A stretch of DNA of 64,000 bases from Paludicola sp. MB14-C6 (lineage in GTDB: Bacteria > Bacillota > Clostridia > Oscillospirales > Ruminococcaceae): contig NZ_CP133133.1 in NCBI RefSeq assembly GCF_030908625.1, forward strand, positions 992,001 through 1,056,000, written 5' to 3'. Below are positions 1 through 64,000 of this stretch, one piece after another. The position numbers were made by a program, and so were the translations under genes. The notes below the pieces were generated by a model. The model did no database searches, had not been told where the DNA came from, and saw only the letters and a list, made by a program, of their open reading frames with translations. How positions within the stretch are numbered: the first letter of the stretch is position 1; the number at the start of each line of letters is the position of its first letter.

Positions 1-234
1 TGAATAATCCTCTATTTCGTATGGAAAATACTCAAATTGCATATTGGTTGCAATTGTTCCGCTATACTCATACTTACCCAATAGCAAGTTTAAGAAAGTT
101 GTTTTTCCTCTACCGTTTCTGCCTGAAAAGCCTAGTTTCCAATCAGTATCTATTTGAAACGATACATTTTCAAAGATGTTATCATAGCTTCCATCGTAAG
201 CAAATGTTAAATCTGAAATATTAATAAGTGACAT
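1..234 (-). CDS. ABC-F ribosomal protection protein, Lsa-like (N-terminal part, cut by window edge)
   Basis: Only the first 78 codons lie in the window; the gene continues beyond base 1. The reverse strand reads MSLINISDLTFAYDGSYDNI and then a Walker A motif GRNGRGKTT near residues 38-46, a spelling characteristic of the Lsa/CplR branch of ABC-F proteins. Members of this branch bind the ribosomal E site and dislodge lincosamide, pleuromutilin or streptogramin A antibiotics. The start is fixed by an AGGAGG ribosome binding site just upstream. The roughly 300-base leader holds a promoter, a tiny leader ORF and a terminator, as expected for antibiotic-inducible ABC-F genes. Which drug class it protects against cannot be told from this fragment. 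Confidence 0.85.
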   Translation of the reverse strand, partial: MSLINISDLTFAYDGSYDNIFENVSFQIDTDWKLGFSGRNGRGKTTFLNLLLGKYEYSGTIATNMQFEYFPYEIEDYS

Positions 235-262
235 ATAAAAATCCTCCTAATACAAATAAAAT

Positions 263-290
263 AGCTGCAAGAAAGCTATTTCTTGCAGCT
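263..290 (-). terminator. Attenuator terminator in the ABC-F leader
   Basis: A perfect 12-bp hairpin (AGCTGCAAGAAA / TTTCTTGCAGCT, loop of 4) followed on the reverse strand by ATTTTATTT lies between the leader ORF and the ABC-F start codon. An upstream copy of its left arm (371-380) can pair with its right arm over 10 bases, which would prevent terminator formation. Confidence 0.8.
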
Positions 291-370
291 CAAAATATAC
301 AGAAGGACACATAGCACACAAAGATATGCTATTAGAATGTCATATATAAAATGAGTTCGAAAAATTGTAA

Positions 371-382
371 CTTTCTTGCATG
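371..382 (-). promoter_or_regulatory. Antiterminator arm (segment 2) of the ABC-F leader
   Basis: On the transcript this reads CATGCAAGAAAG. TGCAAGAAAG is exactly complementary to the right arm of the terminator at 263-274. GCAAGAAA is also complementary to TTTCTTGC inside the leader ORF (447-454). It can therefore switch between pairing with the leader ORF (termination) and with the terminator right arm (readthrough). Confidence 0.7.
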
Positions 383-443
383 AAGCACAACAAACAAAAG
401 CGATCGAATCCGCTTAACATCATCTATTATGCTTTTAAATTTA

Positions 444-464
444 CTAGCAAGAAAAATTACGCAT
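444..464 (-). CDS. Leader peptide MRNFSC upstream of the ABC-F gene
   Basis: This is a six-codon ORF (ATG CGT AAT TTT TCT TGC, stop TAG), about 27 bases after the predicted transcription start and preceded by TTGGAGTTGGAAAG, a usable ribosome binding site. Its codons 4-6 contain segment 1 of the attenuator, TTTCTTGC. A ribosome stalled here by an antibiotic would cover segment 1 and free segment 2 to disrupt the terminator. It is too short to be credible by itself; the case rests on its position inside a three-way pairing switch of the kind described for vmlR and lmo0919. Confidence 0.65.
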   Translation of the reverse strand: MRNFSC

Positions 465-497
465 CTTTCCAACTCCAATCATCTTAAGTTATTTGGT

Positions 498-526
498 ATT
501 ATATCATTATATGAATATTTTGTCAA
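498..526 (-). promoter_or_regulatory. Promoter of the ABC-F leader
   Basis: Reverse strand: consensus -35 TTGACA (521-526), 17-base spacer, consensus -10 TATAAT (498-503). A consensus promoter in front of a leader terminator fits constitutive initiation with control by attenuation. Confidence 0.85.
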
Positions 527-537
527 TTAGATAGTAA

Positions 538-568
538 AACAGGTGAAAGCAACTTGCTCTCACCTGTT
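538..568 (-). terminator. Terminator after the sugar transferase gene
   Basis: Inverted repeat AACAGGTGA / TCACCTGTT with a 13-base middle, followed on the reverse strand by TTTTA. It sits just past the stop codon of the sugar transferase and just upstream of the ABC-F promoter, so it separates the two transcription units. Confidence 0.7.
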
Positions 569-575
569 AATTTTA

Positions 576-1988
576 TTATTTATCTGTACTTTGATGTTCT
601 TGTTCTTGATGCTTCACAAATTCAACAATACTTTCTTCTGTAAAGCCTTCTGTGCTATCAGATTTAAAGAACACTTTTACTGTTTGGAACATAATTACGA
701 TATCTTGCCATACGCTGTATTTTTCAATATACATTAAGTCAAGAATCAGCTTGTCCTTCGGCGTAGTATTATATTTACCAGCAATTTGTGCTAAACCGGT
801 TAATCCGGCCTTCGCACGAAGACGATATCGAAATTCAGGTAAATCATTTTCGTATTTTTCAACGTGTTCAATACGTTCCGGACGAGGTCCAACAACACTC
901 ATATCGCCAATTAAAATGTTAATAAGCTGTGGTAATTCATCAATACGTAACTTTCTTAGAATATTACCAACAGGAGTGATACGATCATCATGATCACTAG
1001 CAGGTCGATAACCTTCTTTTTTATCCGCATCGACAATCATCGTTCTAAATTTCAGCACATTGAAAATTTTACCGTTTAAAGTTGCACGTTCTTGTTTAAA
1101 GAAAACAGGGCCTTTATCATATAACTTAATGCATAACGCTTCAATTAACATAATCGGGCTGAATACAATTAACGCTACACTTGAAATAATAATATCAATC
1201 GTTCGCTTTAAGAATTTTTGTTCAAAAGATAGTCCTTTAATATTAGAGACTAACATTGGCATATCATCTAAAACATTGTGTTTTGAATAATTTACTACGA
1301 TATCACTTAATTCCGCATTCAAATAAACATTCACATAGTGTTTATACGCATAGTCGATAATATCACTTTTATCCTGTGCAGGAACATTATAAATGAATAT
1401 AGAATCACTATGGCGAATCAGCTTACGTAAATTAGGATCCTTAAAGGAAATAACATCAGTCACTTTATATTGCTTTTTATACTTTCCGATTTTAGGTAAA
1501 ATCTCGGAAGCACTTGCTTCATCAAAACATATTAACACACATTTTTCAGGTGGGTTAATTCTAAAATAAACGTAATTACCGAAATAAACAAATATGGTAA
1601 CTATCAATAAATGCAATATGAAAATAACTAACAAAATTCCAATACTTTTTAAAGTAAACATTCTTTGGTCTAACGAGTGGGTATTCATAATGCATAATTG
1701 CAAATAAGTAACCGCATCGGTTATAAAAGCGGCAATTCCCAATGAAGATATAATATCCTTGCTTTTTTTCTTTCCAATTGCAAAGCCACCATAAACTGCC
1801 GTCATACTAATACCAATAATAACAAAAGTAGTCATTGTTATTGCGGCTGTTCTGGTTTGATCAATAATTTGCGGATGGTCTATAGAAAATAATCCAAAGA
1901 AAACCACAAATAAACTAATAAACAATAACGACTTAATAATAAATATTGTTGTCTTCTTAAGACTGCGAATCATTTTTTTTATTGCCAT
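576..1988 (-). CDS. Polyprenyl-phosphate sugar-1-phosphate transferase (exopolysaccharide initiation)
   Basis: 470 residues. The C-terminal 200 residues form a bacterial sugar transferase domain: KRTIDIIISSVALIVFSPIM membrane stretch, GPVFFKQER, LKFRTM, RITPVGNILRKLRIDELPQ, GDMSVVGPRPE and AGLTGLAQIAGKYNT. These enzymes transfer a sugar-1-phosphate from a UDP-sugar to undecaprenyl phosphate at the inner membrane face, the first step of exopolysaccharide or capsule synthesis. Four hydrophobic segments fill roughly residues 15-135, followed by a soluble domain, the WbaP/CpsE-type layout. The start is supported by GGAGG 8 bases upstream. No other polysaccharide genes are next to it, so it is an isolated priming enzyme here. 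The sugar cannot be inferred. Confidence 0.88.
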   Translation of the reverse strand: MAIKKMIRSLKKTTIFIIKSLLFISLFVVFFGLFSIDHPQIIDQTRTAAITMTTFVIIGISMTAVYGGFAIGKKKSKDIISSLGIAAFITDAVTYLQLCIMNTHSLDQRMFTLKSIGILLVIFILHLLIVTIFVYFGNYVYFRINPPEKCVLICFDEASASEILPKIGKYKKQYKVTDVISFKDPNLRKLIRHSDSIFIYNVPAQDKSDIIDYAYKHYVNVYLNAELSDIVVNYSKHNVLDDMPMLVSNIKGLSFEQKFLKRTIDIIISSVALIVFSPIMLIEALCIKLYDKGPVFFKQERATLNGKIFNVLKFRTMIVDADKKEGYRPASDHDDRITPVGNILRKLRIDELPQLINILIGDMSVVGPRPERIEHVEKYENDLPEFRYRLRAKAGLTGLAQIAGKYNTTPKDKLILDLMYIEKYSVWQDIVIMFQTVKVFFKSDSTEGFTEESIVEFVKHQEQEHQSTDK

Positions 1989-2103
1989 AGCAAAGCCTCC
2001 AACGCTTTTCGCTTATAGTACTGTCATGTTTACCCATTATATCAAAAGGTAACAAAAAAATCAAACCTGTTTTTTAAAATGAATATTTTTACTCTAAAAA
2101 ATA

Positions 2104-3573
2104 CTATTTATTCCCTTTTATTAAACGGCTTTTTGCAATTACAATTGCACTAACAGAAATGATAATCAACACAATTCCAAGTAGTAAAAATAAAAAAGCG
2201 TTATCTTTACTAACAGCTGCTTGTGGCGTCGGAGTAAGCTTACTTGATTTAATAGGAAGTGATAAAGAATAAGGATTGCTGCTTTTCTTGATAGAGGTTA
2301 AAGCAACAATTGCTTGCTCTGTTGCATTGTTTAAACTCTTTTCACCTTTAATATGTGCAAAACCGCCATCACTATTTTGATAGGATAGCAATTGATCTAC
2401 TAAGGATTGCGAATTTTTACGAAACCGAATATCATCTAATGAAATATCCAAAGTATTTAACATAATAATAACTGCGCTTAAACTCTCACTATTTTCCTGA
2501 CCTGAAAATTCAAATCCACCTTTTCCAGTTTGACTTTTTGATAAATAAATTAACCCTTTATCTATTGCGCTTTGTACTAGTATCTGCTCTTTATAATTTG
2601 CTAACGCTGTAAGTGTTATTGCAGTTGTATCAATATCAGATGCAGAGCTTTTCATAATGGAAAAGCCGCCGTCTTGTTGCTGAAATTCAAGAATATTGGA
2701 AATCAATTTATCTCGAGTATTGATAGCGTCTTTTGGTAAAGTATAGTGATTAGAATCTAATGCAATTAACGTATCAACAGCTCCCAAAATACCTGCATTC
2801 ATAATGTTTGGATAATTACTAAGTAGTTTTACTAAGCTTCCATATTCATTTAAACTTGCATCATATCCGCAAAATGTGAGTGCCATTATGTTTTTAGCAA
2901 TAGCCATTGGAGTCTCATAGTCATGCTTTATTTTAACACTATCCACGAAATCATTAACTGCTTTAATATCAGCTGTTCTTCCGGCAACACCCATACTAAT
3001 TAGATAGGAGGAACTATTGCTTTTATTATTTAAGTGCAACCAATTCGTTGATTGATTTAAAGATTCATTTGTTTTATCATTCCAATATCTACCGGTATCT
3101 TTTATTTGATAACTTGATGTTGTATTGGGGTTAGCTGATTCGACTTGAGTGGTCTGCTTGGAATAAATCCACTCTATAATATCGCCATCCTTTACCATAG
3201 TCGTATCTAAATTTTGAAGAACATAAATTCCGTTTTGTTTTACTGTAAATTCAGTTGGATATGGTTCTGTTTGAATTTTACACACTGTATCATCTAAAAG
3301 CCGCACTTCGGAAATTTTGCCATTTTTCATTGCATAGTCTTTTATTAAATTTTTGTCCTTCAATTGCTGCATTGTACTTAATATACTGGTTTCGTTATCC
3401 AAGGAGATTTTTGTATTCTCAACAACATGGTTTTGTTTGATATTATCATAAATACTAATCATAATTGTTTTTTTGCTTTGCTTGGTCATCATTGGTGTCG
3501 CATTTGCATAAACTGCTTGTACGCAGCCTAAACAAAGTATCATTACAATAATAATTGCAAACCATTTCTTCAT
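2104..3573 (-). CDS. Exported, membrane-anchored protein with prenyltransferase/squalene-cyclase-like repeats
   Basis: 489 residues. It has an N-terminal signal peptide ending near VYANA (residue 25), a segment around 90-130 resembling DUF4430 (ending GDIIEWIYS), then alpha-alpha barrel repeats with the QxxDGGF signature (FQQQDGGFSI, SQTGKGGFEF, YQNSDGGFAH), and one C-terminal membrane helix followed by KSRLIKGNK. The repeats resemble the terpenoid-cyclase/prenyltransferase fold found in complement-like and cobalamin-binding surface proteins. No sortase motif is present, so it is anchored by the helix. AGGGGAG precedes the start. Its substrate is unknown and enzymatic activity is doubtful because no catalytic DxDD motif is visible. 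Confidence 0.7.
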   Translation of the reverse strand: MKKWFAIIIVMILCLGCVQAVYANATPMMTKQSKKTIMISIYDNIKQNHVVENTKISLDNETSILSTMQQLKDKNLIKDYAMKNGKISEVRLLDDTVCKIQTEPYPTEFTVKQNGIYVLQNLDTTMVKDGDIIEWIYSKQTTQVESANPNTTSSYQIKDTGRYWNDKTNESLNQSTNWLHLNNKSNSSSYLISMGVAGRTADIKAVNDFVDSVKIKHDYETPMAIAKNIMALTFCGYDASLNEYGSLVKLLSNYPNIMNAGILGAVDTLIALDSNHYTLPKDAINTRDKLISNILEFQQQDGGFSIMKSSASDIDTTAITLTALANYKEQILVQSAIDKGLIYLSKSQTGKGGFEFSGQENSESLSAVIIMLNTLDISLDDIRFRKNSQSLVDQLLSYQNSDGGFAHIKGEKSLNNATEQAIVALTSIKKSSNPYSLSLPIKSSKLTPTPQAAVSKDNAFLFLLLGIVLIIISVSAIVIAKSRLIKGNK

Positions 3574-3718
3574 TCTATCTCCCCTATTCCATTTATTTAT
3601 ATATAGATTAATTATAACGGATTCGGCTGATGATGTCTATAAATATTGCATTTTATTTTATATTTTGCATATTTAGTATTGTAATATTAGTATTTACCAT
3701 TTGTATGAATGTAATATA

Positions 3719-3747
3719 TTGTTTCCGCTGTAATTATATGATACAAT
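3719..3747 (+). promoter_or_regulatory. Promoter of the gene at 3783
   Basis: -35 TTGTTT (3719-3724), 17-base spacer, -10 TACAAT (3742-3747) with an upstream TG (TGA TACAAT). It lies 36 bases before the chosen start codon. Confidence 0.6.
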
Positions 3748-3782
3748 AAATGTGGAACTATTGTTTGGTAAAGGAGAAATTT

Positions 3783-4313
3783 ATGAAAACAAATAAAAAA
3801 GCAATACAAATTGTAGCTATTTTATTTTTCATTATCGTTTTAGTGTGTATTTTTCCTATTCCAAGAAAGATTGATAAAATAGTTCCAGCTTTTGAATGGC
3901 AAAATGGAAATGCAAATTATCAAAAACAAACGCAAATCAAAATAAAGGGTATTTACAAAGATTATCTATTTCGTAGAGATACCTTTAAAGGAACTATTTG
4001 TATTGATGGATACGACTATACATCTGACGGAACCCATGAACTCAGGCCTTTTACCTTTTTTAATAATGATGCTCATCTACAATATATGGACAAAAAAACA
4101 TTTTACTTTAAATCTCTTGGTACTATCTATCGCAATCCCAACTGGGACAAAACTTTAATATGTGTTTATAAAGAATTGGAAGGTAGAAGGGAGTGGAGTG
4201 AAGATGATGGTATTATCATTTCTGCCCCTGCCACAACGAGAGAAGAAGCGATGAAAGTTGTTGATAATATCAAACAATATGATGGATGGATATCAAGAAT
4301 AAAATGGAAATAA
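3783..4313 (+). CDS. Uncharacterised membrane-anchored protein
   Basis: 176 residues from the ATG preceded by AAAGGAGAAATTT; an upstream in-frame ATG at 3750 has no ribosome binding site and sits too close to the promoter. One hydrophobic helix (about residues 8-25, ending PIPRK) is followed by a soluble, probably extracytoplasmic domain rich in aromatic residues and lysine. I do not recognise a family. It stands alone between a reverse-strand gene and an ABC-F gene with its own promoter. Confidence 0.6.
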   Translation: MKTNKKAIQIVAILFFIIVLVCIFPIPRKIDKIVPAFEWQNGNANYQKQTQIKIKGIYKDYLFRRDTFKGTICIDGYDYTSDGTHELRPFTFFNNDAHLQYMDKKTFYFKSLGTIYRNPNWDKTLICVYKELEGRREWSEDDGIIISAPATTREEAMKVVDNIKQYDGWISRIKWK

Positions 4314-4321
4314 AACGGAGT

Positions 4322-4343
4322 GGAGCGATGAGGGCATCGCTCC
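4322..4343 (+). terminator. Weak terminator after the 3783 gene
   Basis: Perfect 9-bp hairpin GGAGCGATG / CATCGCTCC with loop AGGG, 8 bases after the stop codon. The following sequence (CTACATTTTG) has only a poor T run, so termination strength is uncertain. Confidence 0.45.
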
Positions 4344-4389
4344 CTACATTTTGTGGGAGAATAATCACTACTTTAATCAAGAAATCTAT

Positions 4390-4419
4390 TTGCAAGTACA
4401 TTCTAATTCATGATATAAT
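4390..4419 (+). promoter_or_regulatory. Promoter of the ABC-F gene at 4466
   Basis: -35 TTGCAA (4390-4395), 18-base spacer, -10 TATAAT (4414-4419) with extended TGA, 46 bases before the start codon. Confidence 0.6.
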
Positions 4420-4465
4420 AATCTTCAAGATTGCAAAAATCAAAACTATTGTAAAGAGGTAACGA

Positions 4466-6019
4466 ATGAGTATATTAAATGTTGAACACGTTAGCCATGG
4501 GTTTGGTGGACGTCAAATATTAGAGGATGCATCGTTTCGACTATTAAAAGGCGAACATATTGGATTAGTTGGTGCAAATGGTGAAGGTAAAACCACCTTT
4601 TTAAATATCATAACTGGCAAGCTAATGCCTGATGAGGGAAATATCAGCTGGTGTAAACGAATTACAACAGGTTATTTAGACCAAAACACAGTTTTAACAC
4701 AAGGAAAAACAATCCGTGAAGTATTACGTGATGCCTTTTCACATATGTTCGAATTAGAGCAAGAAATGCTTGCTATGTATGATAAAATGACAGACTGTAC
4801 TGACGAAGAGATGGCTGTTTTGATGGAAGATGTAGGTGAAATACAAGAAAGCCTAGAGCATAATGGGTTTTATACGATAGACTCTAAAATAGAAGAGTAT
4901 GCAAATGGTTTAGGTTTAGGAGAAATCGGTCTTGATCGCTTAGTAAATGAATTGAGTGGTGGACAACGTGCAAAGGTATTGCTTGCAAAGCTGCTGCTTG
5001 AAAACCCTATGATTTTAATTCTCGATGAACCTACGAACTTCTTAGATGAAAACCATGTTTATTGGCTCACAAACTTCTTAAAGAACTACGATAATGCCTT
5101 TATCTTAGTATCCCATGACACTACCTTTATGAATAATGTAATCAATGTAATTTATCATGTAGAAAATGCAACATTAACTCGTTATTCCGGAGATTACAAT
5201 TATTTTCTTGAAATGCATGAATTAAAACGCAGACAATTAGAGCAAGCTTATGAAAAACAGCAAAAGGAAATTGCACAGCTTGAAGATTTCGTTGCAAGAA
5301 ATAAAGCGAGAGCAGCTACTGCAAATATGGCAAAAAGCCGTCAGAAAAAGCTTGACAAAATGGATGTTATAGAGCTTGGCAAAACAAAGATTAAGCCAAC
5401 CTTTTCTTTTAAAGAGGCAAGAACTCCCGGTAAATATGTAATTGAAGTAAAAGATTTAGTTATCGGATATAATGAACCGCTTACAAGGGCATTGAATTTT
5501 CATGTTGAAAGAAACCAGAAGATTGCAATTAAAGGTGTAAATGGACTTGGAAAATCCACATTGCTTAAAACCTTGTTGCAAATTATTCCCCCAATCAGTG
5601 GAACCGTTGCCCACGATCAATTTATGGAAGTCGGCTATTTCGAGCAAGAGGAAAGCGCCTCATCTAAAACTGCTTTAGATGAATTATGGGACGAGTTTCC
5701 CTCTATGAATGCCGGTGAAGTACGTGCAGCACTCGCTCGCTGCGGTTTAACCAATGAACACATCACAAGCCAAATGCGTGTTCTTTCGGGCGGAGAAAAT
5801 GCAAAAGTACGTTTATGTAAACTGATGATGAAAGAAGCAAACCTATTGGTACTCGATGAACCGACAAACCATCTTGATGTAGAGGCGAAAGAAGAACTAA
5901 AAAAAGCGGTAAAAGAATTTAAAGGAACCGTTTTATTAGTTAGCCATGAACCTGAATTTTATGAAGATGTTGCAACTGCAATTTGGAATGTTGAAGATTG
6001 GACAACTAAAATTGTATAG
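4466..6019 (+). CDS. ABC-F family ATPase (YbiT/YkpA-like)
   Basis: 517 residues with two ABC domains and no membrane segments. Domain 1 has Walker A GANGEGKTT (residues ~37-45), signature LSGGQ and Walker B LILDEPTNFLD. The linker (about 245-310) is rich in charged residues and glutamine, as in the ABC-F interdomain arm. Domain 2 has GVNGLGKST, LSGGE and LVLDEPTNHLD. This is the architecture of soluble ribosome-associated ABC-F proteins that act at the E site as translation factors or antibiotic protectors. The length and interdomain region fit the YbiT/YkpA group rather than the Lsa-like gene at the left edge. A leader attenuator is absent, so a housekeeping role is more likely. AAAGAGGT precedes the ATG. 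Confidence 0.85.
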   Translation: MSILNVEHVSHGFGGRQILEDASFRLLKGEHIGLVGANGEGKTTFLNIITGKLMPDEGNISWCKRITTGYLDQNTVLTQGKTIREVLRDAFSHMFELEQEMLAMYDKMTDCTDEEMAVLMEDVGEIQESLEHNGFYTIDSKIEEYANGLGLGEIGLDRLVNELSGGQRAKVLLAKLLLENPMILILDEPTNFLDENHVYWLTNFLKNYDNAFILVSHDTTFMNNVINVIYHVENATLTRYSGDYNYFLEMHELKRRQLEQAYEKQQKEIAQLEDFVARNKARAATANMAKSRQKKLDKMDVIELGKTKIKPTFSFKEARTPGKYVIEVKDLVIGYNEPLTRALNFHVERNQKIAIKGVNGLGKSTLLKTLLQIIPPISGTVAHDQFMEVGYFEQEESASSKTALDELWDEFPSMNAGEVRAALARCGLTNEHITSQMRVLSGGENAKVRLCKLMMKEANLLVLDEPTNHLDVEAKEELKKAVKEFKGTVLLVSHEPEFYEDVATAIWNVEDWTTKIV

Positions 6020-6020
6020 A

Positions 6021-6050
6021 AAAAAGAGAAGCTTTCGCTTCTCTTTTTTT
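6021..6050. terminator. Bidirectional terminator between ABC-F and cupin genes
   Basis: Hairpin AGAGAAGC-TTTC-GCTTCTCT flanked by an A run on one side and TTTTTTT on the other, placed between convergent genes; it can serve both strands. It overlaps the cupin stop codon by two bases. Confidence 0.85.
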
Positions 6051-6522
6051 ATTCTCCATCATAATAATCTACGTTTGAATTATCTTGAAAGAATACACTT
6101 GGTTCACTTGACATGATAATCCCTGTTTTACCTGAATGAGGATAATGCACAATGTCAGGGAAACGGGTAGTATCCACATCAATATAGACTAAAGGTTGCG
6201 TATCCGATACGTTTTGAATACGATGAGCACTTTGCTTCGTTGGAGGACATACAATTACATCTCCAGTTGTAATATTGCGATTTCCTTCTGGAGTTTCTAA
6301 TACACCTATTCCACTAATAATATAGAATACTTCTGTATTGCTAATATGATAATGATAAGGGTAGTTATATTTATGTGGTGGAATTTCATAAAAAGCAACA
6401 TAACATTGTCCGCTATCTTCACTAGAGGTCACCTTATATTTTCGATATTCGTAAAGGTCATGATCTGCTTTATGCGTCGGGATAATCGCTTCTTTATTGG
6501 TGACTATGATTTTGTCATCCAT
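6049..6522 (-). CDS. Small cupin-fold protein
   Basis: 157 residues with one conserved beta-barrel cupin domain: motif 1 around HYHISNTEVFYIISGIG (G-x5-H-x-H-type metal ligands His and Glu) and motif 2 GDVIVCPPTKQSAHRIQN. Single cupins of this type bind a metal and act as sugar isomerases, dioxygenases or ligand sensors; the reaction cannot be assigned. The start is preceded by GAGGAG. It lies 14 bases downstream of a GNAT gene on the same strand, so the two probably form a small operon ending at the terminator at 6021-6050. Confidence 0.75.
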   Translation of the reverse strand: MDDKIIVTNKEAIIPTHKADHDLYEYRKYKVTSSEDSGQCYVAFYEIPPHKYNYPYHYHISNTEVFYIISGIGVLETPEGNRNITTGDVIVCPPTKQSAHRIQNVSDTQPLVYIDVDTTRFPDIVHYPHSGKTGIIMSSEPSVFFQDNSNVDYYDGE

Positions 6523-6536
6523 AGAAACACTCCTCT

Positions 6537-6959
6537 TTATTCAATACTCAAATTGTATTTTATACTACTTGCTTTTTTGAATCCTACACTTTCATATAAT
6601 TTATGTGCAGGGTATGCATCATCAAGACACGTTAGCGAAATAGAGCGATAACCATTATCTTTTGCAAACTTTTTGACATGGTTCAAAAGTGTTTCTGCAA
6701 CTTTTTTGCGCCTATGTGTTTGCTTTACTGCAACATTAAAAAGCATCAAACATGGTTGAAAATCAAATGTAAAAAGATCAATCTTATACAAAGTAACACT
6801 ACCCATTATCTCGTTATTTTCCTTTGCTACAAGAATATCATAATTACCATTCAACTCATATTTTTGGTATTGCTCAATATCTGTGCTTTGTCCAAAACAT
6901 CCATCTATTAAGTCTTTATATAATAGAATATCTTCTTTTTGTAAACGTTCAATTTCCAT
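6537..6959 (-). CDS. GNAT family N-acetyltransferase
   Basis: 140 residues with the GNAT fold: LFNVAVKQTHRRKKVAETLL supplies the acetyl-CoA pyrophosphate-binding loop (QTHRRKKVA, a variant of Q/RxxGxG/A), followed by NGYRSISLTCLDDAYPAHKLYESVGF, the usual C-terminal half. The substrate is unknown. AAGGGAAGATACT precedes the ATG. It is the upstream gene of a probable two-gene unit with the cupin protein. The second glycine of the acetyl-CoA loop is replaced by lysine, which is tolerated in some GNATs. Confidence 0.78.
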   Translation of the reverse strand: MEIERLQKEDILLYKDLIDGCFGQSTDIEQYQKYELNGNYDILVAKENNEIMGSVTLYKIDLFTFDFQPCLMLFNVAVKQTHRRKKVAETLLNHVKKFAKDNGYRSISLTCLDDAYPAHKLYESVGFKKASSIKYNLSIE

Positions 6960-7039
6960 AGTATCTTCCCTTTTCTAAATTACCTTTTTATTTAGTATAG
7001 CATTAATTCCAAGATAAAACAATTATTTTTCAAACCCTA

Positions 7040-7089
7040 TTGACTAATTTAGTCAATAGGGCTATATTAGTATTGACCAAAACAGTCAA
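7040..7089 (+). promoter_or_regulatory. TetR promoter with two palindromic operators
   Basis: Two 17-base palindromes share the pattern TTGAC-N7-GTCAA: TTGACTAATTTAGTCAA (7040-7056) and TTGACCAAAACAGTCAA (7073-7089). The first contains the -35 TTGACT (7040-7045); after 17 bases comes the -10 TATATT (7063-7068); the second operator covers the predicted transcription start. Binding at both would block the promoter, so the downstream TetR protein probably represses its own operon. Confidence 0.8.
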
Positions 7090-7110
7090 TCAAAATTAGG
7101 AAGTGAGCAA

Positions 7111-7725
7111 TTGAACGAAAATAATAAGCAAAATGATAAGCGAGAACGCATAATCAATGCGGCTTTAGAAGAATTCTCAATAAATGGTTATAAAAAAACT
7201 GCAATTGATGAAATTGTCGCAAAAGCAGAGGTTTCAAAAGGACTTATTTTTCACTACTTTGGAAACAAAAAGAAATTATACTTATCTTTATATCAATATT
7301 GTTATGATATGATGGCGACCTACTTTTTTGATAAGCTAGATACTACTAACACCGATTTTTTTCATCGTATTAAAAATGCCGAGCAAATTAAATTGGAACT
7401 GTTGCAGCAATATCCATTCTTCTTTCAGTTTTTAATGAAAGCATATTTTGAAACCCATACTGATGTAAAAGCAGACATTGACCGAATAAACAACAGCATA
7501 AGCCCTGAAGCAATCGCGAAAAGTTATAGTAATATTGACTATAGTAAATTAAAAGACAATATTTCTCCTGATATTTTGATGAAAATTATCAACTGGACAT
7601 CATATGGCTATATGCAAGAGGTCTTTCAACGAGGAGAAACAGATATGCAAAAGATAATGGATGATTACAATGTCATTCTTGATATATTAATGGCTAATTT
7701 TTATAAGGAGGAATATCTATCATGA
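7111..7725 (+). CDS. TetR/AcrR family transcriptional repressor
   Basis: 204 residues. The N-terminal helix-turn-helix is clear (RERIINAALEEFSINGYKKT, then IDEIVAKAEVSKGLIFHYFGNKKKLY), and the C-terminal helical ligand domain is divergent as usual. Translation starts at a TTG preceded by GGAAGTGAG; no ATG or GTG in frame is better placed. The gene overlaps the following ABC ATPase gene by four bases (ATGA), so repressor and transporter are translated together. Paired operators in its own promoter indicate autoregulation of the whole unit. The inducer is probably a substrate of the exporter, but nothing in the sequence identifies it. Confidence 0.88.
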   Translation: MNENNKQNDKRERIINAALEEFSINGYKKTAIDEIVAKAEVSKGLIFHYFGNKKKLYLSLYQYCYDMMATYFFDKLDTTNTDFFHRIKNAEQIKLELLQQYPFFFQFLMKAYFETHTDVKADIDRINNSISPEAIAKSYSNIDYSKLKDNISPDILMKIINWTSYGYMQEVFQRGETDMQKIMDDYNVILDILMANFYKEEYLS

Positions 7726-8618
7726 GCATGATTGAAATTTATAACCTAACTAAAGACTACGGCAACAATAAGGGCGTTTTTGATGTATCCTTTTCAATTG
7801 AAAAAGGCGAAGTATTCGGATTTCTAGGGCCAAACGGTGCGGGAAAAACAACAACCATTCGCCACCTGCTCGGATTTTTAAATGCTGATTCCGGAAGTTG
7901 CACCATTAACGGATTGAATTGCAGAACAAGTGCGCATACAATCCAAAAAAGTCTTGGATATCTACCAGGAGAAATGCCTACTGTAGATGATATGACAGGT
8001 ACACAACTTGTAAAATTTATTGCAGAGCTTCGTGGATTGAATGATCTCAAGAAAGCAAATGAGTTAATGGAACGCTTTGAGCTAAATCCAAAAGGAAGAA
8101 TCAAAAAAATGTCAAAAGGCATGAAGCAAAAAATCGGCATTGTATGCTCCTTTATGCATGATCCTGATATTCTAATTCTTGATGAACCAACCAGTGGGTT
8201 AGATCCATTGATGCAAAATCGCTTTGTTGAACTTATATTAGAAGAAAAGCAAAAAGGCAAAACCATTTTAATGTCTTCCCATATGTTTGAAGAGGTTGAA
8301 CGAACTTGTGACCGTGTTGGTATTATTCGTGAAGGCAAGCTTGTTGCTATTGATGATATTGACACCTTAAAAGCAAGCAAACGCAAAAACTATGTTGTTT
8401 CTCTATCTACTCAACAAGAAGCACAAGCATTTTCACAAGAACCGCTTAATATAATATCAATTCATAATAATATTGTAACAGTATCATTACAAGGTGATAT
8501 GTCTCCTTTTTTACAAGCAATGACAAAATATCAAGTTACCAATTTGGATGTTGCTAGCCAAAGCCTAGAAGAAGTCTTTATGAATTACTATGGAAATGGA
8601 GGACAAAAAAATGTTTAG
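7722..8618 (+). CDS. ABC transporter ATP-binding protein (multidrug/antibiotic-type exporter)
   Basis: 298 residues. Walker A GPNGAGKTT (about residues 35-43), Q-loop region GYLPGEMPTVDDMT, signature MSKGM, Walker B ILILDEPTSGLD and switch histidine in MSSHMFEEVERT are all present, followed by a roughly 90-residue C-terminal regulatory domain. The CcmA/DrrA layout fits ABC-2 exporters, which move lipids, peptides or drugs out of the cell. AAGGAGG precedes the start inside the tetR gene. It pairs with the permease at 8611, whose start overlaps this gene's end. Confidence 0.87.
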   Translation: MSMIEIYNLTKDYGNNKGVFDVSFSIEKGEVFGFLGPNGAGKTTTIRHLLGFLNADSGSCTINGLNCRTSAHTIQKSLGYLPGEMPTVDDMTGTQLVKFIAELRGLNDLKKANELMERFELNPKGRIKKMSKGMKQKIGIVCSFMHDPDILILDEPTSGLDPLMQNRFVELILEEKQKGKTILMSSHMFEEVERTCDRVGIIREGKLVAIDDIDTLKASKRKNYVVSLSTQQEAQAFSQEPLNIISIHNNIVTVSLQGDMSPFLQAMTKYQVTNLDVASQSLEEVFMNYYGNGGQKNV

Positions 8619-9414
8619 TTTGCCTTTATTGAAACGTACGATTCGATCTAATTACATAGTATTTTTAATTTTTGCTGCAGTAATTACAATGTATTTTACT
8701 CTTATTGTCGGAATGTATAGCCCTGAAACACAAGAAACAATGCAAAAATTGATGGCTACTATGCCCAAAGAAATGATGTCTGCATTTGGCTTTGATTTTC
8801 AAGCGACCACGCTAATCGGATTTTTAGCATCTTACTTATATGGTTTTATTATGCTTATTTTCGTTATGGTATATGGAATTATCGTATCAAATCGTTTAAT
8901 CGCAAAGCATGTTGATCGTGGTTCTATGGCTTATTTCTTATCCACACCAAATACACGTATCAAAATTGCCGTTACACAAGCAGCTTTTCTTTTAGCGAGT
9001 GTTACAATAATGGTATCATACGCAACTGTTTTAGGTATTATTTGCAGTGAAGCTACCTTCCCCGGTAAATTAGACATTCCTACTTTTGTCTATATGAACT
9101 TTGGTGTCTTACTACTGCATTTTGCGTTAACCGGAATTGGTTTCTTTGCATCATGCTTATTCAATGATACGAAAAACTCACTTGCAATTGGTGCAAGATT
9201 ACCCATAGCTTTTTATATCATTCAGATGTTGGCAAATACGGGTGAAAAGCTGGAAAACTTTAAATATGCCTCTATTTTTACGCTGTTTAATCCAAATGAC
9301 ATTATTGCTGGTGCAGATGGAGTTGGAATCTGCTTTACGATACTTGGTAGTATAGCAGTTGTATTATATGGTGCTGGTATGTGGGTATTTCATAAAAGAG
9401 ATTTACCGTTGTAA
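8611..9414 (+). CDS. ABC-2 type transporter permease
   Basis: 267 residues with about six hydrophobic segments, starting MFSLPLLKRTIRSNYIVFLI. The ATG at 8611 is preceded by GGAGG; an in-frame ATG at 8590 would overlap the ATPase gene further and lacks a better site. It is the membrane half of the exporter encoded with the ATPase at 7722 and controlled by the TetR repressor. The short MSAFGFDF region between helices 1 and 2 matches the ABC-2 layout of bacitracin- and antibiotic-export permeases. The substrate is unknown. Confidence 0.8.
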   Translation: MFSLPLLKRTIRSNYIVFLIFAAVITMYFTLIVGMYSPETQETMQKLMATMPKEMMSAFGFDFQATTLIGFLASYLYGFIMLIFVMVYGIIVSNRLIAKHVDRGSMAYFLSTPNTRIKIAVTQAAFLLASVTIMVSYATVLGIICSEATFPGKLDIPTFVYMNFGVLLLHFALTGIGFFASCLFNDTKNSLAIGARLPIAFYIIQMLANTGEKLENFKYASIFTLFNPNDIIAGADGVGICFTILGSIAVVLYGAGMWVFHKRDLPL

Positions 9415-9438
9415 ATTTGCTAGAAAGGAAAAGATTCA

Positions 9439-9888
9439 ATGCATACGATTGAGCAGCTTACTCCTAAGGACTATTATAAATGTCAAAATATATGGGATAT
9501 GAGCAAGCAGCCTCACGCACAAAAATGGATGAAACAAATGATTGACGGTAATCGTATCATATTTATCTATAAAATAAATGGTGAGTTTATAGGTGAAGGT
9601 GCATTAGTATTTGATACAGGCGATAGTGACTATACGATTCCCAACCGAAGAATTTATCTATCACGATTAGTAGTGAAAGATGAATACCGAAATCAAGGAA
9701 TTGGTAGTAAAATTGTGGACTTTTTGACTCAGAAAGCTCGTGAGTTTGGTCTTTCAGAGATTGCCTTAGGCGTTGATACGGATAACCTTCCAGCAATCCA
9801 TCTTTATCAGAAAAAAGGCTTTACTGATATTATTTTTGAAGGCGAAGATGAGTACGGACAGTACATGAAACTATTGAAGAAGCTATAA
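9439..9888 (+). CDS. GNAT family N-acetyltransferase
   Basis: 149 residues with a canonical acetyl-CoA site: LSRLVVKDEYRNQGIGSKIV (Q/RxxGxG), then LGVDTDNLPAIHLYQKKGF in the C-terminal half. GAAAGGAAAAGATTCA precedes the ATG. It follows the ABC permease by 24 bases with no terminator between, so it may be the last gene of the TetR-controlled operon; acetyltransferases often accompany drug exporters, but its own substrate is not evident. Confidence 0.8.
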   Translation: MHTIEQLTPKDYYKCQNIWDMSKQPHAQKWMKQMIDGNRIIFIYKINGEFIGEGALVFDTGDSDYTIPNRRIYLSRLVVKDEYRNQGIGSKIVDFLTQKAREFGLSEIALGVDTDNLPAIHLYQKKGFTDIIFEGEDEYGQYMKLLKKL

Positions 9889-9891
9889 ATA

Positions 9892-9921
9892 TAAAAAGGT
9901 GTCCATCAAGGACACCTTTTT
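9892..9921. terminator. Bidirectional terminator between GNAT and mraY
   Basis: Hairpin AAAAAGGTGTCC / GGACACCTTTTT with a 5-base loop between convergent genes; runs of A and T on the two sides allow use on both strands. Confidence 0.85.
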
Positions 9922-9928
9922 ATATTCT

Positions 9929-10894
9929 CTATACTAGCAATAAATATACTACGATAACTGAAGCGACTAATTGCAAAATAGCAAATCTTGAAACGGTTTG
10001 CGTGTTTGACCAACCAATCGTTTTTCGCACATGGTCATGAATTGGCGTACGTGTATTTTTTAAAATATGAATCTTTAAAAAACGTAACAAAGCAACCTTA
10101 ATTAAGCCTAATCCTCCATCAATGATAAACACAATACAAATTGGAATATATAAGAAAGGGCTACCTGTCTTTAATATTGCGATAGCAATAAACAAACCGA
10201 TTGCACGTGAACCTGCGTCGCCCATCATAAGCTTACTTGGGTTTGCATTAAACCATAGATAAGCTAATATAGCTGCACATAAGATAAAGATAACATAATT
10301 AAAGGATTGCCCGTTTCCTTGAATAGAGTTTACAACTGAAATCGTTGCTAAAGATATAATAGCAATCGTTCCAGATAACCCGTCTACCCCATCTGTACAG
10401 TTTGTAACGTTAATAGATACCCAAATTAACACAACAGCCAGAATACCATATACAATAGGGTTAAACGTTATTGTTGTTCCAAAGAAGGCAAACGTAACAT
10501 CGCTACCATTAAAATTAATAAACGTAATTGCCGTTACAACTGCGATTACAAAGTCTAGAAAGCCTTTAATATACTCTCCCCATGGCGTTTTTGCGCAATC
10601 ATCCAAATAACCGGTTATCATTGCGGCAACAACCAATAACATATAAATAATTGTTTCTATACTAAACTTGCCAAACAATATTGTTACCACAGCAAATACA
10701 ATGATAAAAACAAATCCGGCACCACGAGGTTTACCTTCAGATAATTTTCCATCATGGGCAAATTCTCTGCCTTGATCTTTTGGCAAGAAACCATTTCCTT
10801 TTTTTAGCACTAGAAATGTTACAAGAAAAGCCACAAGTATACCGGCTAACGCAACCCCATTAGCCCATGTGCTATCTAAAAACAAATTCAACAT
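9929..10894 (-). CDS. mraY: Phospho-N-acetylmuramoyl-pentapeptide-transferase (MraY family)
   Basis: 321 residues, about ten membrane helices. Diagnostic motifs: KTPWGEYIKG region, NVTNCTDGVDGLSGT (Mg-binding aspartates), MMGDAGSRAIG and the cytoplasmic loop TRTPIHDHVRKTIGW, the place of the PxHHH-type motif of MraY. It transfers phospho-MurNAc-pentapeptide from UDP to undecaprenyl phosphate, giving lipid I. It is outside any dcw-type cluster here (no mur or fts neighbours), so it could be a second, stand-alone MraY paralogue rather than the main copy. GGTAGTG precedes the ATG. Confidence 0.82.
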   Translation of the reverse strand: MLNLFLDSTWANGVALAGILVAFLVTFLVLKKGNGFLPKDQGREFAHDGKLSEGKPRGAGFVFIIVFAVVTILFGKFSIETIIYMLLVVAAMITGYLDDCAKTPWGEYIKGFLDFVIAVVTAITFINFNGSDVTFAFFGTTITFNPIVYGILAVVLIWVSINVTNCTDGVDGLSGTIAIISLATISVVNSIQGNGQSFNYVIFILCAAILAYLWFNANPSKLMMGDAGSRAIGLFIAIAILKTGSPFLYIPICIVFIIDGGLGLIKVALLRFLKIHILKNTRTPIHDHVRKTIGWSNTQTVSRFAILQLVASVIVVYLLLV

Positions 10895-11190
10895 ATTTTC
10901 ACTACCTTTATTTTTGTCTATTTAGATTTCTTACCATATTATTGTTACAAATAAGAATCATCAATCATAAATTATATATCAGATACCCTTATTTTTCAAG
11001 TAATATCATAAATCAAAGCAAAAATGCCATTTAAAAAAAATACTTTTATGAATGACACTTTTGCTTTTTTATGATGGTTATATCTTTTTTTAATAATCGT
11101 ATCAAAAATATGTAACACTACTATAGTAAACAAAATAATGTATTGTGTAGGTTATAACAATTTATTATCTGGTTTATTATATTTTTTTAG
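10895..11190. other. AT-rich intergenic region upstream of mraY
   Basis: This 351-base gap (to 11245) between rubrerythrin and mraY, both on the reverse strand, contains the rubrerythrin terminator at its right end and must hold the mraY promoter. I see no ORF, no convincing consensus promoter and no recognised RNA motif in it. Confidence 0.5.
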
Positions 11191-11222
11191 AAAACTCCAA
11201 AAGATAAAATCCTTTGGAGTTT
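11191..11222 (-). terminator. Terminator after the rubrerythrin gene
   Basis: Reverse strand: AAACTCCAAA-GG...-TTTGGAGTTTT hairpin ending in TTTTCT, 23 bases past the stop codon. Confidence 0.7.
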
Positions 11223-11245
11223 CATATGAATGATATTATAGCGTT

Positions 11246-11785
11246 TTAATAGTTTTTTGCTACTACTTGGAAATATGCTTGTGGATGGTCACATACAGGG
11301 CACTTTTCAGGAGCACTTGTTCCTTCGTATGTATATCCGCAATTTGCACATTGCCAAACTTGCTTTTCTTCTTTTTTAAATACCTTTTCTTCTTCTAAGT
11401 TTTTAAGAAGTGTACGATATCTTTCTTCATGTTCTTTCTCAATCTTACCTACTGCTTCAAACAAATAAGCGATTTTTTCAAAGCCTTCTTCTTTTGCTTC
11501 TTTAGCGAAAGTAGCATACATGTCGGTCCACTCATAGTTTTCGCCATCTGCTGCATCCTTCAAATTCGTTGCAGTATCAGCAACACCATCATGCAATAAT
11601 TTATACCAAATTTTCGCATGTTCTTTTTCATTGTTTGCAGTCTCTAAGAATAAAGCTGCAATTTGTTCAAAGCCTTCCTTTTTTGCCTTAGAAGCATAAT
11701 AAGTATACTTATTTCTAGCTTGTGATTCTCCAGCAAAGGCTGTTAATAAATTTGCTTCTGTCTTTGTTCCTTTTAAATTACTCAT
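11246..11785 (-). CDS. rbr: Rubrerythrin
   Basis: 179 residues. An N-terminal four-helix ferritin-like di-iron domain carries Glu20, Glu53, His56 and the second ExxH (Glu117, His119 region), and a C-terminal rubredoxin domain has CANC (146-149) and CPVC (162-165). Rubrerythrin reduces hydrogen peroxide to water in anaerobes with electrons passed through its rubredoxin centre. It is divergent from a thioredoxin-reductase-like gene with only about 135 bases between, suggesting shared stress control. The full canonical length and all four rubredoxin cysteines are present, so it should be active. Confidence 0.95.
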
Positions 11786-11819
11786 ACTGTTCCCTCACTT
11801 ATTAATATAATATATTTTA

Positions 11820-11848
11820 ACTATGACCGAATCTTTGAAAAAAGTCAA
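11820..11848 (-). promoter_or_regulatory. Promoter of rubrerythrin
   Basis: Reverse strand: -35 TTGACT (11843-11848), 17 bases, -10 CATAGT (11820-11825). An AT-rich stretch follows; a PerR box was looked for there but only a weak match is present. Confidence 0.5.
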
Positions 11849-11857
11849 GCCTGTATG

Positions 11858-11886
11858 TTGAAATTAAAATTAATACATTGTAAAAT
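11858..11886 (+). promoter_or_regulatory. Promoter of the thioredoxin-reductase-like gene
   Basis: -35 TTGAAA (11858-11863), 17-base spacer, -10 TAAAAT (11881-11886). The two divergent promoters have only 9 bases between their -35 boxes. Confidence 0.55.
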
Positions 11887-11921
11887 ATAAAGCAATACAT
11901 AACCTAACAAGGAGTGATGAG

Positions 11922-12782
11922 ATGAAAAACGTTATCATAATTGGAAATGGACCTGCTGGAATTTCCGCAGCGCTTTATACGATGCGTGCAAATATAAAGA
12001 CTACTGTTATTGGCCGTGATTTAGGCGCATTACAAAAAGCAGACAAAATCGAGAATTATTATGGTTTTGCAGAACCTATCAGCGGTAAAGAGCTTGTAAA
12101 TGCGGGTATTGCTGCTGCAAAACGCTTAGGATGCGAAATGATTACTGATGAGGTTGTATCCATTGGATTTGAAGAAAAACTAACTGTTATAACAAAAAAC
12201 AAGCAATATCCTGCTGATGCAATTATACTCGCAACAGGCACTTCACGTAGTGCACCTAAAATACAAGGCATCAAAGAATATGAGGGCAAAGGTATTAGCT
12301 ATTGTGCAGTGTGCGACGCATTCTTTTATCGTGGGAAAGATGTATGTGTACTAGGCAATGGTGATTATGCATTACATGAAGCACAAGAATTAGTGGCTGT
12401 TGCAAATTCAGTTACTATTCTTACGAATGGTGAAGAGCTTGCTACTACAATTCCATGCAATATTCAAGTAAACAAAAAGAAAATAAAGGCTTTTGAAGGT
12501 GAACAAACCATTCAAAATGTTTTATTTGAAGATGGTGAAACTTTAGCTACTTCCGGTATTTTTATTGCTGTAGGAGTTGCTTCTAGCAGCGATTTAGCAA
12601 AAAAATTGGGTGCACAAACCGAAGGTGTTACAATTACTGTAAACGAGAACATGGCAACTAACATTCCCGGTTTATATGCAGCCGGCGACTGTGTTGGTGG
12701 ATTGCTGCAAATATCGAAAGCGGTTTCCGATGGTGCAAAAGCCGGTACACAAGTCATTAAATATATCAGAGGAAACTCCTAG
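11922..12782 (+). CDS. Thioredoxin reductase-like FAD/NAD(P) oxidoreductase
   Basis: 286 residues. FAD motif GNGPAGISAA (8-17), redox-active CAVC (128-131), nucleotide-binding loop GNGDYALHEA (145-154), and the C-terminal FAD motif PGLYAAGDCVGG. This is the TrxB layout, slightly shorter than the usual 300-310 residues. The enzyme would pass electrons from NAD(P)H to a thioredoxin-like partner or directly to a peroxidase. The second motif is GNGDYA instead of the common GGGDSA, which may alter cofactor preference. It is divergent from rubrerythrin, a likely functional partner in peroxide defence. GGAGTGATGAG precedes the ATG. Its terminator has been duplicated by the adjacent IS. Confidence 0.85.
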   Translation: MKNVIIIGNGPAGISAALYTMRANIKTTVIGRDLGALQKADKIENYYGFAEPISGKELVNAGIAAAKRLGCEMITDEVVSIGFEEKLTVITKNKQYPADAIILATGTSRSAPKIQGIKEYEGKGISYCAVCDAFFYRGKDVCVLGNGDYALHEAQELVAVANSVTILTNGEELATTIPCNIQVNKKKIKAFEGEQTIQNVLFEDGETLATSGIFIAVGVASSSDLAKKLGAQTEGVTITVNENMATNIPGLYAAGDCVGGLLQISKAVSDGAKAGTQVIKYIRGNS

Positions 12783-12832
12783 TTTGTTTTCAATGACATT
12801 TATTGATTTATTTAGAATGAAATAAGCATAAA

Positions 12833-12863
12833 GCAAACAGCAGGGACTTTCCCTGCTGTTTGC
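12833..12863 (+). repeat. Left copy of the 31-bp palindromic target duplication (trxB terminator hairpin)
   Basis: Hairpin with 14-bp arms beginning GCAAACAGCAGGGA and a 3-base loop. The identical 31 bases recur at 14391-14421, immediately outside the other end of the IS. The left copy has lost its T run because the IS begins directly after it. Confidence 0.85.
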
Positions 12864-14306
12864 TCAGTCTGAAGAAAAAGCCCGATTTTGGCGTAACCAA
12901 AGTCGGGCTTTTGAATATATGGTTGAAAATTTAAAAAAAGTGGAAAGGATACAAAAAGGAGAGTTCACCCTCCACTTATGTATTGCCAGCTTTTTAAGGT
13001 TCATGCACGCAAATTTAAGCCTAACCCAGTTTGTTACTTGGGCAAGACTTCGATAAGGTGTATAACGCATTGCGTATTTTTCTTTCGCATCAGCAAAAAC
13101 TCGCTCAATCGTTTCTTTTCGCTGTGCATAAAGATCTTTGTATTTTATTGCATAACGAATATCTGAAACTTGCTCTAAGTACTCATGCCAAACATGAACT
13201 GTGTATTGTTTCTGGAATTCTTTACTTTCAGTGCATTTGTAACGAAACCCACAGATTTTACAGTCGTTTGGATTGCTTTTAAATTCTTTGTATCCTTCTC
13301 TATTCGTGGTGGAATAGTGTAAAACTTTATTGTTTGGACATACTACACAGTCAAAATATTCATCATATGAAAAATCATATTTCTTAAAAAAGCCTTGTTT
13401 TGTCATTGGTCTACGATATGGTACTAATAAATCTTTTCCATCATCTATAAGTCTTTTTGCAATATAGGGAGTATTGTAGGCACTATCTGCCACTATTGTT
13501 TGGATTTCGGGGTGGTTTTCTTTTAATTTATCATACAAATCATCGAATGCTACGCTGTCATGTACATTGCCTGCTGTTACATGAACATCTACAATGTAGC
13601 CTTTTTTGTCACAAGCTGTATGTGCTTCATAAGCAAGGCATTTCTTATGCTCTCCTTTATGAAATACACCGCTTTCAGGGTCAGTGGTTGATTCATTGAT
13701 GATTTTTTCTTCTATTTTAGGTGGCTTTGTATCGTCAAATGGCTTTTTTTTATGTTCTTCTCTATCTTTATTGATTTCGTCCATTAGTTGTTTCTCATAA
13801 TGTTTTGCTGCTACGGGGATTGATTTCTTTACAACCTTTTTTATATTTGCATTTGCTTTTATATGGGTTCCATCTACAAATACCACCTCTGGGTCAAGAT
13901 ATCCCATATCATTGATTTCATTCAATATCCAGTTGAAAATGCATGCAATAGTATTCTCGTTAAATCTATGTTTAAAGGCATAACTTATTGTTGTAAAGTG
14001 AGGTATTTGTTCTGTCATTAAATATCCTAAAAACCAACGATATGCACAGTTCATTTGTACTTCTTCTACCAATTTGCGCAACGAACTTATTCCATACAAA
14101 TGTTGTATTAAGACCATTTTGATTAGTACTACTGGGTCTATGCTTGGTCTTCCATTATCTTTACAATACAAATCCTCTACGAAATCATATATATGACAGA
14201 AATCCACTGCACTATCTATTTTTCTAAGCAAATGTTCTGCTGGAATAAATTCTTCTAAGCACAAAAACTCTACTTGTGTTCGGTCTTTTTTAGCTTTAAC
14301 TAACAT
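12864..14306 (-). CDS. IS1182 family transposase
   Basis: 480 residues: N-terminal DUF772-type domain (GRPSIDPVVLIKMVLIQHLYGISSLRKLVEEV), then a DDE catalytic core (VFVDGTHIKANANIKK, QTIVADSAYNTP, and the glutamate in RKETIERVFADAKEKY). A central CxxC/CxxxxxC zinc-ribbon-like part (CVVCPNN, CKICGFRYKC) is typical of the family. The reading frame runs through the subterminal hairpin and its TGA stop is formed by the terminal TCA of the element, so the C-terminal 15 residues are encoded by the IS end. It appears intact. Confidence 0.9.
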   Translation of the reverse strand: MLVKAKKDRTQVEFLCLEEFIPAEHLLRKIDSAVDFCHIYDFVEDLYCKDNGRPSIDPVVLIKMVLIQHLYGISSLRKLVEEVQMNCAYRWFLGYLMTEQIPHFTTISYAFKHRFNENTIACIFNWILNEINDMGYLDPEVVFVDGTHIKANANIKKVVKKSIPVAAKHYEKQLMDEINKDREEHKKKPFDDTKPPKIEEKIINESTTDPESGVFHKGEHKKCLAYEAHTACDKKGYIVDVHVTAGNVHDSVAFDDLYDKLKENHPEIQTIVADSAYNTPYIAKRLIDDGKDLLVPYRRPMTKQGFFKKYDFSYDEYFDCVVCPNNKVLHYSTTNREGYKEFKSNPNDCKICGFRYKCTESKEFQKQYTVHVWHEYLEQVSDIRYAIKYKDLYAQRKETIERVFADAKEKYAMRYTPYRSLAQVTNWVRLKFACMNLKKLAIHKWRVNSPFCILSTFFKFSTIYSKARLWLRQNRAFSSD

Positions 14307-14390
14307 TTAATCACCCTATTTAATTATACCATTTTTCGCGTCAAAAGTCCCCTAAATCATCAAATTTAGGGGACTTTTTCTACAAGCTGA
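12864..14390 (-). mobile_element. IS1182-type insertion sequence, 1527 bp
   Basis: The element begins TCAGTCTGAAGAAAAAG and ends CTTTTTCTACAAGCTGA; reversed, the right end reads TCAGCTTGTAGAAAAAG, giving an imperfect terminal inverted repeat with roughly 14 of 17 positions matching. Strong hairpins lie just inside both ends (12876-12912 and 14344-14377), which would block transcription into the element. One transposase ORF fills it. It is flanked by exact 31-bp direct repeats that form the terminator hairpin of the upstream trxB-like gene, so the target was the terminator itself. Confidence 0.85.
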
Positions 14391-14421
14391 GCAAACAGCA
14401 GGGACTTTCCCTGCTGTTTGC
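14391..14421 (+). repeat. Right copy of the 31-bp palindromic target duplication
   Basis: Identical to 12833-12863 and followed by TTTTGTT, so this copy keeps the T run of the original rho-independent terminator. It now stands 1.6 kb from the trxB-like gene it served. Confidence 0.85.
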
Positions 14422-14659
14422 TTTTGTTAAATTTTATAATGAAAAATATTGTTTTTCTAATTTTAAAAAGTACAATCTAATACTTCCACATTGCTTATTA
14501 ATCGCCCGTGAATAGAAACTTTATAAAAATCAAATACTAATGGAACAATTCAATGCATTTAAAATAGTAACCATGCTTTGCATTAGAAGAAATCACTTTA
14601 GTATATTGGTTCAGGAAACAATTTACACATTAAAAATGTTATAATTTATTAAAAAAATG
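14422..14659. other. AT-rich gap before the PTS promoter
   Basis: No ORF, repeat or recognised motif was seen between the duplicated terminator and the PTS promoter. The sequence is very AT-rich and may act as an upstream promoter element. Confidence 0.5.
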
Positions 14660-14688
14660 TTGACAAAAAATATGTAATAGTATACAAT
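14660..14688 (+). promoter_or_regulatory. Promoter of the PTS operon
   Basis: Consensus -35 TTGACA (14660-14665), 17-base spacer, -10 TACAAT (14683-14688). The leader that follows carries the RAT and terminator. Confidence 0.8.
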
Positions 14689-14706
14689 TCATATGACAAA
14701 TAAATT

Positions 14707-14782
14707 ATAGTGTGTTACTGATTCAATCAGGCATAAACGTATTTAAGTAGCTCGGTTACTTAGTGTGTTTATGCCTTTTTTT
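14707..14782 (+). promoter_or_regulatory. RAT antiterminator and overlapping leader terminator
   Basis: GTTACTGATTCAATCAGGCA followed by TAAAC matches the ribonucleic antiterminator (RAT) bound by BglG/LicT/GlcT proteins. Its 3' part (GGCATAAAC) is the left arm of a terminator closed by GTTTATGCC and TTTTTTTA. Bound antiterminator stabilises the RAT and prevents the terminator. The regulator is encoded in the same operon at 16832. Confidence 0.85.
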
Positions 14783-14811
14783 ATTTGGTTTAATATTTTG
14801 GAGGTTTTTTT

Positions 14812-15069
14812 ATGAAACAATTTAAATTTGTTATTAAAGATGAAAACGGAATTCATGCACGTCCAGCAGGATTACTTGTTAAAAAAGCTGGTGAATTCAG
14901 TTCTAGCGTTATGATTCAAAAAGGCGAAAAATCAGCTGATGCAAAAAGACTATTCGCTGTTATGGGCTTAGCTGCTAAGAAAAATGATGAGTTGACTTTT
15001 ACAATTGATGGTGAAGATGAAGAACAAGCTTTATCCGCTCTACAACAATTTTGTGATGAAAACTTATAA
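14812..15069 (+). CDS. ptsH: Phosphocarrier protein HPr
   Basis: 85 residues. His15 lies in GIHARPAG, the site phosphorylated by EI at the expense of PEP. The protein relays phosphate to EIIA domains. The regulatory site that HPr kinase phosphorylates in most Bacillota (Ser46) is arginine here: the segment reads ADAKRLFAVMGL with Lys45-Arg46. HPr with this change cannot form the P-Ser-HPr that works with CcpA in carbon catabolite repression. First gene of the operon, preceded by TTGGAGG; the ptsI start follows 15 bases after the stop. Confidence 0.95.
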   Translation: MKQFKFVIKDENGIHARPAGLLVKKAGEFSSSVMIQKGEKSADAKRLFAVMGLAAKKNDELTFTIDGEDEEQALSALQQFCDENL

Positions 15070-15084
15070 TTAGGGGGCGTTAAG

Positions 15085-16746
15085 GTGATAATCTTAAAGG
15101 GAAAAGGTGTGTCTTCAGGAATTGCAATTGGCAAGATTCACTTTTGTCAACGTAAACAACACGTTATCAAACGTATTCACACAGAAGACAGCCAATCTCA
15201 AATTGTTCGGTTTGAACAAGCAAAAGAAAAAGCAATCACACAACTTCAAGCACTTTATGAAAAAGCTCTTCCCGAAGTTGGAGAAGCCAATGCTGCTATT
15301 TTTCAAATTCATCAAATGATGTTGGAAGATTTAGATTATGTTGATTCCGTTGTTAACATTATAAAAATGCAGCAAGTGAATACAGAATATGCTGTAGCAA
15401 CAACCGCAGATAATTTTTCAAACATGTTTAGCCAAATGGATGATGAATATATGCAAGGCCGTGCAGCAGATGTCAAAGACGTATCAGACCGTTTGATTGA
15501 CATTCTTATGAATAACAAACAAGCAGCAAATACCGACAATGAGCCGATGATTATCGCTGCAAATGATTTAGCTCCAAGCGAAACGGTTCAAATGGATAAA
15601 GCCAAGTTATTAGGATTTGTTACTATGGAAGGGTCCACATACTCCCATACAGCAATCATTGCTCGTACGATGAACATTCCTGCTGTAATCGGTGTCGGAA
15701 CTGCTTTACAAGAAGAATATGATGGAAAACTGGCGGTTATTGATGGACAAACTGGCGATATCTTTATTGAACCGGATGAAGAAACACTTCGTTTATATGA
15801 AACCAAAAAGCAACAAAATTTGCAACATAAGCTTCTTTTAAATGAGTTAAAAGATAAAGAAAATATAACATTAGACGGTAAAAAGATTAAAATATATGCT
15901 AATATCGGAAGCCCTTCTGATGTCGGCGAAGTTTTAAAAAATGATGCCGGTGGTATAGGACTTTTCCGTAGCGAATTTTTATTTCTTGAAAAAAATGATT
16001 ATCCTACAGAAGAAGAACAGTTTACTGCATATAAATCTGTAGCCGAAATCATGTCCGGAAAAACCGTAGTTATTCGTACACTTGATATTGGAGCAGACAA
16101 ACAAGTGGATTATTTCAACATGGAGCACGAAGAAAATCCTGCAATGGGCTATCGTGCAATCCGAATCTGCTTAGACAGAATAGAGATATTCAAAACACAG
16201 CTCAGAGCATTATATCGTGCTTCTGCATATGGAAAAATTGCAATCATGTTTCCTATGATTATTTCTGTGGAAGAGGTTCAATCTATTAAAAGAATCGTTG
16301 AAGAAGTCAAAAGTGAATTAAAGCGAGATGGTATTTCTTTTGATGAAAATATCGCATTAGGTATTATGATAGAAACCCCTGCTGCCGCACTCATCAGTGA
16401 TGATCTTGCAAAAATGGTGGACTTTTTCAGCATCGGTACAAACGATTTAAGCCAATATACTTTAGCGATTGACCGTCAAAATTGTAAATTAGAAACTTTA
16501 TACAATGCACATCATAAAGCAATCTTACGACTGATTAAAATGGTCGCTGATAATGCTCATAAAAACGGAATTTGGGTAGGTATTTGTGGTGAGCTTGGTG
16601 CTGATGAATCATTAACAGAAACATTTTTAGCAATGGGCATTGATGAATTATCGGTTTCTCCAAATAAAGTTTTAAGCATTAGAAAAATAGTAAGGGAAAC
16701 GAATGTTTCTTCTATCAAAGATCAAGCTTTAACTAACGTTTTATAA
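15085..16746 (+). CDS. ptsI: PTS enzyme I (PEP-protein phosphotransferase)
   Basis: 553 residues, GTG start with AGGGGGCG upstream. The phospho-histidine domain has GSTYSHTAIIARTMNIPAVI with active His188, preceded by the helical HPr-binding domain. The C-terminal PEP-binding barrel has LFRSEFLF, TLDIGADKQ, NPAMGYRAIR, IGTNDLSQYTLAIDR and GICGELGAD with the catalytic cysteine. It autophosphorylates with PEP and passes the phosphate to HPr. Slightly shorter than the typical 570-575 residues but with all domains. Confidence 0.95.
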   Translation: MIILKGKGVSSGIAIGKIHFCQRKQHVIKRIHTEDSQSQIVRFEQAKEKAITQLQALYEKALPEVGEANAAIFQIHQMMLEDLDYVDSVVNIIKMQQVNTEYAVATTADNFSNMFSQMDDEYMQGRAADVKDVSDRLIDILMNNKQAANTDNEPMIIAANDLAPSETVQMDKAKLLGFVTMEGSTYSHTAIIARTMNIPAVIGVGTALQEEYDGKLAVIDGQTGDIFIEPDEETLRLYETKKQQNLQHKLLLNELKDKENITLDGKKIKIYANIGSPSDVGEVLKNDAGGIGLFRSEFLFLEKNDYPTEEEQFTAYKSVAEIMSGKTVVIRTLDIGADKQVDYFNMEHEENPAMGYRAIRICLDRIEIFKTQLRALYRASAYGKIAIMFPMIISVEEVQSIKRIVEEVKSELKRDGISFDENIALGIMIETPAAALISDDLAKMVDFFSIGTNDLSQYTLAIDRQNCKLETLYNAHHKAILRLIKMVADNAHKNGIWVGICGELGADESLTETFLAMGIDELSVSPNKVLSIRKIVRETNVSSIKDQALTNVL

Positions 16747-16831
16747 CTATTTTGGATTTTATATAGCTGCCAACAACCATACGTTTATCCGTAACCAATT
16801 TTTACGCTTGACGAAAGGAATGGTCATAACA

Positions 16832-17671
16832 ATGGAATATGTAGTTGAAAAATCGATTAACAATAATGTTGTTTTGGCAAAGAACAAAAAAAGCAATGAA
16901 CAAGTCATTTTAATGTCAAAAGGAATTGGCTTTAATCGCAAAAGAAATGATATTGTTTCTGATGTTGGAGAAGAAAATCAAGTATTCATCCTATGGAATA
17001 CAAATACAAAAATGAAGAATGTAAGCTATGACGAAAAAGAACTTGAAAGCGTAGTAGCTGAAATTTGCACTATCGCACAAGAGAAGCTAGGCATTCACAA
17101 GGATAATATCTATAAATCCCTATTTGATCATATACAGTTTCTTGTAGATCGAATTCAGTTTGGATTAACAATTGATAATCCATTCCAAAACGAAATTTCA
17201 ATTCTTTATGCAAAAGAATATGAAGTAGCAAAACTAGGCGTGGAATTGTTAAACACAAAAATGGGAATCGACGTTGGCGAAGCTGAAATTGCTTTTATTA
17301 CCCTACACTTAAACTCCTCTCTCAACAAGCACTCCATTAGTACTTCACTGGATCAGGTTCGCATTTATAGTAAAATAGCAAATCATGTGGAATCCTTATT
17401 GCATACGCATTCTATGTATGAGGAAACCGATATTCGTATTTTTTTGATGTCACTAAACCGAATAGTGAACGGAAAACCAAATGCCTTTCAACTAGACCAT
17501 TCCCTTTTAGAATCCATTCAATCAAACATGGCCGACAGCTATAAAATTACAAAGCAAATAGTAGATATCATTAATCAAGAGCTCCAAATTATTTTGGACG
17601 AACATGCAATCGGATTTATTACGGTTGAAGTAGAACGTATTAAACAATTAAATCAAAAAAAAGAAGGTTAG
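16832..17671 (+). CDS. BglG/LicT/GlcT family transcriptional antiterminator
   Basis: 279 residues. An N-terminal CAT RNA-binding domain (MEYVVEKSINNNVVLAKNKK, about 1-55) and two PTS regulation domains. PRD1 has both histidines at the positions known from LicT (His100 in LFDHIQF, His159 in FITLHLNSS). PRD2 has neither: the corresponding sites read LMSLNR (Ser207) and ITVEVERI (Glu266). Phosphorylation of PRD1 by an EII normally inactivates these proteins, while HPr-dependent phosphorylation of PRD2 activates them, so only the first control seems retained. The start was chosen by alignment to the CAT domain; in-frame ATGs at 16808 and 16820 lie before or at the ribosome binding site. Its target is the RAT at 14707. 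Confidence 0.9.
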   Translation: MEYVVEKSINNNVVLAKNKKSNEQVILMSKGIGFNRKRNDIVSDVGEENQVFILWNTNTKMKNVSYDEKELESVVAEICTIAQEKLGIHKDNIYKSLFDHIQFLVDRIQFGLTIDNPFQNEISILYAKEYEVAKLGVELLNTKMGIDVGEAEIAFITLHLNSSLNKHSISTSLDQVRIYSKIANHVESLLHTHSMYEETDIRIFLMSLNRIVNGKPNAFQLDHSLLESIQSNMADSYKITKQIVDIINQELQIILDEHAIGFITVEVERIKQLNQKKEG

Positions 17672-17674
17672 ATT

Positions 17675-18160
17675 ATGTTTGGCTTATTTAAGAAAAAAGA
17701 AAATGAAGCCAGCGAGATTTTCGCAACACAAAACGGTACAGCAATTGCATTGACCGATGTACCTGATGAAGTGTTTTCCGAAAAGATGTTGGGCGACGGA
17801 ATTGCAATCATTCCAACCAGTAACGAAGTGGTTTCACCCGTTAACGGAACAATCATCGATGTAACGGAAACACTTCACGCGTATTGTATTGCAACAGATG
17901 ATGGACTGGAAATTTTAATTCATATCGGTGTTGATACGGTTGAATTAAAAGGCGAAGGCTTTGAAAGCTTCGTTAAGGCAAACGATAAGGTTAAAGTGGG
18001 CGATAAATTAGCTACTGTGGATCTTGATTTTATTAAGAGCAAAGGCTATCAAACACATACTCCTATCATCATTACAAACATGCAAGATATCAAAGAAATG
18101 AAAACAAATTTAGTTCAAACACAACAAGCCAAAACAGTTGTTATGACTTATAAAAAATAA
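17675..18160 (+). CDS. crr: PTS glucose-type EIIA component
   Basis: 161 residues of the EIIA-Glc fold: IATQNGTAIALTDVPDEVFS-type start, GDGIAIIP, VVSPVNGTI and LEILIHIGVDTVELKGEGF with the phosphorylated His83 (helper His68). It accepts phosphate from HPr and donates it to the EIIB domain of the transporter encoded next. A free-standing soluble protein as in enterobacterial Crr, whereas in many Bacillota this domain is fused to EIICB. The gene begins 3 bases after the antiterminator stop. Confidence 0.9.
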   Translation: MFGLFKKKENEASEIFATQNGTAIALTDVPDEVFSEKMLGDGIAIIPTSNEVVSPVNGTIIDVTETLHAYCIATDDGLEILIHIGVDTVELKGEGFESFVKANDKVKVGDKLATVDLDFIKSKGYQTHTPIIITNMQDIKEMKTNLVQTQQAKTVVMTYKK

Positions 18161-18174
18161 GGTGGTTGACAAAT

Positions 18175-19779
18175 ATGAAAAATAATAAAACATTCAGCGT
18201 TTTGCAAAGAGTCGGAAGAGCATTCATGTTTCCGATTGCATTATTACCAATAGCAGGTTTGTTGCTCGGAATCGGTGCATCTTTTACAAATCCGACTATG
18301 ATAGCAGCATATAACCTTCAATCTATTCTAGGCGAAGGCACATTTTTACATGTAGTTTTATCAATCATGAGCTCAACCGGTAACATTATTTTTGCAAATC
18401 TTCCTATCATATTTGCTATGGGTGTTGCACTAGGTATGGCAGAAAAAGAAAAAGCAGTTGCTACACTTTCTGCTGGTATTGCATATTTAGTAATGCATGC
18501 TACCATTTCTCAAATGCTAAGATTATCAGGTAAAATATTAGCAGATGGTTCTATTTCTCCAAACGTAGTACAAGGTAGTATTGCTGAAACAAACGGTATC
18601 CTATCCATGCAAATGGGTGTATTCGGCGGTATTATTGTTGGTCTTGGCGTAGCAGCGCTTCACAACCGCTTTTATAAAATCAAACTTCCTACCGTTATCT
18701 CTTTCTTTGGTGGAACACGTTTCATTCCAATTATCTCAACAGTTGTTTACATTTTAGTAGGCGTGTTAATGTACTTCATTTGGCCTATTATTCAAAACGG
18801 AATATATGCACTTGGCTCTCTTGTTGTAAACGCAGGATATGCTGGTACATTTATATATGGTATTATTGAAAGAGCATTGATTCCATTCGGCTTACATCAC
18901 GTATTCTATTTACCATTCTGGCAAACAGGTGTTGGCGGTACAATGGTAATCGATGGAACAACGATATTTGGCGCACAAAACATCTTCTTTGCTCAACTTG
19001 CTTCTCCAAGTACAACTCACTTCAGCGTAGAGGCTGCTCGCTTTATGACAGGTAAATTCCCTATAATGATGTTTGGCTTACCTGGTGCAGCTCTTGCAAT
19101 GTATCATAGTGCAAAATCAAACAAGAAAAAAATTGTTGGTGGTTTGCTTCTTTCAGCAGCACTTACCTCTTTCTTAACAGGTATTACAGAACCAATTGAA
19201 TTTACATTCTTGTTTGTTGCCCCTGTATTATATGGAATTCACTGCGTATTTGCCGGTCTTTCCTTTATGTTAATGCACTTATTAAACGTTACAATCGGTA
19301 TGACCTTCTCAGGCGGATTCATTGATTTCTTCTTGTTTGGTATTCTACAAGGAAGCGATAAAACCAATTGGTTGGTTGCAATTCCTGTTGGTATCGCTTA
19401 CTTCATCATTTACTACTTCCTATTCAAGTTCTTAATTAAAAAGTTTAATTTCATCACTCCTGGTAAAGAAGATGATATGGAAGAGTCAAAACTATATACA
19501 AGAAAAGATTTAAATGAAGTAAAAGAGCGTGGTAATGTATCGCAACTGATTTTAGATGGTCTTGGCGGCATGGATAATATTAAAAACCTTGATTGCTGTG
19601 CTACAAGATTAAGAATTACTGTTTTGGATTCTTCCATTGTTGACGACAGCTTATTAAAGCAAAGTGGAGCTTCCGGAGTAATCAAAAAAGGTGATGGCGT
19701 TCAAGTAATTTATGGGCCACGTGTTACAGTTATCAAAAGTGAATTAGAAGACTATATAGATGAAAAACATGCAAAATAA
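18175..19779 (+). CDS. PTS glucose/N-acetylglucosamine-type EIICB transporter
   Basis: 534 residues. EIIC membrane domain (about 1-400): FMFPIALLPIAGLLLGIGAS, IFANLPIIFAMGVALGMAEK, FGLHHVFYLPFW, ITEPIEFTFLF. EIIB domain (about 440-534) with the phosphorylated cysteine in NLDCCATRLRITV and a QVIYGPRV end. It takes up and phosphorylates a hexose, most probably glucose, possibly GlcNAc. The ATG at 18175 is preceded by AAGGTGG; the alternative TTG at 18166 overlaps that site. Last gene of the operon; together the five genes make a complete PTS with its own regulator. Confidence 0.92.
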   Translation: MKNNKTFSVLQRVGRAFMFPIALLPIAGLLLGIGASFTNPTMIAAYNLQSILGEGTFLHVVLSIMSSTGNIIFANLPIIFAMGVALGMAEKEKAVATLSAGIAYLVMHATISQMLRLSGKILADGSISPNVVQGSIAETNGILSMQMGVFGGIIVGLGVAALHNRFYKIKLPTVISFFGGTRFIPIISTVVYILVGVLMYFIWPIIQNGIYALGSLVVNAGYAGTFIYGIIERALIPFGLHHVFYLPFWQTGVGGTMVIDGTTIFGAQNIFFAQLASPSTTHFSVEAARFMTGKFPIMMFGLPGAALAMYHSAKSNKKKIVGGLLLSAALTSFLTGITEPIEFTFLFVAPVLYGIHCVFAGLSFMLMHLLNVTIGMTFSGGFIDFFLFGILQGSDKTNWLVAIPVGIAYFIIYYFLFKFLIKKFNFITPGKEDDMEESKLYTRKDLNEVKERGNVSQLILDGLGGMDNIKNLDCCATRLRITVLDSSIVDDSLLKQSGASGVIKKGDGVQVIYGPRVTVIKSELEDYIDEKHAK

Positions 19780-19806
19780 TATTAACCAACTTCTCAAACC
19801 TTAAAT

Positions 19807-19853
19807 AAAAAAGTAACCGATGAACATCCTCACTTGTTCATCGGTTACTTTTT
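19807..19853 (+). terminator. Terminator of the PTS operon
   Basis: Long hairpin with arms AAAAGTAACCGATGAACA / TGTTCATCGGTTACTTTT, loop of about 8, ending in TTTTTG. It lies 28 bases after the last PTS stop codon. Confidence 0.9.
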
Positions 19854-20070
19854 GTTTATTGAGTTAAAATATGTTGTCTTGCATTACTTACTTTATCAAA
19901 TTGTATCATAGCTTATTACATATGGTATCTTGATTGAATCTAACAAATAAATCCTACATGAATAAAAAGTATTTGAATTGAAACAATTATTTTATATCTC
20001 ACGAACTATTCACTAATCCTTCATTTTTATATGATAAGCTAACATTATAATGACAAAAGGAGCGTTTTAC

Positions 20071-20463
20071 ATGGATTGGTTTCGTAAGTTAATGACAGGT
20101 AGATATGGACCTGATACATTGGGAATTGCATTGACTATTATTGGTTTAGTCGTTTCTATGATAGGCACTATTACTGGATTGTTTTTCATCATGATTTTGT
20201 CTTACCTTATTATTGGTTGGGCATTGTTTCGTATGTTTTCAAAAAATATTACGAAGCGATATAAAGAAAATACTCTATTTTTAAGTATTTGGAATCCAGT
20301 AAAATATAAAACCCAAACAACAGTGAAGAATATGAGTGATACTAAAACTCATCGCCATTTCAAATGTCCAAATTGCAAGCAAAAAGTGCGTGTTCCAAAA
20401 GGCAGAGGTAAAGTTAACATTACCTGTCCAAATTGTAGAACGCAATTTATCAAAAAGACATAA
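20071..20463 (+). CDS. Membrane protein with C-terminal zinc ribbon
   Basis: 130 residues. Two hydrophobic helices (about 18-52) are followed by a basic linker and a zinc ribbon, CPNCKQKVRVPKGRGKV then CPNCRTQF, with two CxxC pairs. The ATG at 20071 follows AAAGGAGCGTTTTAC; the in-frame ATG at 20050 would put the ribosome binding site inside the gene. Similar small proteins are widespread in Clostridia and uncharacterised. It has its own terminator and stands alone. Confidence 0.7.
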   Translation: MDWFRKLMTGRYGPDTLGIALTIIGLVVSMIGTITGLFFIMILSYLIIGWALFRMFSKNITKRYKENTLFLSIWNPVKYKTQTTVKNMSDTKTHRHFKCPNCKQKVRVPKGRGKVNITCPNCRTQFIKKT

Positions 20464-20467
20464 TAGT

Positions 20468-20498
20468 AGCCTCATTGTTTACGCAGTGGGGCTTTTTA
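20468..20498 (+). terminator. Terminator after the zinc-ribbon gene
   Basis: Hairpin AGCCTCA / TGGGGCT (one G-T pair) followed by TTTTT. Confidence 0.7.
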
Positions 20499-20531
20499 CA
20501 ACGCTATACGTAAACGCACTTCAAAAACCCG

Positions 20532-20560
20532 TTGATTTTATTTTCTCACTTTGCTATACT
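20532..20560 (+). promoter_or_regulatory. Promoter of metA
   Basis: -35 TTGATT (20532-20537), 17-base spacer, -10 TATACT (20555-20560). The remaining leader is only about 60 bases, too short for a SAM riboswitch, and no such motif is visible. Confidence 0.6.
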
Positions 20561-20628
20561 TTTATTGATATATCTATATTGGGATTAACCGGAGTTATAT
20601 CCGATTCCAAGAAAGGACAACTTTAACT

Positions 20629-21549
20629 ATGCCAATCAGAATTATGGAAACATTGCCTGCTAAAACCACTCTGGAAAGTGAAAATATTTTCGTTATGACA
20701 GAAGATCGTGCAGAGCACCAAGATATACGACCATTAAGAATAGCAATATTAAATTTAATGCCTAAAAAAATCGAAACAGAAACCCAACTGCTTCGTTTAT
20801 TAGGTAATACCCCTTTACAAGTAGAAATAGAATTGTTGCAAACGGCAACATATACGGCTAAAAACACCTCACCAGAGCATCTATTAAAATTTTATAAAAC
20901 ATTCGATGAGATTGCGCACTTAAAATTTGATGGACTTGTAATTACGGGTGCACCTGTTGAACAACTTGATTTTGAAGAAGTTGATTATTGGGATGAGCTA
21001 ACTCGTATTATGGAATGGTCCAAAAAAAATGTATGCTCAACAATGCATATTTGTTGGGGTGCACAAGCCGGACTATACTATCACTATGGAATTCAAAAAA
21101 AACCTCTTCCCGAAAAAATGTTCGGTGTTTTCTCTCATGAAGTGATTACTCCCACTCATAAGCTAATGCGTGGATTTGACGAAACCTATTATGCACCACA
21201 TTCTCGACATACCGCTTCTATAGAAAAAGAGATTGCAAACCATCCTGAGCTTGAAGTACTATCTCATTCAAATGAAGCAGGAACCAACATTATCGCCGCT
21301 AAAAACGGAAAGCAATTTTTTATTACCAGTCATTCCGAATATGATCGTGATACCCTTGCAAATGAATACTTTAGGGATATTGATAAAGGGCTGCCAATTG
21401 CTGTACCGAAAAACTATTTTCCAAATGATGATGCAGCCTTTCCTCCAGCATTTAAATGGCGCGCACATGCACATTTATTGTTCAGCAACTGGTTAAATTA
21501 CTTTGTATATCAAGAAACTCCATTTGATTTGGAAGATGGTTTAAAGTAA
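20629..21549 (+). CDS. metA: Homoserine O-acetyltransferase (MetA family)
   Basis: 306 residues, full family length. Catalytic Cys142 is in [15 protein letters not shown], the conserved lysine in [11 protein letters not shown] (Lys46/47), and the His/Glu partners in FSHEV and the SHSEYDRDT region. The family acylates homoserine in methionine synthesis. Position 111 is Glu ([12 protein letters not shown]); studies of family members tie Glu111 to acetyl-CoA use and Gly111 to succinyl-CoA, so acetylation is predicted despite the common label homoserine O-succinyltransferase. It has its own promoter and is followed by a GNAT gene. Confidence 0.93.
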
Positions 21550-21587
21550 ATTTTGCATCACTTAATATAATAAAAAAGGATATCAAT

Positions 21588-22109
21588 ATGAACATCACCT
21601 ATCAAAAAACATCTGCCGATACAATAGATGATATTGAGTTAATGTGTAAATGGGATAATGATGAGGAAATTCAATATTTCATCAGACCTAATTTTAACGA
21701 GCAGAATATTCCCCGTATCACCATAGAAGAAACTATAAAAAGTATGAAAGCGAATCAAAAGAAATCAGTATATATGATTCTGTGTGACAATATAAAAGTG
21801 GGCTATATCAGTATTCAAACTGATGTTCCCTATCTTTTCAAGCCCGACGATTCATCCGCATGGATTAGTATTTGCATTGGTGAAAAAGCTTATCAAAGAA
21901 TGGGTATTGGTGAACGCGCAATGCAGTTTTTGGAAGAAAAATGCAAAGAATTATATTGTAATCGAATCGAATTAGGCGTATTTGAATATAATCTCAAGGC
22001 TCGCGCTTTTTATAAAAAAGTCGGATACCGAACAATAGGCGAAAACAAGAATTTTGTCTATTATAATGGCAAATGGCATAACGATATTCGAATGGAAAAA
22101 ATGATATAA
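21588..22109 (+). CDS. GNAT family N-acetyltransferase
   Basis: 173 residues of the RimJ/RimL-like GNAT type: SICIGEKAYQRMGIGERAMQ provides the acetyl-CoA loop (QRMGIG), followed by IELGVFEYNLKARAFYKKVGY. AAAAAGGATATCAAT precedes the ATG. It begins 38 bases after metA with no clear terminator between, so co-transcription is likely. The acceptor could be an antibiotic, a ribosomal protein or an amine. Confidence 0.8.
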   Translation: MNITYQKTSADTIDDIELMCKWDNDEEIQYFIRPNFNEQNIPRITIEETIKSMKANQKKSVYMILCDNIKVGYISIQTDVPYLFKPDDSSAWISICIGEKAYQRMGIGERAMQFLEEKCKELYCNRIELGVFEYNLKARAFYKKVGYRTIGENKNFVYYNGKWHNDIRMEKMI

Positions 22110-22116
22110 CGACAAA

Positions 22117-22164
22117 TTCAGTCAGATGCGTTCCCAGTTCAATCTGGGAACGCATCTGACTGAA
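22117..22164 (+). terminator. Long perfect hairpin after the GNAT gene (left copy)
   Basis: A 21-bp perfect stem with a 6-base loop. Its core (22127-22155, centred on GCGTTCCCAG / CTGGGAACGC) recurs with one mismatch at 22360-22388. No T run follows; instead an IS-end-like sequence begins inside the right arm. Confidence 0.8.
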
Positions 22165-22359
22165 GAAAAAGTGAATTTTAGTTTAATATCTGCAAGATAT
22201 AAGTATTATTCTTGCGATTATGTATATTGGCCTATCCGCCCAAGCCTGACCATGCTTTTTGGCAATCGCCCCAAAAAGCATGGATAAAAAATGCTTTGTT
22301 TCTTAAAATTCCTCTAATATTCATTTTCTTCTTGCGCTTTGAGTTTTTCTACAAGCTAC
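22156..22359. mobile_element. MITE-like, non-autonomous insertion with IS1182-element-like ends
   Basis: About 204 bases between two near-identical terminator hairpins. The left end reads CTGACTGAAGAAAAAG, sharing CTGAAGAAAAAG with the left end of the full IS at 12864. The right end reads GAGTTTTTCTACAAGCT, sharing TTTTTCTACAAGCT with the IS right end at 14377-14390. There is no transposase ORF. As with the full IS, the flanks are a duplicated terminator hairpin. The interior holds one copy of an 87-bp dispersed repeat. Confidence 0.7.
22224..22310 (+). repeat. Dispersed 87-bp repeat, copy A
   Basis: 82 of 87 bases identical, without gaps, to 61242-61328 and in the same orientation. It contains a 12-bp perfect hairpin (CATGCTTTTTGG / CCAAAAAGCATG, 22251-22282) and, before it, a weaker GGCC/GCCC stem. 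Copy A lies inside the MITE-like insertion. Confidence 0.85.
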
Positions 22360-22388
22360 TGCGTTCCCAGTTCAAACTGGGAACGCAT
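22360..22388 (+). terminator. Terminator hairpin, right copy of the duplication
   Basis: Stem TGCGTTCCCAGTT / AACTGGGAACGCA followed by TTTTTATTTG. It differs from the left copy at one loop base. With its T run it is probably the original terminator end of the GNAT gene, separated by the insertion. Confidence 0.75.
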
Positions 22389-22448
22389 TTTTATTTGTTT
22401 CAATAATAATGATATAACCCCCCTGATTATATAGACCATAAATGCAGT

Positions 22449-23117
22449 TTATCCACTCAGCTTTATTCGCAGTTTTTGCAAGAGCTTTTTTTCTCTTCTC
22501 GAGACTTGCACTTGTGTCATTCCTAAAACTGCAGCAGTTTCCGATTGCGTTTTATTTTGATAATATCGCAACAAAATAAGCTGCTTATCTTGACTATCAA
22601 GTGTGTTAATTACTTCATTCAAGGAAATTGTATCGGCTATTCGATCATCTATTACATCAATTGGAACATCAAGCTGACTTTCACCGTCTTCGTCTTGCAG
22701 CGTCAATGACATAGGCGGTATACTTACATTAAGCGCTTCAACAACAGTTTCCATTGATACTTCAAGAATTTCAGCTAGCTCACTTAGGGTTGGCTCTCGT
22801 GAAAATTCTTTCATATATCGTTCCCGCTCTCGTATTGTTTTCATAGATAAATCCTTTAAACTCCGACTTACTTTTAGTGCACCGCCATCACGAAATAAAC
22901 GCTTCATTTCGCCTAAAATAGCGGGAACGGCATATGTTGAAAACATGATACCCCGATTCTCATCAAAGCCATCAATCGCCTTTAACAACCCAACACATCC
23001 GGCACTAAACAAGTCATCATATTCAATAAATCTACCTCTAAAACGGTTGGCACAGCTATGAACGAGTCCTAAGTTCTTTTTCACAAATTCCTCTTTTTCA
23101 ATTGCCGTTTTAACCAT
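22449..23117 (-). CDS. sigF: RNA polymerase sporulation sigma factor F
   Basis: 222 residues with sigma-70 region 2 (NLGLVHSCANRFRGRFIEYDDLFSAGCVGLLKAID), region 3 and region 4 (SETAAVLGMTQVQVSRREKKLLQKL). The KAIDGFDENRGIMFSTYAVPAILGEMKR stretch is that of the SigF/SigG/SigB group, and location directly after SpoIIAA and SpoIIAB fixes it as SigF. It switches on forespore genes early in sporulation. Its start overlaps the end of spoIIAB by 8 bases. It is the last gene of the tricistron here; a spoVA cluster does not follow. Confidence 0.95.
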   Translation of the reverse strand: MVKTAIEKEEFVKKNLGLVHSCANRFRGRFIEYDDLFSAGCVGLLKAIDGFDENRGIMFSTYAVPAILGEMKRLFRDGGALKVSRSLKDLSMKTIRERERYMKEFSREPTLSELAEILEVSMETVVEALNVSIPPMSLTLQDEDGESQLDVPIDVIDDRIADTISLNEVINTLDSQDKQLILLRYYQNKTQSETAAVLGMTQVQVSRREKKLLQKLRIKLSG

Positions 23118-23553
23118 TTTGACACCGTGGCTCTAGCTTCTTCACTAAAACCACCGTTGTTCCTCGTCCTTCCTTTGAATATACTTTCACATTATCCATA
23201 AAGGATTGCATAACTGCAAAGCCAAGACCTGCTCTTTCTTCATTTTGAGCCGTTGTATATAAAGGTTCCATTGCTTTCTTAACATCGGGAATTCCGCAAC
23301 CGACATCTCGAATTTTAATATAGACTTTATTGTCTTTTAAAATGCGTAGTGTAATATAAATTGAGCCAATTGTGTCTTTATAAGCATGAACAATACAATT
23401 GGTGACTGCTTCACTTACAGCAGTTTTAATGTCTGTTATTTCGTCTACTGTTGGATCCAGCTGTGCGAAAAACGCAGATACTGCAACTCTGGCAAAGCTT
23501 TCATTTGATGATTTGCTAGAGAGCGTTATTTTTACCTCGTTATGTACATTCAT
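23110..23553 (-). CDS. spoIIAB: Anti-sigma F factor and kinase SpoIIAB
   Basis: 147 residues of the GHKL ATPase fold: N box EAVTNCIVHAYK, G1 box IRDVGCGIPD and G2 box ERAGLGFAVMQSFMD. SpoIIAB holds SigF inactive and phosphorylates SpoIIAA on serine. Length and order (AA-AB-sigF) match the family. It starts 20 bases after the spoIIAA stop. Confidence 0.95.
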   Translation of the reverse strand: MNVHNEVKITLSSKSSNESFARVAVSAFFAQLDPTVDEITDIKTAVSEAVTNCIVHAYKDTIGSIYITLRILKDNKVYIKIRDVGCGIPDVKKAMEPLYTTAQNEERAGLGFAVMQSFMDNVKVYSKEGRGTTVVLVKKLEPRCQNG

Positions 23554-23573
23554 CTTTTTTACCTCCTACTACG

Positions 23574-23879
23574 TTAATTTTCAAATTCTGCTAATTTATC
23601 TAATCCCGCTAATTTCATGACTCGCTTAATATGAGAAGAGGAATTGGTAATTCTCACTTCACCACTCATACTGCGAACTAGCTTGTATCTGCCCATTACC
23701 AAACCTATTCCGCTGCTATCCATGAATGTGACATCTTTGAAATCCAACCGCAATATGCTTGGACGTACACGTTCCACACATGCGTCGATTTCTTCCCTAA
23801 TTTCGCTTGCAGTGTGATGGTCAATATCACCTTGAATGTAAGCTGTGATTTGATCGTCTTGCGTTTCAAGTTTAACCAT
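23574..23879 (-). CDS. spoIIAA: Anti-anti-sigma factor SpoIIAA
   Basis: 101 residues from the ATG preceded by AAAGGATAGGAATCAAT; a longer in-frame form would include that ribosome binding site. A STAS domain with FMDSSGIGLVMGRYK carries the phosphorylatable serine (Ser56 here, Ser58 in B. subtilis). Unphosphorylated SpoIIAA binds SpoIIAB and releases SigF. First gene of the operon; the upstream region to 23976 should contain a sporulation (sigma H-type) promoter, which I could not place with confidence. Confidence 0.94.
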   Translation of the reverse strand: MVKLETQDDQITAYIQGDIDHHTASEIREEIDACVERVRPSILRLDFKDVTFMDSSGIGLVMGRYKLVRSMSGEVRITNSSSHIKRVMKLAGLDKLAEFEN

Positions 23880-23976
23880 ATTGATTCCTATCCTTTCTTT
23901 TTTACTCATACTCATTTCATTTATCATCACAGGTTTCATTGCAAAACAAGTGTATAGATGAAATGAATATAAAAAT

Positions 23977-24020
23977 AAAAACTCCCTCTGATTGATACAA
24001 AAAGTATCAGAGGGAGTTTT
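23977..24020 (-). terminator. Terminator after folC
   Basis: Hairpin with arms ACTCCCTCTGAT / ATCAGAGGGAGT (extended by AAAA/TTTT), ending on the reverse strand in TTTTTATTTTTA. It lies 70 bases past the folC stop. Confidence 0.85.
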
Positions 24021-24093
24021 CTAATTTATAATATTTTAAAATATTTTCCCTCTATCTAATATTATAAAAGAAAGAGGATGAAAATATTGTCAT

Positions 24094-25380
24094 TTATTGG
24101 TATCTAGTCCAATTATTTATTGTTTTTCTCATATCACTTGCCATATAAAATGAACCACACACGATAATTGCAGAATTGTCGTCTGTAAATGTAAGTGCTT
24201 TTTGTAAAGCTTTGTCATAATCATCAATTGGTTCAACCTGATTGCAATATTGCTTTGCAACTTCCGCTAAAGCAACAAAATCAACTGCCCGCGGATTGTT
24301 GACGGGAACTGTTATTATCCATTCACAACGTGAGCCAATTTGCTCAACAGCACTTTGATAATCTTTGTCCTTCATCATGCCAACAATCGCTATCTTTTTA
24401 TTCACTTGCAGCTTGTCTAACGTTTCTACAAGTGATAAAACAGCTTGCTTATTATGTGCACCATCTACAATGATTAACGGCTTTTCGCTCATTCGCTCAA
24501 ATCGTGCCGGAAAAGTGGTAAGCTGTAAACCTTTTTTGATACACTCAAGCGTAATTGGATAGCCTTTTCTTTGCAAAATTTTCATAGCTTCAATTACTGC
24601 TACTGCATTGTAAATCTGATGTGTTCCGGCTAGCTGAATGGAATAAGCTTCTTTATCATATATAAACTCTGAACCAAAGATATTACTTTTTATAATAGTA
24701 ACAGCGTTTGCATTTGGTAAAATTAAAGTAGATTGTGTTAATGCACAACGCTCTAAAAATACAGCAACTGCATCAACTTCTTGTAACGGATAAGTGACTA
24801 CATCCGTTTTTTCCTTTATGATACCTGCTTTTTCACTTGCTATCTTTTCAATGGTATCGCCCAAAATATCAACATGATCCAATGAAATAGAAGTAATGAT
24901 TGCTACTTCAGGTGTATCAATTACGTTGGTAGCATCAAAACGACCGCCAAGACCAACTTCTAAACATACAATATCACATTGATTCTGACAGAAAAACTGC
25001 ATTGCGATGGCTGTAATCGCTTCGAATTCAGTTACTTGCATTCCCTGCTTGCTCATTTGCTTTACAATAGGGTCAATCATCTCAACCAAACAGCGAAATT
25101 CTTCTTCTGCAATCATTTCATTGTTTATTTGAAACCGTTCTCTAAAGTCAACAACGAATGGTGATATATATGTTCCAACCTTTAGCCCTGCATTTCGCAA
25201 TATTTGAGTAGAAAACTGAGCAGTAGAGCCTTTCCCATTTGTTCCTGCTATATGCACAAATTTTAATTTTTCATGTGGGTTACCCATTAACTCTAATAGC
25301 TTTGCCATACGCTCTAATCCTAATTGTGAGCCAAATCGAGTAAAGCTGTGTATATAATTTACGGATTCTTGATAATTCAA
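24094..25380 (-). CDS. folC: Bifunctional folylpolyglutamate synthase / dihydrofolate synthase
   Basis: 428 residues of the Mur ligase superfamily: P-loop HIAGTNGKGSTAQF (about 43-56), SPFVVDFRERFQIN, EVGLGGRFDATNVI, TSISLDHVDILGDTIEKIASEKAGIIK and DGAHNKQAV. It adds glutamate to dihydropteroate and folates in the cytoplasm. Translation starts at TTG with TAGGAGGGACCTTC upstream. It stands alone between spoIIA and the divergent GntR operon. Confidence 0.94.
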   Translation of the reverse strand: MNYQESVNYIHSFTRFGSQLGLERMAKLLELMGNPHEKLKFVHIAGTNGKGSTAQFSTQILRNAGLKVGTYISPFVVDFRERFQINNEMIAEEEFRCLVEMIDPIVKQMSKQGMQVTEFEAITAIAMQFFCQNQCDIVCLEVGLGGRFDATNVIDTPEVAIITSISLDHVDILGDTIEKIASEKAGIIKEKTDVVTYPLQEVDAVAVFLERCALTQSTLILPNANAVTIIKSNIFGSEFIYDKEAYSIQLAGTHQIYNAVAVIEAMKILQRKGYPITLECIKKGLQLTTFPARFERMSEKPLIIVDGAHNKQAVLSLVETLDKLQVNKKIAIVGMMKDKDYQSAVEQIGSRCEWIITVPVNNPRAVDFVALAEVAKQYCNQVEPIDDYDKALQKALTFTDDNSAIIVCGSFYMASDMRKTINNWTRYQ

Positions 25381-25522
25381 GAAGGTCCCTCCTATTTTAT
25401 TAAAATCATTCTTAATACGTTGAAAATATCGTATCCTTCAGCAGTTAATTATAGCATAATGTGATTATGGATACAATGTAAGTAACAAACTAAAATAAGT
25501 AAAAATATTTTTGAAAAAGCTA

Positions 25523-25575
25523 TTGACAAAACTTTGAAACAGTTGTATTATTGTATCAAGTCATTAGTACAATAA
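25523..25575 (+). promoter_or_regulatory. Promoter and inverted-repeat operator of the GntR operon
   Basis: -35 TTGACA (25523-25528), 17 bases, -10 TATTAT (25546-25551). An inverted repeat with arms TTATTGTA (25548-25555) and TACAATAA (25568-25575), separated by 12 bases, overlaps the -10 and the start of transcription. It is a good candidate operator for the GntR/YtrA-type protein encoded next. Confidence 0.7.
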
Positions 25576-25599
25576 CACAAATAGAAAAGAGGACTATCA

Positions 25600-25965
25600 A
25601 TGAATTGGAATTTAACCTCAGATCGTCCAATCTATGCTCAGTTAATAGAACAAATAACCCAAAGCATAGTTTCAGGGGAATTTCGAGCTGGCGAAAAACT
25701 ACCATCTGTAAGGGATTTAGCGCAAGAAGCAGCCGTTAATCCAAATACAATGCAAAAAGCATTAGCTGAATTAGAGCGAAACGGTCTAGTTTACACACAG
25801 CGAACGGCTGGAAGATTTATAACGGAGGACAATGCAATGCTTGAAAAAGTTAAAACACAACTAGCTACTGAGCAAATTCAAATGTTCTTTGAGAAAATGA
25901 ATCAACTTGGATTTTCAAAAGAACAAACTATTACTTTAATCAAAAATACAGCGGAGGGGAACTAA
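25600..25965 (+). CDS. GntR family (YtrA subfamily) transcriptional regulator
   Basis: 121 residues: a winged helix (RPIYAQLIEQITQSIVSGEF, LPSVRDLAQEAAVNPNTMQKAL, GLVYTQRTAGRFI) and a short helical tail of about 45 residues, the YtrA layout. Such repressors usually control ABC transporters in their own operon and respond to cell-envelope antibiotics. GAGGACTATCA precedes the ATG. The ABC ATPase gene starts 2 bases after the stop. Confidence 0.9.
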   Translation: MNWNLTSDRPIYAQLIEQITQSIVSGEFRAGEKLPSVRDLAQEAAVNPNTMQKALAELERNGLVYTQRTAGRFITEDNAMLEKVKTQLATEQIQMFFEKMNQLGFSKEQTITLIKNTAEGN

Positions 25966-25967
25966 CT

Positions 25968-26681
25968 ATGCTAGAAACTGTAGAAAATCCAATTTTACAA
26001 TGCCGCAACTTAACAAAACGTTATGGTGCAAGTCTTGCGCTGAATGCAATTAACCTAACCATACCAAGAGGAAAAATTGTTGGACTGCTTGGCGCCAACG
26101 GTAGCGGTAAAACAACTTTAATGAAATTAGCAAGCGGTATTTTAACTCCAACAAGTGGAGAAATTATTGTTTGTGGTCAACAAACAAATCTACAAACAAA
26201 AACTCAAGTTTCTTATCTTCCTGATAAAAACTATTTACCGGATTGGATGAAAGTTGCCGATATCATTGATTATTTTGGCGATTTCTATCAAAACTTTGAT
26301 AAATCAAAAGCTTTTGATATGTTACGCCGCCTTGGAATCAGCGAAAGAGATCGATTAAAACACCTTTCAAAAGGTAACAAAGAAAAGGTGCAGTTAATAT
26401 TAGTAATGAGCCGTAATGCAGAGCTTTATTTATTGGATGAACCAATTGGTGGCGTTGACCCAGCAGTTCGTGATTACATCTTAAATACAATTATTTCAAA
26501 CTACAGCGAAAACGCAACTGTTTTAATTTCAACACATTTAATTGCTGATGTTGAAAAAATACTCGACGAAGTAAACTTTATTGCAAACGGTCAATTAGTT
26601 TTATCATCCTCCGTTGATGATATTCGTGAAAATCAAGGCAAATCAGTTGACGTTTTATTTAGGGAGGTATTCAGATGTTAG
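25968..26681 (+). CDS. ABC transporter ATP-binding protein
   Basis: 237 residues with Walker A GANGSGKTT, signature LSKGN, Walker B LYLLDEPIGGVD and switch histidine in LISTHLIADVEK. The signature is LSKGN rather than LSGGQ, common in the YtrB/BcrA-like exporters paired with GntR regulators. GGAGGGG precedes the start. It overlaps the permease gene by 7 bases, confirming an operon with the regulator at 25600. Confidence 0.88.
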   Translation: MLETVENPILQCRNLTKRYGASLALNAINLTIPRGKIVGLLGANGSGKTTLMKLASGILTPTSGEIIVCGQQTNLQTKTQVSYLPDKNYLPDWMKVADIIDYFGDFYQNFDKSKAFDMLRRLGISERDRLKHLSKGNKEKVQLILVMSRNAELYLLDEPIGGVDPAVRDYILNTIISNYSENATVLISTHLIADVEKILDEVNFIANGQLVLSSSVDDIRENQGKSVDVLFREVFRC

Positions 26682-27463
26682 GTAAACTTTTTAAATATGA
26701 AATGAAAGCAACAGCAAGATTTTATTTGCCTATGCTTCCTGTTATTTTATTCTTAGCAATAATAAATAAAATGCTATTTATTTTCTTACCAGATAATCCT
26801 ATCATAAATGCTATTCGTTTTATTTCTGTATCAGCACAAGTTCTTTTAATATTCGCAGCATTTATCATTTCCTTCATAATTATGATTCAACGTTTCTATA
26901 AGAGCCTACTTGGTGAAGAAGGCTACTTAAGCTTTACGCTACCGGTTTCTGCAACAAATCATATTGTGAATAAACTATTGGTTTCTTGCATATGGACTAT
27001 TGTAACTTTTATAGTATGTGCGGTTTCTGTATTTTTGTTAATACCGGATTATAGTTGGATATCAACATTTTTTGGTGAATTCTCAACCCTACGTTCCCAG
27101 TTTGAAACCATACTTCATATTAACTTTTGGTTTTTTGCTATCGAAATCGTTTTTGCTGCACTAATTGCTATCCTTTCAAGTACTTTAATGATTTATGCTT
27201 CTTTATGTTTAGGCCATTTAGCAAAAAGTAATCGTATTTTAGTATCATTTGGTGCATTTTTTGTACTATCCACTATCTCTCAAGCAATATCAACTATAGT
27301 TTTATCAATACTAGGATACAGCTTTTTTGAAGCCAGTAGCACACTAGAAGCAGGAACAATATCCACCCTGCTTCTAACACAAATCGGTATTGGTTTGGTT
27401 CTTTCTGTTGCTTACTTTATTGTATCAAATATTATTCTATCCAAGCACTTAAATCTTGAATAA
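26675..27463 (+). CDS. ABC-2 type transporter permease
   Basis: 262 residues with about six hydrophobic helices, starting MLGKLFKYEMKATARFYLPM. The motif YKSLLGEEGYLSFTLPVS after helix 2 is characteristic of a clostridial ABC-2 permease group paired with YtrA-type regulators. GGGAGGTATTCAG precedes the ATG. It forms the membrane part of the exporter with the ATPase at 25968; the substrate is not known. Confidence 0.82.
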   Translation: MLGKLFKYEMKATARFYLPMLPVILFLAIINKMLFIFLPDNPIINAIRFISVSAQVLLIFAAFIISFIIMIQRFYKSLLGEEGYLSFTLPVSATNHIVNKLLVSCIWTIVTFIVCAVSVFLLIPDYSWISTFFGEFSTLRSQFETILHINFWFFAIEIVFAALIAILSSTLMIYASLCLGHLAKSNRILVSFGAFFVLSTISQAISTIVLSILGYSFFEASSTLEAGTISTLLLTQIGIGLVLSVAYFIVSNIILSKHLNLE

Positions 27464-27517
27464 CTTTATCAACTATAGTATAACAAATAAACGATTCTAT
27501 CACCAGGAGGTCAATTC

Positions 27518-28126
27518 TTGAAATATGTAAAACAAATTCCTAAAACAGATTTTACATTATCCAATGCATTGCAAATAGTTGGATGGAAACGAATAAAAGA
27601 ACCTAAAAATGTATTGATTGCAACACTTATCTCCATTCCTATTTTGCTTGTTAATGCGTTTCTCACAGGAGGATTGTTTTATATTCTTTTTCCACAAGTA
27701 AAAGAACTATTTCGAATTACCTCTTTCTCTTTTACAATATCCATACTTGACATTGTAGTTTACTGTACTGCCAGTGTTGTTGTGCTTACTGTTCATGAAT
27801 TTTTTCACGCAATATGGATACCCCATTTCATTCAATCGGATAAAACCGTTTGGGGTATAACGCTTCTGGGCGGATTTGTAGCTACAACTGAAAAATTATC
27901 GAAAGCAAGATTTATTGTAATATCGTTGTTCCCATTTTTCGCTTTATCTATCTTACTACCCGTTATATTAAGTTTGTTTAATCTATATCATCCGCTCTTT
28001 CTGTTTATTTGTATTTTGAATGCAATGGGATCTTGTGTAGACATATTAAACCTCATTCTCATTGCTTTTCAAGTACCTCGTAAAGCTGCTATTATCAATA
28101 ATGGATTTGAGACATACTATAAATAA
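27518..28126 (+). CDS. DUF3267-type membrane metalloprotease-like protein
   Basis: 202 residues with about four membrane helices. HEFFH at residues 93-97 gives an HExxH zinc site, and an aspartate in CVDILNLILI (about 175) could be the third ligand, the arrangement of intramembrane M50-like proteases. DUF3267 members have this layout. Translation begins at TTG with AGGAGGTCAATTC upstream. It follows the ABC permease by 54 bases and may belong to the same transcript. The substrate is unknown. Confidence 0.75.
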   Translation: MKYVKQIPKTDFTLSNALQIVGWKRIKEPKNVLIATLISIPILLVNAFLTGGLFYILFPQVKELFRITSFSFTISILDIVVYCTASVVVLTVHEFFHAIWIPHFIQSDKTVWGITLLGGFVATTEKLSKARFIVISLFPFFALSILLPVILSLFNLYHPLFLFICILNAMGSCVDILNLILIAFQVPRKAAIINNGFETYYK

Positions 28127-28146
28127 TTATCGTATTGGAGGGCACT

Positions 28147-28674
28147 ATGAATACTGTTGTTGTATATCAGTCAAAAACTGGATTCACTAAAACATATGCC
28201 GAATGGATAGCAAAAGAGCTCAATTGCGATTTAAAGGAAAATGTAAACTTAACGGTAAAAGATATTATAAATTATGACACCATTATCTATGGTGGTGGAC
28301 TTTATGCAGTTAGTGTATGTGGAATTGGTTTAATTAAGAAAAACTTTGAAACTTTAAAAGAAAAGAATTTAATTGTGTGGGCAACAGGCTGTAGTCCTGG
28401 GCACAAGGAAGAAATGCAACAATTATGGGCACATAATTTTACCCAAGAACAACTTTCTCATATCAAAACATTTTATTTACGAGGCGGATTTAACTATCAA
28501 TCACTTTCAAAAGAATATAAAATTTTGATGGGTATGTTAAAAATGAAATTAAAAGCAACCAAAAACCGCACTCAAGATGAAAACGATTTATTAAAAGCCT
28601 ATGAAGAACCTCAAGATTATCGCACAATCAGTAATATTTATCCTCTAATTGAACACGTAAAAACCTTACATTGA
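28147..28674 (+). CDS. Flavodoxin domain protein
   Basis: 175 residues. MNTVVVYQSKTGFTKTYAEW carries the FMN phosphate-binding loop (SKTGFTKT), and YGGGLYAVSV and WATGCSPG flank the isoalloxazine site. The C-terminal half is helical and longer than in classical flavodoxins, resembling the HemG-like/menaquinone-dependent flavodoxin group. The ATG at 28147 follows TTGGAGGGCACT. It could pass low-potential electrons; no dedicated partner is adjacent. Confidence 0.8.
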   Translation: MNTVVVYQSKTGFTKTYAEWIAKELNCDLKENVNLTVKDIINYDTIIYGGGLYAVSVCGIGLIKKNFETLKEKNLIVWATGCSPGHKEEMQQLWAHNFTQEQLSHIKTFYLRGGFNYQSLSKEYKILMGMLKMKLKATKNRTQDENDLLKAYEEPQDYRTISNIYPLIEHVKTLH

Positions 28675-28712
28675 TATATACTATCATAAATTACTATATT
28701 GGAGTCTTTGCT

Positions 28713-29099
28713 ATGAAACGAAAACTACTGTTAATCTTCTTCTGCTTTTTCATTACATTATCTTTTACCGCTTGCAATAGTTATAATATTAAAGTGAATG
28801 CATTTACAAACAACAACAATTCTTCTTGGACTATGAGGTATGGCTATTTTAGCGGAAAGGAAACAAAGAAATTAAAAATTAATGGTATGGAAACCGCTAC
28901 TGTTGATGTTGATGTTACTTCAGCCAAAGGTGAACTTGATATTACAATTATTGATGATGATGGTAAAATTCATTACAAAGGAACTAATATTCCGACTTCT
29001 ACCTTTTCGGTTCAGTTAGAAAAACCAAGTAATTATCGCATTCAAGTGAACGCAAAAAAGGCAGAAGGTAGCTTTTCTTTTAAATGGGATATCAAATAA
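28713..29099 (+). CDS. Small lipoprotein
   Basis: 128 residues with a lipoprotein signal (MKRKLLLIFFCFFITLSFTAC, lipobox LSFTAC, mature Cys at 21). The mature part is a small beta-rich domain (KLKINGMETATVDVDV, IHYKGTNIPTS, FSFKWDIK) of unknown family. The ATG at 28713 has TTGGAGTCTTTGCT upstream. Confidence 0.7.
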   Translation: MKRKLLLIFFCFFITLSFTACNSYNIKVNAFTNNNNSSWTMRYGYFSGKETKKLKINGMETATVDVDVTSAKGELDITIIDDDGKIHYKGTNIPTSTFSVQLEKPSNYRIQVNAKKAEGSFSFKWDIK

Positions 29100-29225
29100 T
29101 GATTTTCGCCAACAAGTAACACAAAAAATCTGTGTAACTTGCTGGCTATTATTTTATAGTATCTATACATTTTTACATCGATAGTGTATAATATTACCAA
29201 AACATTAATTAGGGAGAATTGCTAT

Positions 29226-29633
29226 ATGACTAAAAAAATATGGTTCATTATTAGCCTATCTTTTTTATTGGTTGGTATGCTCCTACTCCATGTGTTTTTC
29301 TTTAAAACCGATTCGGTTTTACACAAAATGAATATCAGTAATGCAAAGGTCGACCGAATCGAAATGCAGCATGGTGGAACGGGACAAAAAGTTACACTCA
29401 CAAATTCAAAGGACATACAAGAAATTTGTGATACACTCAATTTGATTACATGCAAACGTAAACTGGGATTTGGTAAAGATGGGTTTTGGATGAAAATTGC
29501 AATGTACCAAGGTGACAAGCAAATCGCCCATTGTACATTGAGTTCTGGCAATTATGGATTCATCAATAACAAGAGGGTTACAATTGTAAAGCAAATACCA
29601 GATTTCAAGTTGATTAACCAATATTTCAAGTAA
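29226..29633 (+). CDS. Membrane-anchored exported protein of unknown function
   Basis: 135 residues with one N-terminal membrane helix (about 6-24) and a soluble domain containing LTNSKDIQEICDTLN, a phrase often seen in small Bacillota exported proteins that resemble the PepSY or BofC fold; I cannot assign a family. AGGGAGAATTGCTAT precedes the ATG. A terminator follows directly. Confidence 0.6.
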   Translation: MTKKIWFIISLSFLLVGMLLLHVFFFKTDSVLHKMNISNAKVDRIEMQHGGTGQKVTLTNSKDIQEICDTLNLITCKRKLGFGKDGFWMKIAMYQGDKQIAHCTLSSGNYGFINNKRVTIVKQIPDFKLINQYFK

Positions 29634-29638
29634 ACTTT

Positions 29639-29664
29639 AGCCCACGCTTTTGCGTGGGCTGGTT
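29639..29664 (+). terminator. Terminator between the 29226 gene and yfhO
   Basis: Hairpin AGCCCACGC-TTTT-GCGTGGGCT followed by GGTTTTATT, immediately after the stop codon and before the convergent YfhO gene's stop. Confidence 0.75.
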
Positions 29665-32100
29665 TTATTCATCCATACACTCAATTATGTGATTCATATA
29701 AGCTTCTTCACTTAACAATTCTGTTGGCTCTTGTCTATTTAACACATGGCGAAACCGATCATAATAATATTTATCCGGATATTTATGTCTTAAATAACGA
29801 ATAAACAACCAATATACAAATAACAATGCAGCTGAAGCAATCGTAATAATCCATCCCATAACAGCTCCAGGTGTATGGTAGTCAAATCGAATATCAGTAT
29901 TCCCTTTTGGTACTGCAACTGCCATAAATCCTGCATTTGCTTTGACTATTTCTACTTGCTTTCCGTTTACAAAAGCTTTCCATCCTTCATCATAAGGTAC
30001 GCTGAAAAATACTAACTCTTTATTCTTAGTGTTAATCTTTGCGGAAAAGCCTTTGTTATCACGTTGAAATAAATAAGCCGCAGTAGCTGCTCGCTCTTTA
30101 CATGCTGCGTAATAATCATCATCGGTAAGCGTATCTGTATAACAATATCGATCCTCTAGCATTGGCATATAATCTTTGTATTTTTGATAGTCTTTATCTT
30201 CTAAGAGTAATCCTTTTAGCATTAAACGATCTTTCATATCGCCTGAATAAGAATCAAGCTGATGCTTATTGATAAAATAATCATAAGTAAATCCCATTGG
30301 AATAAAATACTCATTTTTGAAAATTTGATATCCGTTTTGCTTATCAAACGGCGTAAATCCGATTAGCTCTGTTTTTTCACCTTTTGACAGCTTTTGAAAG
30401 CTATATTTTACACTCATAAGTCCTCGAATTCCAATTGCTTGCGGCTTTGGACGTGAACCTACACCACGCTCTTGACCGATTGTTTGATAATAATCAATAA
30501 CGGATGGTGGGACAATAGAATGAAATGCGTTGATTGTAGGTATGTTCATATGCATACCCAAGTTATCCAATTCATCATAAGTATCAATTCTGAAAAAGCT
30601 GTCATCTGCTAAATTTACATTCTCTCGCCCGTCTATTGCTTGCTCTTTTACAACGGAATACCCCTCACCTGCAAGCTTTCCTAAGAAAATCATAAAAGAT
30701 GCAGTTAATATCGTTATTACCATAAAACTCGATACTGCAACTCGAAAGAAATGCTTGTATTTCGTCGTTAATAGATACAATATACCTACAATCATCAATC
30801 CAATTACAGCAATAGCCACATAACCCCAAAAGCGTTCGGGATATTTAGGAAGTTGGAAGAATACCAGCTTATCATCAACCTTTTTCGGTAAAATTCCAAT
30901 CAGCGAAATAGAACCGACTATAATAGAAGTAGCGATAATTCCCGATTTCATGTGTTCCATATGTTTTTCAAACGCAATGCAAGTAACCATAGCCATTATC
31001 AATAGCGGCATATAGAACCATCTTGCATAGTAGTTATAATTCATTCCTGAAAAAAGCTGGTTAAGCATTGGAATAAAACAAATAATATAGCTTGCAATTA
31101 GCAAAGTCTTTGCCCAATGTTTCTTATTCCCTTTAAAGAAGGCAATAACGCCCGTCATAGATACCATTGGCAAGAACATGGAAACTGATGACCATTTTGC
31201 ATTGGAATCAGGGAAAAAGTTTGGTCTTGCCGGAATATCCGGTGGGAAGAAAAAGCTTGAGAAAATTAGTCCATATCGTTGCGTATTATTGTAAAATAGT
31301 AAATCAAAGCCATTAAGCATATCACCTGTTCTTGGATTACCCATAATAGCAAGAACAGATGGCAGTAATAAAAATGCAGATAACAGCAAACCGAGAACTG
31401 CTTCCAACGCAATGATAAAATAGTGTCTTAGCTTTGGTTTAAAGTCTTTACTGGTACATCGTATAAAGAAATATAAAATAACAAAGAACACTTGACCAAA
31501 GAAAAAATAATAGTTGGTAAATGCACACAAAGCAACGGCTAGCGCAAAGCCACCACGCTGATTATTTACCACCAGTTCTTCTAATGCAATCAGTAATAAC
31601 GGGAATACAAGTACCGCTTCATGGAAATGGTTGAAGAAAATATTATAGATATTAAATCCACTAAACGCATAAAGCAAACCACCTAGCATTGCCATTTTTT
31701 CTGTTGAAGTAAAACGCTTAATAAAAGCAAATCCCGTAACAGAAATCAGCCCAAACTTCAGCATATAAAGTGGTGCCATTAAATATGGTACAGCCTCACT
31801 TGGAAACGGAAGCGTTAGCCAAAAAAAAGGACTTCCTAATAAGTAAAAAGAATAAGAACCAATGAAGTTTACGCCTAAATCTGTATTCCAATTCCAAAGC
31901 ATATTTCCTTCACGAACTGCATCGTGTGCTAATCGGTAAAATGGAATTTGTTGAACATCATAATCGCCATAGTATAAAAAAAGCCCCTTATCGAAAACTA
32001 AAAAAGGTAAAAATATAAAAAAAGCAGTTAAAACACCAATGAAAAACACACTGAAATAACTATTCTTACAGGCAAATTTTTTAAGCAATGATGTATTCAT
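29665..32100 (-). CDS. YfhO family multi-spanning membrane protein
   Basis: 811 residues, about 13 membrane helices, with a large extracytoplasmic region between the last two (roughly 490-750). Motifs of the family: YYGDYDVQQIPFYRLAHDAV, WNWNTDLGVNFIGSYSFYLLGSPFFW, RWFYMPLLIM, and near the C-terminus VFFSVPYDEGWKAFVNGKQ and the GFMAVAVPKGNTDIRFDY end. YfhO proteins are GT-C-fold membrane glycosyltransferases that glycosylate lipoteichoic acid or related polymers in Bacillus. The acceptor here is not known. AGGGGGATAGGA precedes the ATG. It forms its own transcription unit. Confidence 0.88.
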   Translation of the reverse strand: MNTSLLKKFACKNSYFSVFFIGVLTAFFIFLPFLVFDKGLFLYYGDYDVQQIPFYRLAHDAVREGNMLWNWNTDLGVNFIGSYSFYLLGSPFFWLTLPFPSEAVPYLMAPLYMLKFGLISVTGFAFIKRFTSTEKMAMLGGLLYAFSGFNIYNIFFNHFHEAVLVFPLLLIALEELVVNNQRGGFALAVALCAFTNYYFFFGQVFFVILYFFIRCTSKDFKPKLRHYFIIALEAVLGLLLSAFLLLPSVLAIMGNPRTGDMLNGFDLLFYNNTQRYGLIFSSFFFPPDIPARPNFFPDSNAKWSSVSMFLPMVSMTGVIAFFKGNKKHWAKTLLIASYIICFIPMLNQLFSGMNYNYYARWFYMPLLIMAMVTCIAFEKHMEHMKSGIIATSIIVGSISLIGILPKKVDDKLVFFQLPKYPERFWGYVAIAVIGLMIVGILYLLTTKYKHFFRVAVSSFMVITILTASFMIFLGKLAGEGYSVVKEQAIDGRENVNLADDSFFRIDTYDELDNLGMHMNIPTINAFHSIVPPSVIDYYQTIGQERGVGSRPKPQAIGIRGLMSVKYSFQKLSKGEKTELIGFTPFDKQNGYQIFKNEYFIPMGFTYDYFINKHQLDSYSGDMKDRLMLKGLLLEDKDYQKYKDYMPMLEDRYCYTDTLTDDDYYAACKERAATAAYLFQRDNKGFSAKINTKNKELVFFSVPYDEGWKAFVNGKQVEIVKANAGFMAVAVPKGNTDIRFDYHTPGAVMGWIITIASAALLFVYWLFIRYLRHKYPDKYYYDRFRHVLNRQEPTELLSEEAYMNHIIECMDE

Positions 32101-32260
32101 TCCTATCCCCCTAAACGAATCATTAGTTGTTCATATTATACCAAAACAGGAATCAATAAGCAACGATTTTTTGTATATGATGTAAATTTAAAACAACAAT
32201 ATTGATTAAAAACCTATCATTTCTTTCACATTCTTTGTACTATTCGTTCATGATTTAAAC

Positions 32261-32289
32261 TAGACGGAATGCAAAAACTGTGGTACACT
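32261..32289 (+). promoter_or_regulatory. Promoter of the aminotransferase gene
   Basis: -35 TAGACG (32261-32266), 17-base spacer, extended -10 TGG TACACT (32284-32289). Confidence 0.55.
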
Positions 32290-32348
32290 AAAGAGATAAA
32301 GTGAATATATAAAATTGAAATAAAAAAGACAATAAAGGAGTAACTACT

Positions 32349-33536
32349 ATGAGCTACGCATTTGCAGACCGTATGTCGGGATTAAAAGCCTCTGCAATCA
32401 GAGAAATATTAAAATTCACAGCCGATCCTAGTGTTATCTCTTTTGCTGCTGGAAATCCTGCACCGGAAGCTTTTCCAACCGAAGCGATTGAGAAAATCAC
32501 CGATAAAATTTTAAAAGAAAACCCTATTGCAGCACTACAATATAGTGTTTCTGAGGGCTATACTCCATTACGCAATAAAGTAAAAGAAGATTTAAAAAAA
32601 CGTCACAATATTGGTCGTGACACTGATGAGCTTGTTATTACTTCCGGTGCACAGCAGGCGATTGAGCTTTCTTGTAAAGTACTATGTAATCCGGGTGACA
32701 CTATCATTTGTGAAAATCCAAGCTTTATTGGAAGCTTAAACTCATTCCGTTCTTATGATGTTCATCTAGTAGGTGTTGAAGTGGAATCAGATGGTATTTC
32801 TATTACAGGTCTTGAAGCTGCATTACAAGAAAATCCGAATACAAAATTAGTTTATCTCATTCCAAACTTTCAAAACCCAACAGGCATTACAATGACATTA
32901 GAAAAGCGCAAGGCTTGTTATGAGCTTTGTAAAAAATACGGCGTTATGATCATTGAAGATAACCCATATGGCGAACTGCGTTTTAGTGGCATTGACATTC
33001 CAACCATCAAATCATTTGATGAAGATGGAATTGTAATTTATGCAGGAAGCTTTTCAAAAGTACTATCACCGGGACTTAGAGTAGGCTATGTTTGTGCGCC
33101 AAGCGAAATTATTCAAAAAATCGTTGTTTGCAAACAAGTAAGTGATGTGCATACTAATATTTTAGCGCAAATGATTTGCTACAACTTTATGGAACAATGC
33201 GACTTTGAAGAGCACTTAAAAGGCTTGAAAACGATATATCGTAATAAATGCAATTTGATGCTGGATTGCTTACAGCAAAATATCAATCCCAAAATTACAT
33301 TTACCAAACCAGAAGGCGGGCTATTCATTTGGTGCACACTACCTGAAGGTGTCAACATGACAGACTTCTGTAAACGTGCTGTTTTAAATAAAGTTGCTGT
33401 TGTTCCCGGAAATGCTTTTTTGCCGGATGAAGCAGAAAAAACGCAATCTTTCCGTTTGAATTTCTCTACTCCAACTGATGAACAAATTATCAAAGGTATT
33501 GAAATCTTAGGCGAATTGACTCATGATATAATCTAA
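32349..33536 (+). CDS. PLP-dependent class I/II aminotransferase (2-aminoadipate/aromatic type)
   Basis: 395 residues, fold type I. The Schiff-base lysine is Lys237 in YAGSFSKVLSPGLRVGY; other landmarks are ISFAAGNPAPEAFP, TSGAQQAIEL, PNFQNPTGITM and FRLNFSTP. It resembles LysN and clostridial multi-substrate aminotransferases that lack the MocR DNA-binding domain. The probable substrates are aromatic, branched or aminoadipate-type amino acids. AAAGGAGTAACTACT precedes the ATG. It is followed after 150 bases by trpS, which hints at but does not prove an aromatic substrate. Confidence 0.88.
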   Translation: MSYAFADRMSGLKASAIREILKFTADPSVISFAAGNPAPEAFPTEAIEKITDKILKENPIAALQYSVSEGYTPLRNKVKEDLKKRHNIGRDTDELVITSGAQQAIELSCKVLCNPGDTIICENPSFIGSLNSFRSYDVHLVGVEVESDGISITGLEAALQENPNTKLVYLIPNFQNPTGITMTLEKRKACYELCKKYGVMIIEDNPYGELRFSGIDIPTIKSFDEDGIVIYAGSFSKVLSPGLRVGYVCAPSEIIQKIVVCKQVSDVHTNILAQMICYNFMEQCDFEEHLKGLKTIYRNKCNLMLDCLQQNINPKITFTKPEGGLFIWCTLPEGVNMTDFCKRAVLNKVAVVPGNAFLPDEAEKTQSFRLNFSTPTDEQIIKGIEILGELTHDII

Positions 33537-33545
33537 TAGGAGTTC

Positions 33546-33675
33546 AGTTTGAATCAATTCAAACTTGCAAATTTTCACTTTGCAGTCAAACCACGACTGC
33601 AACTCTAAACCGAAAACGGTTTAGAACCGTAAAAATTTTGAGAAAGGAAATTGATTCATCAAAGGATGAATCAAT
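33546..33675 (+). promoter_or_regulatory. Hairpin-rich leader upstream of trpS
   Basis: Four perfect inverted repeats in a row: AGTTTGAA/TTCAAACT (33546-33565), TGCAGTC/GACTGCA (33581-33601), CTAAACCG/CGGTTTAG (33605-33624), and an 11-bp stem ATTGATTCATC/GATGAATCAAT (33650-33675). The only good ribosome binding sequence, GAGAAAGGA (33640-33648), precedes the last hairpin and lies about 40 bases from the trpS ATG; folding of the hairpin would bring it near the start. No T-box consensus (AGGGTGG...) is present. Confidence 0.6.
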
Positions 33676-33687
33676 TCGGTAATAAAT

Positions 33688-34695
33688 ATGTCTGAAGTAC
33701 AAGAAAAAAAGAAAATTATTTTTAGTGGAATTCAACCAACAGGTGTTCCAACGCTAGGCAATTATATTGGTGCAATTAAAAACTGGAAAGCACTTCAAGA
33801 TGAATATAACTGCACTTATTGCGTTGTAGATATGCACGCAATTACAGTACGTCAAGATCCTCAAGCATTGAGAAAGCAAACATTAAATATGCTAGCTTTA
33901 ATTTTAGCTTGCGGAATTGATCCTGAAAAAAGCATTACCTTTATTCAAAGCCATGTAAAGGCTCATGCTGAATTAAGCTGGGTTTTATCTTGTTGCACAC
34001 AATTTGGTGAGCTATCTCGTATGACTCAATTTAAAGATAAGAGCGCAAAAAATGCCGATAATATCAACGCCGGATTATTCACATATCCTGTTTTAATGGC
34101 TGCTGATATCTTATTATATCAAACCGATTTAGTGCCTGTTGGTGTTGACCAAAAACAACATTTAGAGCTTGCTCGTGATATTGCAACTCGTTTTAATGGC
34201 GTTTATGGTAATACCTTTAAAGTTCCAGACGGATATATTCCAAAACTGGGTGCTAAAGTTATGTCATTAGCTGATCCAACCAAGAAAATGTCCAAATCAG
34301 ATGATAATACAAACGGATATATTTCTATTTTAGATACTCCTGAAACCATTGTTAAGAAATTTAAACGAGCAGTGACCGATAGTGATATGGAAATTCGCTA
34401 TTCGGACGGAAAAGATGGTATTAACAATTTAATGTCAATCTATTCTGTTATGACAGGTGCAGATTACGATGCAATTCAACGTGAATTTGATGGCAAAGGT
34501 TATGGCTACTTTAAAGAGCAAGTAGGTCAATCAGTTGCAGAACATCTTCGCCCAATTCGTGAGGAATTTGACCGTATCAGTAACGATAAAGCTTACTTAG
34601 AGCAAATTTACAAGCAAGGTGCTGAAAAGGCAAGCCATTTTGCAAACCGTACCTTACAAAAGGTTTACAAAAAAGTAGGATTTGTTGCTTTATAA
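33688..34695 (+). CDS. trpS: Tryptophan-tRNA ligase
   Basis: 335 residues, class I synthetase. PTGVPTLGNYIGAIKNW holds the HIGH-equivalent (GNYIGA), DMHAITVRQDP and VGVDQKQHLELARD are tryptophan-binding segments, and KKMSKSDDN is the KMSKS loop. It charges tRNA-Trp. There is no ribosome binding site directly before the ATG, see the leader at 33546. Typical length. Confidence 0.95.
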   Translation: MSEVQEKKKIIFSGIQPTGVPTLGNYIGAIKNWKALQDEYNCTYCVVDMHAITVRQDPQALRKQTLNMLALILACGIDPEKSITFIQSHVKAHAELSWVLSCCTQFGELSRMTQFKDKSAKNADNINAGLFTYPVLMAADILLYQTDLVPVGVDQKQHLELARDIATRFNGVYGNTFKVPDGYIPKLGAKVMSLADPTKKMSKSDDNTNGYISILDTPETIVKKFKRAVTDSDMEIRYSDGKDGINNLMSIYSVMTGADYDAIQREFDGKGYGYFKEQVGQSVAEHLRPIREEFDRISNDKAYLEQIYKQGAEKASHFANRTLQKVYKKVGFVAL

Positions 34696-34733
34696 TAAAG
34701 AGATAAATAATAATTAACTATAATAGGGATTTT

Positions 34734-34760
34734 GAGCAGGCTAGGAATAGCCTGCTCATT
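34734..34760 (+). terminator. Terminator after trpS
   Basis: Perfect 10-bp hairpin GAGCAGGCTA-GGAA-TAGCCTGCTC followed by ATTTTA. Confidence 0.8.
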
Positions 34761-35006
34761 TTATAAAAAGAAAACGATGCGGCATGAAAACCACAACCTA
34801 CGTTATATATTGTAGGGAACGCATTGTATGCGTTCCGAGACAGAATGAGGACATCCTATAATTTTTTTGAAACCCAGCGCATAATTGGTGCGTTATATTA
34901 TTGCTATTTCAAAATAATAATTTCATAAAATGTGACTAAGTCACCGATATTTTTTCTTTCTCATGATACACTAAAACCATAAGAATATTACAACAGTATT
35001 AATATA
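34761..35006. other. Intergenic region with inverted repeats before the CoA-disulfide reductase-like gene
   Basis: No ORF. It holds a GGAACGCAT / ATGCGTTCC hairpin (34814-34838 area), a GCGCAT/GTGCG stem, and an extended -10 TGA TACACT (34967-34972) without a good -35, preceded by the palindrome GTGACTAAGTCAC (34932-34944). Confidence 0.5.
34932..34944 (+). promoter_or_regulatory. Candidate activator site GTGACTAAGTCAC
   Basis: A perfect 13-base palindrome centred about 41 bases before the start of transcription predicted from the extended -10 at 34967-34972. This is the position where Crp/Fnr-type activators touch RNA polymerase at promoters with a poor -35. The half-site TGTGA resembles Crp-like recognition, but the spacing differs from the classical consensus. 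Confidence 0.4.
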
Positions 35007-35023
35007 AAAGGATGGTCTTAATT

Positions 35024-37453
35024 ATGAGTAAAATACTAATTGTTGGCGGTGTTGCCGGTGGTGCATCGGCTGCAGCTAGACTTCGTAGATTAGACGAAAC
35101 AGCACAAATTATTATGTTTGAACGTGGCGAATATATTTCCTTTGCCAATTGCGGATTGCCATATTACATTGGCGGGGATATTACCGATAAATCAACTTTG
35201 ACTTTGCAAACCCCACAAAGCTTCCATGCAAGATTCAACGTAGATGTTCGCAATTTTAGTGAAGTCGTTGAAATTGACCGCAAAGATAAAAAAGTACGCG
35301 TGAAAAATACAAAAACAGGCGACACCTATATCGAAAGCTATGATAAATTAATTCTATCCCCAGGTGCAGAGCCTGTAAAGCCGAATATAGAAGGCATTGC
35401 TAATGACAAAATATTCACACTTCGCAATATTCCGGATACCTATCGTATTAAAGATTACATTACGCAAAATAAACCAAAATCAGCGATTGTTGTCGGTGGT
35501 GGATATATTGGTATCGAGATGGCAGAAAACCTACATCAAGCTGGATTAGAAGTCACAATTGTTGAGTTTGCTGACCATGTTATTGCTCCGCTTGACTATG
35601 ATATGGCTTGCGATGTGCATAACCATATTCGCCAAAAAGGTGTCAACCTTATTTTAAACGACGGTGTAAAAGCAATTGCAAATGGTAGTACTGGCTTAAA
35701 AGTAACTCTTGGTAATGGAGAGTTATTTGCTGATATGGTTATCCTAGCTGTTGGCGTTCGTCCTGAAAGCAAGCTTGCAAAAGATGCGGGACTTTCCGTA
35801 AATGAACGTGGCGGAGTAGTTGTAGATGAATTTATGAGAACTTCTGACGAAGACATTTATGCTGTTGGTGACGCTGTTGAAATAACCGACTTCGTAACCA
35901 ACCAAAAAGGATACATTCCTTTAGCAGGACCTGCAAACAAGCAAGGCAGAATTGCAGCTGATAATATTTGCGGAATAGAAAGCACTTACCAAGGAACACA
36001 AGGAACAGGTATCTTGAAATGCTTTGACTTAACCGTTGCAACTACAGGTATTACCGAAAAACGTGCAAAAGAATTAGCTATTCCTTATGAAAAGTCATTT
36101 ACTTATTCGGCTTCTCATGCTTCTTATTATCCTGGCGCTGTAAATATGTCTGTAAAACTGCTATTTAATAAAGAGAATGGTAAAATCCTTGGTGCACAAA
36201 TTGTAGGCTATGATGGCGTTGACAAGCGTTTAGATGTTATTTCTACTGCGATGCGTGCAAATATGACAGTATATGATTTAACCAAACTTGAACTTTCTTA
36301 CGCTCCCCCATTCTCTTCTGCAAAAGATCCTGTAAATATGGCGGGATTTGTAGCCGAGAATATCCTAACTGAAAAAGTAAAATTAGTTCATTGGCATGAA
36401 GTAAACGAGTTACCAAAAGACGGTAACGTAACGCTTCTTGATGTTCGTACTGCTATGGAATATGAAAATGGTCATATTGATGGATTTATCAATATTGCAT
36501 TAGATGGATTACGCAATCATATATCTGAGCTTGATCAATCAAAACCAGTCTATGTAACTTGTCAGGTAGGATTGAGAGGATATGTCGCTTGCAGAATTCT
36601 TACTCAAAACGGATTTGATTGCTTCAATCTTTCCGGTGGTTATCGTTTATACAGCAGTATTTATAGCAAGACTGTTCCCGTAATCAACAATGTTAAACTA
36701 AACAGTGAGACTATGGTTCCTACTTCTGTAAAAACAGTTGAAGTGAATGCGTGTGGTTTACAGTGTCCTGGTCCAATTATGAAGTTATCTGAAGCTGTAA
36801 AGAATGCGGAAGATGGAGATGTAATTGAAATTAAAACGACTGACCCTGCGTTCGCTGCTGATGTGGAAGCATGGTGTCGAAGAACAGGTAACACATTTGG
36901 TGGAATGAATGCAGAAAAAGGAATTTCAAAAGCTGTTATCAAAAAAGGTGGCGCTGCTGCTTGCTTAAACCATAATGTTGCAAATAATAAAAACATCATC
37001 GTATTTTCAGGCGACTTAGATAAAGCAATTGCGTCTTTCATTATTGCGAATGCTTCTGCTGCAATGGGAAGAAAAGTATCCATGTTCTTTACTTTTTGGG
37101 GCTTAAATATTTTAAGAAAACCTGAAAAGGTAAAGGTTCAAAAAGATTTCATGAGCAAAATGTTTGGTGCTATGATGCCAAGAGGCTCTAAAAAGCTATC
37201 TCTATCTCAAATGAATATGGGTGGTATGGGTGCAAAAATGATTCGAAATGTTATGAAAAACAAAAACGTTGATGATTTAGAAAGCTTAATCAAAGCATCT
37301 ATGGAAAATGGCGTTGAATTAGTTGCTTGCACTATGAGTATGGATGTAATGGGCATCAAGATGGAAGAACTTATTGATGGCGTAAAACCAGGTGGTGCTG
37401 CAGCAATGCTTGCAAATGCAGAAGAATCTGATATGTCATTATTTATTTCATAA
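35024..37453 (+). CDS. CoA-disulfide reductase-like flavoprotein fused to rhodanese, TusA and DsrE domains
   Basis: 809 residues. (1) Residues 1 to about 445: pyridine nucleotide-disulfide reductase with GGVAGGASAAARLRRLDE, the single redox cysteine Cys43 in SFANCGLPYYIGG as in CoA-disulfide reductase, NAD site VVGGGYIGIEMAE. (2) About 455-550: rhodanese with active cysteine in VTCQVGLRGY. (3) About 567-640: TusA-like sulfur carrier with NACGLQCPGPIMKL. (4) About 650-809: DsrE/DsrF-like domain ending GGAAAML. It probably reduces CoA persulfide or disulfides and passes sulfane sulfur along its own domains. ATG 35024 was preferred over 35012 because of AAAAGGATGG spacing. Confidence 0.92.
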   Translation: MSKILIVGGVAGGASAAARLRRLDETAQIIMFERGEYISFANCGLPYYIGGDITDKSTLTLQTPQSFHARFNVDVRNFSEVVEIDRKDKKVRVKNTKTGDTYIESYDKLILSPGAEPVKPNIEGIANDKIFTLRNIPDTYRIKDYITQNKPKSAIVVGGGYIGIEMAENLHQAGLEVTIVEFADHVIAPLDYDMACDVHNHIRQKGVNLILNDGVKAIANGSTGLKVTLGNGELFADMVILAVGVRPESKLAKDAGLSVNERGGVVVDEFMRTSDEDIYAVGDAVEITDFVTNQKGYIPLAGPANKQGRIAADNICGIESTYQGTQGTGILKCFDLTVATTGITEKRAKELAIPYEKSFTYSASHASYYPGAVNMSVKLLFNKENGKILGAQIVGYDGVDKRLDVISTAMRANMTVYDLTKLELSYAPPFSSAKDPVNMAGFVAENILTEKVKLVHWHEVNELPKDGNVTLLDVRTAMEYENGHIDGFINIALDGLRNHISELDQSKPVYVTCQVGLRGYVACRILTQNGFDCFNLSGGYRLYSSIYSKTVPVINNVKLNSETMVPTSVKTVEVNACGLQCPGPIMKLSEAVKNAEDGDVIEIKTTDPAFAADVEAWCRRTGNTFGGMNAEKGISKAVIKKGGAAACLNHNVANNKNIIVFSGDLDKAIASFIIANASAAMGRKVSMFFTFWGLNILRKPEKVKVQKDFMSKMFGAMMPRGSKKLSLSQMNMGGMGAKMIRNVMKNKNVDDLESLIKASMENGVELVACTMSMDVMGIKMEELIDGVKPGGAAAMLANAEESDMSLFIS

Positions 37454-37469
37454 TAAGCGAAACAATAAT

Positions 37470-37498
37470 AAAAATCCGCTGAATATCAGCGGATTTTT
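37470..37498. terminator. Bidirectional terminator
   Basis: Hairpin AAAAATCCGCTGA / TCAGCGGATTTTT between convergent genes, 16 bases past the stop of the CoA-disulfide-reductase fusion. Confidence 0.88.
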
Positions 37499-37499
37499 A

Positions 37500-37850
37500 T
37501 TAACATCGTGGTGCAAACCCATATAATTTACCATTATAGTAATCTATATATACAACTATTGGGTTTAAACCGTCATTCGTGGTATGGTAGGTTATTTGCC
37601 AAACTTTTTTTCCTTGAATATCTGTCCATTTGGTGTTGTCTGAAACAACTGTGTATTCAGAACCTTTAGGAATTTCCACTTTTTTAATATAAGGATGGTT
37701 ATGATCTTTGATTTCAGCCTTTGCCATGTTTTCAATAGCTGTTTGCGCTATGTGTTTTGCTTTTAATTGCGTTGTGGGTAAACAAATTACAGCAACCATA
37801 ACGACACAAAAGAATGATAATAAAGCTAGTGGTAGTATATTCTTTTTCAT
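37500..37850 (-). CDS. Exported or membrane-anchored protein of unknown function
   Basis: 116 residues. One hydrophobic N-terminal segment (about 5-25), then a soluble domain with VVSDNTKWTDIQGKKVWQITY and NPIVVYIDYYNGKLYGFAPRC, resembling PepSY-like small exported domains. The ATG used is preceded by GGAGGTTACAAAC; a longer in-frame version starts before that site. I do not recognise a named family. Confidence 0.6.
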   Translation of the reverse strand: MKKNILPLALLSFFCVVMVAVICLPTTQLKAKHIAQTAIENMAKAEIKDHNHPYIKKVEIPKGSEYTVVSDNTKWTDIQGKKVWQITYHTTNDGLNPIVVYIDYYNGKLYGFAPRC

Positions 37851-37970
37851 GTTTGTAACCTCCATTCATAACTTCATTATACATCAATTGTATCATATGT
37901 AAAGCAGTTACTTGGAAAATAAAGGACAATTTTCAGTTATTTACGGTGAACAAGCTTATCCATAAAAATT

Positions 37971-38002
37971 AAAATAGCTACTCAGAATTGAGCAGCTATT
38001 TT
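37971..38002 (-). terminator. Terminator after motB
   Basis: Hairpin AAAATAGCT-x-CTCA-GAAT-TGAG-x-AGCTATTTT just downstream of the motB stop codon. Confidence 0.75.
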
Positions 38003-38009
38003 GTGTTCG

Positions 38010-38900
38010 TTATTTATTAGAAGAGCTTGTTGTGTTAGTTGAGCTTGTTTCGCTTGAAGAAGTTGCTGTTTGATTTGGTTTCGTATTTTTTACGCCTTCT
38101 TTACGAATGGTTATTTCGACACGTCTGTTTTTAGCTCGTCCGGCTTCGGTATTGTTTTCAGCAATCGGTTTGAAATGTGAATATCCCTCAATGGACAACT
38201 TGCTTTCAGGCAACCCGTTATCTTTTAGGAAGTTTAAAACGGTTACTGCACGATTCGTTGAAAGTGCCCATGCAAATGCGCTACTCTTATTGCCTTCGTT
38301 ATAAAAGTCAGCAGTATGGCCGCTAATTGTGATATGATCTATTTTTTCATAAACCTTATTGAGTGATTTATCAATCGTTTCAAGAATTGGTTTGCTGTCA
38401 GGCAGCATTGTTGGACTATCCGGTATAAATAAAATGGTATCTTTTAATGTTATTTTTAGCTCAGACTCAGAGCGAACAATTCCAATTTTTGAATCTAATT
38501 GATTAGCTTGAATATATGTGTTAATTTCTTGGTATATTTCGTCAAGTGCATTTGGTGGAGTAACAGCTACTGCGGTATTGTTGTTACTGTTACTATTGTT
38601 TGAATTCTTATTTTCACTAGATGTAGTCTGTTCTTTGCTGCTTGAATTTGCATTTTTAATAGCATTACTTATGTCTTGTGGATTTGGAAGCTCTCCACTA
38701 GCAGTTTCATTGGAACCTGTTGCATGAAAGGTCAAGCTTAGATATTTAGATAATTCTTTAAATTTATCTAAGTCAACCGAACTCATTGTATACATAATAA
38801 TAAATAGGGCAAGCAACAGCGTAATTAAGTCCGAATATGTCAACAGCCAACGTTCACCATTTGCGTGTCCTTCTTCTTCTTGCCTACGTTTTTTTTTCAT
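38010..38900 (-). CDS. motB: Flagellar motor stator protein MotB
   Basis: 296 residues. The N-terminal membrane helix and plug, ERWLLTYSDLITLLLALFII, contains the proton-channel aspartate (Asp24). The C-terminal OmpA-like peptidoglycan-binding domain (about 140-270) has HTADFYNEGNKSSAFAWALSTNRA and AENNTEAGRAKNRRVEITI. The linker and tail are rich in Ser, Asn and Thr. It follows motA by 16 bases and forms the stator with it. No other flagellar gene is nearby. GAGGGGAAATAA precedes the ATG. Confidence 0.93.
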   Translation of the reverse strand: MKKKRRQEEEGHANGERWLLTYSDLITLLLALFIIMYTMSSVDLDKFKELSKYLSLTFHATGSNETASGELPNPQDISNAIKNANSSSKEQTTSSENKNSNNSNSNNNTAVAVTPPNALDEIYQEINTYIQANQLDSKIGIVRSESELKITLKDTILFIPDSPTMLPDSKPILETIDKSLNKVYEKIDHITISGHTADFYNEGNKSSAFAWALSTNRAVTVLNFLKDNGLPESKLSIEGYSHFKPIAENNTEAGRAKNRRVEITIRKEGVKNTKPNQTATSSSETSSTNTTSSSNK

Positions 38901-38916
38901 TTATTTCCCCTCAAGT

Positions 38917-39720
38917 CTAATTATCAATACCTTCTCTATACTTCTTGTCTCCACCAGGAAAGGCTTGATAATATAGGGATAGTTTATTTTCAATATTTCT
39001 TGCAGCTTCGCCTTTGGCAATCATACAAATACCATCAGTAATCATTTCTTTTTGAATTGTTTGACGTTTTAAATCTGATTTCAATTTTGTTGCGATTGGT
39101 AGGAAAATGATATTGGCAATACCAACACCATATAAGGTAGCAACGAATGCTGTTGCAATAGATGCAGCAAGCGATTTAGCATCGCTCATATCGGCTAATA
39201 CGGTAACCAATCCCATAACTGTACCTAATACACCCATTGTAGGAGCGTATCCGGCAGCACTTTCAAAAACGGCAATTTCTAATTGCTTTTTTAATGTGAA
39301 GGCATTAATATCCGATTCTAAAACATATTGTATTTCTTCTTCGGTTCTACCCTCTAATATTAAGATTAGGCCTTCTTTGAAAAATAAGTATTCTTCTTCG
39401 CTGTAGTCAGGCTTTTTTAGCTCTTCTTCTATTGATAGTATACCGCTTTTTCTACAAGTCTCAGAAATTTCAAGCATTTTTTCAATTACGGCATTGGGAT
39501 CACCTTTTGATTTTTTAGAAAAGGTATATACTAATGCTTTCATAGCTTTAACGATATCGTTCATTGGATATGAAGCGAGTGTTGCGCCAATAGTACCACC
39601 GATAACAATAATAGCAGGGCTAATTAAAAGTAATGAGGTTACAGCACCGCCCTCTATCATAAATCCACCAACGATTGCTGCAAATCCAATCAGGATGCCA
39701 ATTAAAAGTGTTAAGTCCAT
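38917..39720 (-). CDS. motA: Flagellar motor stator protein MotA
   Basis: 267 residues, four membrane helices (about 1-20, 33-50, 150-170, 182-205) with the large cytoplasmic loop between helices 2 and 3 that contacts FliG. Motifs: SLLLISPAIIVIGGTIGATLAS, GYAPTMGVLGTVMGLV, VATLYGVGIANIIFLPIATKLK. AGGGGACAGATTTT precedes the ATG. Together with motB it forms an operon with its own promoter. Confidence 0.95.
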   Translation of the reverse strand: MDLTLLIGILIGFAAIVGGFMIEGGAVTSLLLISPAIIVIGGTIGATLASYPMNDIVKAMKALVYTFSKKSKGDPNAVIEKMLEISETCRKSGILSIEEELKKPDYSEEEYLFFKEGLILILEGRTEEEIQYVLESDINAFTLKKQLEIAVFESAAGYAPTMGVLGTVMGLVTVLADMSDAKSLAASIATAFVATLYGVGIANIIFLPIATKLKSDLKRQTIQKEMITDGICMIAKGEAARNIENKLSLYYQAFPGGDKKYREGIDN

Positions 39721-39788
39721 AAAATCTGTCCCCTAAATCAAAATAGTTTACCTATTTCTTATATATTTACTTATTTAAAATCAGAATC

Positions 39789-39817
39789 AGTTTAACATTA
39801 TGAGAATATAATGTCAA
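39789..39817 (-). promoter_or_regulatory. Promoter of motAB
   Basis: Reverse strand: -35 TTGACA (39812-39817), 17 bases, -10 TAAACT (39789-39794). It looks like a vegetative sigma A promoter rather than a sigma D promoter. Confidence 0.6.
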
Positions 39818-39933
39818 TTGTTTTTACTATATAAGTTATATATTATAATTATATATAAAAATGTATTATAATATCTATTTATATTGAAAGTAAGATTAAC
39901 ATATGCTCACCATAAAATACCTGTTAATAAATA

Positions 39934-40200
39934 TCACATATGTTTTACTCGATCACGTTCTTCCGCACGTTTACCATCGTTAAAACGGTCAAGCGTTCCT
40001 ACTAAGTAGCCCGTTACTCTGCGAATACGTTCAAATGGAATCGGTTTTAACGTATAAGTAAGATTTACGAATTCGCCATCCAGTTCAATATTCAGTGTTT
40101 CAATGTCTTCATTCGGATTGTTTAGTTTTACATATTCAATATAAGCGTTTACTTCGTTTTGTTCTAATGTACCACCAATAATGTTGATTGTTTGTGTCAT
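39934..40200 (-). CDS. Stand-alone NrdD C-terminal (glycyl-radical-type) domain protein
   Basis: 88 residues. The C-terminal third, RRVTGYLVGTLDRFNDGKRA then EERDRVKHM, aligns with the end of anaerobic ribonucleoside-triphosphate reductase (RRVCGYL...FN.GK...RVKH), whose glycine in the RVxGY motif bears the radical; the equivalent here is Gly64. The N-terminal 55 residues (MTQTINIIGGTLEQNEVNAY...) do not resemble NrdD and there is no catalytic barrel or CxxC zinc site. By analogy with YfiD, which replaces a damaged glycyl-radical domain of pyruvate formate-lyase, it might rescue NrdD, but this is inference. It has its own promoter with an operator-like palindrome. TAAGGAGTAATTTAT precedes the ATG. 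Confidence 0.75.
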   Translation of the reverse strand: MTQTINIIGGTLEQNEVNAYIEYVKLNNPNEDIETLNIELDGEFVNLTYTLKPIPFERIRRVTGYLVGTLDRFNDGKRAEERDRVKHM

Positions 40201-40215
40201 ATAAATTACTCCTTA

Positions 40216-40264
40216 AAATATACTGTTTTAGTATATTTATACCACATATTGCGTATAAAGTCAA
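40216..40264 (-). promoter_or_regulatory. Promoter with palindrome for the NrdD-like gene
   Basis: Reverse strand: -35 TTGACT (40259-40264), 17 bases, -10 TATAAA (40236-40241). Directly after and overlapping the -10 is an inverted repeat with 9-bp arms AAATATACT and AGTATATTT (40216-40238), just upstream of the ribosome binding site. It may be an operator (the gene family suggests NrdR or an oxygen sensor) or an RNA hairpin. Confidence 0.65.
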
Positions 40265-40349
40265 GCTGAAGCACAACATATTGTTATAAAAATTATGAGC
40301 AATAAATATAAAATTTTTGGTTAATATTTGTTAAAATCCATACACTATA

Positions 40350-40378
40350 TTGACAAACAGTTATATGTACTGTAATAT
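40350..40378 (+). promoter_or_regulatory. Candidate original promoter of the desulfoferrodoxin gene
   Basis: -35 TTGACA (40350-40355), 17 bases, -10 TAATAT (40373-40378). Nothing on this strand follows until dfx at 42120, on the far side of the IS110 element, so the insertion probably separated promoter and gene. Confidence 0.45.
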
Positions 40379-40469
40379 CAAGGTATAATCAATAAAAAGT
40401 CCAGCTAAGAATTGTCAAGGGGGGAAATTAAGAAAATAAAAAATTGAAAAAATAAAAAAGGGTATAGGG

Positions 40470-40499
40470 AATAGACCTTTTGAAAACAAAAAGTCTATT
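40470..40499. terminator. Hairpin beside the IS110 right end
   Basis: Arms AATAGAC and GTCTATT with inner TTTTG/CAAAA pairing. On the reverse strand it could end transposase transcription; on the forward strand it would lie in the former dfx leader. Confidence 0.5.
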
Positions 40500-40519
40500 T
40501 GTGAGGTTAATTAATGGAG

Positions 40520-41812
40520 CTATGCTGCAAGAGAAGTACTATTTAAAAAATTAAGTTTATGTTGCTGCGGTGTGATAATTGAAAATTCTTTTTCATCACG
40601 AAGAACAGCAAATATGATATTACACACCTTATGCATAACAGCACCGAGGGCAACCATTTTAGGCTTTGATTGACACTTTGATAGGTAGTAATCTCTTAAA
40701 ACTGGATTGTTGGCATCGCCTTTGCGAGTAAGTCCAATACTAACAAGAGCAATCGTATGAATAGCTCGTCTAGCGATACGCGAACCCCGTTTAGACATTT
40801 TAACATCTGTACCTATAAATTTACCTGATTGCTTTACAGCAGGATCAAGACCAAAATACGCAAAAAGTTGCTTAGGTGACTTGAAAACTGAGAAGTCCCC
40901 AATCTCGCACATTACAGTAACAGCAGAAAGAAATCCAGATCCTTTAATTGATTCAAGCAGATGAATTTGTTTAACAAATGTTTCATCGGAATGATTATCA
41001 ACAAGTTTGTACATTAAATTAAGAACTGATTCAATTTCTTCATTGTACTTTCTAATGAAAGATATGTACAACTTAATCAGAGTAAAATTACTTGGAACAG
41101 CATAACCAAAAGCTGTGGCGGATTTAGCAGCCTCAATGATTCTTTTGTATTTATCCTCGGCATATGCTACGCCGAACCTCGCAGTAGTCATAATTAGTTT
41201 AATAACAGAACTCTTTCTTGCAGAGAGAAAAGCCTGTGGTGAAGTGTATTTTTCTAATAAAACAAGGGAAGTTTCGACTGTGAGCTTTGAAAAGATACTG
41301 ATATATTGAGGAAAAGATACTCTTAGTTCACCTTGTAGCTTATTAACATAAGCGGAACGACAATCCACAAGATTATAGTACTCTCTGGTTAGGTTACGTA
41401 AATCAAGAACTAAATTTGATGGAATAACAGAAGTTTTCAAATCAGGCTTTAAAGCAACTAAAGCTAATTTTTTAGAATCAAATTTATCATTATGTACTTT
41501 ACGAATGTTGATATTCGTGCTAGACTTTGTGATGATAGGATTAATGACGGATACATCAAATCCCTTGTCACGAAGATAGCAGAAGAGTGGGTAATGGTAA
41601 ATACCCGTGGATTCTAGAAAGATTCGAGCTTTCAAAGAATTCAGCTCTTCTGCTTCTTTAATTGTCAGAATTGCTTTATCCAAAGAATTAAGGTTCGAGT
41701 GGGTAATTTTAAAGGGTTTCCCCCAAAAGGTTTGGTTTGGTAGTGCGATTGACATAAAGCTAAAATCAGCACCAACATCAATACCAACAGAGATAAATAA
41801 ATTATTTGACAT
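40520..41812 (-). CDS. IS110 family transposase (bridge-RNA-type recombinase)
   Basis: 430 residues. N-terminal RuvC-like DEDD domain (SVGIDVGADFSFMSI, ARIFLESTGIYHYPL, VHNDKFDSKKLA) and C-terminal Tnp_20 domain with the serine in SIKGSGFLSAVTVMCEIGDF, GLDPAVKQSGKF and MSKRGSRIARRAIHTIAL. The start at 41812 is preceded by GGAAAGGACTC; a 31-residue upstream extension in the same frame lies in the non-coding end and is unlikely. The TAG stop is formed inside the AGCTATG core repeat, so the coding region runs to the very end of the element. Apparently intact. Confidence 0.92.
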   Translation of the reverse strand: MSNNLFISVGIDVGADFSFMSIALPNQTFWGKPFKITHSNLNSLDKAILTIKEAEELNSLKARIFLESTGIYHYPLFCYLRDKGFDVSVINPIITKSSTNINIRKVHNDKFDSKKLALVALKPDLKTSVIPSNLVLDLRNLTREYYNLVDCRSAYVNKLQGELRVSFPQYISIFSKLTVETSLVLLEKYTSPQAFLSARKSSVIKLIMTTARFGVAYAEDKYKRIIEAAKSATAFGYAVPSNFTLIKLYISFIRKYNEEIESVLNLMYKLVDNHSDETFVKQIHLLESIKGSGFLSAVTVMCEIGDFSVFKSPKQLFAYFGLDPAVKQSGKFIGTDVKMSKRGSRIARRAIHTIALVSIGLTRKGDANNPVLRDYYLSKCQSKPKMVALGAVMHKVCNIIFAVLRDEKEFSIITPQQHKLNFLNSTSLAA

Positions 41813-42086
41813 AATTGATGAGTCCTTTCCGATAGGCATCCATTCCAAAACAATGAATACACATCCTAGCATGTGATACAGGTATAGCCGCTTGACGGCT
41901 CCCAACCAGCCAAATCATAAATCTTCATTGAATGGATTAATTGACTTAATTGTAGGTATGGGTCGGTAAAAACCAACTTCCCAGGGAGATGTGCATTTTT
42001 TATCCTATCCACGAAATTATACTTTACAATCAGTCTGGTGTCTATCAAGAAACATCAAGCGTGTCTACAATCTGCATAGCTAAAAC
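41813..42086 (-). ncRNA. Putative bridge RNA region of the IS110 element
   Basis: The 274 non-coding bases between the element end and the transposase start are in the position of the bridge RNA of IS110-group elements. On the reverse strand there is a promoter (-35 TAGACA at 42039-42044, 17 bases, -10 TATAAT at 42016-42021) followed by three small stem-loops: GTTGGT/ACCGAC (41962-41977), AGCCG/CGGCT (41886-41900) and CACAT/ATGTG (41860-41875). I could not confirm guide loops matching the insertion site, so the call rests on position and structure. Confidence 0.55.
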
Positions 42087-42119
42087 AGCTATGACATTAT
42101 TATACTAGGAGATGTTACT

Positions 42120-42512
42120 ATGAACAAATGTCAGGATTCTAAATTTTTTGTATGTAAGCACTGTGGAAATTTGATAGGTACAATCCATAGTTCCGGTGTT
42201 CCTATTATCTGTTGTGGAGAGGAAATGGAGCAATTGAATGCGAATGTAACCGATGCTGCTGTTGAAAAACATATTCCTGTTGTTTCTATAGAAAACAATA
42301 TAGTGAACGTTAAAATCGGTGAAATAGAGCATCCCATGAGTAAGGAACATCATATTGAATGGGTATATGTTGAAATTCAAAATGGTGGACAACGGAAATG
42401 TTTAGCCATTGAAACAAAGCCGGAATTAAGTTTTGCAATAACGGATGATGATAAAGTAGTTGGTGTTTATGCATATTGTAATTTGCATGGACTATGGAAA
42501 AAAGAAATGTAA
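42120..42512 (+). CDS. dfx: Desulfoferrodoxin (superoxide reductase)
   Basis: 130 residues. The N-terminal desulforedoxin-like centre I has Cys12, Cys15, Cys31 and Cys32. The catalytic centre II has EKH (His51), HPMSKEHH (His71, His77/78), Cys120 and His123 in YCNLHGLW. The enzyme reduces superoxide to peroxide without making oxygen, and rubrerythrin would remove the peroxide. TAGGAGATGTTACT precedes the ATG. The IS110 element ends 34 bases upstream, so its expression may depend on the element or be reduced. Confidence 0.95.
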   Translation: MNKCQDSKFFVCKHCGNLIGTIHSSGVPIICCGEEMEQLNANVTDAAVEKHIPVVSIENNIVNVKIGEIEHPMSKEHHIEWVYVEIQNGGQRKCLAIETKPELSFAITDDDKVVGVYAYCNLHGLWKKEM

Positions 42513-42550
42513 GCTAATAGAACAGGACTACAGTCCTGTTCTATTAGCTT
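42511..42550 (+). terminator. Long perfect hairpin at the dfx stop codon
   Basis: 19-bp perfect stem (AAGCTAATAGAACAGGACT and its complement) with a 2-base loop, overlapping the last bases of the TAA stop. No T run follows, so it may work as an mRNA-stabilising end or an inefficient terminator. Confidence 0.6.
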
Positions 42551-42580
42551 ACAGATATATTGCAAGTAGGAGGCGTTGTC

Positions 42581-43342
42581 TTGGGTAACAATATAATACC
42601 ATATATAAAAAGAAAAAGAAGTATAATTATTGCAATAGTAGTATATGTTATTACTTGCAGTTTCTTATTAGTGGTCAAAAACAATATTTATGGAAAAGCA
42701 ATTGATATACGGCTATTATATATTATACTGCTTCCTATTTTAGGGATTGTATCTCTATTTATGATTAGCGATGTCGAAGAAAAGCCACAGCATAAAAGTA
42801 AATGGAGAAGTGTTCTAGATATTGTTGATAATATCATCTACATATGCTTGATTTTCTTATTGGGATATTATCTTTATAAAGATAGATACAACTTATCAAC
42901 ATACATAGTTTTAGTAGCTTCCATCGAATGTGTTGTTTTTTTATTGTGTTTCAAGAATCCAAAAGAAAAAGATAGTATTAAAAATCTTTTATCAAGATTG
43001 TTTTCACTTGTATATCTAGGAATATGTGTGACAACAATTTTATTTTGTATGATTGTTAATCCGTCCACCTTAAACCAGGCAAAACAGATGATTACAAAAA
43101 AGGGCTATGAAAGTCCTACATATATAACCAATGTTGAGAATGTGAATGAATTATCTATACTCGTTAATCGTTACAATCAATTGCAAACTAAAAACGAAGA
43201 TAAACTTGGCTATTATTTTTTTCAAGTGAAAAAAGAACAAAAAAGTTATATGGTGTTTGTGGGTGTAGTGAATAAGAAAATTGTTTGCGAAGAACCAGGC
43301 GAATATGATAGAATATCCCTTGACATCATAAAAAATATCTAA
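42581..43342 (+). CDS. Membrane protein of unknown function
   Basis: 253 residues, starting at a TTG with GTAGGAGGCG upstream. Five hydrophobic segments lie in the first 160 residues (around 10-30, 42-60, 78-97, 105-123, 135-157), then a soluble C-terminal domain of about 90 residues (YITNVENVNELSILVNRYNQ, GYYFFQVKKEQKSYMVFVGV) with no recognised family. It lies downstream of dfx with only the hairpin between. Confidence 0.65.
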   Translation: MGNNIIPYIKRKRSIIIAIVVYVITCSFLLVVKNNIYGKAIDIRLLYIILLPILGIVSLFMISDVEEKPQHKSKWRSVLDIVDNIIYICLIFLLGYYLYKDRYNLSTYIVLVASIECVVFLLCFKNPKEKDSIKNLLSRLFSLVYLGICVTTILFCMIVNPSTLNQAKQMITKKGYESPTYITNVENVNELSILVNRYNQLQTKNEDKLGYYFFQVKKEQKSYMVFVGVVNKKIVCEEPGEYDRISLDIIKNI

Positions 43343-43410
43343 ATTAAATTTATAATATGTACAAAACGGATTGTATCATGCAAATAGCAAGGTGCAATCC
43401 GTTTCACGTT

Positions 43411-43962
43411 TTATTGATTTGATAGTGCTCTTGATTTAATAATATATGTTTGGAACGCTTGCTTTTTCAACGCAACAAAAGCCAAAAGTAAAATCAGAAG
43501 TAAAGATATTCCGCTTACTACTAAAGGATGAAATCCGGAATTCATCATAAACTTTGTTACATCATCTTTTTGAGGTGGTTGTGCAAAGAAACTAATAATC
43601 GGAATGAATACCCAAGGAAAAACGGAACCCATTATCATAATTAAAGATAGAAAATGAGTCGAGTGATAATAGATATTATTTATTTTGTTATTGTAAAATA
43701 AGACAAAAATAAAACAAATGAGATAAGGAAATAGCATTCCAAAGCAATTCATCAATGGAAGAGTGATATTATTATAATTAGTATTGTGCATTGAGATATG
43801 TGCATTTATCCCTAACGTAATATTGTCAATCGTTCCACCGGTTAGCATGCCAATAATACCATGTCCTATTTCATGTAAAAAGGTATATACAAGTAAAAAA
43901 AGAATAGCTGAAAACATCATGATACAAATAAATTGCAATTGTTTTTTCACAATAGGTGTCAT
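43411..43962 (-). CDS. M50-like membrane zinc metalloprotease
   Basis: 183 residues with about four helices. HEIGH at residues 30-34 near the end of the first helix is the M50 zinc motif, and the following GMLTGGTIDNITLGINAHIS resembles site-2-protease-type chains. The possible third ligand is not obvious. AGGAGAACTCTAT precedes the ATG used; the in-frame upstream ATG would include that site. It could be a regulated intramembrane protease, but the target is unknown. Confidence 0.7.
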   Translation of the reverse strand: MTPIVKKQLQFICIMMFSAILFLLVYTFLHEIGHGIIGMLTGGTIDNITLGINAHISMHNTNYNNITLPLMNCFGMLFPYLICFIFVLFYNNKINNIYYHSTHFLSLIMIMGSVFPWVFIPIISFFAQPPQKDDVTKFMMNSGFHPLVVSGISLLLILLLAFVALKKQAFQTYIIKSRALSNQ

Positions 43963-44000
43963 ATAGAGTTCTCCTGTCAATCTGAAATGTCGTTTGTTTT

Positions 44001-44477
44001 TTATTTATGATACTTACCATTGGAGTTAATTTGAAAACCACGGTAAACTTGTTCTAATAACATAATCCGAGCCAACTGGTGAGGAAATGTCATTTTTGAC
44101 ATAGAAAGCTTGAAGTCTGCTTTTTGCTTTACTTCATTACTCAAGCCAAAAGAGCCCCCAATAACAAAGCTGATTTCACTCGTTCCATTAAGCGAAACTT
44201 CATTCATTTTAGTGGCTAAATCTTCAGAAGATAATATCTTTCCCTCAATGCACATTGGCACAATGTATCCTTTTAATTTAGAAAGAATGGCTTGTGATTC
44301 AATCTCCATCCCTTTTTGAATCTGCGCATCGCTTGGATCGTTCGGAAGCTTACTTTCGTTTAATTCAATGATGTTTAGCTTGCAAAAAGCACCCAATCTT
44401 TTTTGGTATTCTGCTTGTGCATCACGCAAATAGGACTCCTTTAGTTTTCCAATACATATGATATTGATTGTAAGCAT
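44001..44477 (-). CDS. rlmH: 23S rRNA (pseudouridine1915-N3)-methyltransferase RlmH
   Basis: 158 residues, SPOUT family: INIICIGKLKESYLRDAQAEYQKR at the start, ISFVIGGSFGLSNEVKQKA (the SAM-binding knot) and MTFPHQLARIMLLEQVYRGFQINSNGKYHK at the C-terminus, all highly conserved. It methylates position 1915 of 23S rRNA on the assembled ribosome. AAAGGAATGAATTA precedes the ATG. It follows the WalJ-like gene by 15 bases, an arrangement common in Clostridia. Confidence 0.96.
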   Translation of the reverse strand: MLTINIICIGKLKESYLRDAQAEYQKRLGAFCKLNIIELNESKLPNDPSDAQIQKGMEIESQAILSKLKGYIVPMCIEGKILSSEDLATKMNEVSLNGTSEISFVIGGSFGLSNEVKQKADFKLSMSKMTFPHQLARIMLLEQVYRGFQINSNGKYHK

Positions 44478-44492
44478 TAATTCATTCCTTTG

Positions 44493-45284
44493 CTAAACTT
44501 CAAAAATGTCGCCATTACACTTTACGGCAGCAACTGATAACTGAAAATCTTTGTTTACTTGAGCACCAATGGATTGTAATTCGTTGATTGCAGTATCATA
44601 TGCTAAATGTGGGCGATTATTGTTCTCACTTAAGTGACCTAACAAAAATTTACTTGTGCCGTCTTGAAGAAGGCTAACAAGTGTTTTACTGCAATTTTCA
44701 TTTGATAAATGCCCATCATTACCTGAAATACGATTCTTTAAAAAATACGGATAATCTCCGTTATGTAACATATCTTCATCATAATTGGATTCTAATAAGA
44801 TAAAGTCACTGGCTTTGAGGTTTACATAAATCTCATCGGTCATATGTCCAAGGTCAGTACATACACATATTTTTTTGCCTTGATTTGTTTCAATACGATA
44901 ACCGAGAGAATGAGCTGCATCATGAGGCGTTTGAAACGCAGCAATTTCAATATCATCAATACAAACGCTTCGTTTGTTAATTTCGTTTAAGTCGGCTGTA
45001 CCATTCACTGCATTTTTATAAACCAATTGCTCTAAAGTACCTCTAGATGCATAGATTGGTACATTGATTTTCTTTAAAACAGTGGTGAGCCCTTTGATAT
45101 GATCTGTATGTTCATGTGTGATAAAAATCGCTTTCACACTGCTGAGTGCAATGGATTGTATCTCTAAAAAACGAGTAAAATCACGAATGCCAATACCCAC
45201 ATCAACTAAAACGCCACTATTTTTGTTTCCTATGTAAGTACAATTTCCTTTGGAAGAACTACATAGTGAATATACATATGACAA
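44493..45284 (-). CDS. MBL-fold hydrolase, WalJ/YycJ-like
   Basis: 263 residues. Metallo-beta-lactamase fold: SSSKGNCTYIGNKNSGVLVDVG at the N-terminus, metal site THEHTDHIKG, further ligands in CTDLGHM and LLESNYDEDMLHNGDYPYFLKNRISGNDGHLSNENC, and LGHLSENNNRPHLA at the end. The family is linked to the WalKR regulon and to exonuclease activity in DNA repair. Translation starts at TTG with GGAAGGGC upstream; no ATG fits. Confidence 0.88.
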   Translation of the reverse strand: MSYVYSLCSSSKGNCTYIGNKNSGVLVDVGIGIRDFTRFLEIQSIALSSVKAIFITHEHTDHIKGLTTVLKKINVPIYASRGTLEQLVYKNAVNGTADLNEINKRSVCIDDIEIAAFQTPHDAAHSLGYRIETNQGKKICVCTDLGHMTDEIYVNLKASDFILLESNYDEDMLHNGDYPYFLKNRISGNDGHLSNENCSKTLVSLLQDGTSKFLLGHLSENNNRPHLAYDTAINELQSIGAQVNKDFQLSVAAVKCNGDIFEV

Positions 45285-45323
45285 ATGGTTCAGCCCTTCC
45301 TTTTATCTTTTTTCATAATAAAA

Positions 45324-45343
45324 GGGAACACTGAGGTGTCCCC
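45324..45343 (-). terminator. Terminator after murA
   Basis: Reverse strand: GGGGACAC-CTCA-GTGTTCCC followed by TTTTATT, between murA and the WalJ-like gene. Confidence 0.7.
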
Positions 45344-45358
45344 ATATGACGCTCTAAT

Positions 45359-46642
45359 TTATAAAACTTGTTCTAATACACTATCGGGAGTAACAATCTT
45401 TTTTATATCAGCACCTAGGCGTCTTAATTTTAAAACAATATCTTCATAGCCACGTTCAATGTGATAAATATCTTCTATTACAGTTTCGCCTTCTGCTGCA
45501 AGTGCAGCAATTACAAGAGCCGCTCCGGCACGCAAATCGGTAGCTTTAACAGGAGCAGAAGTAAATTTCTTAATACCTTCAATAATTGCCACTCTTCCGT
45601 CAACTGAAATATCTGCGCCAAGGCGCCTTAACTCATCCACATATTTGAATCGATTATCCCATATACCCTCTGTAACAATACTTGTACCTTCGCAAAGGCA
45701 AAGCAATACGCTGATTTGCGGCTGCATATCAGTAGGAAAACCCGGATGTGGCATTGTTTTTATATTTGCCTTTAGTAAAGGGCGATTACCGATTACTCGA
45801 ATACTGTCATCATATTCAATTACAGTAACGCCGATTTTTTCAAGTTTAGAAGTAATTGATTCTAAGTGCTTTGGAATAATATTTTTAATTAATACGTCTC
45901 CTTGAGAAGCCGCAGCAGCCACCATATAAGTTCCTGCTTCGATTTGATCAGGAATAATAGAATAGCTGGTTCCATGGAGCGTTTTTACGCCTCGAATTTT
46001 AATAACATCGGTACCTGCGCCCATAATGTCAGCACCCATAGAGTTTAAGAAGTTTGCAAGATCCACAATATGAGGTTCTTTTGCTGCATTTTCGATTATA
46101 GTTTGACCATTCGCTAATACACTAGCCAGCATTGCGTTAATCGTACCACCAACAGTTACAACATCAAAATAGAGATGTGTTCCATTTAGTTCTTTTGCTT
46201 TTAATTGAATCATACCAAATTGTAAATCGCATTCAGCTCCAAGCGCTTTAAAGCATTTAATGTGTTGATCAATTGGTCGAACGCCAAAATCACATCCACC
46301 AGGGAGCGCAACTTTTGATTCACGGAAACGGCCAAGAAGTGCGCCTAAAAAATAGCTAGACGCACGCATTTGCCTTGCTTTCTCATAAGGTACTTCCGGC
46401 AAGGTAATGTGTGTAGTATCAATTTCAAGGGTGTTTTTGTTGATAACTCGAATATCAGCACCCATTTCACTTAAGATTTTTATTATAACAGAAACATCAC
46501 TGATGTTTGGAATATTTTCAATAATACAAGGGCCATTTGCTAAGATGGTTGCAGGAAGTATCGCAACGGCTGCATTTTTTGCACCACTGATGACAACTTC
46601 ACCACGTAGCTTTACCCCGCCATTTATAACATATTTTTCCAC
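45359..46642 (-). CDS. murA: UDP-N-acetylglucosamine 1-carboxyvinyltransferase
   Basis: 427 residues, GTG start with AAAGGAGAGAAAAAT upstream. Lys22-Asn23 (ISGAKNAA) and the active Cys117 in LPGGCDFGVRPIDQH, which forms the PEP adduct and binds fosfomycin, are present; PHPGFPTDMQPQ and the RGAAL-type end (LRAGAALVIAALAAEG) are conserved. It makes the first committed precursor of peptidoglycan. Stand-alone copy between its own terminator and promoter region; Clostridia often have two MurA paralogues. Confidence 0.96.
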   Translation of the reverse strand: MEKYVINGGVKLRGEVVISGAKNAAVAILPATILANGPCIIENIPNISDVSVIIKILSEMGADIRVINKNTLEIDTTHITLPEVPYEKARQMRASSYFLGALLGRFRESKVALPGGCDFGVRPIDQHIKCFKALGAECDLQFGMIQLKAKELNGTHLYFDVVTVGGTINAMLASVLANGQTIIENAAKEPHIVDLANFLNSMGADIMGAGTDVIKIRGVKTLHGTSYSIIPDQIEAGTYMVAAAASQGDVLIKNIIPKHLESITSKLEKIGVTVIEYDDSIRVIGNRPLLKANIKTMPHPGFPTDMQPQISVLLCLCEGTSIVTEGIWDNRFKYVDELRRLGADISVDGRVAIIEGIKKFTSAPVKATDLRAGAALVIAALAAEGETVIEDIYHIERGYEDIVLKLRRLGADIKKIVTPDSVLEQVL

Positions 46643-46857
46643 ATTTTTCTCTCCTTTATGTGTATACGATTAGTATACCACATAATTTCTAAAAATCAAA
46701 GTTTTTTTTAGCTGAAACAAAAAGTATATCATTTTTTTTGCAAATTATTCATTGTGCAAAGTATATAAATAACATATCATAAATTTGTTACTTATTCTAA
46801 TGTTTATCATTTAAAAAATATAGACTTTCGCATGCGTTTATACTATGATAATGATAC

Positions 46858-46885
46858 TTGTATGTTAAAAATAAAATGATACAAT
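46858..46885 (+). promoter_or_regulatory. Promoter of the GH92 gene
   Basis: -35 TTGTAT (46858-46863), 16-base spacer, extended -10 TGA TACAAT (46880-46885). Confidence 0.55.
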
Positions 46886-46918
46886 AAAGTAAATTGAAAA
46901 GAGAAAGAGAGTAAGGAT

Positions 46919-49057
46919 ATGAGTACAAAAAATAAGGATTATACAAGCTATGTCAACACAAATATAGGAACATATGGACATTTATTATCAGCTTGTTCTC
47001 CTGCTGTTCAATCACCACACGGCGCAGTGCAAATTGCCCCAATTTTTGCTCCGGGTGTAGTCGATTATTATACATCTGATAAAATTTATGGTTTTAAAGC
47101 TGGAAGTGCTATTGTTATGCCAACCAATCAATCTACCAGTATGGACTTTTATGAAAATGCAAGTGGTTTTGACCATGATTTAGAGCAAGCAAAACCTCAT
47201 TATTATCAAGTATGGTTAGAAGATAGTGACATCACATCCTCTCATACTGCATATAAGAATTACGGTGCATTTGAGTTCCATTTTTCTGATTCTACAAATG
47301 CGTTTGTGATGCTCTATGTAAAAAGCGGAACAGAATATAAAATAAACGGCAATTCTATTTATGTCAAAGGAATTGGTCTTCAAGCAACTTGCTACACTCG
47401 TTTTGATTTTGAAGCAATTGAATCTATAGAACAAACAGATACGCAAACCCCGCAAAGCTATAACCCTAAAATATTGGATAATACATTGACTTTTAAAATA
47501 AAACTAAATACTGAAAAAGCAACTGTATTTTTTGCTTCTTCTATGATTAGCTTTGACAAATGCGATGAGACTTATACAAAATCTGTAAGCACTAAAACTT
47601 TTTCAGACATCCAAAATACTTGTAAAAACGAATGGAATCAATTGTTTTCAAAGATAGATGTAACAGGCATTGATGAAAGCAATAAAACAGTGTTCTACAC
47701 TAGTTTTTATCGCAGCATGGCACGTATGCATAACTATAGTGAGAACGGAGAATATCTTGGTTATGATAAGCTCGTTCATCAAGATAACGGTAATGAATTT
47801 TATTGTGATGATGGCATTTGGGATACTTATCGCTGTGCACATCCATTGCAACTTCTTGTTGAGCCAAAAGTGCATCAAGATATCGTAGTATCTTATTTAA
47901 GAATGTATGAGCAGAGCGGATGGCTGCCTAGATTCCCATATATGAATGGAAATATTCCTTGTATGTTAGGGCATCATACTGTTTCGCTTCTTGCAGATTC
48001 TTTGGCAAAAGGAATTGAATTTGATGTAGAGTTAGCTTATGAAGCTGCATATAAAAATGCAACGAAACGCACGATGCTTCCTTGGAAAGATGGCGAAGCA
48101 GACGAATTAACAAAATGTTATTATGAAAAAGGATTTTTCCCAGGACTTGATGAAAATGAACAAGAAACCTTTAAGGGTGTACATGAATTCGAAAATCGTC
48201 AAGCAGTTGCCGTTACTTTGGAGCATGCTTATGATGATTGGTGTTTGGCTCAAATTGCAAATCATCTTGGTAAAACGGAAGATACAGAATATTTCTTAAA
48301 ACGTTCTAAAAATTACTTAAATGTTTTTAATAAAGAAACAGGCTTTGTTCATCCTAAAATGGAAAACGGAGAATTCACTAAAGAATACAATCCAAAACTA
48401 TGCGGCGGGCAAGGTGGTAGAAAGTATTTTGCAGAAAACAATGCATACATCTACAACTTTAACGTTCAGCATGATATTAACGGAATGGTTGAAATGTATG
48501 GTGGTAAAGATAAGTTTATTAAAAAGCTGGATAATTTATTTATTGAGCAATATGAAGTACCAAAATACTATTTCTTAAAACAATTTCCTGATGCTACGGG
48601 TTTAATCGGACAATATTGTCATGGTAACGAACCAAGCTTTCATATTCCGTATTTATATAATTATGTTGGTCAAGCATATAAAACACAAAAGAAAATCCAT
48701 GATATCGTTAAATTATGGTATACCGATCATCCATTAGGCGTTTGCGGGGATGAAGATGGTGGAGCAATGTGTTCTTGGTTTGTATTCTCTGCTATGGGAT
48801 TCTATCCGGTTTGCCCTGGAAGTAATGAATACGCTATTGGTAGCCCAATTTTTGATACTATTACAATCAATCTCGATAACGGAAAAACATTCACCGTAAA
48901 AGCAGATGGTGCATCCCAAAAATGCAAGTACATTCAAGCGGCAACCTTAAACGGAAAATCACTTGAAAAGCCGTTTTTAATGCACGAAGACATTGTAAAT
49001 GGTGGAGAACTTGTATTAACTATGGGTGAAAAGCCAAACAAAGAGCTTTGGGCATAA
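46919..49057 (+). CDS. Glycoside hydrolase family 92 alpha-mannosidase
   Basis: 712 residues without a signal peptide, so cytoplasmic. The C-terminal (alpha/alpha)6 domain has the family motifs WDTYRCAHPLQLLV, GWLPRFPYMNGN, GHHTVSLLADSLAKGI, CHGNEPSFHIPYLYNY and GVCGDEDGGAMCSWFVFSAMGFYPVCPGS; the acidic residues of CGDEDGG form the catalytic base site and calcium site. GH92 enzymes are exo-acting mannosidases on N-glycans or mannans. A cytoplasmic form would act on imported manno-oligosaccharides. No transporter is adjacent. GTAAGGAT precedes the ATG. Confidence 0.93.
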   Translation: MSTKNKDYTSYVNTNIGTYGHLLSACSPAVQSPHGAVQIAPIFAPGVVDYYTSDKIYGFKAGSAIVMPTNQSTSMDFYENASGFDHDLEQAKPHYYQVWLEDSDITSSHTAYKNYGAFEFHFSDSTNAFVMLYVKSGTEYKINGNSIYVKGIGLQATCYTRFDFEAIESIEQTDTQTPQSYNPKILDNTLTFKIKLNTEKATVFFASSMISFDKCDETYTKSVSTKTFSDIQNTCKNEWNQLFSKIDVTGIDESNKTVFYTSFYRSMARMHNYSENGEYLGYDKLVHQDNGNEFYCDDGIWDTYRCAHPLQLLVEPKVHQDIVVSYLRMYEQSGWLPRFPYMNGNIPCMLGHHTVSLLADSLAKGIEFDVELAYEAAYKNATKRTMLPWKDGEADELTKCYYEKGFFPGLDENEQETFKGVHEFENRQAVAVTLEHAYDDWCLAQIANHLGKTEDTEYFLKRSKNYLNVFNKETGFVHPKMENGEFTKEYNPKLCGGQGGRKYFAENNAYIYNFNVQHDINGMVEMYGGKDKFIKKLDNLFIEQYEVPKYYFLKQFPDATGLIGQYCHGNEPSFHIPYLYNYVGQAYKTQKKIHDIVKLWYTDHPLGVCGDEDGGAMCSWFVFSAMGFYPVCPGSNEYAIGSPIFDTITINLDNGKTFTVKADGASQKCKYIQAATLNGKSLEKPFLMHEDIVNGGELVLTMGEKPNKELWA

Positions 49058-49151
49058 TTCATATTGCTTTCATCTTATATCCAGCGATTTTAATATATAA
49101 TTTTTATCGGCTTTTTAACTCTTGATATGAAGTAGTGAACATGAGTATTAT

Positions 49152-49195
49152 AAATCAAAATATTCCCGACAAAATTGTCGGGAATATTTTGATTT
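49152..49195. terminator. Bidirectional terminator between GH92 and the permease
   Basis: 20-bp perfect stem (AAATCAAAATATTCCCGACA and complement) with a 4-base loop; the right arm overlaps the first two bases of the permease stop codon. Confidence 0.8.
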
Positions 49196-50825
49196 ATATC
49201 GAATAAATATGTGGAAGTATCTTTAATAACAACATAATAAACGCTGCGGTTATGACTATGAATATGAACGAAAACAAAAATGCAATTCGAATTACTTTGT
49301 TTTCTTCTCCTAACTTATCGATAGATGCCGCAGCATTTTGCAGTTTTGCAGGAGAAATAACACTTGCTAAGCCACCGCCGAAGGCTAAGCCTGCTGCAAC
49401 AATAATAAGCTCAACTTTATTCATATTAAGCGTTTGAGCTGTACTCATTGCATATTTCGCAAACATTGCTACTGTCGACGCCTCGCTACCCGTAATAAAT
49501 CCACCGAACATTCCTATAAATGCAGCAACTGCACCATATATGTTTTGGAAAGCAGATGCAGAGTATTCTGCCAAAACTTTAATCATGCTATCCACTTGAA
49601 AAGACATTGTTGCTATATCAAATCCAGACATATTCATTACTTCACCGATTGCAAAGAAAATTGCAGCTGAATATACCGGTTTAGGTGCACGCTTGATCCA
49701 TGTTTGAAACGTATCTTTGAGCTGCTCTTTTTTCGGACGAAGTATAAAAATAGAAATGATTGTACTCACCAATATCCAAGTATATGCGTTCCATAAAAAT
49801 CGTGTATAAATTGGTGAACCATCTGCCGTTAATCCTTTAATTGGAAATAATAGCTTTCGATATAATAAATCAAAAACAGGTTGAGGAATATTGAGTATTA
49901 AGATAATCCCAATTAACAAAAGCCAAGGTGCTAACGCCTTTATCAATGGATATTCTTTTTCATATGCCAATTCTTCTTCTGTTAAAATACTTTTATCAAT
50001 AATTTTCTTTCCGGTTACCTTTAAATAAATCAGCATTGCAAGAATAACTCCGATTCCACATAGAACACCCGTCAACACAACAAGATTATCAAATTTACTC
50101 GTAAAGAATGATATTACACCAATCACAGCACCTGTTACCAAACACGGAAGAATACCTTTTTTTACTCCTTCCGCTTTTCCGGTTATCCATAGCATTGCTA
50201 TACCAATCATGATTGAAGTAAGCGGTAAGAAATAAGCAAATACATGACCAACTTGGGATAGTGTTATTTCTGCACCGGCAGTTAATAATCCTGAAGTTTT
50301 CAAAAAGTTATTAACCATATCTACAAAAACAACAATCGGAGCACCTAACAATGCATAAGTACATAAAGAATCATATCCTATTGAGGGTAAAGCAATGGCA
50401 ACGTATGTAGTATAACCCATTGCCAGTAAAATTGGTGGCAAAATAGATACCGGAGTTGCTCCCACTGCTACCATTAAAGTTCCAAATCCAATATTTATCA
50501 TCATAATCTGAACAGCTTTATTTTCGCTTGCTATTGTCTTAATAAATATGATAACTCTTTTTAATGCCCCACTCTTTTCCATCAAAGCCATTTGTAATAA
50601 TGATGTTGCAACAATCAGCGAAACCGAAAATGATTTAATCAATCCTGCAACTGTAGAGCGAAACACAACTTCTATTGAAGTGTTAAAAAAGAAAATTGCA
50701 ACCAATGCAACTAATAATAGTCCTATTGTTCCTGTAATATCCGCTGGCTTTTTCCAAACAACCAATAATAAAACAATGACCACAATAGGCACTAATGTCA
50801 TAATAAGTGAAATAATCTGTCCCAT
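49194..50825 (-). CDS. L-lactate permease family transporter
   Basis: 543 residues with about 13 membrane helices. It matches the LctP family in layout: ATSLLQMALMEKSGALKRVI, MMINIGFGTLMVAVGATPVSILPPILLAMGY, and the highly conserved C-terminal GMFGGFITGSEASTVAMFAKYAMSTA and AAGLAFGGGLASVISPAKLQNAAASI. The substrate is probably lactate or glycolate (proton symport), though relatives carry other short carboxylates. AGGAATGCT precedes the ATG. A strong inverted repeat sits upstream. Confidence 0.85.
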   Translation of the reverse strand: MGQIISLIMTLVPIVVIVLLLVVWKKPADITGTIGLLLVALVAIFFFNTSIEVVFRSTVAGLIKSFSVSLIVATSLLQMALMEKSGALKRVIIFIKTIASENKAVQIMMINIGFGTLMVAVGATPVSILPPILLAMGYTTYVAIALPSIGYDSLCTYALLGAPIVVFVDMVNNFLKTSGLLTAGAEITLSQVGHVFAYFLPLTSIMIGIAMLWITGKAEGVKKGILPCLVTGAVIGVISFFTSKFDNLVVLTGVLCGIGVILAMLIYLKVTGKKIIDKSILTEEELAYEKEYPLIKALAPWLLLIGIILILNIPQPVFDLLYRKLLFPIKGLTADGSPIYTRFLWNAYTWILVSTIISIFILRPKKEQLKDTFQTWIKRAPKPVYSAAIFFAIGEVMNMSGFDIATMSFQVDSMIKVLAEYSASAFQNIYGAVAAFIGMFGGFITGSEASTVAMFAKYAMSTAQTLNMNKVELIIVAAGLAFGGGLASVISPAKLQNAAASIDKLGEENKVIRIAFLFSFIFIVITAAFIMLLLKILPHIYSI

Positions 50826-50879
50826 AGCATTCCTGCTTTCCTTTTTGTATTAAAATTACTGTAATTCGATTTTAACATA

Positions 50880-50911
50880 CTTTAGCGATTTTATCCATTA
50901 AATCGCTAAAG
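50880..50911 (-). promoter_or_regulatory. Inverted-repeat operator or hairpin upstream of the lactate permease gene
   Basis: 12-bp arms CTTTAGCGATTT / AAATCGCTAAAG separated by 8 bases, 55 bases before the start codon and directly upstream of an extended -10 (TGT TAAAAT on the reverse strand). A third half-site TAGCGATTT lies at 50931-50939. The arrangement suggests an operator for a repressor acting on the permease. Confidence 0.55.
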
Positions 50912-50953
50912 AACATTTGTTAACTTTTGTAGCGATTTCGTTAACATAAAATC

Positions 50954-50983
50954 AATAGTGCGTTCATAATTGAACGCACTATT
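50954..50983 (-). terminator. Terminator after the sensor kinase gene
   Basis: 13-bp perfect stem AATAGTGCGTTCA-TAAT-TGAACGCACTATT, on the reverse strand followed by GATTTTATG. Confidence 0.75.
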
Positions 50984-50988
50984 AGAAT

Positions 50989-52392
50989 TTACAGCTTTAT
51001 TATAGGAAAACAAATATCAAATATAGCACCTTTTTCACCGTTATAAGCTTTTATTGTTCCTCCCATAAAAGTAACGGCAGCATCTGCAATTGCAAGGCCA
51101 AGCCCGAAATTACCTCCTTTTCCTTTATAAAATCGCTCAAATATATGTGGTAAAACGTCTTTGTCTATTCCCTCTCCATCATCCGAAATTCGTATCATTG
51201 CTTTTCCTTCATTTTGAATTACCAAAATTGATACTGAATTTGCTGCATAACGAATACAATTCGATGCTACATTCACTACTATTTTGTAAAACAAGTTTTC
51301 ATCAACAACGCAATATAATTCTTCATTTAGAATTGTTAATGTAATTTCTTTTCCGTTTTTCAACGCAAATCCATTCAACATCGGATAACATTCTTTTACA
51401 AAATGAATAATATTTTGAGACTCAAGTTGATTTTCATATAAGTTATTATCAATCTTTGATAACGTTAATAATTCTTCAACCAATTTATTTAATCTTGTGG
51501 ATTCCACTCCAATAATATGCGCGGCTTCTTTTGAATCGGTAAGAATTCCCGATTCTATTCCTTCCGCATAGCCTCCGATTGACATTAACGGTGTACGTAA
51601 TTCATGAGAAGCATTCTGCCAAAAATTCTTTTGCGCTTTATCGTATTCCCACAGCTTTACAGACATTCTCATCATACTGTTTTGTAATTGAGATAATTCT
51701 GAAATTGATATTTTCTTACTACTTGATACCACTTGCCCCTCACCAATTACCTTTGTTATATCAATAAGCTCTGTTACGGATCTTGAAATCTTATTGGAAA
51801 CTCGATTCGCAATTAAAACTCCAATCAGTATACCCAATATCAAAACAAAAAATAAAATGGAGTTAATCGTTTTAATTGGTTGATTTAAGCTATCTAGTGA
51901 GGAAACAATAACAAAATGTATTGGCCTCTTATCATTACGTTTTCTTATTTCGTCTTTTAATATCAGATATCCATTCCCATTGGATTTTATATGCTCAATC
52001 GCAGTTGTATTTTTATCTTCTATATAGTTTTGTATTTGAATTTCAAGTTCTTGTGTTAAAAATGTATTTTGCTTATCCTTGGGATAAGTAAGCACCCCCA
52101 TTTGATTATATAAATACACTTCTGTGTTCAGCATCATATTGGATGCTTTTAATGCATAGTTAATCGGCAAAAAAGCTTTTTCAGTACTTTGATCATTATT
52201 TAAATTTTCTTCAATTTTATATTCTTTTTTTATCATTGTGTTTATAGATTCCATTGTATTTGTAATTTCTTTTTTTGCATTATCAAAAATGTATAATCGT
52301 ATGATAATGTTGAATAAAATAAGCACCAAACAAGGAATTGCAATTAATAAAAGAAGAAACGGCTGTAACATACTTTGTTTAAGCGTTTTCAT
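50989..52392 (-). CDS. HAMP-domain sensor histidine kinase
   Basis: 467 residues. Two membrane helices (about 13-35 and 175-195) bracket an extracytoplasmic sensor of about 140 residues; then HAMP, the H box NASHELRTPLMSIGGYAEG with the phosphorylated histidine, N box NVASNCIRYA, G1 ISDDGEGIDKD, F box IFERFYKG and G2 GGNFGLGLAIA. Together with the response regulator, whose gene overlaps by 14 bases, it forms a two-component system. The divergent lipoprotein and helical secreted protein are the likely targets or partners. Confidence 0.93.
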   Translation of the reverse strand: MKTLKQSMLQPFLLLLIAIPCLVLILFNIIIRLYIFDNAKKEITNTMESINTMIKKEYKIEENLNNDQSTEKAFLPINYALKASNMMLNTEVYLYNQMGVLTYPKDKQNTFLTQELEIQIQNYIEDKNTTAIEHIKSNGNGYLILKDEIRKRNDKRPIHFVIVSSLDSLNQPIKTINSILFFVLILGILIGVLIANRVSNKISRSVTELIDITKVIGEGQVVSSSKKISISELSQLQNSMMRMSVKLWEYDKAQKNFWQNASHELRTPLMSIGGYAEGIESGILTDSKEAAHIIGVESTRLNKLVEELLTLSKIDNNLYENQLESQNIIHFVKECYPMLNGFALKNGKEITLTILNEELYCVVDENLFYKIVVNVASNCIRYAANSVSILVIQNEGKAMIRISDDGEGIDKDVLPHIFERFYKGKGGNFGLGLAIADAAVTFMGGTIKAYNGEKGAIFDICFPIIKL

Positions 52393-53080
52393 TTTTTCGC
52401 TCCTCTAACTTAAATCCATATCCCCAAACAGATTCAATTGCTATGTTGGCTTGTTGTAAGCTTAATTTTTTCCTTAGCCTTTTTATTACATCATCAGTGG
52501 CACGTGTATCAATCATATATTCTAACTTCCAGACATTTTCTAAAAGTTCCTCTCGAGAAACCGCTTTCTCTTTATTTTCAAACAAATATACCATAAGTGC
52601 AAACTCTGTTGGGGTTAGCTCTATTTCCTTATCTTCTACTGTTACGGTTCTAGTTAAACGATTAATTGAAACATTGCCCACTACAAGTTTTTCATCCTTT
52701 GTTGATTTTCGTTCAAAATCCAATCGTCGAAACATTGCTTTCACTCTTGCAACTAACTCCATCGGAGAAAACGGCTTTGTTAAATAATCATCTGATCCAA
52801 GGGTTATTCCTGTTATGCGGTCTATTTCGCTATCTCTTGCAGAAACAATAATAATAGGTACATTGCTTACTTGTCTTAACTTGGTACAAAGCGATAGTCC
52901 ATCCGTTCCGGGCATCATAATATCCAATACAATCATATCCGCATGAGTATCTAAAAACGCAGAATACAACTTATCTCCGTTCTCAAATGTTTTCACTTGA
53001 AAGCCTTCGCTTTTTAAAAAAGTTGCTATTAGCTCTCTAATATTTTTTTCATCATCTGCAACATAGATTAACCGTTCCAT
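52379..53080 (-). CDS. OmpR/PhoB family response regulator
   Basis: 233 residues. Receiver domain: acidic pair in YVADDEKN, phosphorylated Asp53 in IVLDIMMPGTDG, Lys in YLTKPFSPMELVARVKA. The C-terminal winged helix ends IESVWGYGFKLEERK. The ATG at 53080 follows GAGGTGTTTT; an in-frame start at 53095 would include that site. It is the first gene of the two-component operon and divergent from the lipoprotein gene. Confidence 0.94.
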   Translation of the reverse strand: MERLIYVADDEKNIRELIATFLKSEGFQVKTFENGDKLYSAFLDTHADMIVLDIMMPGTDGLSLCTKLRQVSNVPIIIVSARDSEIDRITGITLGSDDYLTKPFSPMELVARVKAMFRRLDFERKSTKDEKLVVGNVSINRLTRTVTVEDKEIELTPTEFALMVYLFENKEKAVSREELLENVWKLEYMIDTRATDDVIKRLRKKLSLQQANIAIESVWGYGFKLEERKNENA

Positions 53081-53312
53081 AAAACACCTCATCATCTTTA
53101 ACCATTTAAAATGTTATTTTCAGTATAGCTAATTTAAAATTGAAATGAAAGATTCGCCACAATTTTGCCACAGTTTTTTGGATGTATTTCCATAACTTTT
53201 TGATTAAAATAAAGATAGAAACAAAATATCATTTCAAAACTGGTATTTGTTTTGTAAACCAGTTACTTTTCATAAGGTAATAATCAAAATACGTTTTATA
53301 GGGGGTGAATAC

Positions 53313-53669
53313 TTGAAAAAAGCAATAGCGTCTATATCGATTATGCTTGTTTTAGCATTTACCGGATGTAGTAATTCTGCATTGAAGGAATCTGGTAACA
53401 ACAATTTGTCAAGTAACTCTAAGCAACAAATTCAAAACGATTCTTCAATCAATTCTACTCAAGGTCAAAAGCAAGCCGATAATACCTCTTCAACCAGTTC
53501 CACTGAAAATAAAAAGCAAGCCGATAATACCTCTTCAACCAATACTACTCAAAATCAAAAACAAGCTTCGTCCGAAATAGACGAATTGCAAAAGTCATTA
53601 GATGAATTGAATACTATACTAAATTCACTTGATGACATAACTGAAGATGAGCTTATCATACCAAATTAA
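53313..53669 (+). CDS. Lipoprotein with low-complexity tandem repeats
   Basis: 118 residues from a TTG with GGGGGTG upstream. Lipoprotein signal with lipobox LAFTGC (mature Cys at about 19). The mature part is Ser/Thr/Asn/Gln-rich with a repeat QADNTSST in two 15-residue units, ending in a short helical segment (IDELQKSLDELNTILNSLDD). It probably forms a flexible surface tether. It is divergent from the response regulator and just ahead of the secreted helical protein. Confidence 0.7.
   Translation: MKKAIASISIMLVLAFTGCSNSALKESGNNNLSSNSKQQIQNDSSINSTQGQKQADNTSSTSSTENKKQADNTSSTNTTQNQKQASSEIDELQKSLDELNTILNSLDDITEDELIIPN
53469..53558 (+). repeat. Two 45-bp tandem repeats in the lipoprotein gene
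   Basis: Units at 53469-53513 and 53514-53558; the first 28 bases of each unit (beginning AAGCAAGCCGATAATACC) are identical and the rest diverges. The unit length is a multiple of three, so copy-number change would keep the frame. Confidence 0.75.
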
Positions 53670-53707
53670 CAGCTAACCCAATATGATTAAAAAGGGGATA
53701 TTTATTT

Positions 53708-54265
53708 ATGAAAAAAATAGTATCTAGAACTGCTATCACATTCATCGTTGCTCTTATGATTACCTGTTCAATACCCTTTTCGGCGTATGCGGAAAATAAT
53801 CAAGGAAAGAACAAAGAAACTAACTCTCAAAGAGTGCAACAAAATATAGAAAAGCGCCAAACGCCAAACGAAGTAAAAGCATTATTACAAGAGAAAAAAG
53901 ATGCAATGATAGCCAATAAGCAAAAACTTGCTTCTTTAAGAGAGCAAAACAAAACACTTCATAACTCTATTAACCAATCGTTAAAAAAAGCAAAAGCAAA
54001 CAATGGAAGCGTTGACCAAGCAACACTTGATGCAATCGACAATTATAAAAAGCAACTTATAGAGCTTAGAAATCAAGTATCTGCAACAAAAGATTCTATA
54101 AAAGCCATCATGACAAAAAACAAAGAATCCGTTCGAGCAAAAGATTATACCGGCATTCAAGCAGCATTTGATAAAATCTATAGTATTCAAAATCAAAGAA
54201 TTGCTACACTAACCCAAATGAACGAAATTTTAAACAAAATGGCTTCTCTTTTCAATAAAGCTTAA
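53708..54265 (+). CDS. Secreted helical (coiled-coil) protein
   Basis: 185 residues with a signal peptide cleaved near PFSAYA (residue 26). The rest is nearly all helix: heptad-rich stretches KALLQEKKDAMIANKQKLAS, LREQNKTLHNSINQSLKKAK and YKKQLIELRNQVSATKDSIK. I do not recognise a family. The size, the all-helical nature and the neighbouring two-component system are reminiscent of periplasmic stress proteins such as Spy/CpxP, but no LTxxQ motif is found. AAAAAGGGGATATTT precedes the ATG. Confidence 0.65.
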   Translation: MKKIVSRTAITFIVALMITCSIPFSAYAENNQGKNKETNSQRVQQNIEKRQTPNEVKALLQEKKDAMIANKQKLASLREQNKTLHNSINQSLKKAKANNGSVDQATLDAIDNYKKQLIELRNQVSATKDSIKAIMTKNKESVRAKDYTGIQAAFDKIYSIQNQRIATLTQMNEILNKMASLFNKA

Positions 54266-54271
54266 TAACGC

Positions 54272-54300
54272 AAGGCAGAAAGCAACCAGCTTTCTGCCTT
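54272..54300. terminator. Bidirectional terminator
   Basis: Hairpin AAGGCAGAAAGC-AACCA-GCTTTCTGCCTT followed by AACTTTT, between convergent genes. Confidence 0.8.
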
Positions 54301-54305
54301 AACTT

Positions 54306-55646
54306 TTAAGACAAAGTACTTTTCAGTTGTTTTGCCTTTTCTAACAGTTCCGCTTTGTCATTATTTAATTGCCCGTCGATTACCAAATTTAATAAGCTTC
54401 CTTTTATCATTCCGATTTCTTTTCCATTCGTAATTCCAATATGAATTAAATCATTTCCATTTACCTTTAAATCTTTCATTGAAAAGCAATCTTGATCTTC
54501 TATTATTTTATGATAAATTCCTTTGATTTCTTGATAAATGCTTATTTGATTTCGATACTTTGGATTTTGTGCAAGATTATCAGCACATTTGAGTTCCAGT
54601 AAATCTAAAAACAGTTCTGGTGTAATTTGATATAGCCATCGTTTGATTGATTTTTCTGTTGCTTCAATTGATGCATCATGGTAGTTTACAAGTACGCTCA
54701 CCTTGTGAATCGTATCATTATCAAACTTAAAGCGTCGTAAAATACCGACCGCTATATGTTCACTCATTTTCGGATGACCGTAAAAATGGCCTATGCTATT
54801 TTCATCAAGTGTATATGCCATTGGCTTTCCAATATCATGAAACAAAGCAGCTAACCGTAAATGAGCAATTGGAGGAACATTTTCTAGTGCAACGAAAGAA
54901 TGTGTTAATACATCATAAATATGATGGGGATTATGTTGGTCAAACCCTTTTATTGACAACAACTCAGGAATTACTTCAGCTAAAATGGCAAGATACTCTG
55001 ATAAAACTGCTTTTGCATTTTCACCACAAATCAACTTAATAATTTCAACTGCTATACGTTCAACTGCTATATTGTGGAGCAATTCTTTTTTTTCAAACAT
55101 TGCTTTTTTCGTAGTATCTTCTATTGTAAATCCAAGCACAGCAGAAAAACGAAGTGCACGCATAATGCGTAATGCGTCTTCTTCAAACCGTTTTTGAGGT
55201 ATGCCTACACAACGAATTATTTTTCTTTTTATATCTTCTTGTCCTGAATAATAATCTTGAATTCCGCTATTCTCATTATAAGCAATTGCATTGATTGTAA
55301 AATCTCTACGTGCTAAATCGTCTTGCAAATTTTTTGTAAAAGCAACACAATCAGGTCTTCGATAATCCGTATATTCCCCATCAACTCGATAGGTTGTAAT
55401 CTCTAAGGGTATCGATTGAATAATAACTGTTACCGTCCCATGTTGAATGCCCGTTTCAATCGTCTTATATTCATGAAATACCGATAACGTTTGCTGTGGC
55501 GTTGCATTTGTTGTAATATCAAAGTCTTTCGGTTCTTGCTGCAACACGAAATCTCTTACGCAACCACCAACAATAAACGCTTCAAATCCATTTTGATGAA
55601 GCATCGTGAGTGCTTTATTTACTTGTTGTGGCAACGAAAATTTCAT
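54306..55646 (-). CDS. cca: CCA-adding tRNA nucleotidyltransferase
   Basis: 446 residues. The N-terminal nucleotidyltransferase head has FIVGGCVRDFVLQQEPKDFDITT (metal-binding DxD), VDGEYTDYRRPDCVAF and DDLARRDFTINAIAY; the neck RFEEDALRIMRALRFSAVLGF binds the nucleotide base. An HD domain (LRLAALFHDIGKPM) follows. It adds or repairs the 3' CCA of tRNAs. GAGGATATT precedes the ATG. Confidence 0.94.
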   Translation of the reverse strand: MKFSLPQQVNKALTMLHQNGFEAFIVGGCVRDFVLQQEPKDFDITTNATPQQTLSVFHEYKTIETGIQHGTVTVIIQSIPLEITTYRVDGEYTDYRRPDCVAFTKNLQDDLARRDFTINAIAYNENSGIQDYYSGQEDIKRKIIRCVGIPQKRFEEDALRIMRALRFSAVLGFTIEDTTKKAMFEKKELLHNIAVERIAVEIIKLICGENAKAVLSEYLAILAEVIPELLSIKGFDQHNPHHIYDVLTHSFVALENVPPIAHLRLAALFHDIGKPMAYTLDENSIGHFYGHPKMSEHIAVGILRRFKFDNDTIHKVSVLVNYHDASIEATEKSIKRWLYQITPELFLDLLELKCADNLAQNPKYRNQISIYQEIKGIYHKIIEDQDCFSMKDLKVNGNDLIHIGITNGKEIGMIKGSLLNLVIDGQLNNDKAELLEKAKQLKSTLS

Positions 55647-55674
55647 AATATCCTCAATTCCATATCATTCTTTT

Positions 55675-55959
55675 TTATTGTGCAGCACCTTGATATGCTA
55701 ATCTAATAATATCATCAATTTTGGTTTCTTCCAAGCTAAAATCCATAATTGGTGCTTGCATAGATATATCTTCAATTAGCTTAACGGCAGTAATACTATT
55801 TTTATCATATCGAAATACTACTCTTGCGCCCTCATGCTTCATTATTTCTGCAATTGGATGCGTTAGCTTTTTAGGCTCTTCAAAGAAATCAGCAATCAAA
55901 TATTGATAAGGCGCAATTCGATGTACTAACTCATTTAACGAGCCAGTTAATTGTATAAC
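55675..55959 (-). pseudogene. Remnant of an ABC transporter ATP-binding protein (C-terminal part only)
   Basis: The reverse-strand frame reads LTGSLNELVHRIAPYQYLIA and continues to a natural end FSLEETKIDDIIRLAYQGAAQ. This is the C-terminal regulatory domain of DrrA-type ABC ATPases. The nucleotide-binding domain (about 220 residues) is missing: upstream of the homology the frame meets a TAA and then sequence of another gene. No start codon belongs to it. Confidence 0.75.
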
Positions 55960-55974
55960 TTAATGTTATACTAA

Positions 55975-56238
55975 TTAAAAAGAGAAACAGATGGAGCACT
56001 GATGCAAACATAGACACTTAATAAACAAACAAGCAATAATGATAAGCGGGATAATGTTTAAAAATATAGAAGTAGCTATTGCAACGTCACGAGTACCATA
56101 TGCAGCAATCCAAAAAAATGAGGTTGCAATCATAACAAGGCATTGCACCAAAATGGTTGAAATTACATCAAAACGATATGCTAACGAAGAGAGTATGCGC
56201 ATTTTAGCTATATAAATATAAGGCCTCACCAGTATCAC
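55975..56238 (-). pseudogene. Remnant of an ABC-2 permease (N-terminal part only)
   Basis: 87 residues starting MILVRPYIYIAKMRILSSLA then AYRFDVISTILVQCLVM, the usual beginning of a permease in DrrA-type operons, with two hydrophobic helices. After about residue 75 the frame runs into CLHQCSICFSF and stops, directly before the ATPase remnant. An internal deletion probably fused the start of the permease gene to the end of an ATPase gene. Confidence 0.65.
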
Positions 56239-56377
56239 CTCTTAAAACCAAATAAAATTGTAATAAATTTAACCATAATTATACAATACAAGTCTTTATA
56301 TTGCAATTATTTTATGAATTTACATTTATTATTTTAAGTATATTTTATTATGATGGAAAAGAACGTGACAATTATGG

Positions 56378-56383
56378 TATAAT
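56378..56383 (+). promoter_or_regulatory. -10 of the promoter for the YlxP-like gene
   Basis: Extended -10 TGG TATAAT at 56375-56383, 27 bases before the start codon; no consensus -35. Confidence 0.45.
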
Positions 56384-56409
56384 AAAAAATCAGAAAGGTT
56401 ATGAGTTTT

Positions 56410-56691
56410 ATGAATATTGGACTGATTACAGCAAAACTATATGCACCATGGGTGCATTCATTAAAAGAAAAACGAATGATTGTGAATAGTATTTGCAGCA
56501 GACTAAAAAATAAGTTCAATGTATCTGTTTGTGAAACAGCGCAACAAGATGTTCATCAAACAATTGTAATCGGTATTGTATTTCTTGCATCGTCAAAATC
56601 CTTATCGGATAGCATATATGAAAACATACAATCCTTTATTGAAAGTAATACCGAAGCTGAAATTGTTGAGATAAACTTAGAAATGCGATAA
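56410..56691 (+). CDS. DUF503 family protein (YlxP-like)
   Basis: 93 residues matching DUF503 over full length: MNIGLITAKLYAPWVHSLKE, KRMIVNSICSRLKNKFNVSV, CETAQQDVHQTIVIGIVFLAS. In most Bacillota this gene sits in the nusA-infB-rbfA cluster and YlxP may influence ribosome assembly; here it is alone. The ATG at 56410 is spaced properly from AGAAAGG, while the ATG at 56401 is only two bases from it. Confidence 0.85.
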   Translation: MNIGLITAKLYAPWVHSLKEKRMIVNSICSRLKNKFNVSVCETAQQDVHQTIVIGIVFLASSKSLSDSIYENIQSFIESNTEAEIVEINLEMR

Positions 56692-56802
56692 TTCAATTAA
56701 CTTAAAAAATTTTTATTATTATAAAACAAGTTTGTAAAATAGTTACAACTTACATGAACAAAAAAATTATATGGAAAGGAAGTTTATTCATAAGAATTTT
56801 CT

Positions 56803-57009
56803 ATGGATAAACTAAAAAATAAAACTATGGATGGCAAAAATAGAGCTGATATTCAAATTGGAAGTAAAGTAAAAATTGTATTAAAAGTTGACCAAAGAAC
56901 AGGAAAATTAACAGAAGGTATTGTTGCAAAGTTATTAACGAAAAGCAGCTATCACCCTCATGGAATCAAGGTTATGCTTACAGATGGACAAGTTGGAAGA
57001 GTACAATAA
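56803..57009 (+). CDS. YwbE family protein
   Basis: 68 residues. RADIQIGSKVKIVLKVDQRT and GKLTEGIVAKLLTKSSYHPHGIK are the YwbE (DUF2196) signature; the end, MLTDGQVGRVQ, is also conserved. Function unknown; the fold is probably KOW/SH3-like. Homologues begin at the second in-frame methionine (56827, MDGKNRADIQ), but neither ATG has a well-placed ribosome binding site, so the start is open. Confidence 0.8.
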   Translation: MDKLKNKTMDGKNRADIQIGSKVKIVLKVDQRTGKLTEGIVAKLLTKSSYHPHGIKVMLTDGQVGRVQ

Positions 57010-57128
57010 ATTTTAATAAAATAATAGAGAACTTTGGAAGTTATTCTAAAAATCACTCGCTGTTGTGATGAATTTTTAAGTTTAAACACCTAATTATTTA
57101 CAAATATTTCTCGTACTTATAATTTCTG

Positions 57129-57157
57129 TTGACAAATTCAAATCTTCGCAGTATACT
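57129..57157 (+). promoter_or_regulatory. Promoter of the zinc-finger gene at 57213
   Basis: Consensus -35 TTGACA (57129-57134), 17-base spacer, -10 TATACT (57152-57157). The leader of about 50 bases is short and AT-rich. Confidence 0.8.
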
Positions 57158-57212
57158 ATATATAGTGTTTATTTCGGTAAACATATATTTTATAAAAGAG
57201 GTAACCTATTTA

Positions 57213-57491
57213 ATGTACAACGACAAAACTTTAATTTGTAAAGACTGTGGTTCTGAATTTGAATTCACTGCATCTGAACAAGAATTTTATGCTGAAAAAG
57301 GCTTCACAAATGAACCTCAACGCTGTAAATCTTGCCGTATCGCTCGCAAAAACTCTAACGGTAACAACAGAGGCGAAAGAGAGTTATTTGATGCAACATG
57401 TGCTGATTGTGGAAAAACTTGCAAAGTTCCTTTCCAACCAAGAAACGACAGACCAGTTTACTGCAGCGATTGCTTTGCAAATAGAAGATAG
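57213..57491 (+). CDS. Small zinc-ribbon protein (CxxCx-ssDNA-binding type)
   Basis: 92 residues: MYNDKTLICKDCGSEFEFTA, then AEKGFTNEPQRCKSC, CADCGKTCKVPF and PVYCSDCF, so four CxxC pairs giving two zinc ribbons. It belongs to the CxxCx(11)CxxC class of small zinc-domain proteins abundant in Clostridia, whose role is unproven; nucleic-acid binding is likely from the basic linker RIARKNSNGNNRGER. Strong promoter and terminator suggest a highly expressed single gene. AGAGGTAACCTATTTA precedes the ATG. Confidence 0.85.
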   Translation: MYNDKTLICKDCGSEFEFTASEQEFYAEKGFTNEPQRCKSCRIARKNSNGNNRGERELFDATCADCGKTCKVPFQPRNDRPVYCSDCFANRR

Positions 57492-57504
57492 TATAAATAT
57501 TCAG

Positions 57505-57535
57505 AAAAAACACGCTTTTGAGCGTGTTTTTTTTG
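57505..57535 (+). terminator. Terminator of the zinc-finger gene
   Basis: Hairpin AAAACACGCT-TTTG-AGCGTGTTTT followed by TTTT. Confidence 0.9.
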
Positions 57536-57701
57536 CATTAATATAATCATACTAATAATTTCCTTATTGGCTTGAATATCAATATTATTTATAGTATGAT
57601 GAATTTAGATAAATGGGTAGAAGAATAATACTAATTTTTTTCAAATCGCAGTAATTGATTTAAAATCCAATCAGTATAAAATAAAGTCATGGAGAATGCT
57701 T

Positions 57702-59069
57702 ATGAATCAAGATTATATCTATTATCAAGCAACCAAAAGTATATGTGATATTTGCTTAGCGCAAATTGATGCAAAAATTATTATTCAAAATAATAAAGTT
57801 TTTGTGTTAAAAAACTGCCCTGTTCACGGAATACAAAAACATTTATTAGAAGACGATGCCAACTACCATTTAAAAAAAGTTTTATATGATAAACCCTCTA
57901 CCATACATACCAATGAAACGAAAGCCACACAAGGCTGCCCTTTTGATTGTGGGCTTTGCGAAAATCATGAGCAGCACACTTGTATTGGACTAATTGAAAT
58001 TACAAGCAAATGTAATTTAAACTGCCCTATTTGCTATGCTAATTGTTCTGGTGACGGAAAAGACCTTCCACTAGATAAAATCGAACAGATGGTTGATTTT
58101 TATATCAAATCAGAAGGCGGAAAAGCTGAAATTCTGCAAATTAGTGGTGGTGAGCCTACCTTACATGAGGATATTTTAAAAGTGATTGCTATGTGTAAAC
58201 AGAAAAATATCGGCCATGTTATGCTCAATACAAACGGAATTCGCATTGCAGAAGATATTGAATTTGTAAAACAGCTTGCTACTTTTATCGAAGGCTTTGA
58301 AATTTATTTGCAATTTGATTCCTTTCAAGAAAAAAGCTATCAAACACTTCGAAACGTTTCCCTGCTTGAATATAAGAAAAAGGCAATAGCTAATTTAAAT
58401 CAATATAATATTCCTACCACTCTTGTTTGTACTGTTACAAAAGGAGTGAATGACAATGAAGTATCGGATATTATCAATTACGGTTTAAATACCTCCTGCG
58501 TAAGAGGAGTAAACTTTCAGCCCGTCGCTCGATTCGGAAAATATGAAAATGAGCAGCCCGATTCGCTCACAGTTTCGGGAATTATCGGATTAATTTCAAA
58601 ATCTTCAAACGGAATTTTAAAAGCAGAGGATTTTGTACCATTGCCTTGTAATGTGGAACGAGTTGCGATTACATATTTATATAAATATAAAAACAGTTTT
58701 GTACCTATTACACGAAATAAAAATATTGATAAATATGTTTCTTTTATCAGTAATACATTTTTGTTTACAATAGAAGATTCCTTATCGCAAGGCGAAGCTC
58801 CTCAGTTTGGATTTTGCAAATGCTTAGACTTTTTAGAAGATTTTAATCGAATTGTTCCAAAAAGCTTTTTTGTTTGGAGTAAAGAAGAACGTGTAAAATA
58901 TCTGAATGAAAATACATTTCGTATCAGCATTTCCTCTTTTGTTGATAAATATAATTTTGATATAAAAGGAATGCAAAAAGAATGTGTTCATATCATAACT
59001 CCCGACTGCAAACGTATTCCATTCTCTGCTTACAATATGATTCACAGGAGAAATGAAAATGCAAAATAG
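57702..59069 (+). CDS. Radical SAM enzyme of the tetraether-synthase (Tes)-like family
   Basis: 455 residues. The N-terminal part has CDIC (15-18), CPVHG (39-43) and CPFDCGLC (79-86); then the radical SAM cluster CNLNCPIC (Cys104, Cys108, Cys111), SGGEP (148-152), MLNTNG and IYLQFDSFQEKSYQTLR, and VRGVNFQPVARFG. The same order, with TKSxC...CPxHG...GCPxDCGxC before CNLNCPICxA, is known from archaeal tetraether synthase, which joins lipid tails by carbon-carbon bonds. Members of this family bind extra iron-sulfur clusters. Which substrate this one uses is unknown; the cluster of membrane and lipid genes behind it suggests a lipid or lipoprotein. GGAGAATGCTT precedes the ATG. Confidence 0.85.
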   Translation: MNQDYIYYQATKSICDICLAQIDAKIIIQNNKVFVLKNCPVHGIQKHLLEDDANYHLKKVLYDKPSTIHTNETKATQGCPFDCGLCENHEQHTCIGLIEITSKCNLNCPICYANCSGDGKDLPLDKIEQMVDFYIKSEGGKAEILQISGGEPTLHEDILKVIAMCKQKNIGHVMLNTNGIRIAEDIEFVKQLATFIEGFEIYLQFDSFQEKSYQTLRNVSLLEYKKKAIANLNQYNIPTTLVCTVTKGVNDNEVSDIINYGLNTSCVRGVNFQPVARFGKYENEQPDSLTVSGIIGLISKSSNGILKAEDFVPLPCNVERVAITYLYKYKNSFVPITRNKNIDKYVSFISNTFLFTIEDSLSQGEAPQFGFCKCLDFLEDFNRIVPKSFFVWSKEERVKYLNENTFRISISSFVDKYNFDIKGMQKECVHIITPDCKRIPFSAYNMIHRRNENAK

Positions 59070-59658
59070 TATTTTTCTAATTTGCAATATGATTTCCGTT
59101 GTATGCTTATGGCTTTTACTTTCAGCAATTACACTCAATTTCATGATTGCAAAGAAACAGGCTGTTAAAAAAGAAAAAAAATCTATAGTAGAAACCGGTA
59201 GTATGTTTTTGTTTTTTGTTGCTATGGTGCTATTGGTTTATTTAAGAATTGGTACAATCCACATTAAAAACTCGATTCTCATCCCATTAATGTTCATTGG
59301 AACATTTCTTATTGTAGTTGGCACAGTTATCAACATTTTAGGCAGATTTACGTTGAAAATGAACTGGGGTAACCAAATTCGAATATATCAAGAACATACT
59401 CTTATTAAAAACGGAATTTATCATTTCATTCGTCACCCTTTATATGCATCAACCATTCTGATGATTTATGGGTTTTCAATTCTTTATGCTAATTTTGCAG
59501 TCTTTATTTGCAATACCCTTATTTTTATCCCGTTTATGATTTATCGTGCAAAGCAAGAAGAAACCATGCTCATTCAAACGTTTCAAGAAAAGTACATCGC
59601 TTATCAGCAATGTACTGGTTTATTCCTTCCAAAATGGAGAAGAAAGAAGGTTAAATAA
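59059..59658 (+). CDS. ICMT/PEMT-like membrane methyltransferase
   Basis: 199 residues with about five helices. The SAM-binding signature of isoprenylcysteine carboxyl methyltransferase-like proteins is present: GIYHFIRHPLYASTILMIYG (RHPxY) and the C-terminal RAKQEETMLIQTF (E-E pair). Such enzymes methylate lipids, isoprenoid cysteines or phospholipid head groups at the membrane. The ATG at 59059 has AGGAGAAATGAAA upstream; the ATG at 59053 is too close. It overlaps the radical SAM gene by 11 bases, so the two are translationally coupled. Confidence 0.83.
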   Translation: MQNSIFLICNMISVVCLWLLLSAITLNFMIAKKQAVKKEKKSIVETGSMFLFFVAMVLLVYLRIGTIHIKNSILIPLMFIGTFLIVVGTVINILGRFTLKMNWGNQIRIYQEHTLIKNGIYHFIRHPLYASTILMIYGFSILYANFAVFICNTLIFIPFMIYRAKQEETMLIQTFQEKYIAYQQCTGLFLPKWRRKKVK

Positions 59659-60122
59659 TGATACGAATGGTACAAGTAAACAAACAATCTGTTGCATTTT
59701 GCAAATACACGATAGCAGGTTTGCTATGGTTAGCCCTACTCTTTCGCAGCATTATCCCCGTTTACATTGTTTTTATTATTATGTTCATCTCAGCTTTTAC
59801 AGGAGTACATCGTGCGCCATTAGTAAAGCTGTTTGATTGGACCATTGCGAAAAAAATCGGAATAAATGAAGAATATATCAATATGCACAGTATGCGCTTT
59901 GCACACATTGTAGGTTGTGTTTTTTCGGCTTTATCCATTATAACGTACTATTTCTGCCCAGTCCTTGTTCCTGCTATCCTTACTACTGTTTTAGCAATTT
60001 TGCAAACGATTGCTGCTTTTGGTTATTGCTCAGCACAAAAGCTGTATGAATGTGTAATATGCAACAGTAATTGTTGTCGGTTTGGAAAAAAGATAAGGAG
60101 TATTAAGAAAAATGCTCGATGA
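59658..60122 (+). CDS. DUF4395-type membrane protein
   Basis: 154 residues, about four helices. VNKQSVAFCKYTIAGLLWLA at the start and FTGVHRAPLVKLFDWTIAKK with INMHSMRFAHIVG are typical of DUF4395. A cysteine-rich C-terminus (GYCSAQKLYECVICNSNCCRFGKK) could bind a metal or take part in thiol exchange. The start codon overlaps the stop of the methyltransferase gene by one base, and its own end overlaps the Lgt-like gene by 11 bases. Confidence 0.78.
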   Translation: MIRMVQVNKQSVAFCKYTIAGLLWLALLFRSIIPVYIVFIIMFISAFTGVHRAPLVKLFDWTIAKKIGINEEYINMHSMRFAHIVGCVFSALSIITYYFCPVLVPAILTTVLAILQTIAAFGYCSAQKLYECVICNSNCCRFGKKIRSIKKNAR

Positions 60123-60918
60123 ACATATTGCTCCTGCAAATTTCGGTATCTTTCCTAAAATTACTTTTTTTCAATGGGAAATTCCAACCTATACTGTTTT
60201 TATGATACTTGCTTTTATTTGCGGATTTATTTGCTATAAGCTAACAGCAAACAAATTAAATGCCCTAGAAAAAAGCCACCGTACTCTTATTGTTATTTAT
60301 GCACTATTAGGTGGCGTAATTGGTGCAAAGCTCCCTATTTTAATTTTTAATATTGATTTATGGTTTCAATATCCACAAAACATCAACCTTTTGTTATCGG
60401 GAAAAACCATTGTTGGTGGGCTGATTGGCGGAGCAATTGCCGTATTTTTTATTAAGAAACGACTTCATATCACAATAAAAACCGGAAATGATATTGCAGC
60501 GCCTGCTGCACTTGGAATGGCTATTGGCCGTCTTGGATGCTTTTTTGGCGGTTGCTGTTACGGTATTGAATCGCCTAAATTCCTTGGAGTTGATTTTGGC
60601 GATGGCGTCTATCGATTTCCAACTCAAATTTACGAAATTATATTCGACTTAACCTTATTTTTTATCTTTCTTTACTTCAAAAAGAATAAAGAATTGAAAC
60701 CAGGTATATTATTTCGTTACCTATTAAATGGTTACTTATCTTTTCGTTTTCCAATGGAATTTATTCGAGAAACTGATCAAGCTTTCTTTGGCATTTCCTA
60801 TTACCAAATTCTTTGCGTAATCTGTTTATTATTTATTAACCGAAAATGGATCATTACAGCAGTTAAAAAGCACTTTCACACAAAATTGCCACCACAAAAT
60901 ATGAATGTAAAGGAGTAA
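60112..60918 (+). CDS. Prolipoprotein diacylglyceryl transferase paralogue
   Basis: 268 residues, seven helices. Lgt features are present: GKTIVGGLIGG (97-107), the arginine in the GRLGCFFGGCC stretch (Arg140), RFPTQIYE (168-175, place of the HPTQLYE motif) and RFPMEFIRE near the end. The true Lgt motif RIGNFINGE is replaced by RLGCFFGGCCYG with three cysteines, a mark of the Lgt-like paralogue group of unknown substrate. The enzyme probably transfers a lipid moiety. It is the fourth gene in a tightly overlapping cluster with the radical SAM protein. Confidence 0.85.
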   Translation: MLDEHIAPANFGIFPKITFFQWEIPTYTVFMILAFICGFICYKLTANKLNALEKSHRTLIVIYALLGGVIGAKLPILIFNIDLWFQYPQNINLLLSGKTIVGGLIGGAIAVFFIKKRLHITIKTGNDIAAPAALGMAIGRLGCFFGGCCYGIESPKFLGVDFGDGVYRFPTQIYEIIFDLTLFFIFLYFKKNKELKPGILFRYLLNGYLSFRFPMEFIRETDQAFFGISYYQILCVICLLFINRKWIITAVKKHFHTKLPPQNMNVKE

Positions 60919-60922
60919 TTGT

Positions 60923-61108
60923 ATGAATAATCAGAATCCGCTTGATGAGGAAAACCGCCCTATCGAATCTCCTGCACCTCAGCCTTCACCTAAAGAAAAA
61001 AAGCACATCTCAGCGCTAGCAACAGTTGGCATTGTTCTTTTGGTTCTATTCGCAATACCCATTTTACTTTTCGGTGCTTGTATTTTAATAATGAATTTGA
61101 GCTTTTAA
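60923..61108 (+). CDS. Small single-helix membrane protein
   Basis: 61 residues with a proline- and lysine-rich N-terminal cytoplasmic part (NRPIESPAPQPSPKEKKH) and one membrane helix (about 32-58). AAAGGAGTAATTGT precedes the ATG, only 4 bases after the Lgt-like gene, so it is part of the cluster. No family recognised. Confidence 0.65.
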   Translation: MNNQNPLDEENRPIESPAPQPSPKEKKHISALATVGIVLLVLFAIPILLFGACILIMNLSF

Positions 61109-61149
61109 TTATTATGAGCTAACCACAAAATAAACTCTTTCTACAGTCA

Positions 61150-61188
61150 AAAACCTAATCTGAATTGTTTCAAATCAGATTAGGTTTT
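61150..61188 (+). terminator. Terminator of the radical SAM cluster
   Basis: 14-bp stem AAAACCTAATCTGA / TCAGATTAGGTTTT with an 11-base loop, followed by GTCTGTTG; the T run is inside the right arm. Confidence 0.7.
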
Positions 61189-61241
61189 GTCTGTTGATAA
61201 AGTATATTATTATTTGGTATTAGGCAATTCTTGTTATAGCA

Positions 61242-61328
61242 ATATTGGGCTATCCGCCCAAACCTGACCATGCTTTTTGGCAATCGCCCCAAAAAGCATG
61301 AATAAAAAATGCTTTATTTCTCAAAATT
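61242..61328 (+). repeat. Dispersed 87-bp repeat, copy B
   Basis: 82 of 87 bases identical to 22224-22310, same orientation. It contains a perfect small hairpin TTGGGC-TATCC-GCCCAA and the 12-bp hairpin CATGCTTTTTGG / CCAAAAAGCATG. Its right end overlaps the stop codon of the GH13 gene on the other strand. Confidence 0.85.
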
Positions 61329-63198
61329 GTTTTATTTTCCAAATAGCTGATTCATATGGACGAAGATATGCTGAAGACACCTCATCATAATTGGATAACA
61401 AACGATCTCCGTTTGGGAATTCTCGTCGTTCTAATGCTACAGCACTTAAATTACATTCAACATACAAGGTTTCCGATTCATTTTTTCGATAATAAGTAAA
61501 TAGATCTTTCGCTCTTTTATTTGTAATGGTAATATCGCCATATTGTAATACGGAATTCTCTTTACGAAACGCTATTAGTCTTTGGTAAAATCGTAGTATA
61601 GAAGTTTTATCCTTCTGTTGATTTTCGACATTACAAATTTGATAATCATGATCCATCGCTATCCATGGAGTTACATCAGAAAATCCTGCAAATGGCTCAT
61701 CACTCCATTGCATTGGAGTTCTGGCATGATCTCTGGTACCTGCTAGAATTTTATGAAAGGCTTCTTTCTCACTCATGGTTTTACATAAATCTTGATATAG
61801 GTTAATTGCTTCTACATCACGTAAATCAGAAATATCTTTGAACTCTTGATTTATCATGCCCAACTCTTGACCTTGATAAATAAATGGGGTACCACGAAGA
61901 GTAAGCTGGATAACTGCCAATAACTTGCCTAGCACATTACGATAACGTATATCGGAATTTACCTTTGAAATCATACGTGGGTTATCATGATTTTCATAGA
62001 ACAAAGACGGCTGACAATGGTTTGTGTAATGCTCCATCCAATCAATCATATACTCTTTTAAGTAATTCAAATCATACTGATAATCATCAAAACGAACATG
62101 TCCCGGTGTTTCTAAATGATCAAAAGAGAATACCATATCCAGTTCTTTGCGATAATCTGCGGTTAACAACTTACTCATTTCCATTCCGGTTCCCGGAGTT
62201 TCACCAACAGAAAACGCTTTATATGGAGCAAATGCTTTTGCTTGAAGCTCTCTTAAATATTCATGAAGCCTTGGCCCATAAAAATAATGCTCAACACCTG
62301 TATATTCCATCAAAGCGCCAATACTTTCATTACCAGCAGGTAATCCCTCGCGTTTGGATATATAGTTGATAACATCCATTCGAAATCCGTCGACACCTTT
62401 ATTAAGCCACCATTTTACCATGTCCTGAATTTCTTTGCGGACTGCTTCACTCTCCCAATTTAAGTCCATTTGCTTTTTAGAAAACAAATGCAACGCATAC
62501 TGATTACACTCTTCAATATAGTTCCATGCACTTCCGCCAAAGAACGAAGTCCAATTATTCGGATTATCTTTGAAAATATAATAATCATGATATGGAGAAT
62601 TTGGCTCATGAATTGCCTTTTGAAACCATTCGTGCTCATCTGATGTATGATTTACAACCAAATCCATTATCAATTTCATCCCACGAGAATGAATTTCTTG
62701 TAATAGTACATCAAAATCCTGCATTGTTCCAAACTCTGTCATGATTTTTTGATAATCTCGAATATCATATCCATTGTCATCATTTGGAGAATCATAAATC
62801 GGAGAAAGCCAAATTGCGTCAATGCCAAGCTGTTTTAAATAATCAAGTTTTTCAATCATACCCTGTAAATCGCCTATTCCGTCGCCATTTCTGTCTTTAA
62901 AGCTTCGAGGATATATCTGATAAAAAACAGCCTCTTTCCACCATGCCTTTTGGATTGGGCAAGTATCTGTTTGGGGAACATCTGGTTCACTGTTTAATAA
63001 TTCTAATAAAGTTTCAACAAAGCGATCATCTATTTGCTTTTTCAATAGTTTAGGTAATGCTTTTAGTTTCAAATTGCTAACAAGTGGATTCGTAATTGCG
63101 TGTTCCTTAACACCCATTTGCAGCAATATTTTTTTGATAATATCCCGCCCGATTGGGTTAGCATACACATCTTTTATACGATTATTCTCTGTTAACAT
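61321..63198 (-). CDS. GH13 alpha-glucosidase (oligo-1,6-glucosidase type) with extra N-terminal domain
   Basis: 625 residues. The GH13 barrel starts at about residue 85 (WWKEAVFYQIYPRSFKDRNG) and has DLVVNHTSDEH, GFRMDVINYISK (nucleophile Asp), FSVGETPG (acid Glu) and YENHDNPRM (third Asp); QIYPRSF with GDGIGDLQGM is typical of the MalL/oligo-1,6-glucosidase subfamily. The first 85 residues (LTENNRIKDVYANPIGRD...) are an added domain not part of GH13. No signal peptide, so it acts on imported oligosaccharides. The ATG at 63198 has AGCAGGAGTAGTGTT upstream. It lies 4 bases after the sugar symporter gene. Confidence 0.88.
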   Translation of the reverse strand: MLTENNRIKDVYANPIGRDIIKKILLQMGVKEHAITNPLVSNLKLKALPKLLKKQIDDRFVETLLELLNSEPDVPQTDTCPIQKAWWKEAVFYQIYPRSFKDRNGDGIGDLQGMIEKLDYLKQLGIDAIWLSPIYDSPNDDNGYDIRDYQKIMTEFGTMQDFDVLLQEIHSRGMKLIMDLVVNHTSDEHEWFQKAIHEPNSPYHDYYIFKDNPNNWTSFFGGSAWNYIEECNQYALHLFSKKQMDLNWESEAVRKEIQDMVKWWLNKGVDGFRMDVINYISKREGLPAGNESIGALMEYTGVEHYFYGPRLHEYLRELQAKAFAPYKAFSVGETPGTGMEMSKLLTADYRKELDMVFSFDHLETPGHVRFDDYQYDLNYLKEYMIDWMEHYTNHCQPSLFYENHDNPRMISKVNSDIRYRNVLGKLLAVIQLTLRGTPFIYQGQELGMINQEFKDISDLRDVEAINLYQDLCKTMSEKEAFHKILAGTRDHARTPMQWSDEPFAGFSDVTPWIAMDHDYQICNVENQQKDKTSILRFYQRLIAFRKENSVLQYGDITITNKRAKDLFTYYRKNESETLYVECNLSAVALERREFPNGDRLLSNYDEVSSAYLRPYESAIWKIKQF

Positions 63199-63202
63199 AA
63201 CA

Positions 63203-64000
63203 CTACTCCTGCTCTGTTTTAATATCGCCACGCTCAGCTAATTCAACTAGTATTTTATCAAAAAGCTCTTTGTCAATCTTAAATTTACAACGATAAATAA
63301 TATAGCTTATCAAAATAATAATTAAAGGTAAGATTAACATAGCTGATTTCATAGTTACTAATCCTGCTTTAGAAACATCATCAGGTGTTACAGCTGAGTT
63401 AATTCCGGATATAATAACAGTTATACCAACAATACCACTTGCAATTGCTCCTCCGATTTTATTAATAAATGGCTGAACGGAAAAAGTAATACTTTCATTT
63501 CTTCGTCCAAGCTTCCATTGTCCGTATTCAACCGTATCGGTTAAAAACATCAACATCAATAACTGTATAAATGCTTCACCAACAAATATCAATACACCTG
63601 CTATTCCAATTGGTATCATCTGCATTGGAGCAAAGAAGAAAATGATATATCCTACTACAACTAATATAGTAGAAAATCCATATAGCTGCTTTCGATTAAA
63701 CTTCTTTGAAAAAAGCGGAAATACAGCTAAAGCCAATAATTGTGAAACTCCTAAAATAGCTGCAAACACAGAGTACATGCCTTCGTCTTTAAAGGCATAT
63801 TTAAAGTAATACACACCAAAGCTTGTTGTTGTACAATATCCAATAGAAAATAAGCCCATAGAAATTGCAGTAAATAACAGCTGGTCATTTTTGAATAGCA
63901 CACGAAACATTTCTTTTAATGAGGTTGACTCCGGTTTTACTTGAATGCTTCTATCTTCTTTTACTCCAAAAACAGTAAAACAAAGAAATGCCCAAGTGAT
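63203..64000 (-). CDS. GPH family sugar:cation symporter (partial at window edge)
   Basis: The last 265 residues of an MFS-type transporter; the frame is open to base 64000. FLTDTVEYGQWKLGRRNESI (the D-x-EY and NE motifs) identifies the glycoside-pentoside-hexuronide symporter family, related to MelB and LacS. It imports a glycoside with a cation; the downstream GH13 gene suggests an alpha-glucoside. The cytoplasmic tail ends in an acidic stretch, LVELAERGDIKTEQE. A methionine at 63910 is internal and not the start. Confidence 0.85.
   Translation of the reverse strand: MTWAFLCFTVFGVKEDRSIQVKPESTSLKEMFRVLFKNDQLLFTAISMGLFSIGYCTTTSFGVYYFKYAFKDEGMYSVFAAILGVSQLLALAVFPLFSKKFNRKQLYGFSTILVVVGYIIFFFAPMQMIPIGIAGVLIFVGEAFIQLLMLMFLTDTVEYGQWKLGRRNESITFSVQPFINKIGGAIASGIVGITVIISGINSAVTPDDVSKAGLVTMKSAMLILPLIIILISYIIYRCKFKIDKELFDKILVELAERGDIKTEQE

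Follow-up and report, generated by a model that had tools for sequence, protein, structure and literature searches.

Archaeal tetraether synthase (Tes, or GDGT-MAS; structure 7tol, model NF045702) is a radical SAM enzyme that binds lipids and couples their tails, and the function of its bacterial homologues is, according to an excerpt of PMC11868695, without experimental confirmation. The radical SAM (seleno)protein TrsS (NF045646; PMC13188914, in excerpt) is encoded, at the one locus that we scanned, among genes of the DVU_1553, 1555, 1556 and 1557 families. Two further systems link dedicated enzymes to cysteine lipidation. For MYXO-CTERM proteins, whose tag is cut by a CPBP protease (myxosortase), the excerpted text of PMC11980579 proposes that a C-terminal cysteine is lipidated, perhaps by an Lgt-like enzyme, and does not identify the lipidating enzyme. 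In the dyb RiPP-lipoprotein, as the available part of PMC12636315 describes it, peptide modification by an MNIO enzyme is coupled to lipidation by Lgt, within the general lipoprotein pathway, of the cysteine of an N-terminal lipobox. Here we describe, in a window of 64,000 nucleotides from the genome of Paludicola sp. MB14-C6, an operon that shares elements with each of these and that points to a mode of lipid attachment or lipid joining not yet described. Its features are as follows.

57702..59069, forward strand: 455-aa radical SAM protein in the Lgt-linked branch of the Tes/TrsS superfamily (family profiles, nearest structure, tree)
59053..59658, forward strand: ICMT/PEMT-like membrane methyltransferase, 201 aa (family profiles)
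59658..60122, forward strand: DUF4395 membrane protein with a cysteine-rich C-terminal tail, 154 aa (family profile, alignment)
60112..60918, forward strand: Lgt paralogue, 268 aa (family profiles, alignment)
60923..61108, forward strand: 61-aa membrane protein, proposed substrate (ORF, C-terminal tag rule)
61150..61188, forward strand: 18-nt inverted repeat, candidate end of the transcription unit (repeat search)

An ORF check of the window confirmed the initial annotation of five genes in one direction, four of them overlapping or touching, tightly packed over positions 57702–61108. Successive genes overlap by 17 nt (radical SAM and ICMT-like), 1 nt (ICMT-like and DUF4395) and 11 nt (DUF4395 and LGT), and a gap of 4 nt separates the LGT gene from that of the 61-aa protein. 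The radical SAM gene is read from the ATG at 57702, with a second in-frame ATG at 57696, and its stop codon ends at 59069. The arms of the inverted repeat 3' of the last gene are 94% complementary; this repeat is absent from the list of terminator-like sites (6 found versus 2.2 expected).

The radical SAM protein is, by its sequence, a member of the Tes/TrsS superfamily. It matches the Pfam families Radical_SAM (80.4 bits) and Zn_ribbon_HMPTM (55.2 bits), both above their cut-offs, and its nearest solved structure by sequence is archaeal Tes (E = 1.9e-72). However, it scores below the equivalog cut-off of the Tes model (290.9 versus 450 bits) and below that of the TrsS model (341.4 versus 490 bits), which is still its best-scoring NCBIfam model, and a 100/100 branch in the tree sets it apart from Tes and TrsS together. 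Alignment recovered all three motifs that it has in common with Tes, bearing out the Tes-type cysteine order that had been noticed earlier: a rubredoxin-like C-x2-C-x20-C-x2-H (C15, C18, C39 and H42, the last replaced by Cys in some relatives), an N-terminal auxiliary C-x3-C-x2-C with a conserved His (C79, C83, C86 and H89) and the radical SAM CxxxCxxC (C104, C108 and C111). In the sub-branch to which the window's protein belongs, the aligned C-terminal cysteines are rearranged: those at positions C438 and C470 of Tes (numbering inferred from the alignment) are missing, and there is an additional one, C374.

The second protein exceeds the Pfam cut-offs for ICMT (45.3 bits, cut-off 24) and PEMT (40.8 bits), falls below that of the ICMT model NF040696 (83.6 versus 160 bits) and also weakly matches a lipid A phosphate methyltransferase model. 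The third matches DUF4395 above the Pfam cut-off (56.5 bits), and its C15, C124, C132, C139, C140 and H83 are invariant in 56 aligned sequences, comprising the window's protein and 55 of 120 listed matches.

The fourth protein is a member of the Pfam LGT family (117.1 bits, cut-off 24.9) that stays under the Lgt equivalog cut-offs (TIGR00544, 72.7 versus 118.9 bits). Aligned with E. coli Lgt, it keeps arginines in the R143 and R239 regions, whereas H103, N146 and E151, positions reported as important in the E. coli enzyme, are replaced by V, C and C. Because the equivalog cut-offs are missed and these positions are lost, the paralogue may not use a thiol acceptor. Two further LGT-family genes are present in the same genome. 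A GCC motif of the paralogue was rejected as a hallmark, being found also in an out-of-cluster paralogue (L130) and missing at L083, L119, L122 and L127.

The initial annotation had tied its interpretation to the genes staying together in relatives, and the set is indeed syntenic. We examined 28 loci at which a relative of the radical SAM protein is encoded, and the Lgt paralogue lies in the cluster at 24. Contig ends truncate three of the remaining loci; the last, L120, lacks both Lgt and any tag that satisfies the rule given below. An ICMT-like gene accompanies 20 of the 28, at L084 only some way off and within a longer protein, and DUF4395 accompanies 13. The hosts belong to the window's own phylum and to Omnitrophota, and the loci include one Bacteroidota plasmid and actinobacterial plasmids; because it recurs in such distant genomes, the arrangement is more than chance. 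Furthermore, 17 of 20 radical SAM entries on contigs above 4 kb (P0001–P0025) pair with a contig of equal size in an Lgt/DUF4395 entry, a comparison of partial lists that serves only as a proxy. On the other hand, 19 TrsS-type loci have neither an Lgt gene nor a tag that satisfies the rule, and the window's genes belong to families other than those beside TrsS. As to bacterial Mss, Thermotoga maritima, one of the control genomes, is not among the controls that matched NF045646 at E <= 1e-60. No publication among the literature matches listed was recognised as describing the set, in agreement with the earlier impression that it is new.

The last gene, first noted as encoding a one-helix protein, proved to be a conserved component and no bystander. 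This 61-aa protein, which has no Pfam family match, consists of a hydrophilic N-terminus with KEKK, then one helix that runs into a lipobox-like LLFGAC, and finally 8 residues after Cys53 (codon 61079–61081). Small membrane proteins are conserved in the relatives at up to three per cluster, their last helix ending in a lipobox-like G-x-C near the C-terminus, and clusters without DUF4395 still have a protein with a C-terminal cysteine. A rule that requires a helix at the C-terminus together with [GA]xC or GC matches 18 of the 24 Lgt loci versus none of the 19 TrsS-type controls (310 small ORFs, wider flanks; Fisher p = 1.6e-7 with L120 counted among the controls) and six of the eight Lgt loci that were added once the motif had been noted (p = 7e-5), values to be read with the rule having been finalised once the tails of all 28 loci were known and with some tags being interrelated, so that matches are not independent. 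At L144 and L145 there are C-terminal cysteines that lack the GxC context, and the only one at L084 is doubtful. Each of the three actinobacterial records with the radical SAM and Lgt pair has GxC tags next to it, the Nonomuraea Lgt being assigned by resemblance only.

Seven loci (L122, L123, L126, L144, L145, L146 and L198) have two or three tags each, and the bodies of the tag proteins differ, with 56 of 595 pairs alike at E<1e-3. Among 35 tags picked by eye, G occupies position -2 in 26, a hydrophobic residue position -5 in 33 and P position -7 in 12. K or R precedes the helix in 34 of them, and at most two K/R follow it, which suggests a predicted orientation with the N-terminus inside and the C-terminus outside. 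This is the orientation on which Lgt acts. The PROSITE lipobox pattern fits 17 of the 35, albeit at the C-terminus and not after an N-terminal hydrophobic segment. The pairing of a tag with a dedicated enzyme recalls MYXO-CTERM proteins, in which, however, the cysteine comes first, followed by a helix and an Arg-rich end in inverted topology, whereas in the 35 tags it comes after the helix; and in place of a protease the window's operon encodes an Lgt paralogue with a radical SAM partner (PMC11980579, excerpt). It likewise differs from dyb, which uses an N-terminal lipobox, an MNIO enzyme and the general lipoprotein pathway (PMC12636315, excerpt).

The gene set, its synteny, the tags and the cysteine patterns are observed in the sequences; from them we infer the topology, the substrate relation and each chemical step of the following model, to which we give a probability of roughly 0.45 for its core, namely lipidation of the C-terminal cysteine by the Lgt paralogue and action of the Tes-like enzyme on that lipid. 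The operon would be devoted to attaching lipids to small membrane proteins whose C-terminus carries a cysteine tag. Its last gene would supply the substrate, with a cytosolic N-terminus, a helix leading outwards and G-x-C at the outer face with few residues beyond; in effect, the tag would be a lipoprotein signal helix moved to the end of the protein. The Lgt paralogue would transfer a diacylglyceryl or related lipid to the tag cysteine, and the tail of this lipid would next be the target of the radical SAM enzyme, which would most probably join it to a second lipid or otherwise functionalise an unactivated carbon. The ICMT-like and DUF4395 proteins would make up an optional module that serves methylation and perhaps provides metal or electrons. 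In favour of the model are the presence of the Lgt paralogue at 24 of 28 loci, the contrast in tags with the TrsS-type loci, the multiple tags per cluster with differing bodies, the scarcity of the tag in the 864 kb of this genome that were scanned, the lipid binding and tail coupling of Tes, and the AMP-binding enzymes and acyltransferase near some clusters. Against it count the divergence of the Lgt paralogue from true Lgt, the C-terminal cysteines of L144, L145 and L084 that depart from GxC, the lack of a peptidase gene noticed to recur in the clusters, and the supply of SAM to ICMT enzymes from the cytosol when the tag cysteine is predicted to lie outside.

The strongest competitor, close to the initial annotation and in our judgement rather unlikely, is a pathway for free lipids. 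Here the Tes-like enzyme would couple phospholipid tails, giving lipids that span the membrane or are modified in some other way. Diacylglycerol would be moved to a small acceptor by the Lgt paralogue, the ICMT-like protein would methylate a head group, and the role of membrane scaffold or regulator would fall to the GxC protein. The kinship with Tes favours such a pathway, as do the PEMT and lipid A phosphate methyltransferase matches of the second protein and the occurrence of AMP-binding enzymes near four clusters (L126, L143, L145 and L146) and of an acyltransferase near one. However, it does not account for clusters with multiple tag proteins whose bodies vary while a single cysteine motif is conserved. 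Moreover, Met439 and Tyr459, conserved in archaeal Tes, are both absent from the aligned window protein, although Tes variants at either position are still active. Membrane-spanning lipids, proposed at the outset, are thus a possible product, not an established one given the sub-cut-off Tes score, the separate branch and these two absences; the alternative then named, lipoprotein lipids, fits the C-terminal tag better. A combination of the two ideas, in which the paralogue would put diacylglycerol on the end cysteine and the radical SAM enzyme would couple its tail into a protein-linked membrane-spanning lipid anchor, we consider improbable.

Still harder to credit is peptide modification, in which the small protein would receive a thioether or some other bond at its C-terminal cysteine from the radical SAM enzyme, while the Lgt paralogue would do no more than lipidate or export the product. 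Variable small proteins that share a conserved cysteine and are encoded next to a radical SAM enzyme do recall RiPPs, and a RiPP-lipoprotein is already known (PMC12636315, excerpt), but there is no SPASM domain among the enzyme's Pfam matches, a lipid enzyme is by a wide margin its nearest relative of solved structure, and the tags sit in hydrophobic helices with the cysteine predicted to be on the outside, at a distance from a cytosolic enzyme. Least probable is a cysteine serving as metal or Fe-S ligand in a subunit that, along with DUF4395, would anchor the enzyme or provide it with electrons, since, for all the invariant C-terminal cysteines of DUF4395 and the rearranged ones of the radical SAM sub-branch, a single cysteine at a helix end is a poor ligand set, some loci have several divergent copies, and a protein with a C-terminal cysteine is kept in clusters without DUF4395.

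The operon ties a Tes-family enzyme to one specific partner, the Lgt paralogue, and to one candidate substrate, the C-terminal GxC protein, so that three genes would suffice for a direct test of its function. Two questions are touched: the role of bacterial Tes-like enzymes, and whether and by which Lgt-like enzyme C-terminal cysteines are lipidated, as proposed for MYXO-CTERM proteins.

Three broader interpretations were dropped. A genome-wide sorting tag was abandoned for the part of the genome that was scanned, where a narrower tag rule, applied to 864 kb (29%, 1057 ORFs), returned the operon's own 61-aa protein and one weaker match. An anti-phage role had only weak viperin-type radical SAM matches (55.1 and 44.2 bits), and for a phage origin two patterns gave no relative in viral contigs, phages showing only partial radical SAM matches (22.6–31.6%). 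Unsystematic inspection noticed no peptidase gene recurring inside the clusters, and alpha/beta hydrolases lie near some of them.

The initial annotation described five genes in one direction, four of them overlapping or touching, and the genes are found at the positions it gave, with overlaps of 17, 1 and 11 nt followed by a 4-nt gap before the fifth.

57702–61108, + strand: operon of a radical SAM protein, an ICMT-like protein, a DUF4395 protein, an Lgt paralogue and a 61-aa membrane protein
3′ of the operon: inverted repeat, 18 nt

In Pfam the product of the first gene matches Radical_SAM and an N-terminal zinc ribbon, that of the second ICMT/PEMT, the third DUF4395 and the fourth LGT, each above its cut-off; the fifth matched no Pfam family in the same search. 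That this gene set is conserved is confirmed by comparison of 28 loci, namely the window and 27 relatives with 27.6 to 58% identity: the Lgt paralogue lies inside the cluster at 24, the ICMT-like gene at 20 (the copy at locus L084 being distant and longer) and DUF4395 at 13. Lgt was not found at four loci, three of which (L002, L153 and L154) are truncated by contig ends and one of which, L120 from a Mycolicibacterium vanbaalenii plasmid, is a complete locus without Lgt. In the plasmid collection, an annotated Lgt also occurs in a Mycobacterium branderi record, and one is indicated in a Nonomuraea record by the likeness of a single ORF end. None of the 19 control loci of the TrsS type, a radical SAM (seleno)protein family, contains Lgt; 15 of these hold a protein above the TrsS cut-off, and L075–L078 were assigned via the tree. 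The single TrsS locus that was searched against NCBIfam carries genes of the DVU_1553, 1555, 1556 and 1557 families.

The window's radical SAM protein falls under both NCBIfam cut-offs of its best two models (TrsS, 341 of 490 bits; Tes, the archaeal tetraether synthase, 291 of 450 bits). By sequence comparison its nearest solved structure is archaeal Tes, with which it shares the pattern of a rubredoxin-like site, a histidine-containing N-terminal cluster and the radical SAM cluster. Its C-terminal part differs from that of Tes. In an alignment of 77 fairly close sequences (the window and 76 among the 120 matches listed, 53–88% identity), C316 and C428 are invariant, C374 is present in at least 90%, and other residues stand at the positions that would correspond to Tes Cys438, Met439, Tyr459 and Cys470. 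This rearrangement of C-terminal cysteines is confined to the window's sub-branch: among other Lgt-linked proteins, those of genomes G757 and G978 retain the CC and PFC cysteines in a Tes- or TrsS-like form, and an intermediate state is seen in G678, G1018 and Persicobacter. Among the 120 matches listed, three homologues of the 57702–59069 protein are named '7,8-dihydro-6-hydroxymethylpterin dimethyltransferase' in their source entries, which the Tes work found to be a wrong label in the case of the archaeal protein.

In an unrooted maximum-likelihood tree built from 51 proteins, a branch with 100/100 support has on one side Tes, a single haloarchaeal relative and 20 proteins of the TrsS type, and on the other all 25 Lgt-linked proteins, those of the three contig-cut loci and the L120 protein, which is placed weakly beside the Lgt-linked rows. 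The Lgt label requires three changes on this tree because the contig-cut loci, where Lgt is not visible, fall among the Lgt-linked rows.

The operon branch is patchy in its occurrence. Of 198 genomes related to the window's, none but the window's own was found to have it, the next matches there being TrsS-like (34–37%, three genomes). It occurs in at least 4 of 398 genomes of the window's phylum, which the names of close protein matches point to as Bacillota (E ≤ 1e-90), and in at least 13 of 384 from the phylum of G959 (E ≤ 1e-80), the Omnitrophota genome that yielded L002; at most four candidates were scored per genome in these phylum scans, the TrsS cut-off control scan included, and the counts are lower bounds. 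Four further genome groups gave 2/67, 4/63, 1/4 and 1/22 at their stated limits, and all six counts include the centre genome. Horizontal transfer is the likely route of its spread.

A small membrane protein with a cysteine near its C terminus, represented in the window by the fifth gene, adjoins the enzymes at all 24 Lgt loci, doubtfully so in L084. In nearly all, the C-terminal region of this tag runs from a positively charged loop into a helix largely or wholly free of charges, followed by G-x-C and 4 to 17 mostly hydrophobic residues; three tags are found in L123 and L146 and two in L122, L126, L144, L145 and L198. A rule requiring 35–200 aa and a hydrophobic helix ending at a cysteine 1–20 residues from the end, with G/A at −2 or G at −1, matches 18 of 24 Lgt loci versus none of the 19 controls, for which 310 small ORFs in wider flanks were considered. 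Its misses are L119, L122 and L125 (GxC by eye), L144 and L145 (C-terminal cysteine without GxC) and L084, and its total of 19 of 28 loci includes a doubtful match in L154, one of the contig-cut loci without a visible Lgt. The motif was first noted from 16 loci, and the rule was finalized with the C-terminal tails of all 28 already known; among Lgt loci fetched after the motif was noted, it matches six of eight. Actinobacterial tags, read once the motif was already known, show AGIC, AGYC, GGLC, VGVC and AGIC. Across 864 kb of the window's genome (1057 ORFs), a narrower rule returned the fifth-gene protein and one weaker match. The radical SAM, Lgt and GxC-tag triad is also present in L122, L198 and L199 (two mycobacteria and Nonomuraea, plasmid collection), where the tags end in GxCTGxNP.

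The cluster Lgt paralogue retains the Lgt core and arginines, and carries V, C and C at the positions of H103, N146 and E151 of E. coli Lgt, residues with a reported importance in that enzyme. The window's genome has two further LGT-family genes, of which one has Asn where E. coli Lgt has N146 and the other shares the GCC motif of the cluster copy, and the cluster copy is therefore probably dispensable for ordinary lipoproteins. The LGT-family paralogue at L130, outside the window (57000–63000 of the window's genome), is the second to carry GCC and has no radical SAM partner of the Tes-like family within the 6 kb fetched.

An Lgt-family enzyme recurring beside a lipobox-like cysteine protein, predicted to expose that cysteine on the outer face, would most simply be that protein's modifier. 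In the radical SAM partner's superfamily, the member studied structurally joins the tails of two lipids that it binds. On these two grounds we favour a pathway in which the C-terminal cysteine would first be lipidated and the lipid then modified by radical chemistry, with order, acceptor and final product all putative.

Both the gene set and the tag exist, and within the reach of our literature searches they are undescribed. No paper was found combining 'DUF4395' and 'radical SAM', and the gene set was not recognized among the matches listed for diacylglyceryl transferase, C-terminal cysteine and ICMT. For Zeng et al. (PMC8941075) and a Black Sea survey (PMC11868695), the Tes homologues of bacteria are candidate enzymes of membrane-spanning lipids whose activity is unconfirmed, and a review (PMC13188914) lists TrsS in a table. 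The nearest idea is MYXO-CTERM (PMC11980579), a C-terminal tag with a cysteine proposed to be lipidated, from which the operon system differs in topology and parts. The system is composed of protein families already known, and its chemistry is predicted.

Further genes adjoin some clusters. One sub-branch, made up of L084, L126 and L146, has three more genes beside the radical SAM gene, assigned by Pfam in L126 as ArsP_1 permease, Se/S-carrier-like and Carb_kinase-like; those of L084 and L146 resemble them by eye. Neighbours of the clusters at L124, L126, L143, L145 and L146, which belong to the G959 genome group, include AMP-binding enzymes, an acyltransferase of the PlsC type (L145), hexapeptide transferases (L124 and L143) and alpha/beta hydrolases (L124, L143 and L146). 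In L128 (genome G988), whose protein was left out of the tree, the radical SAM gene is broken by two in-frame TAG codons, and the Lgt and tag genes still adjoin it.
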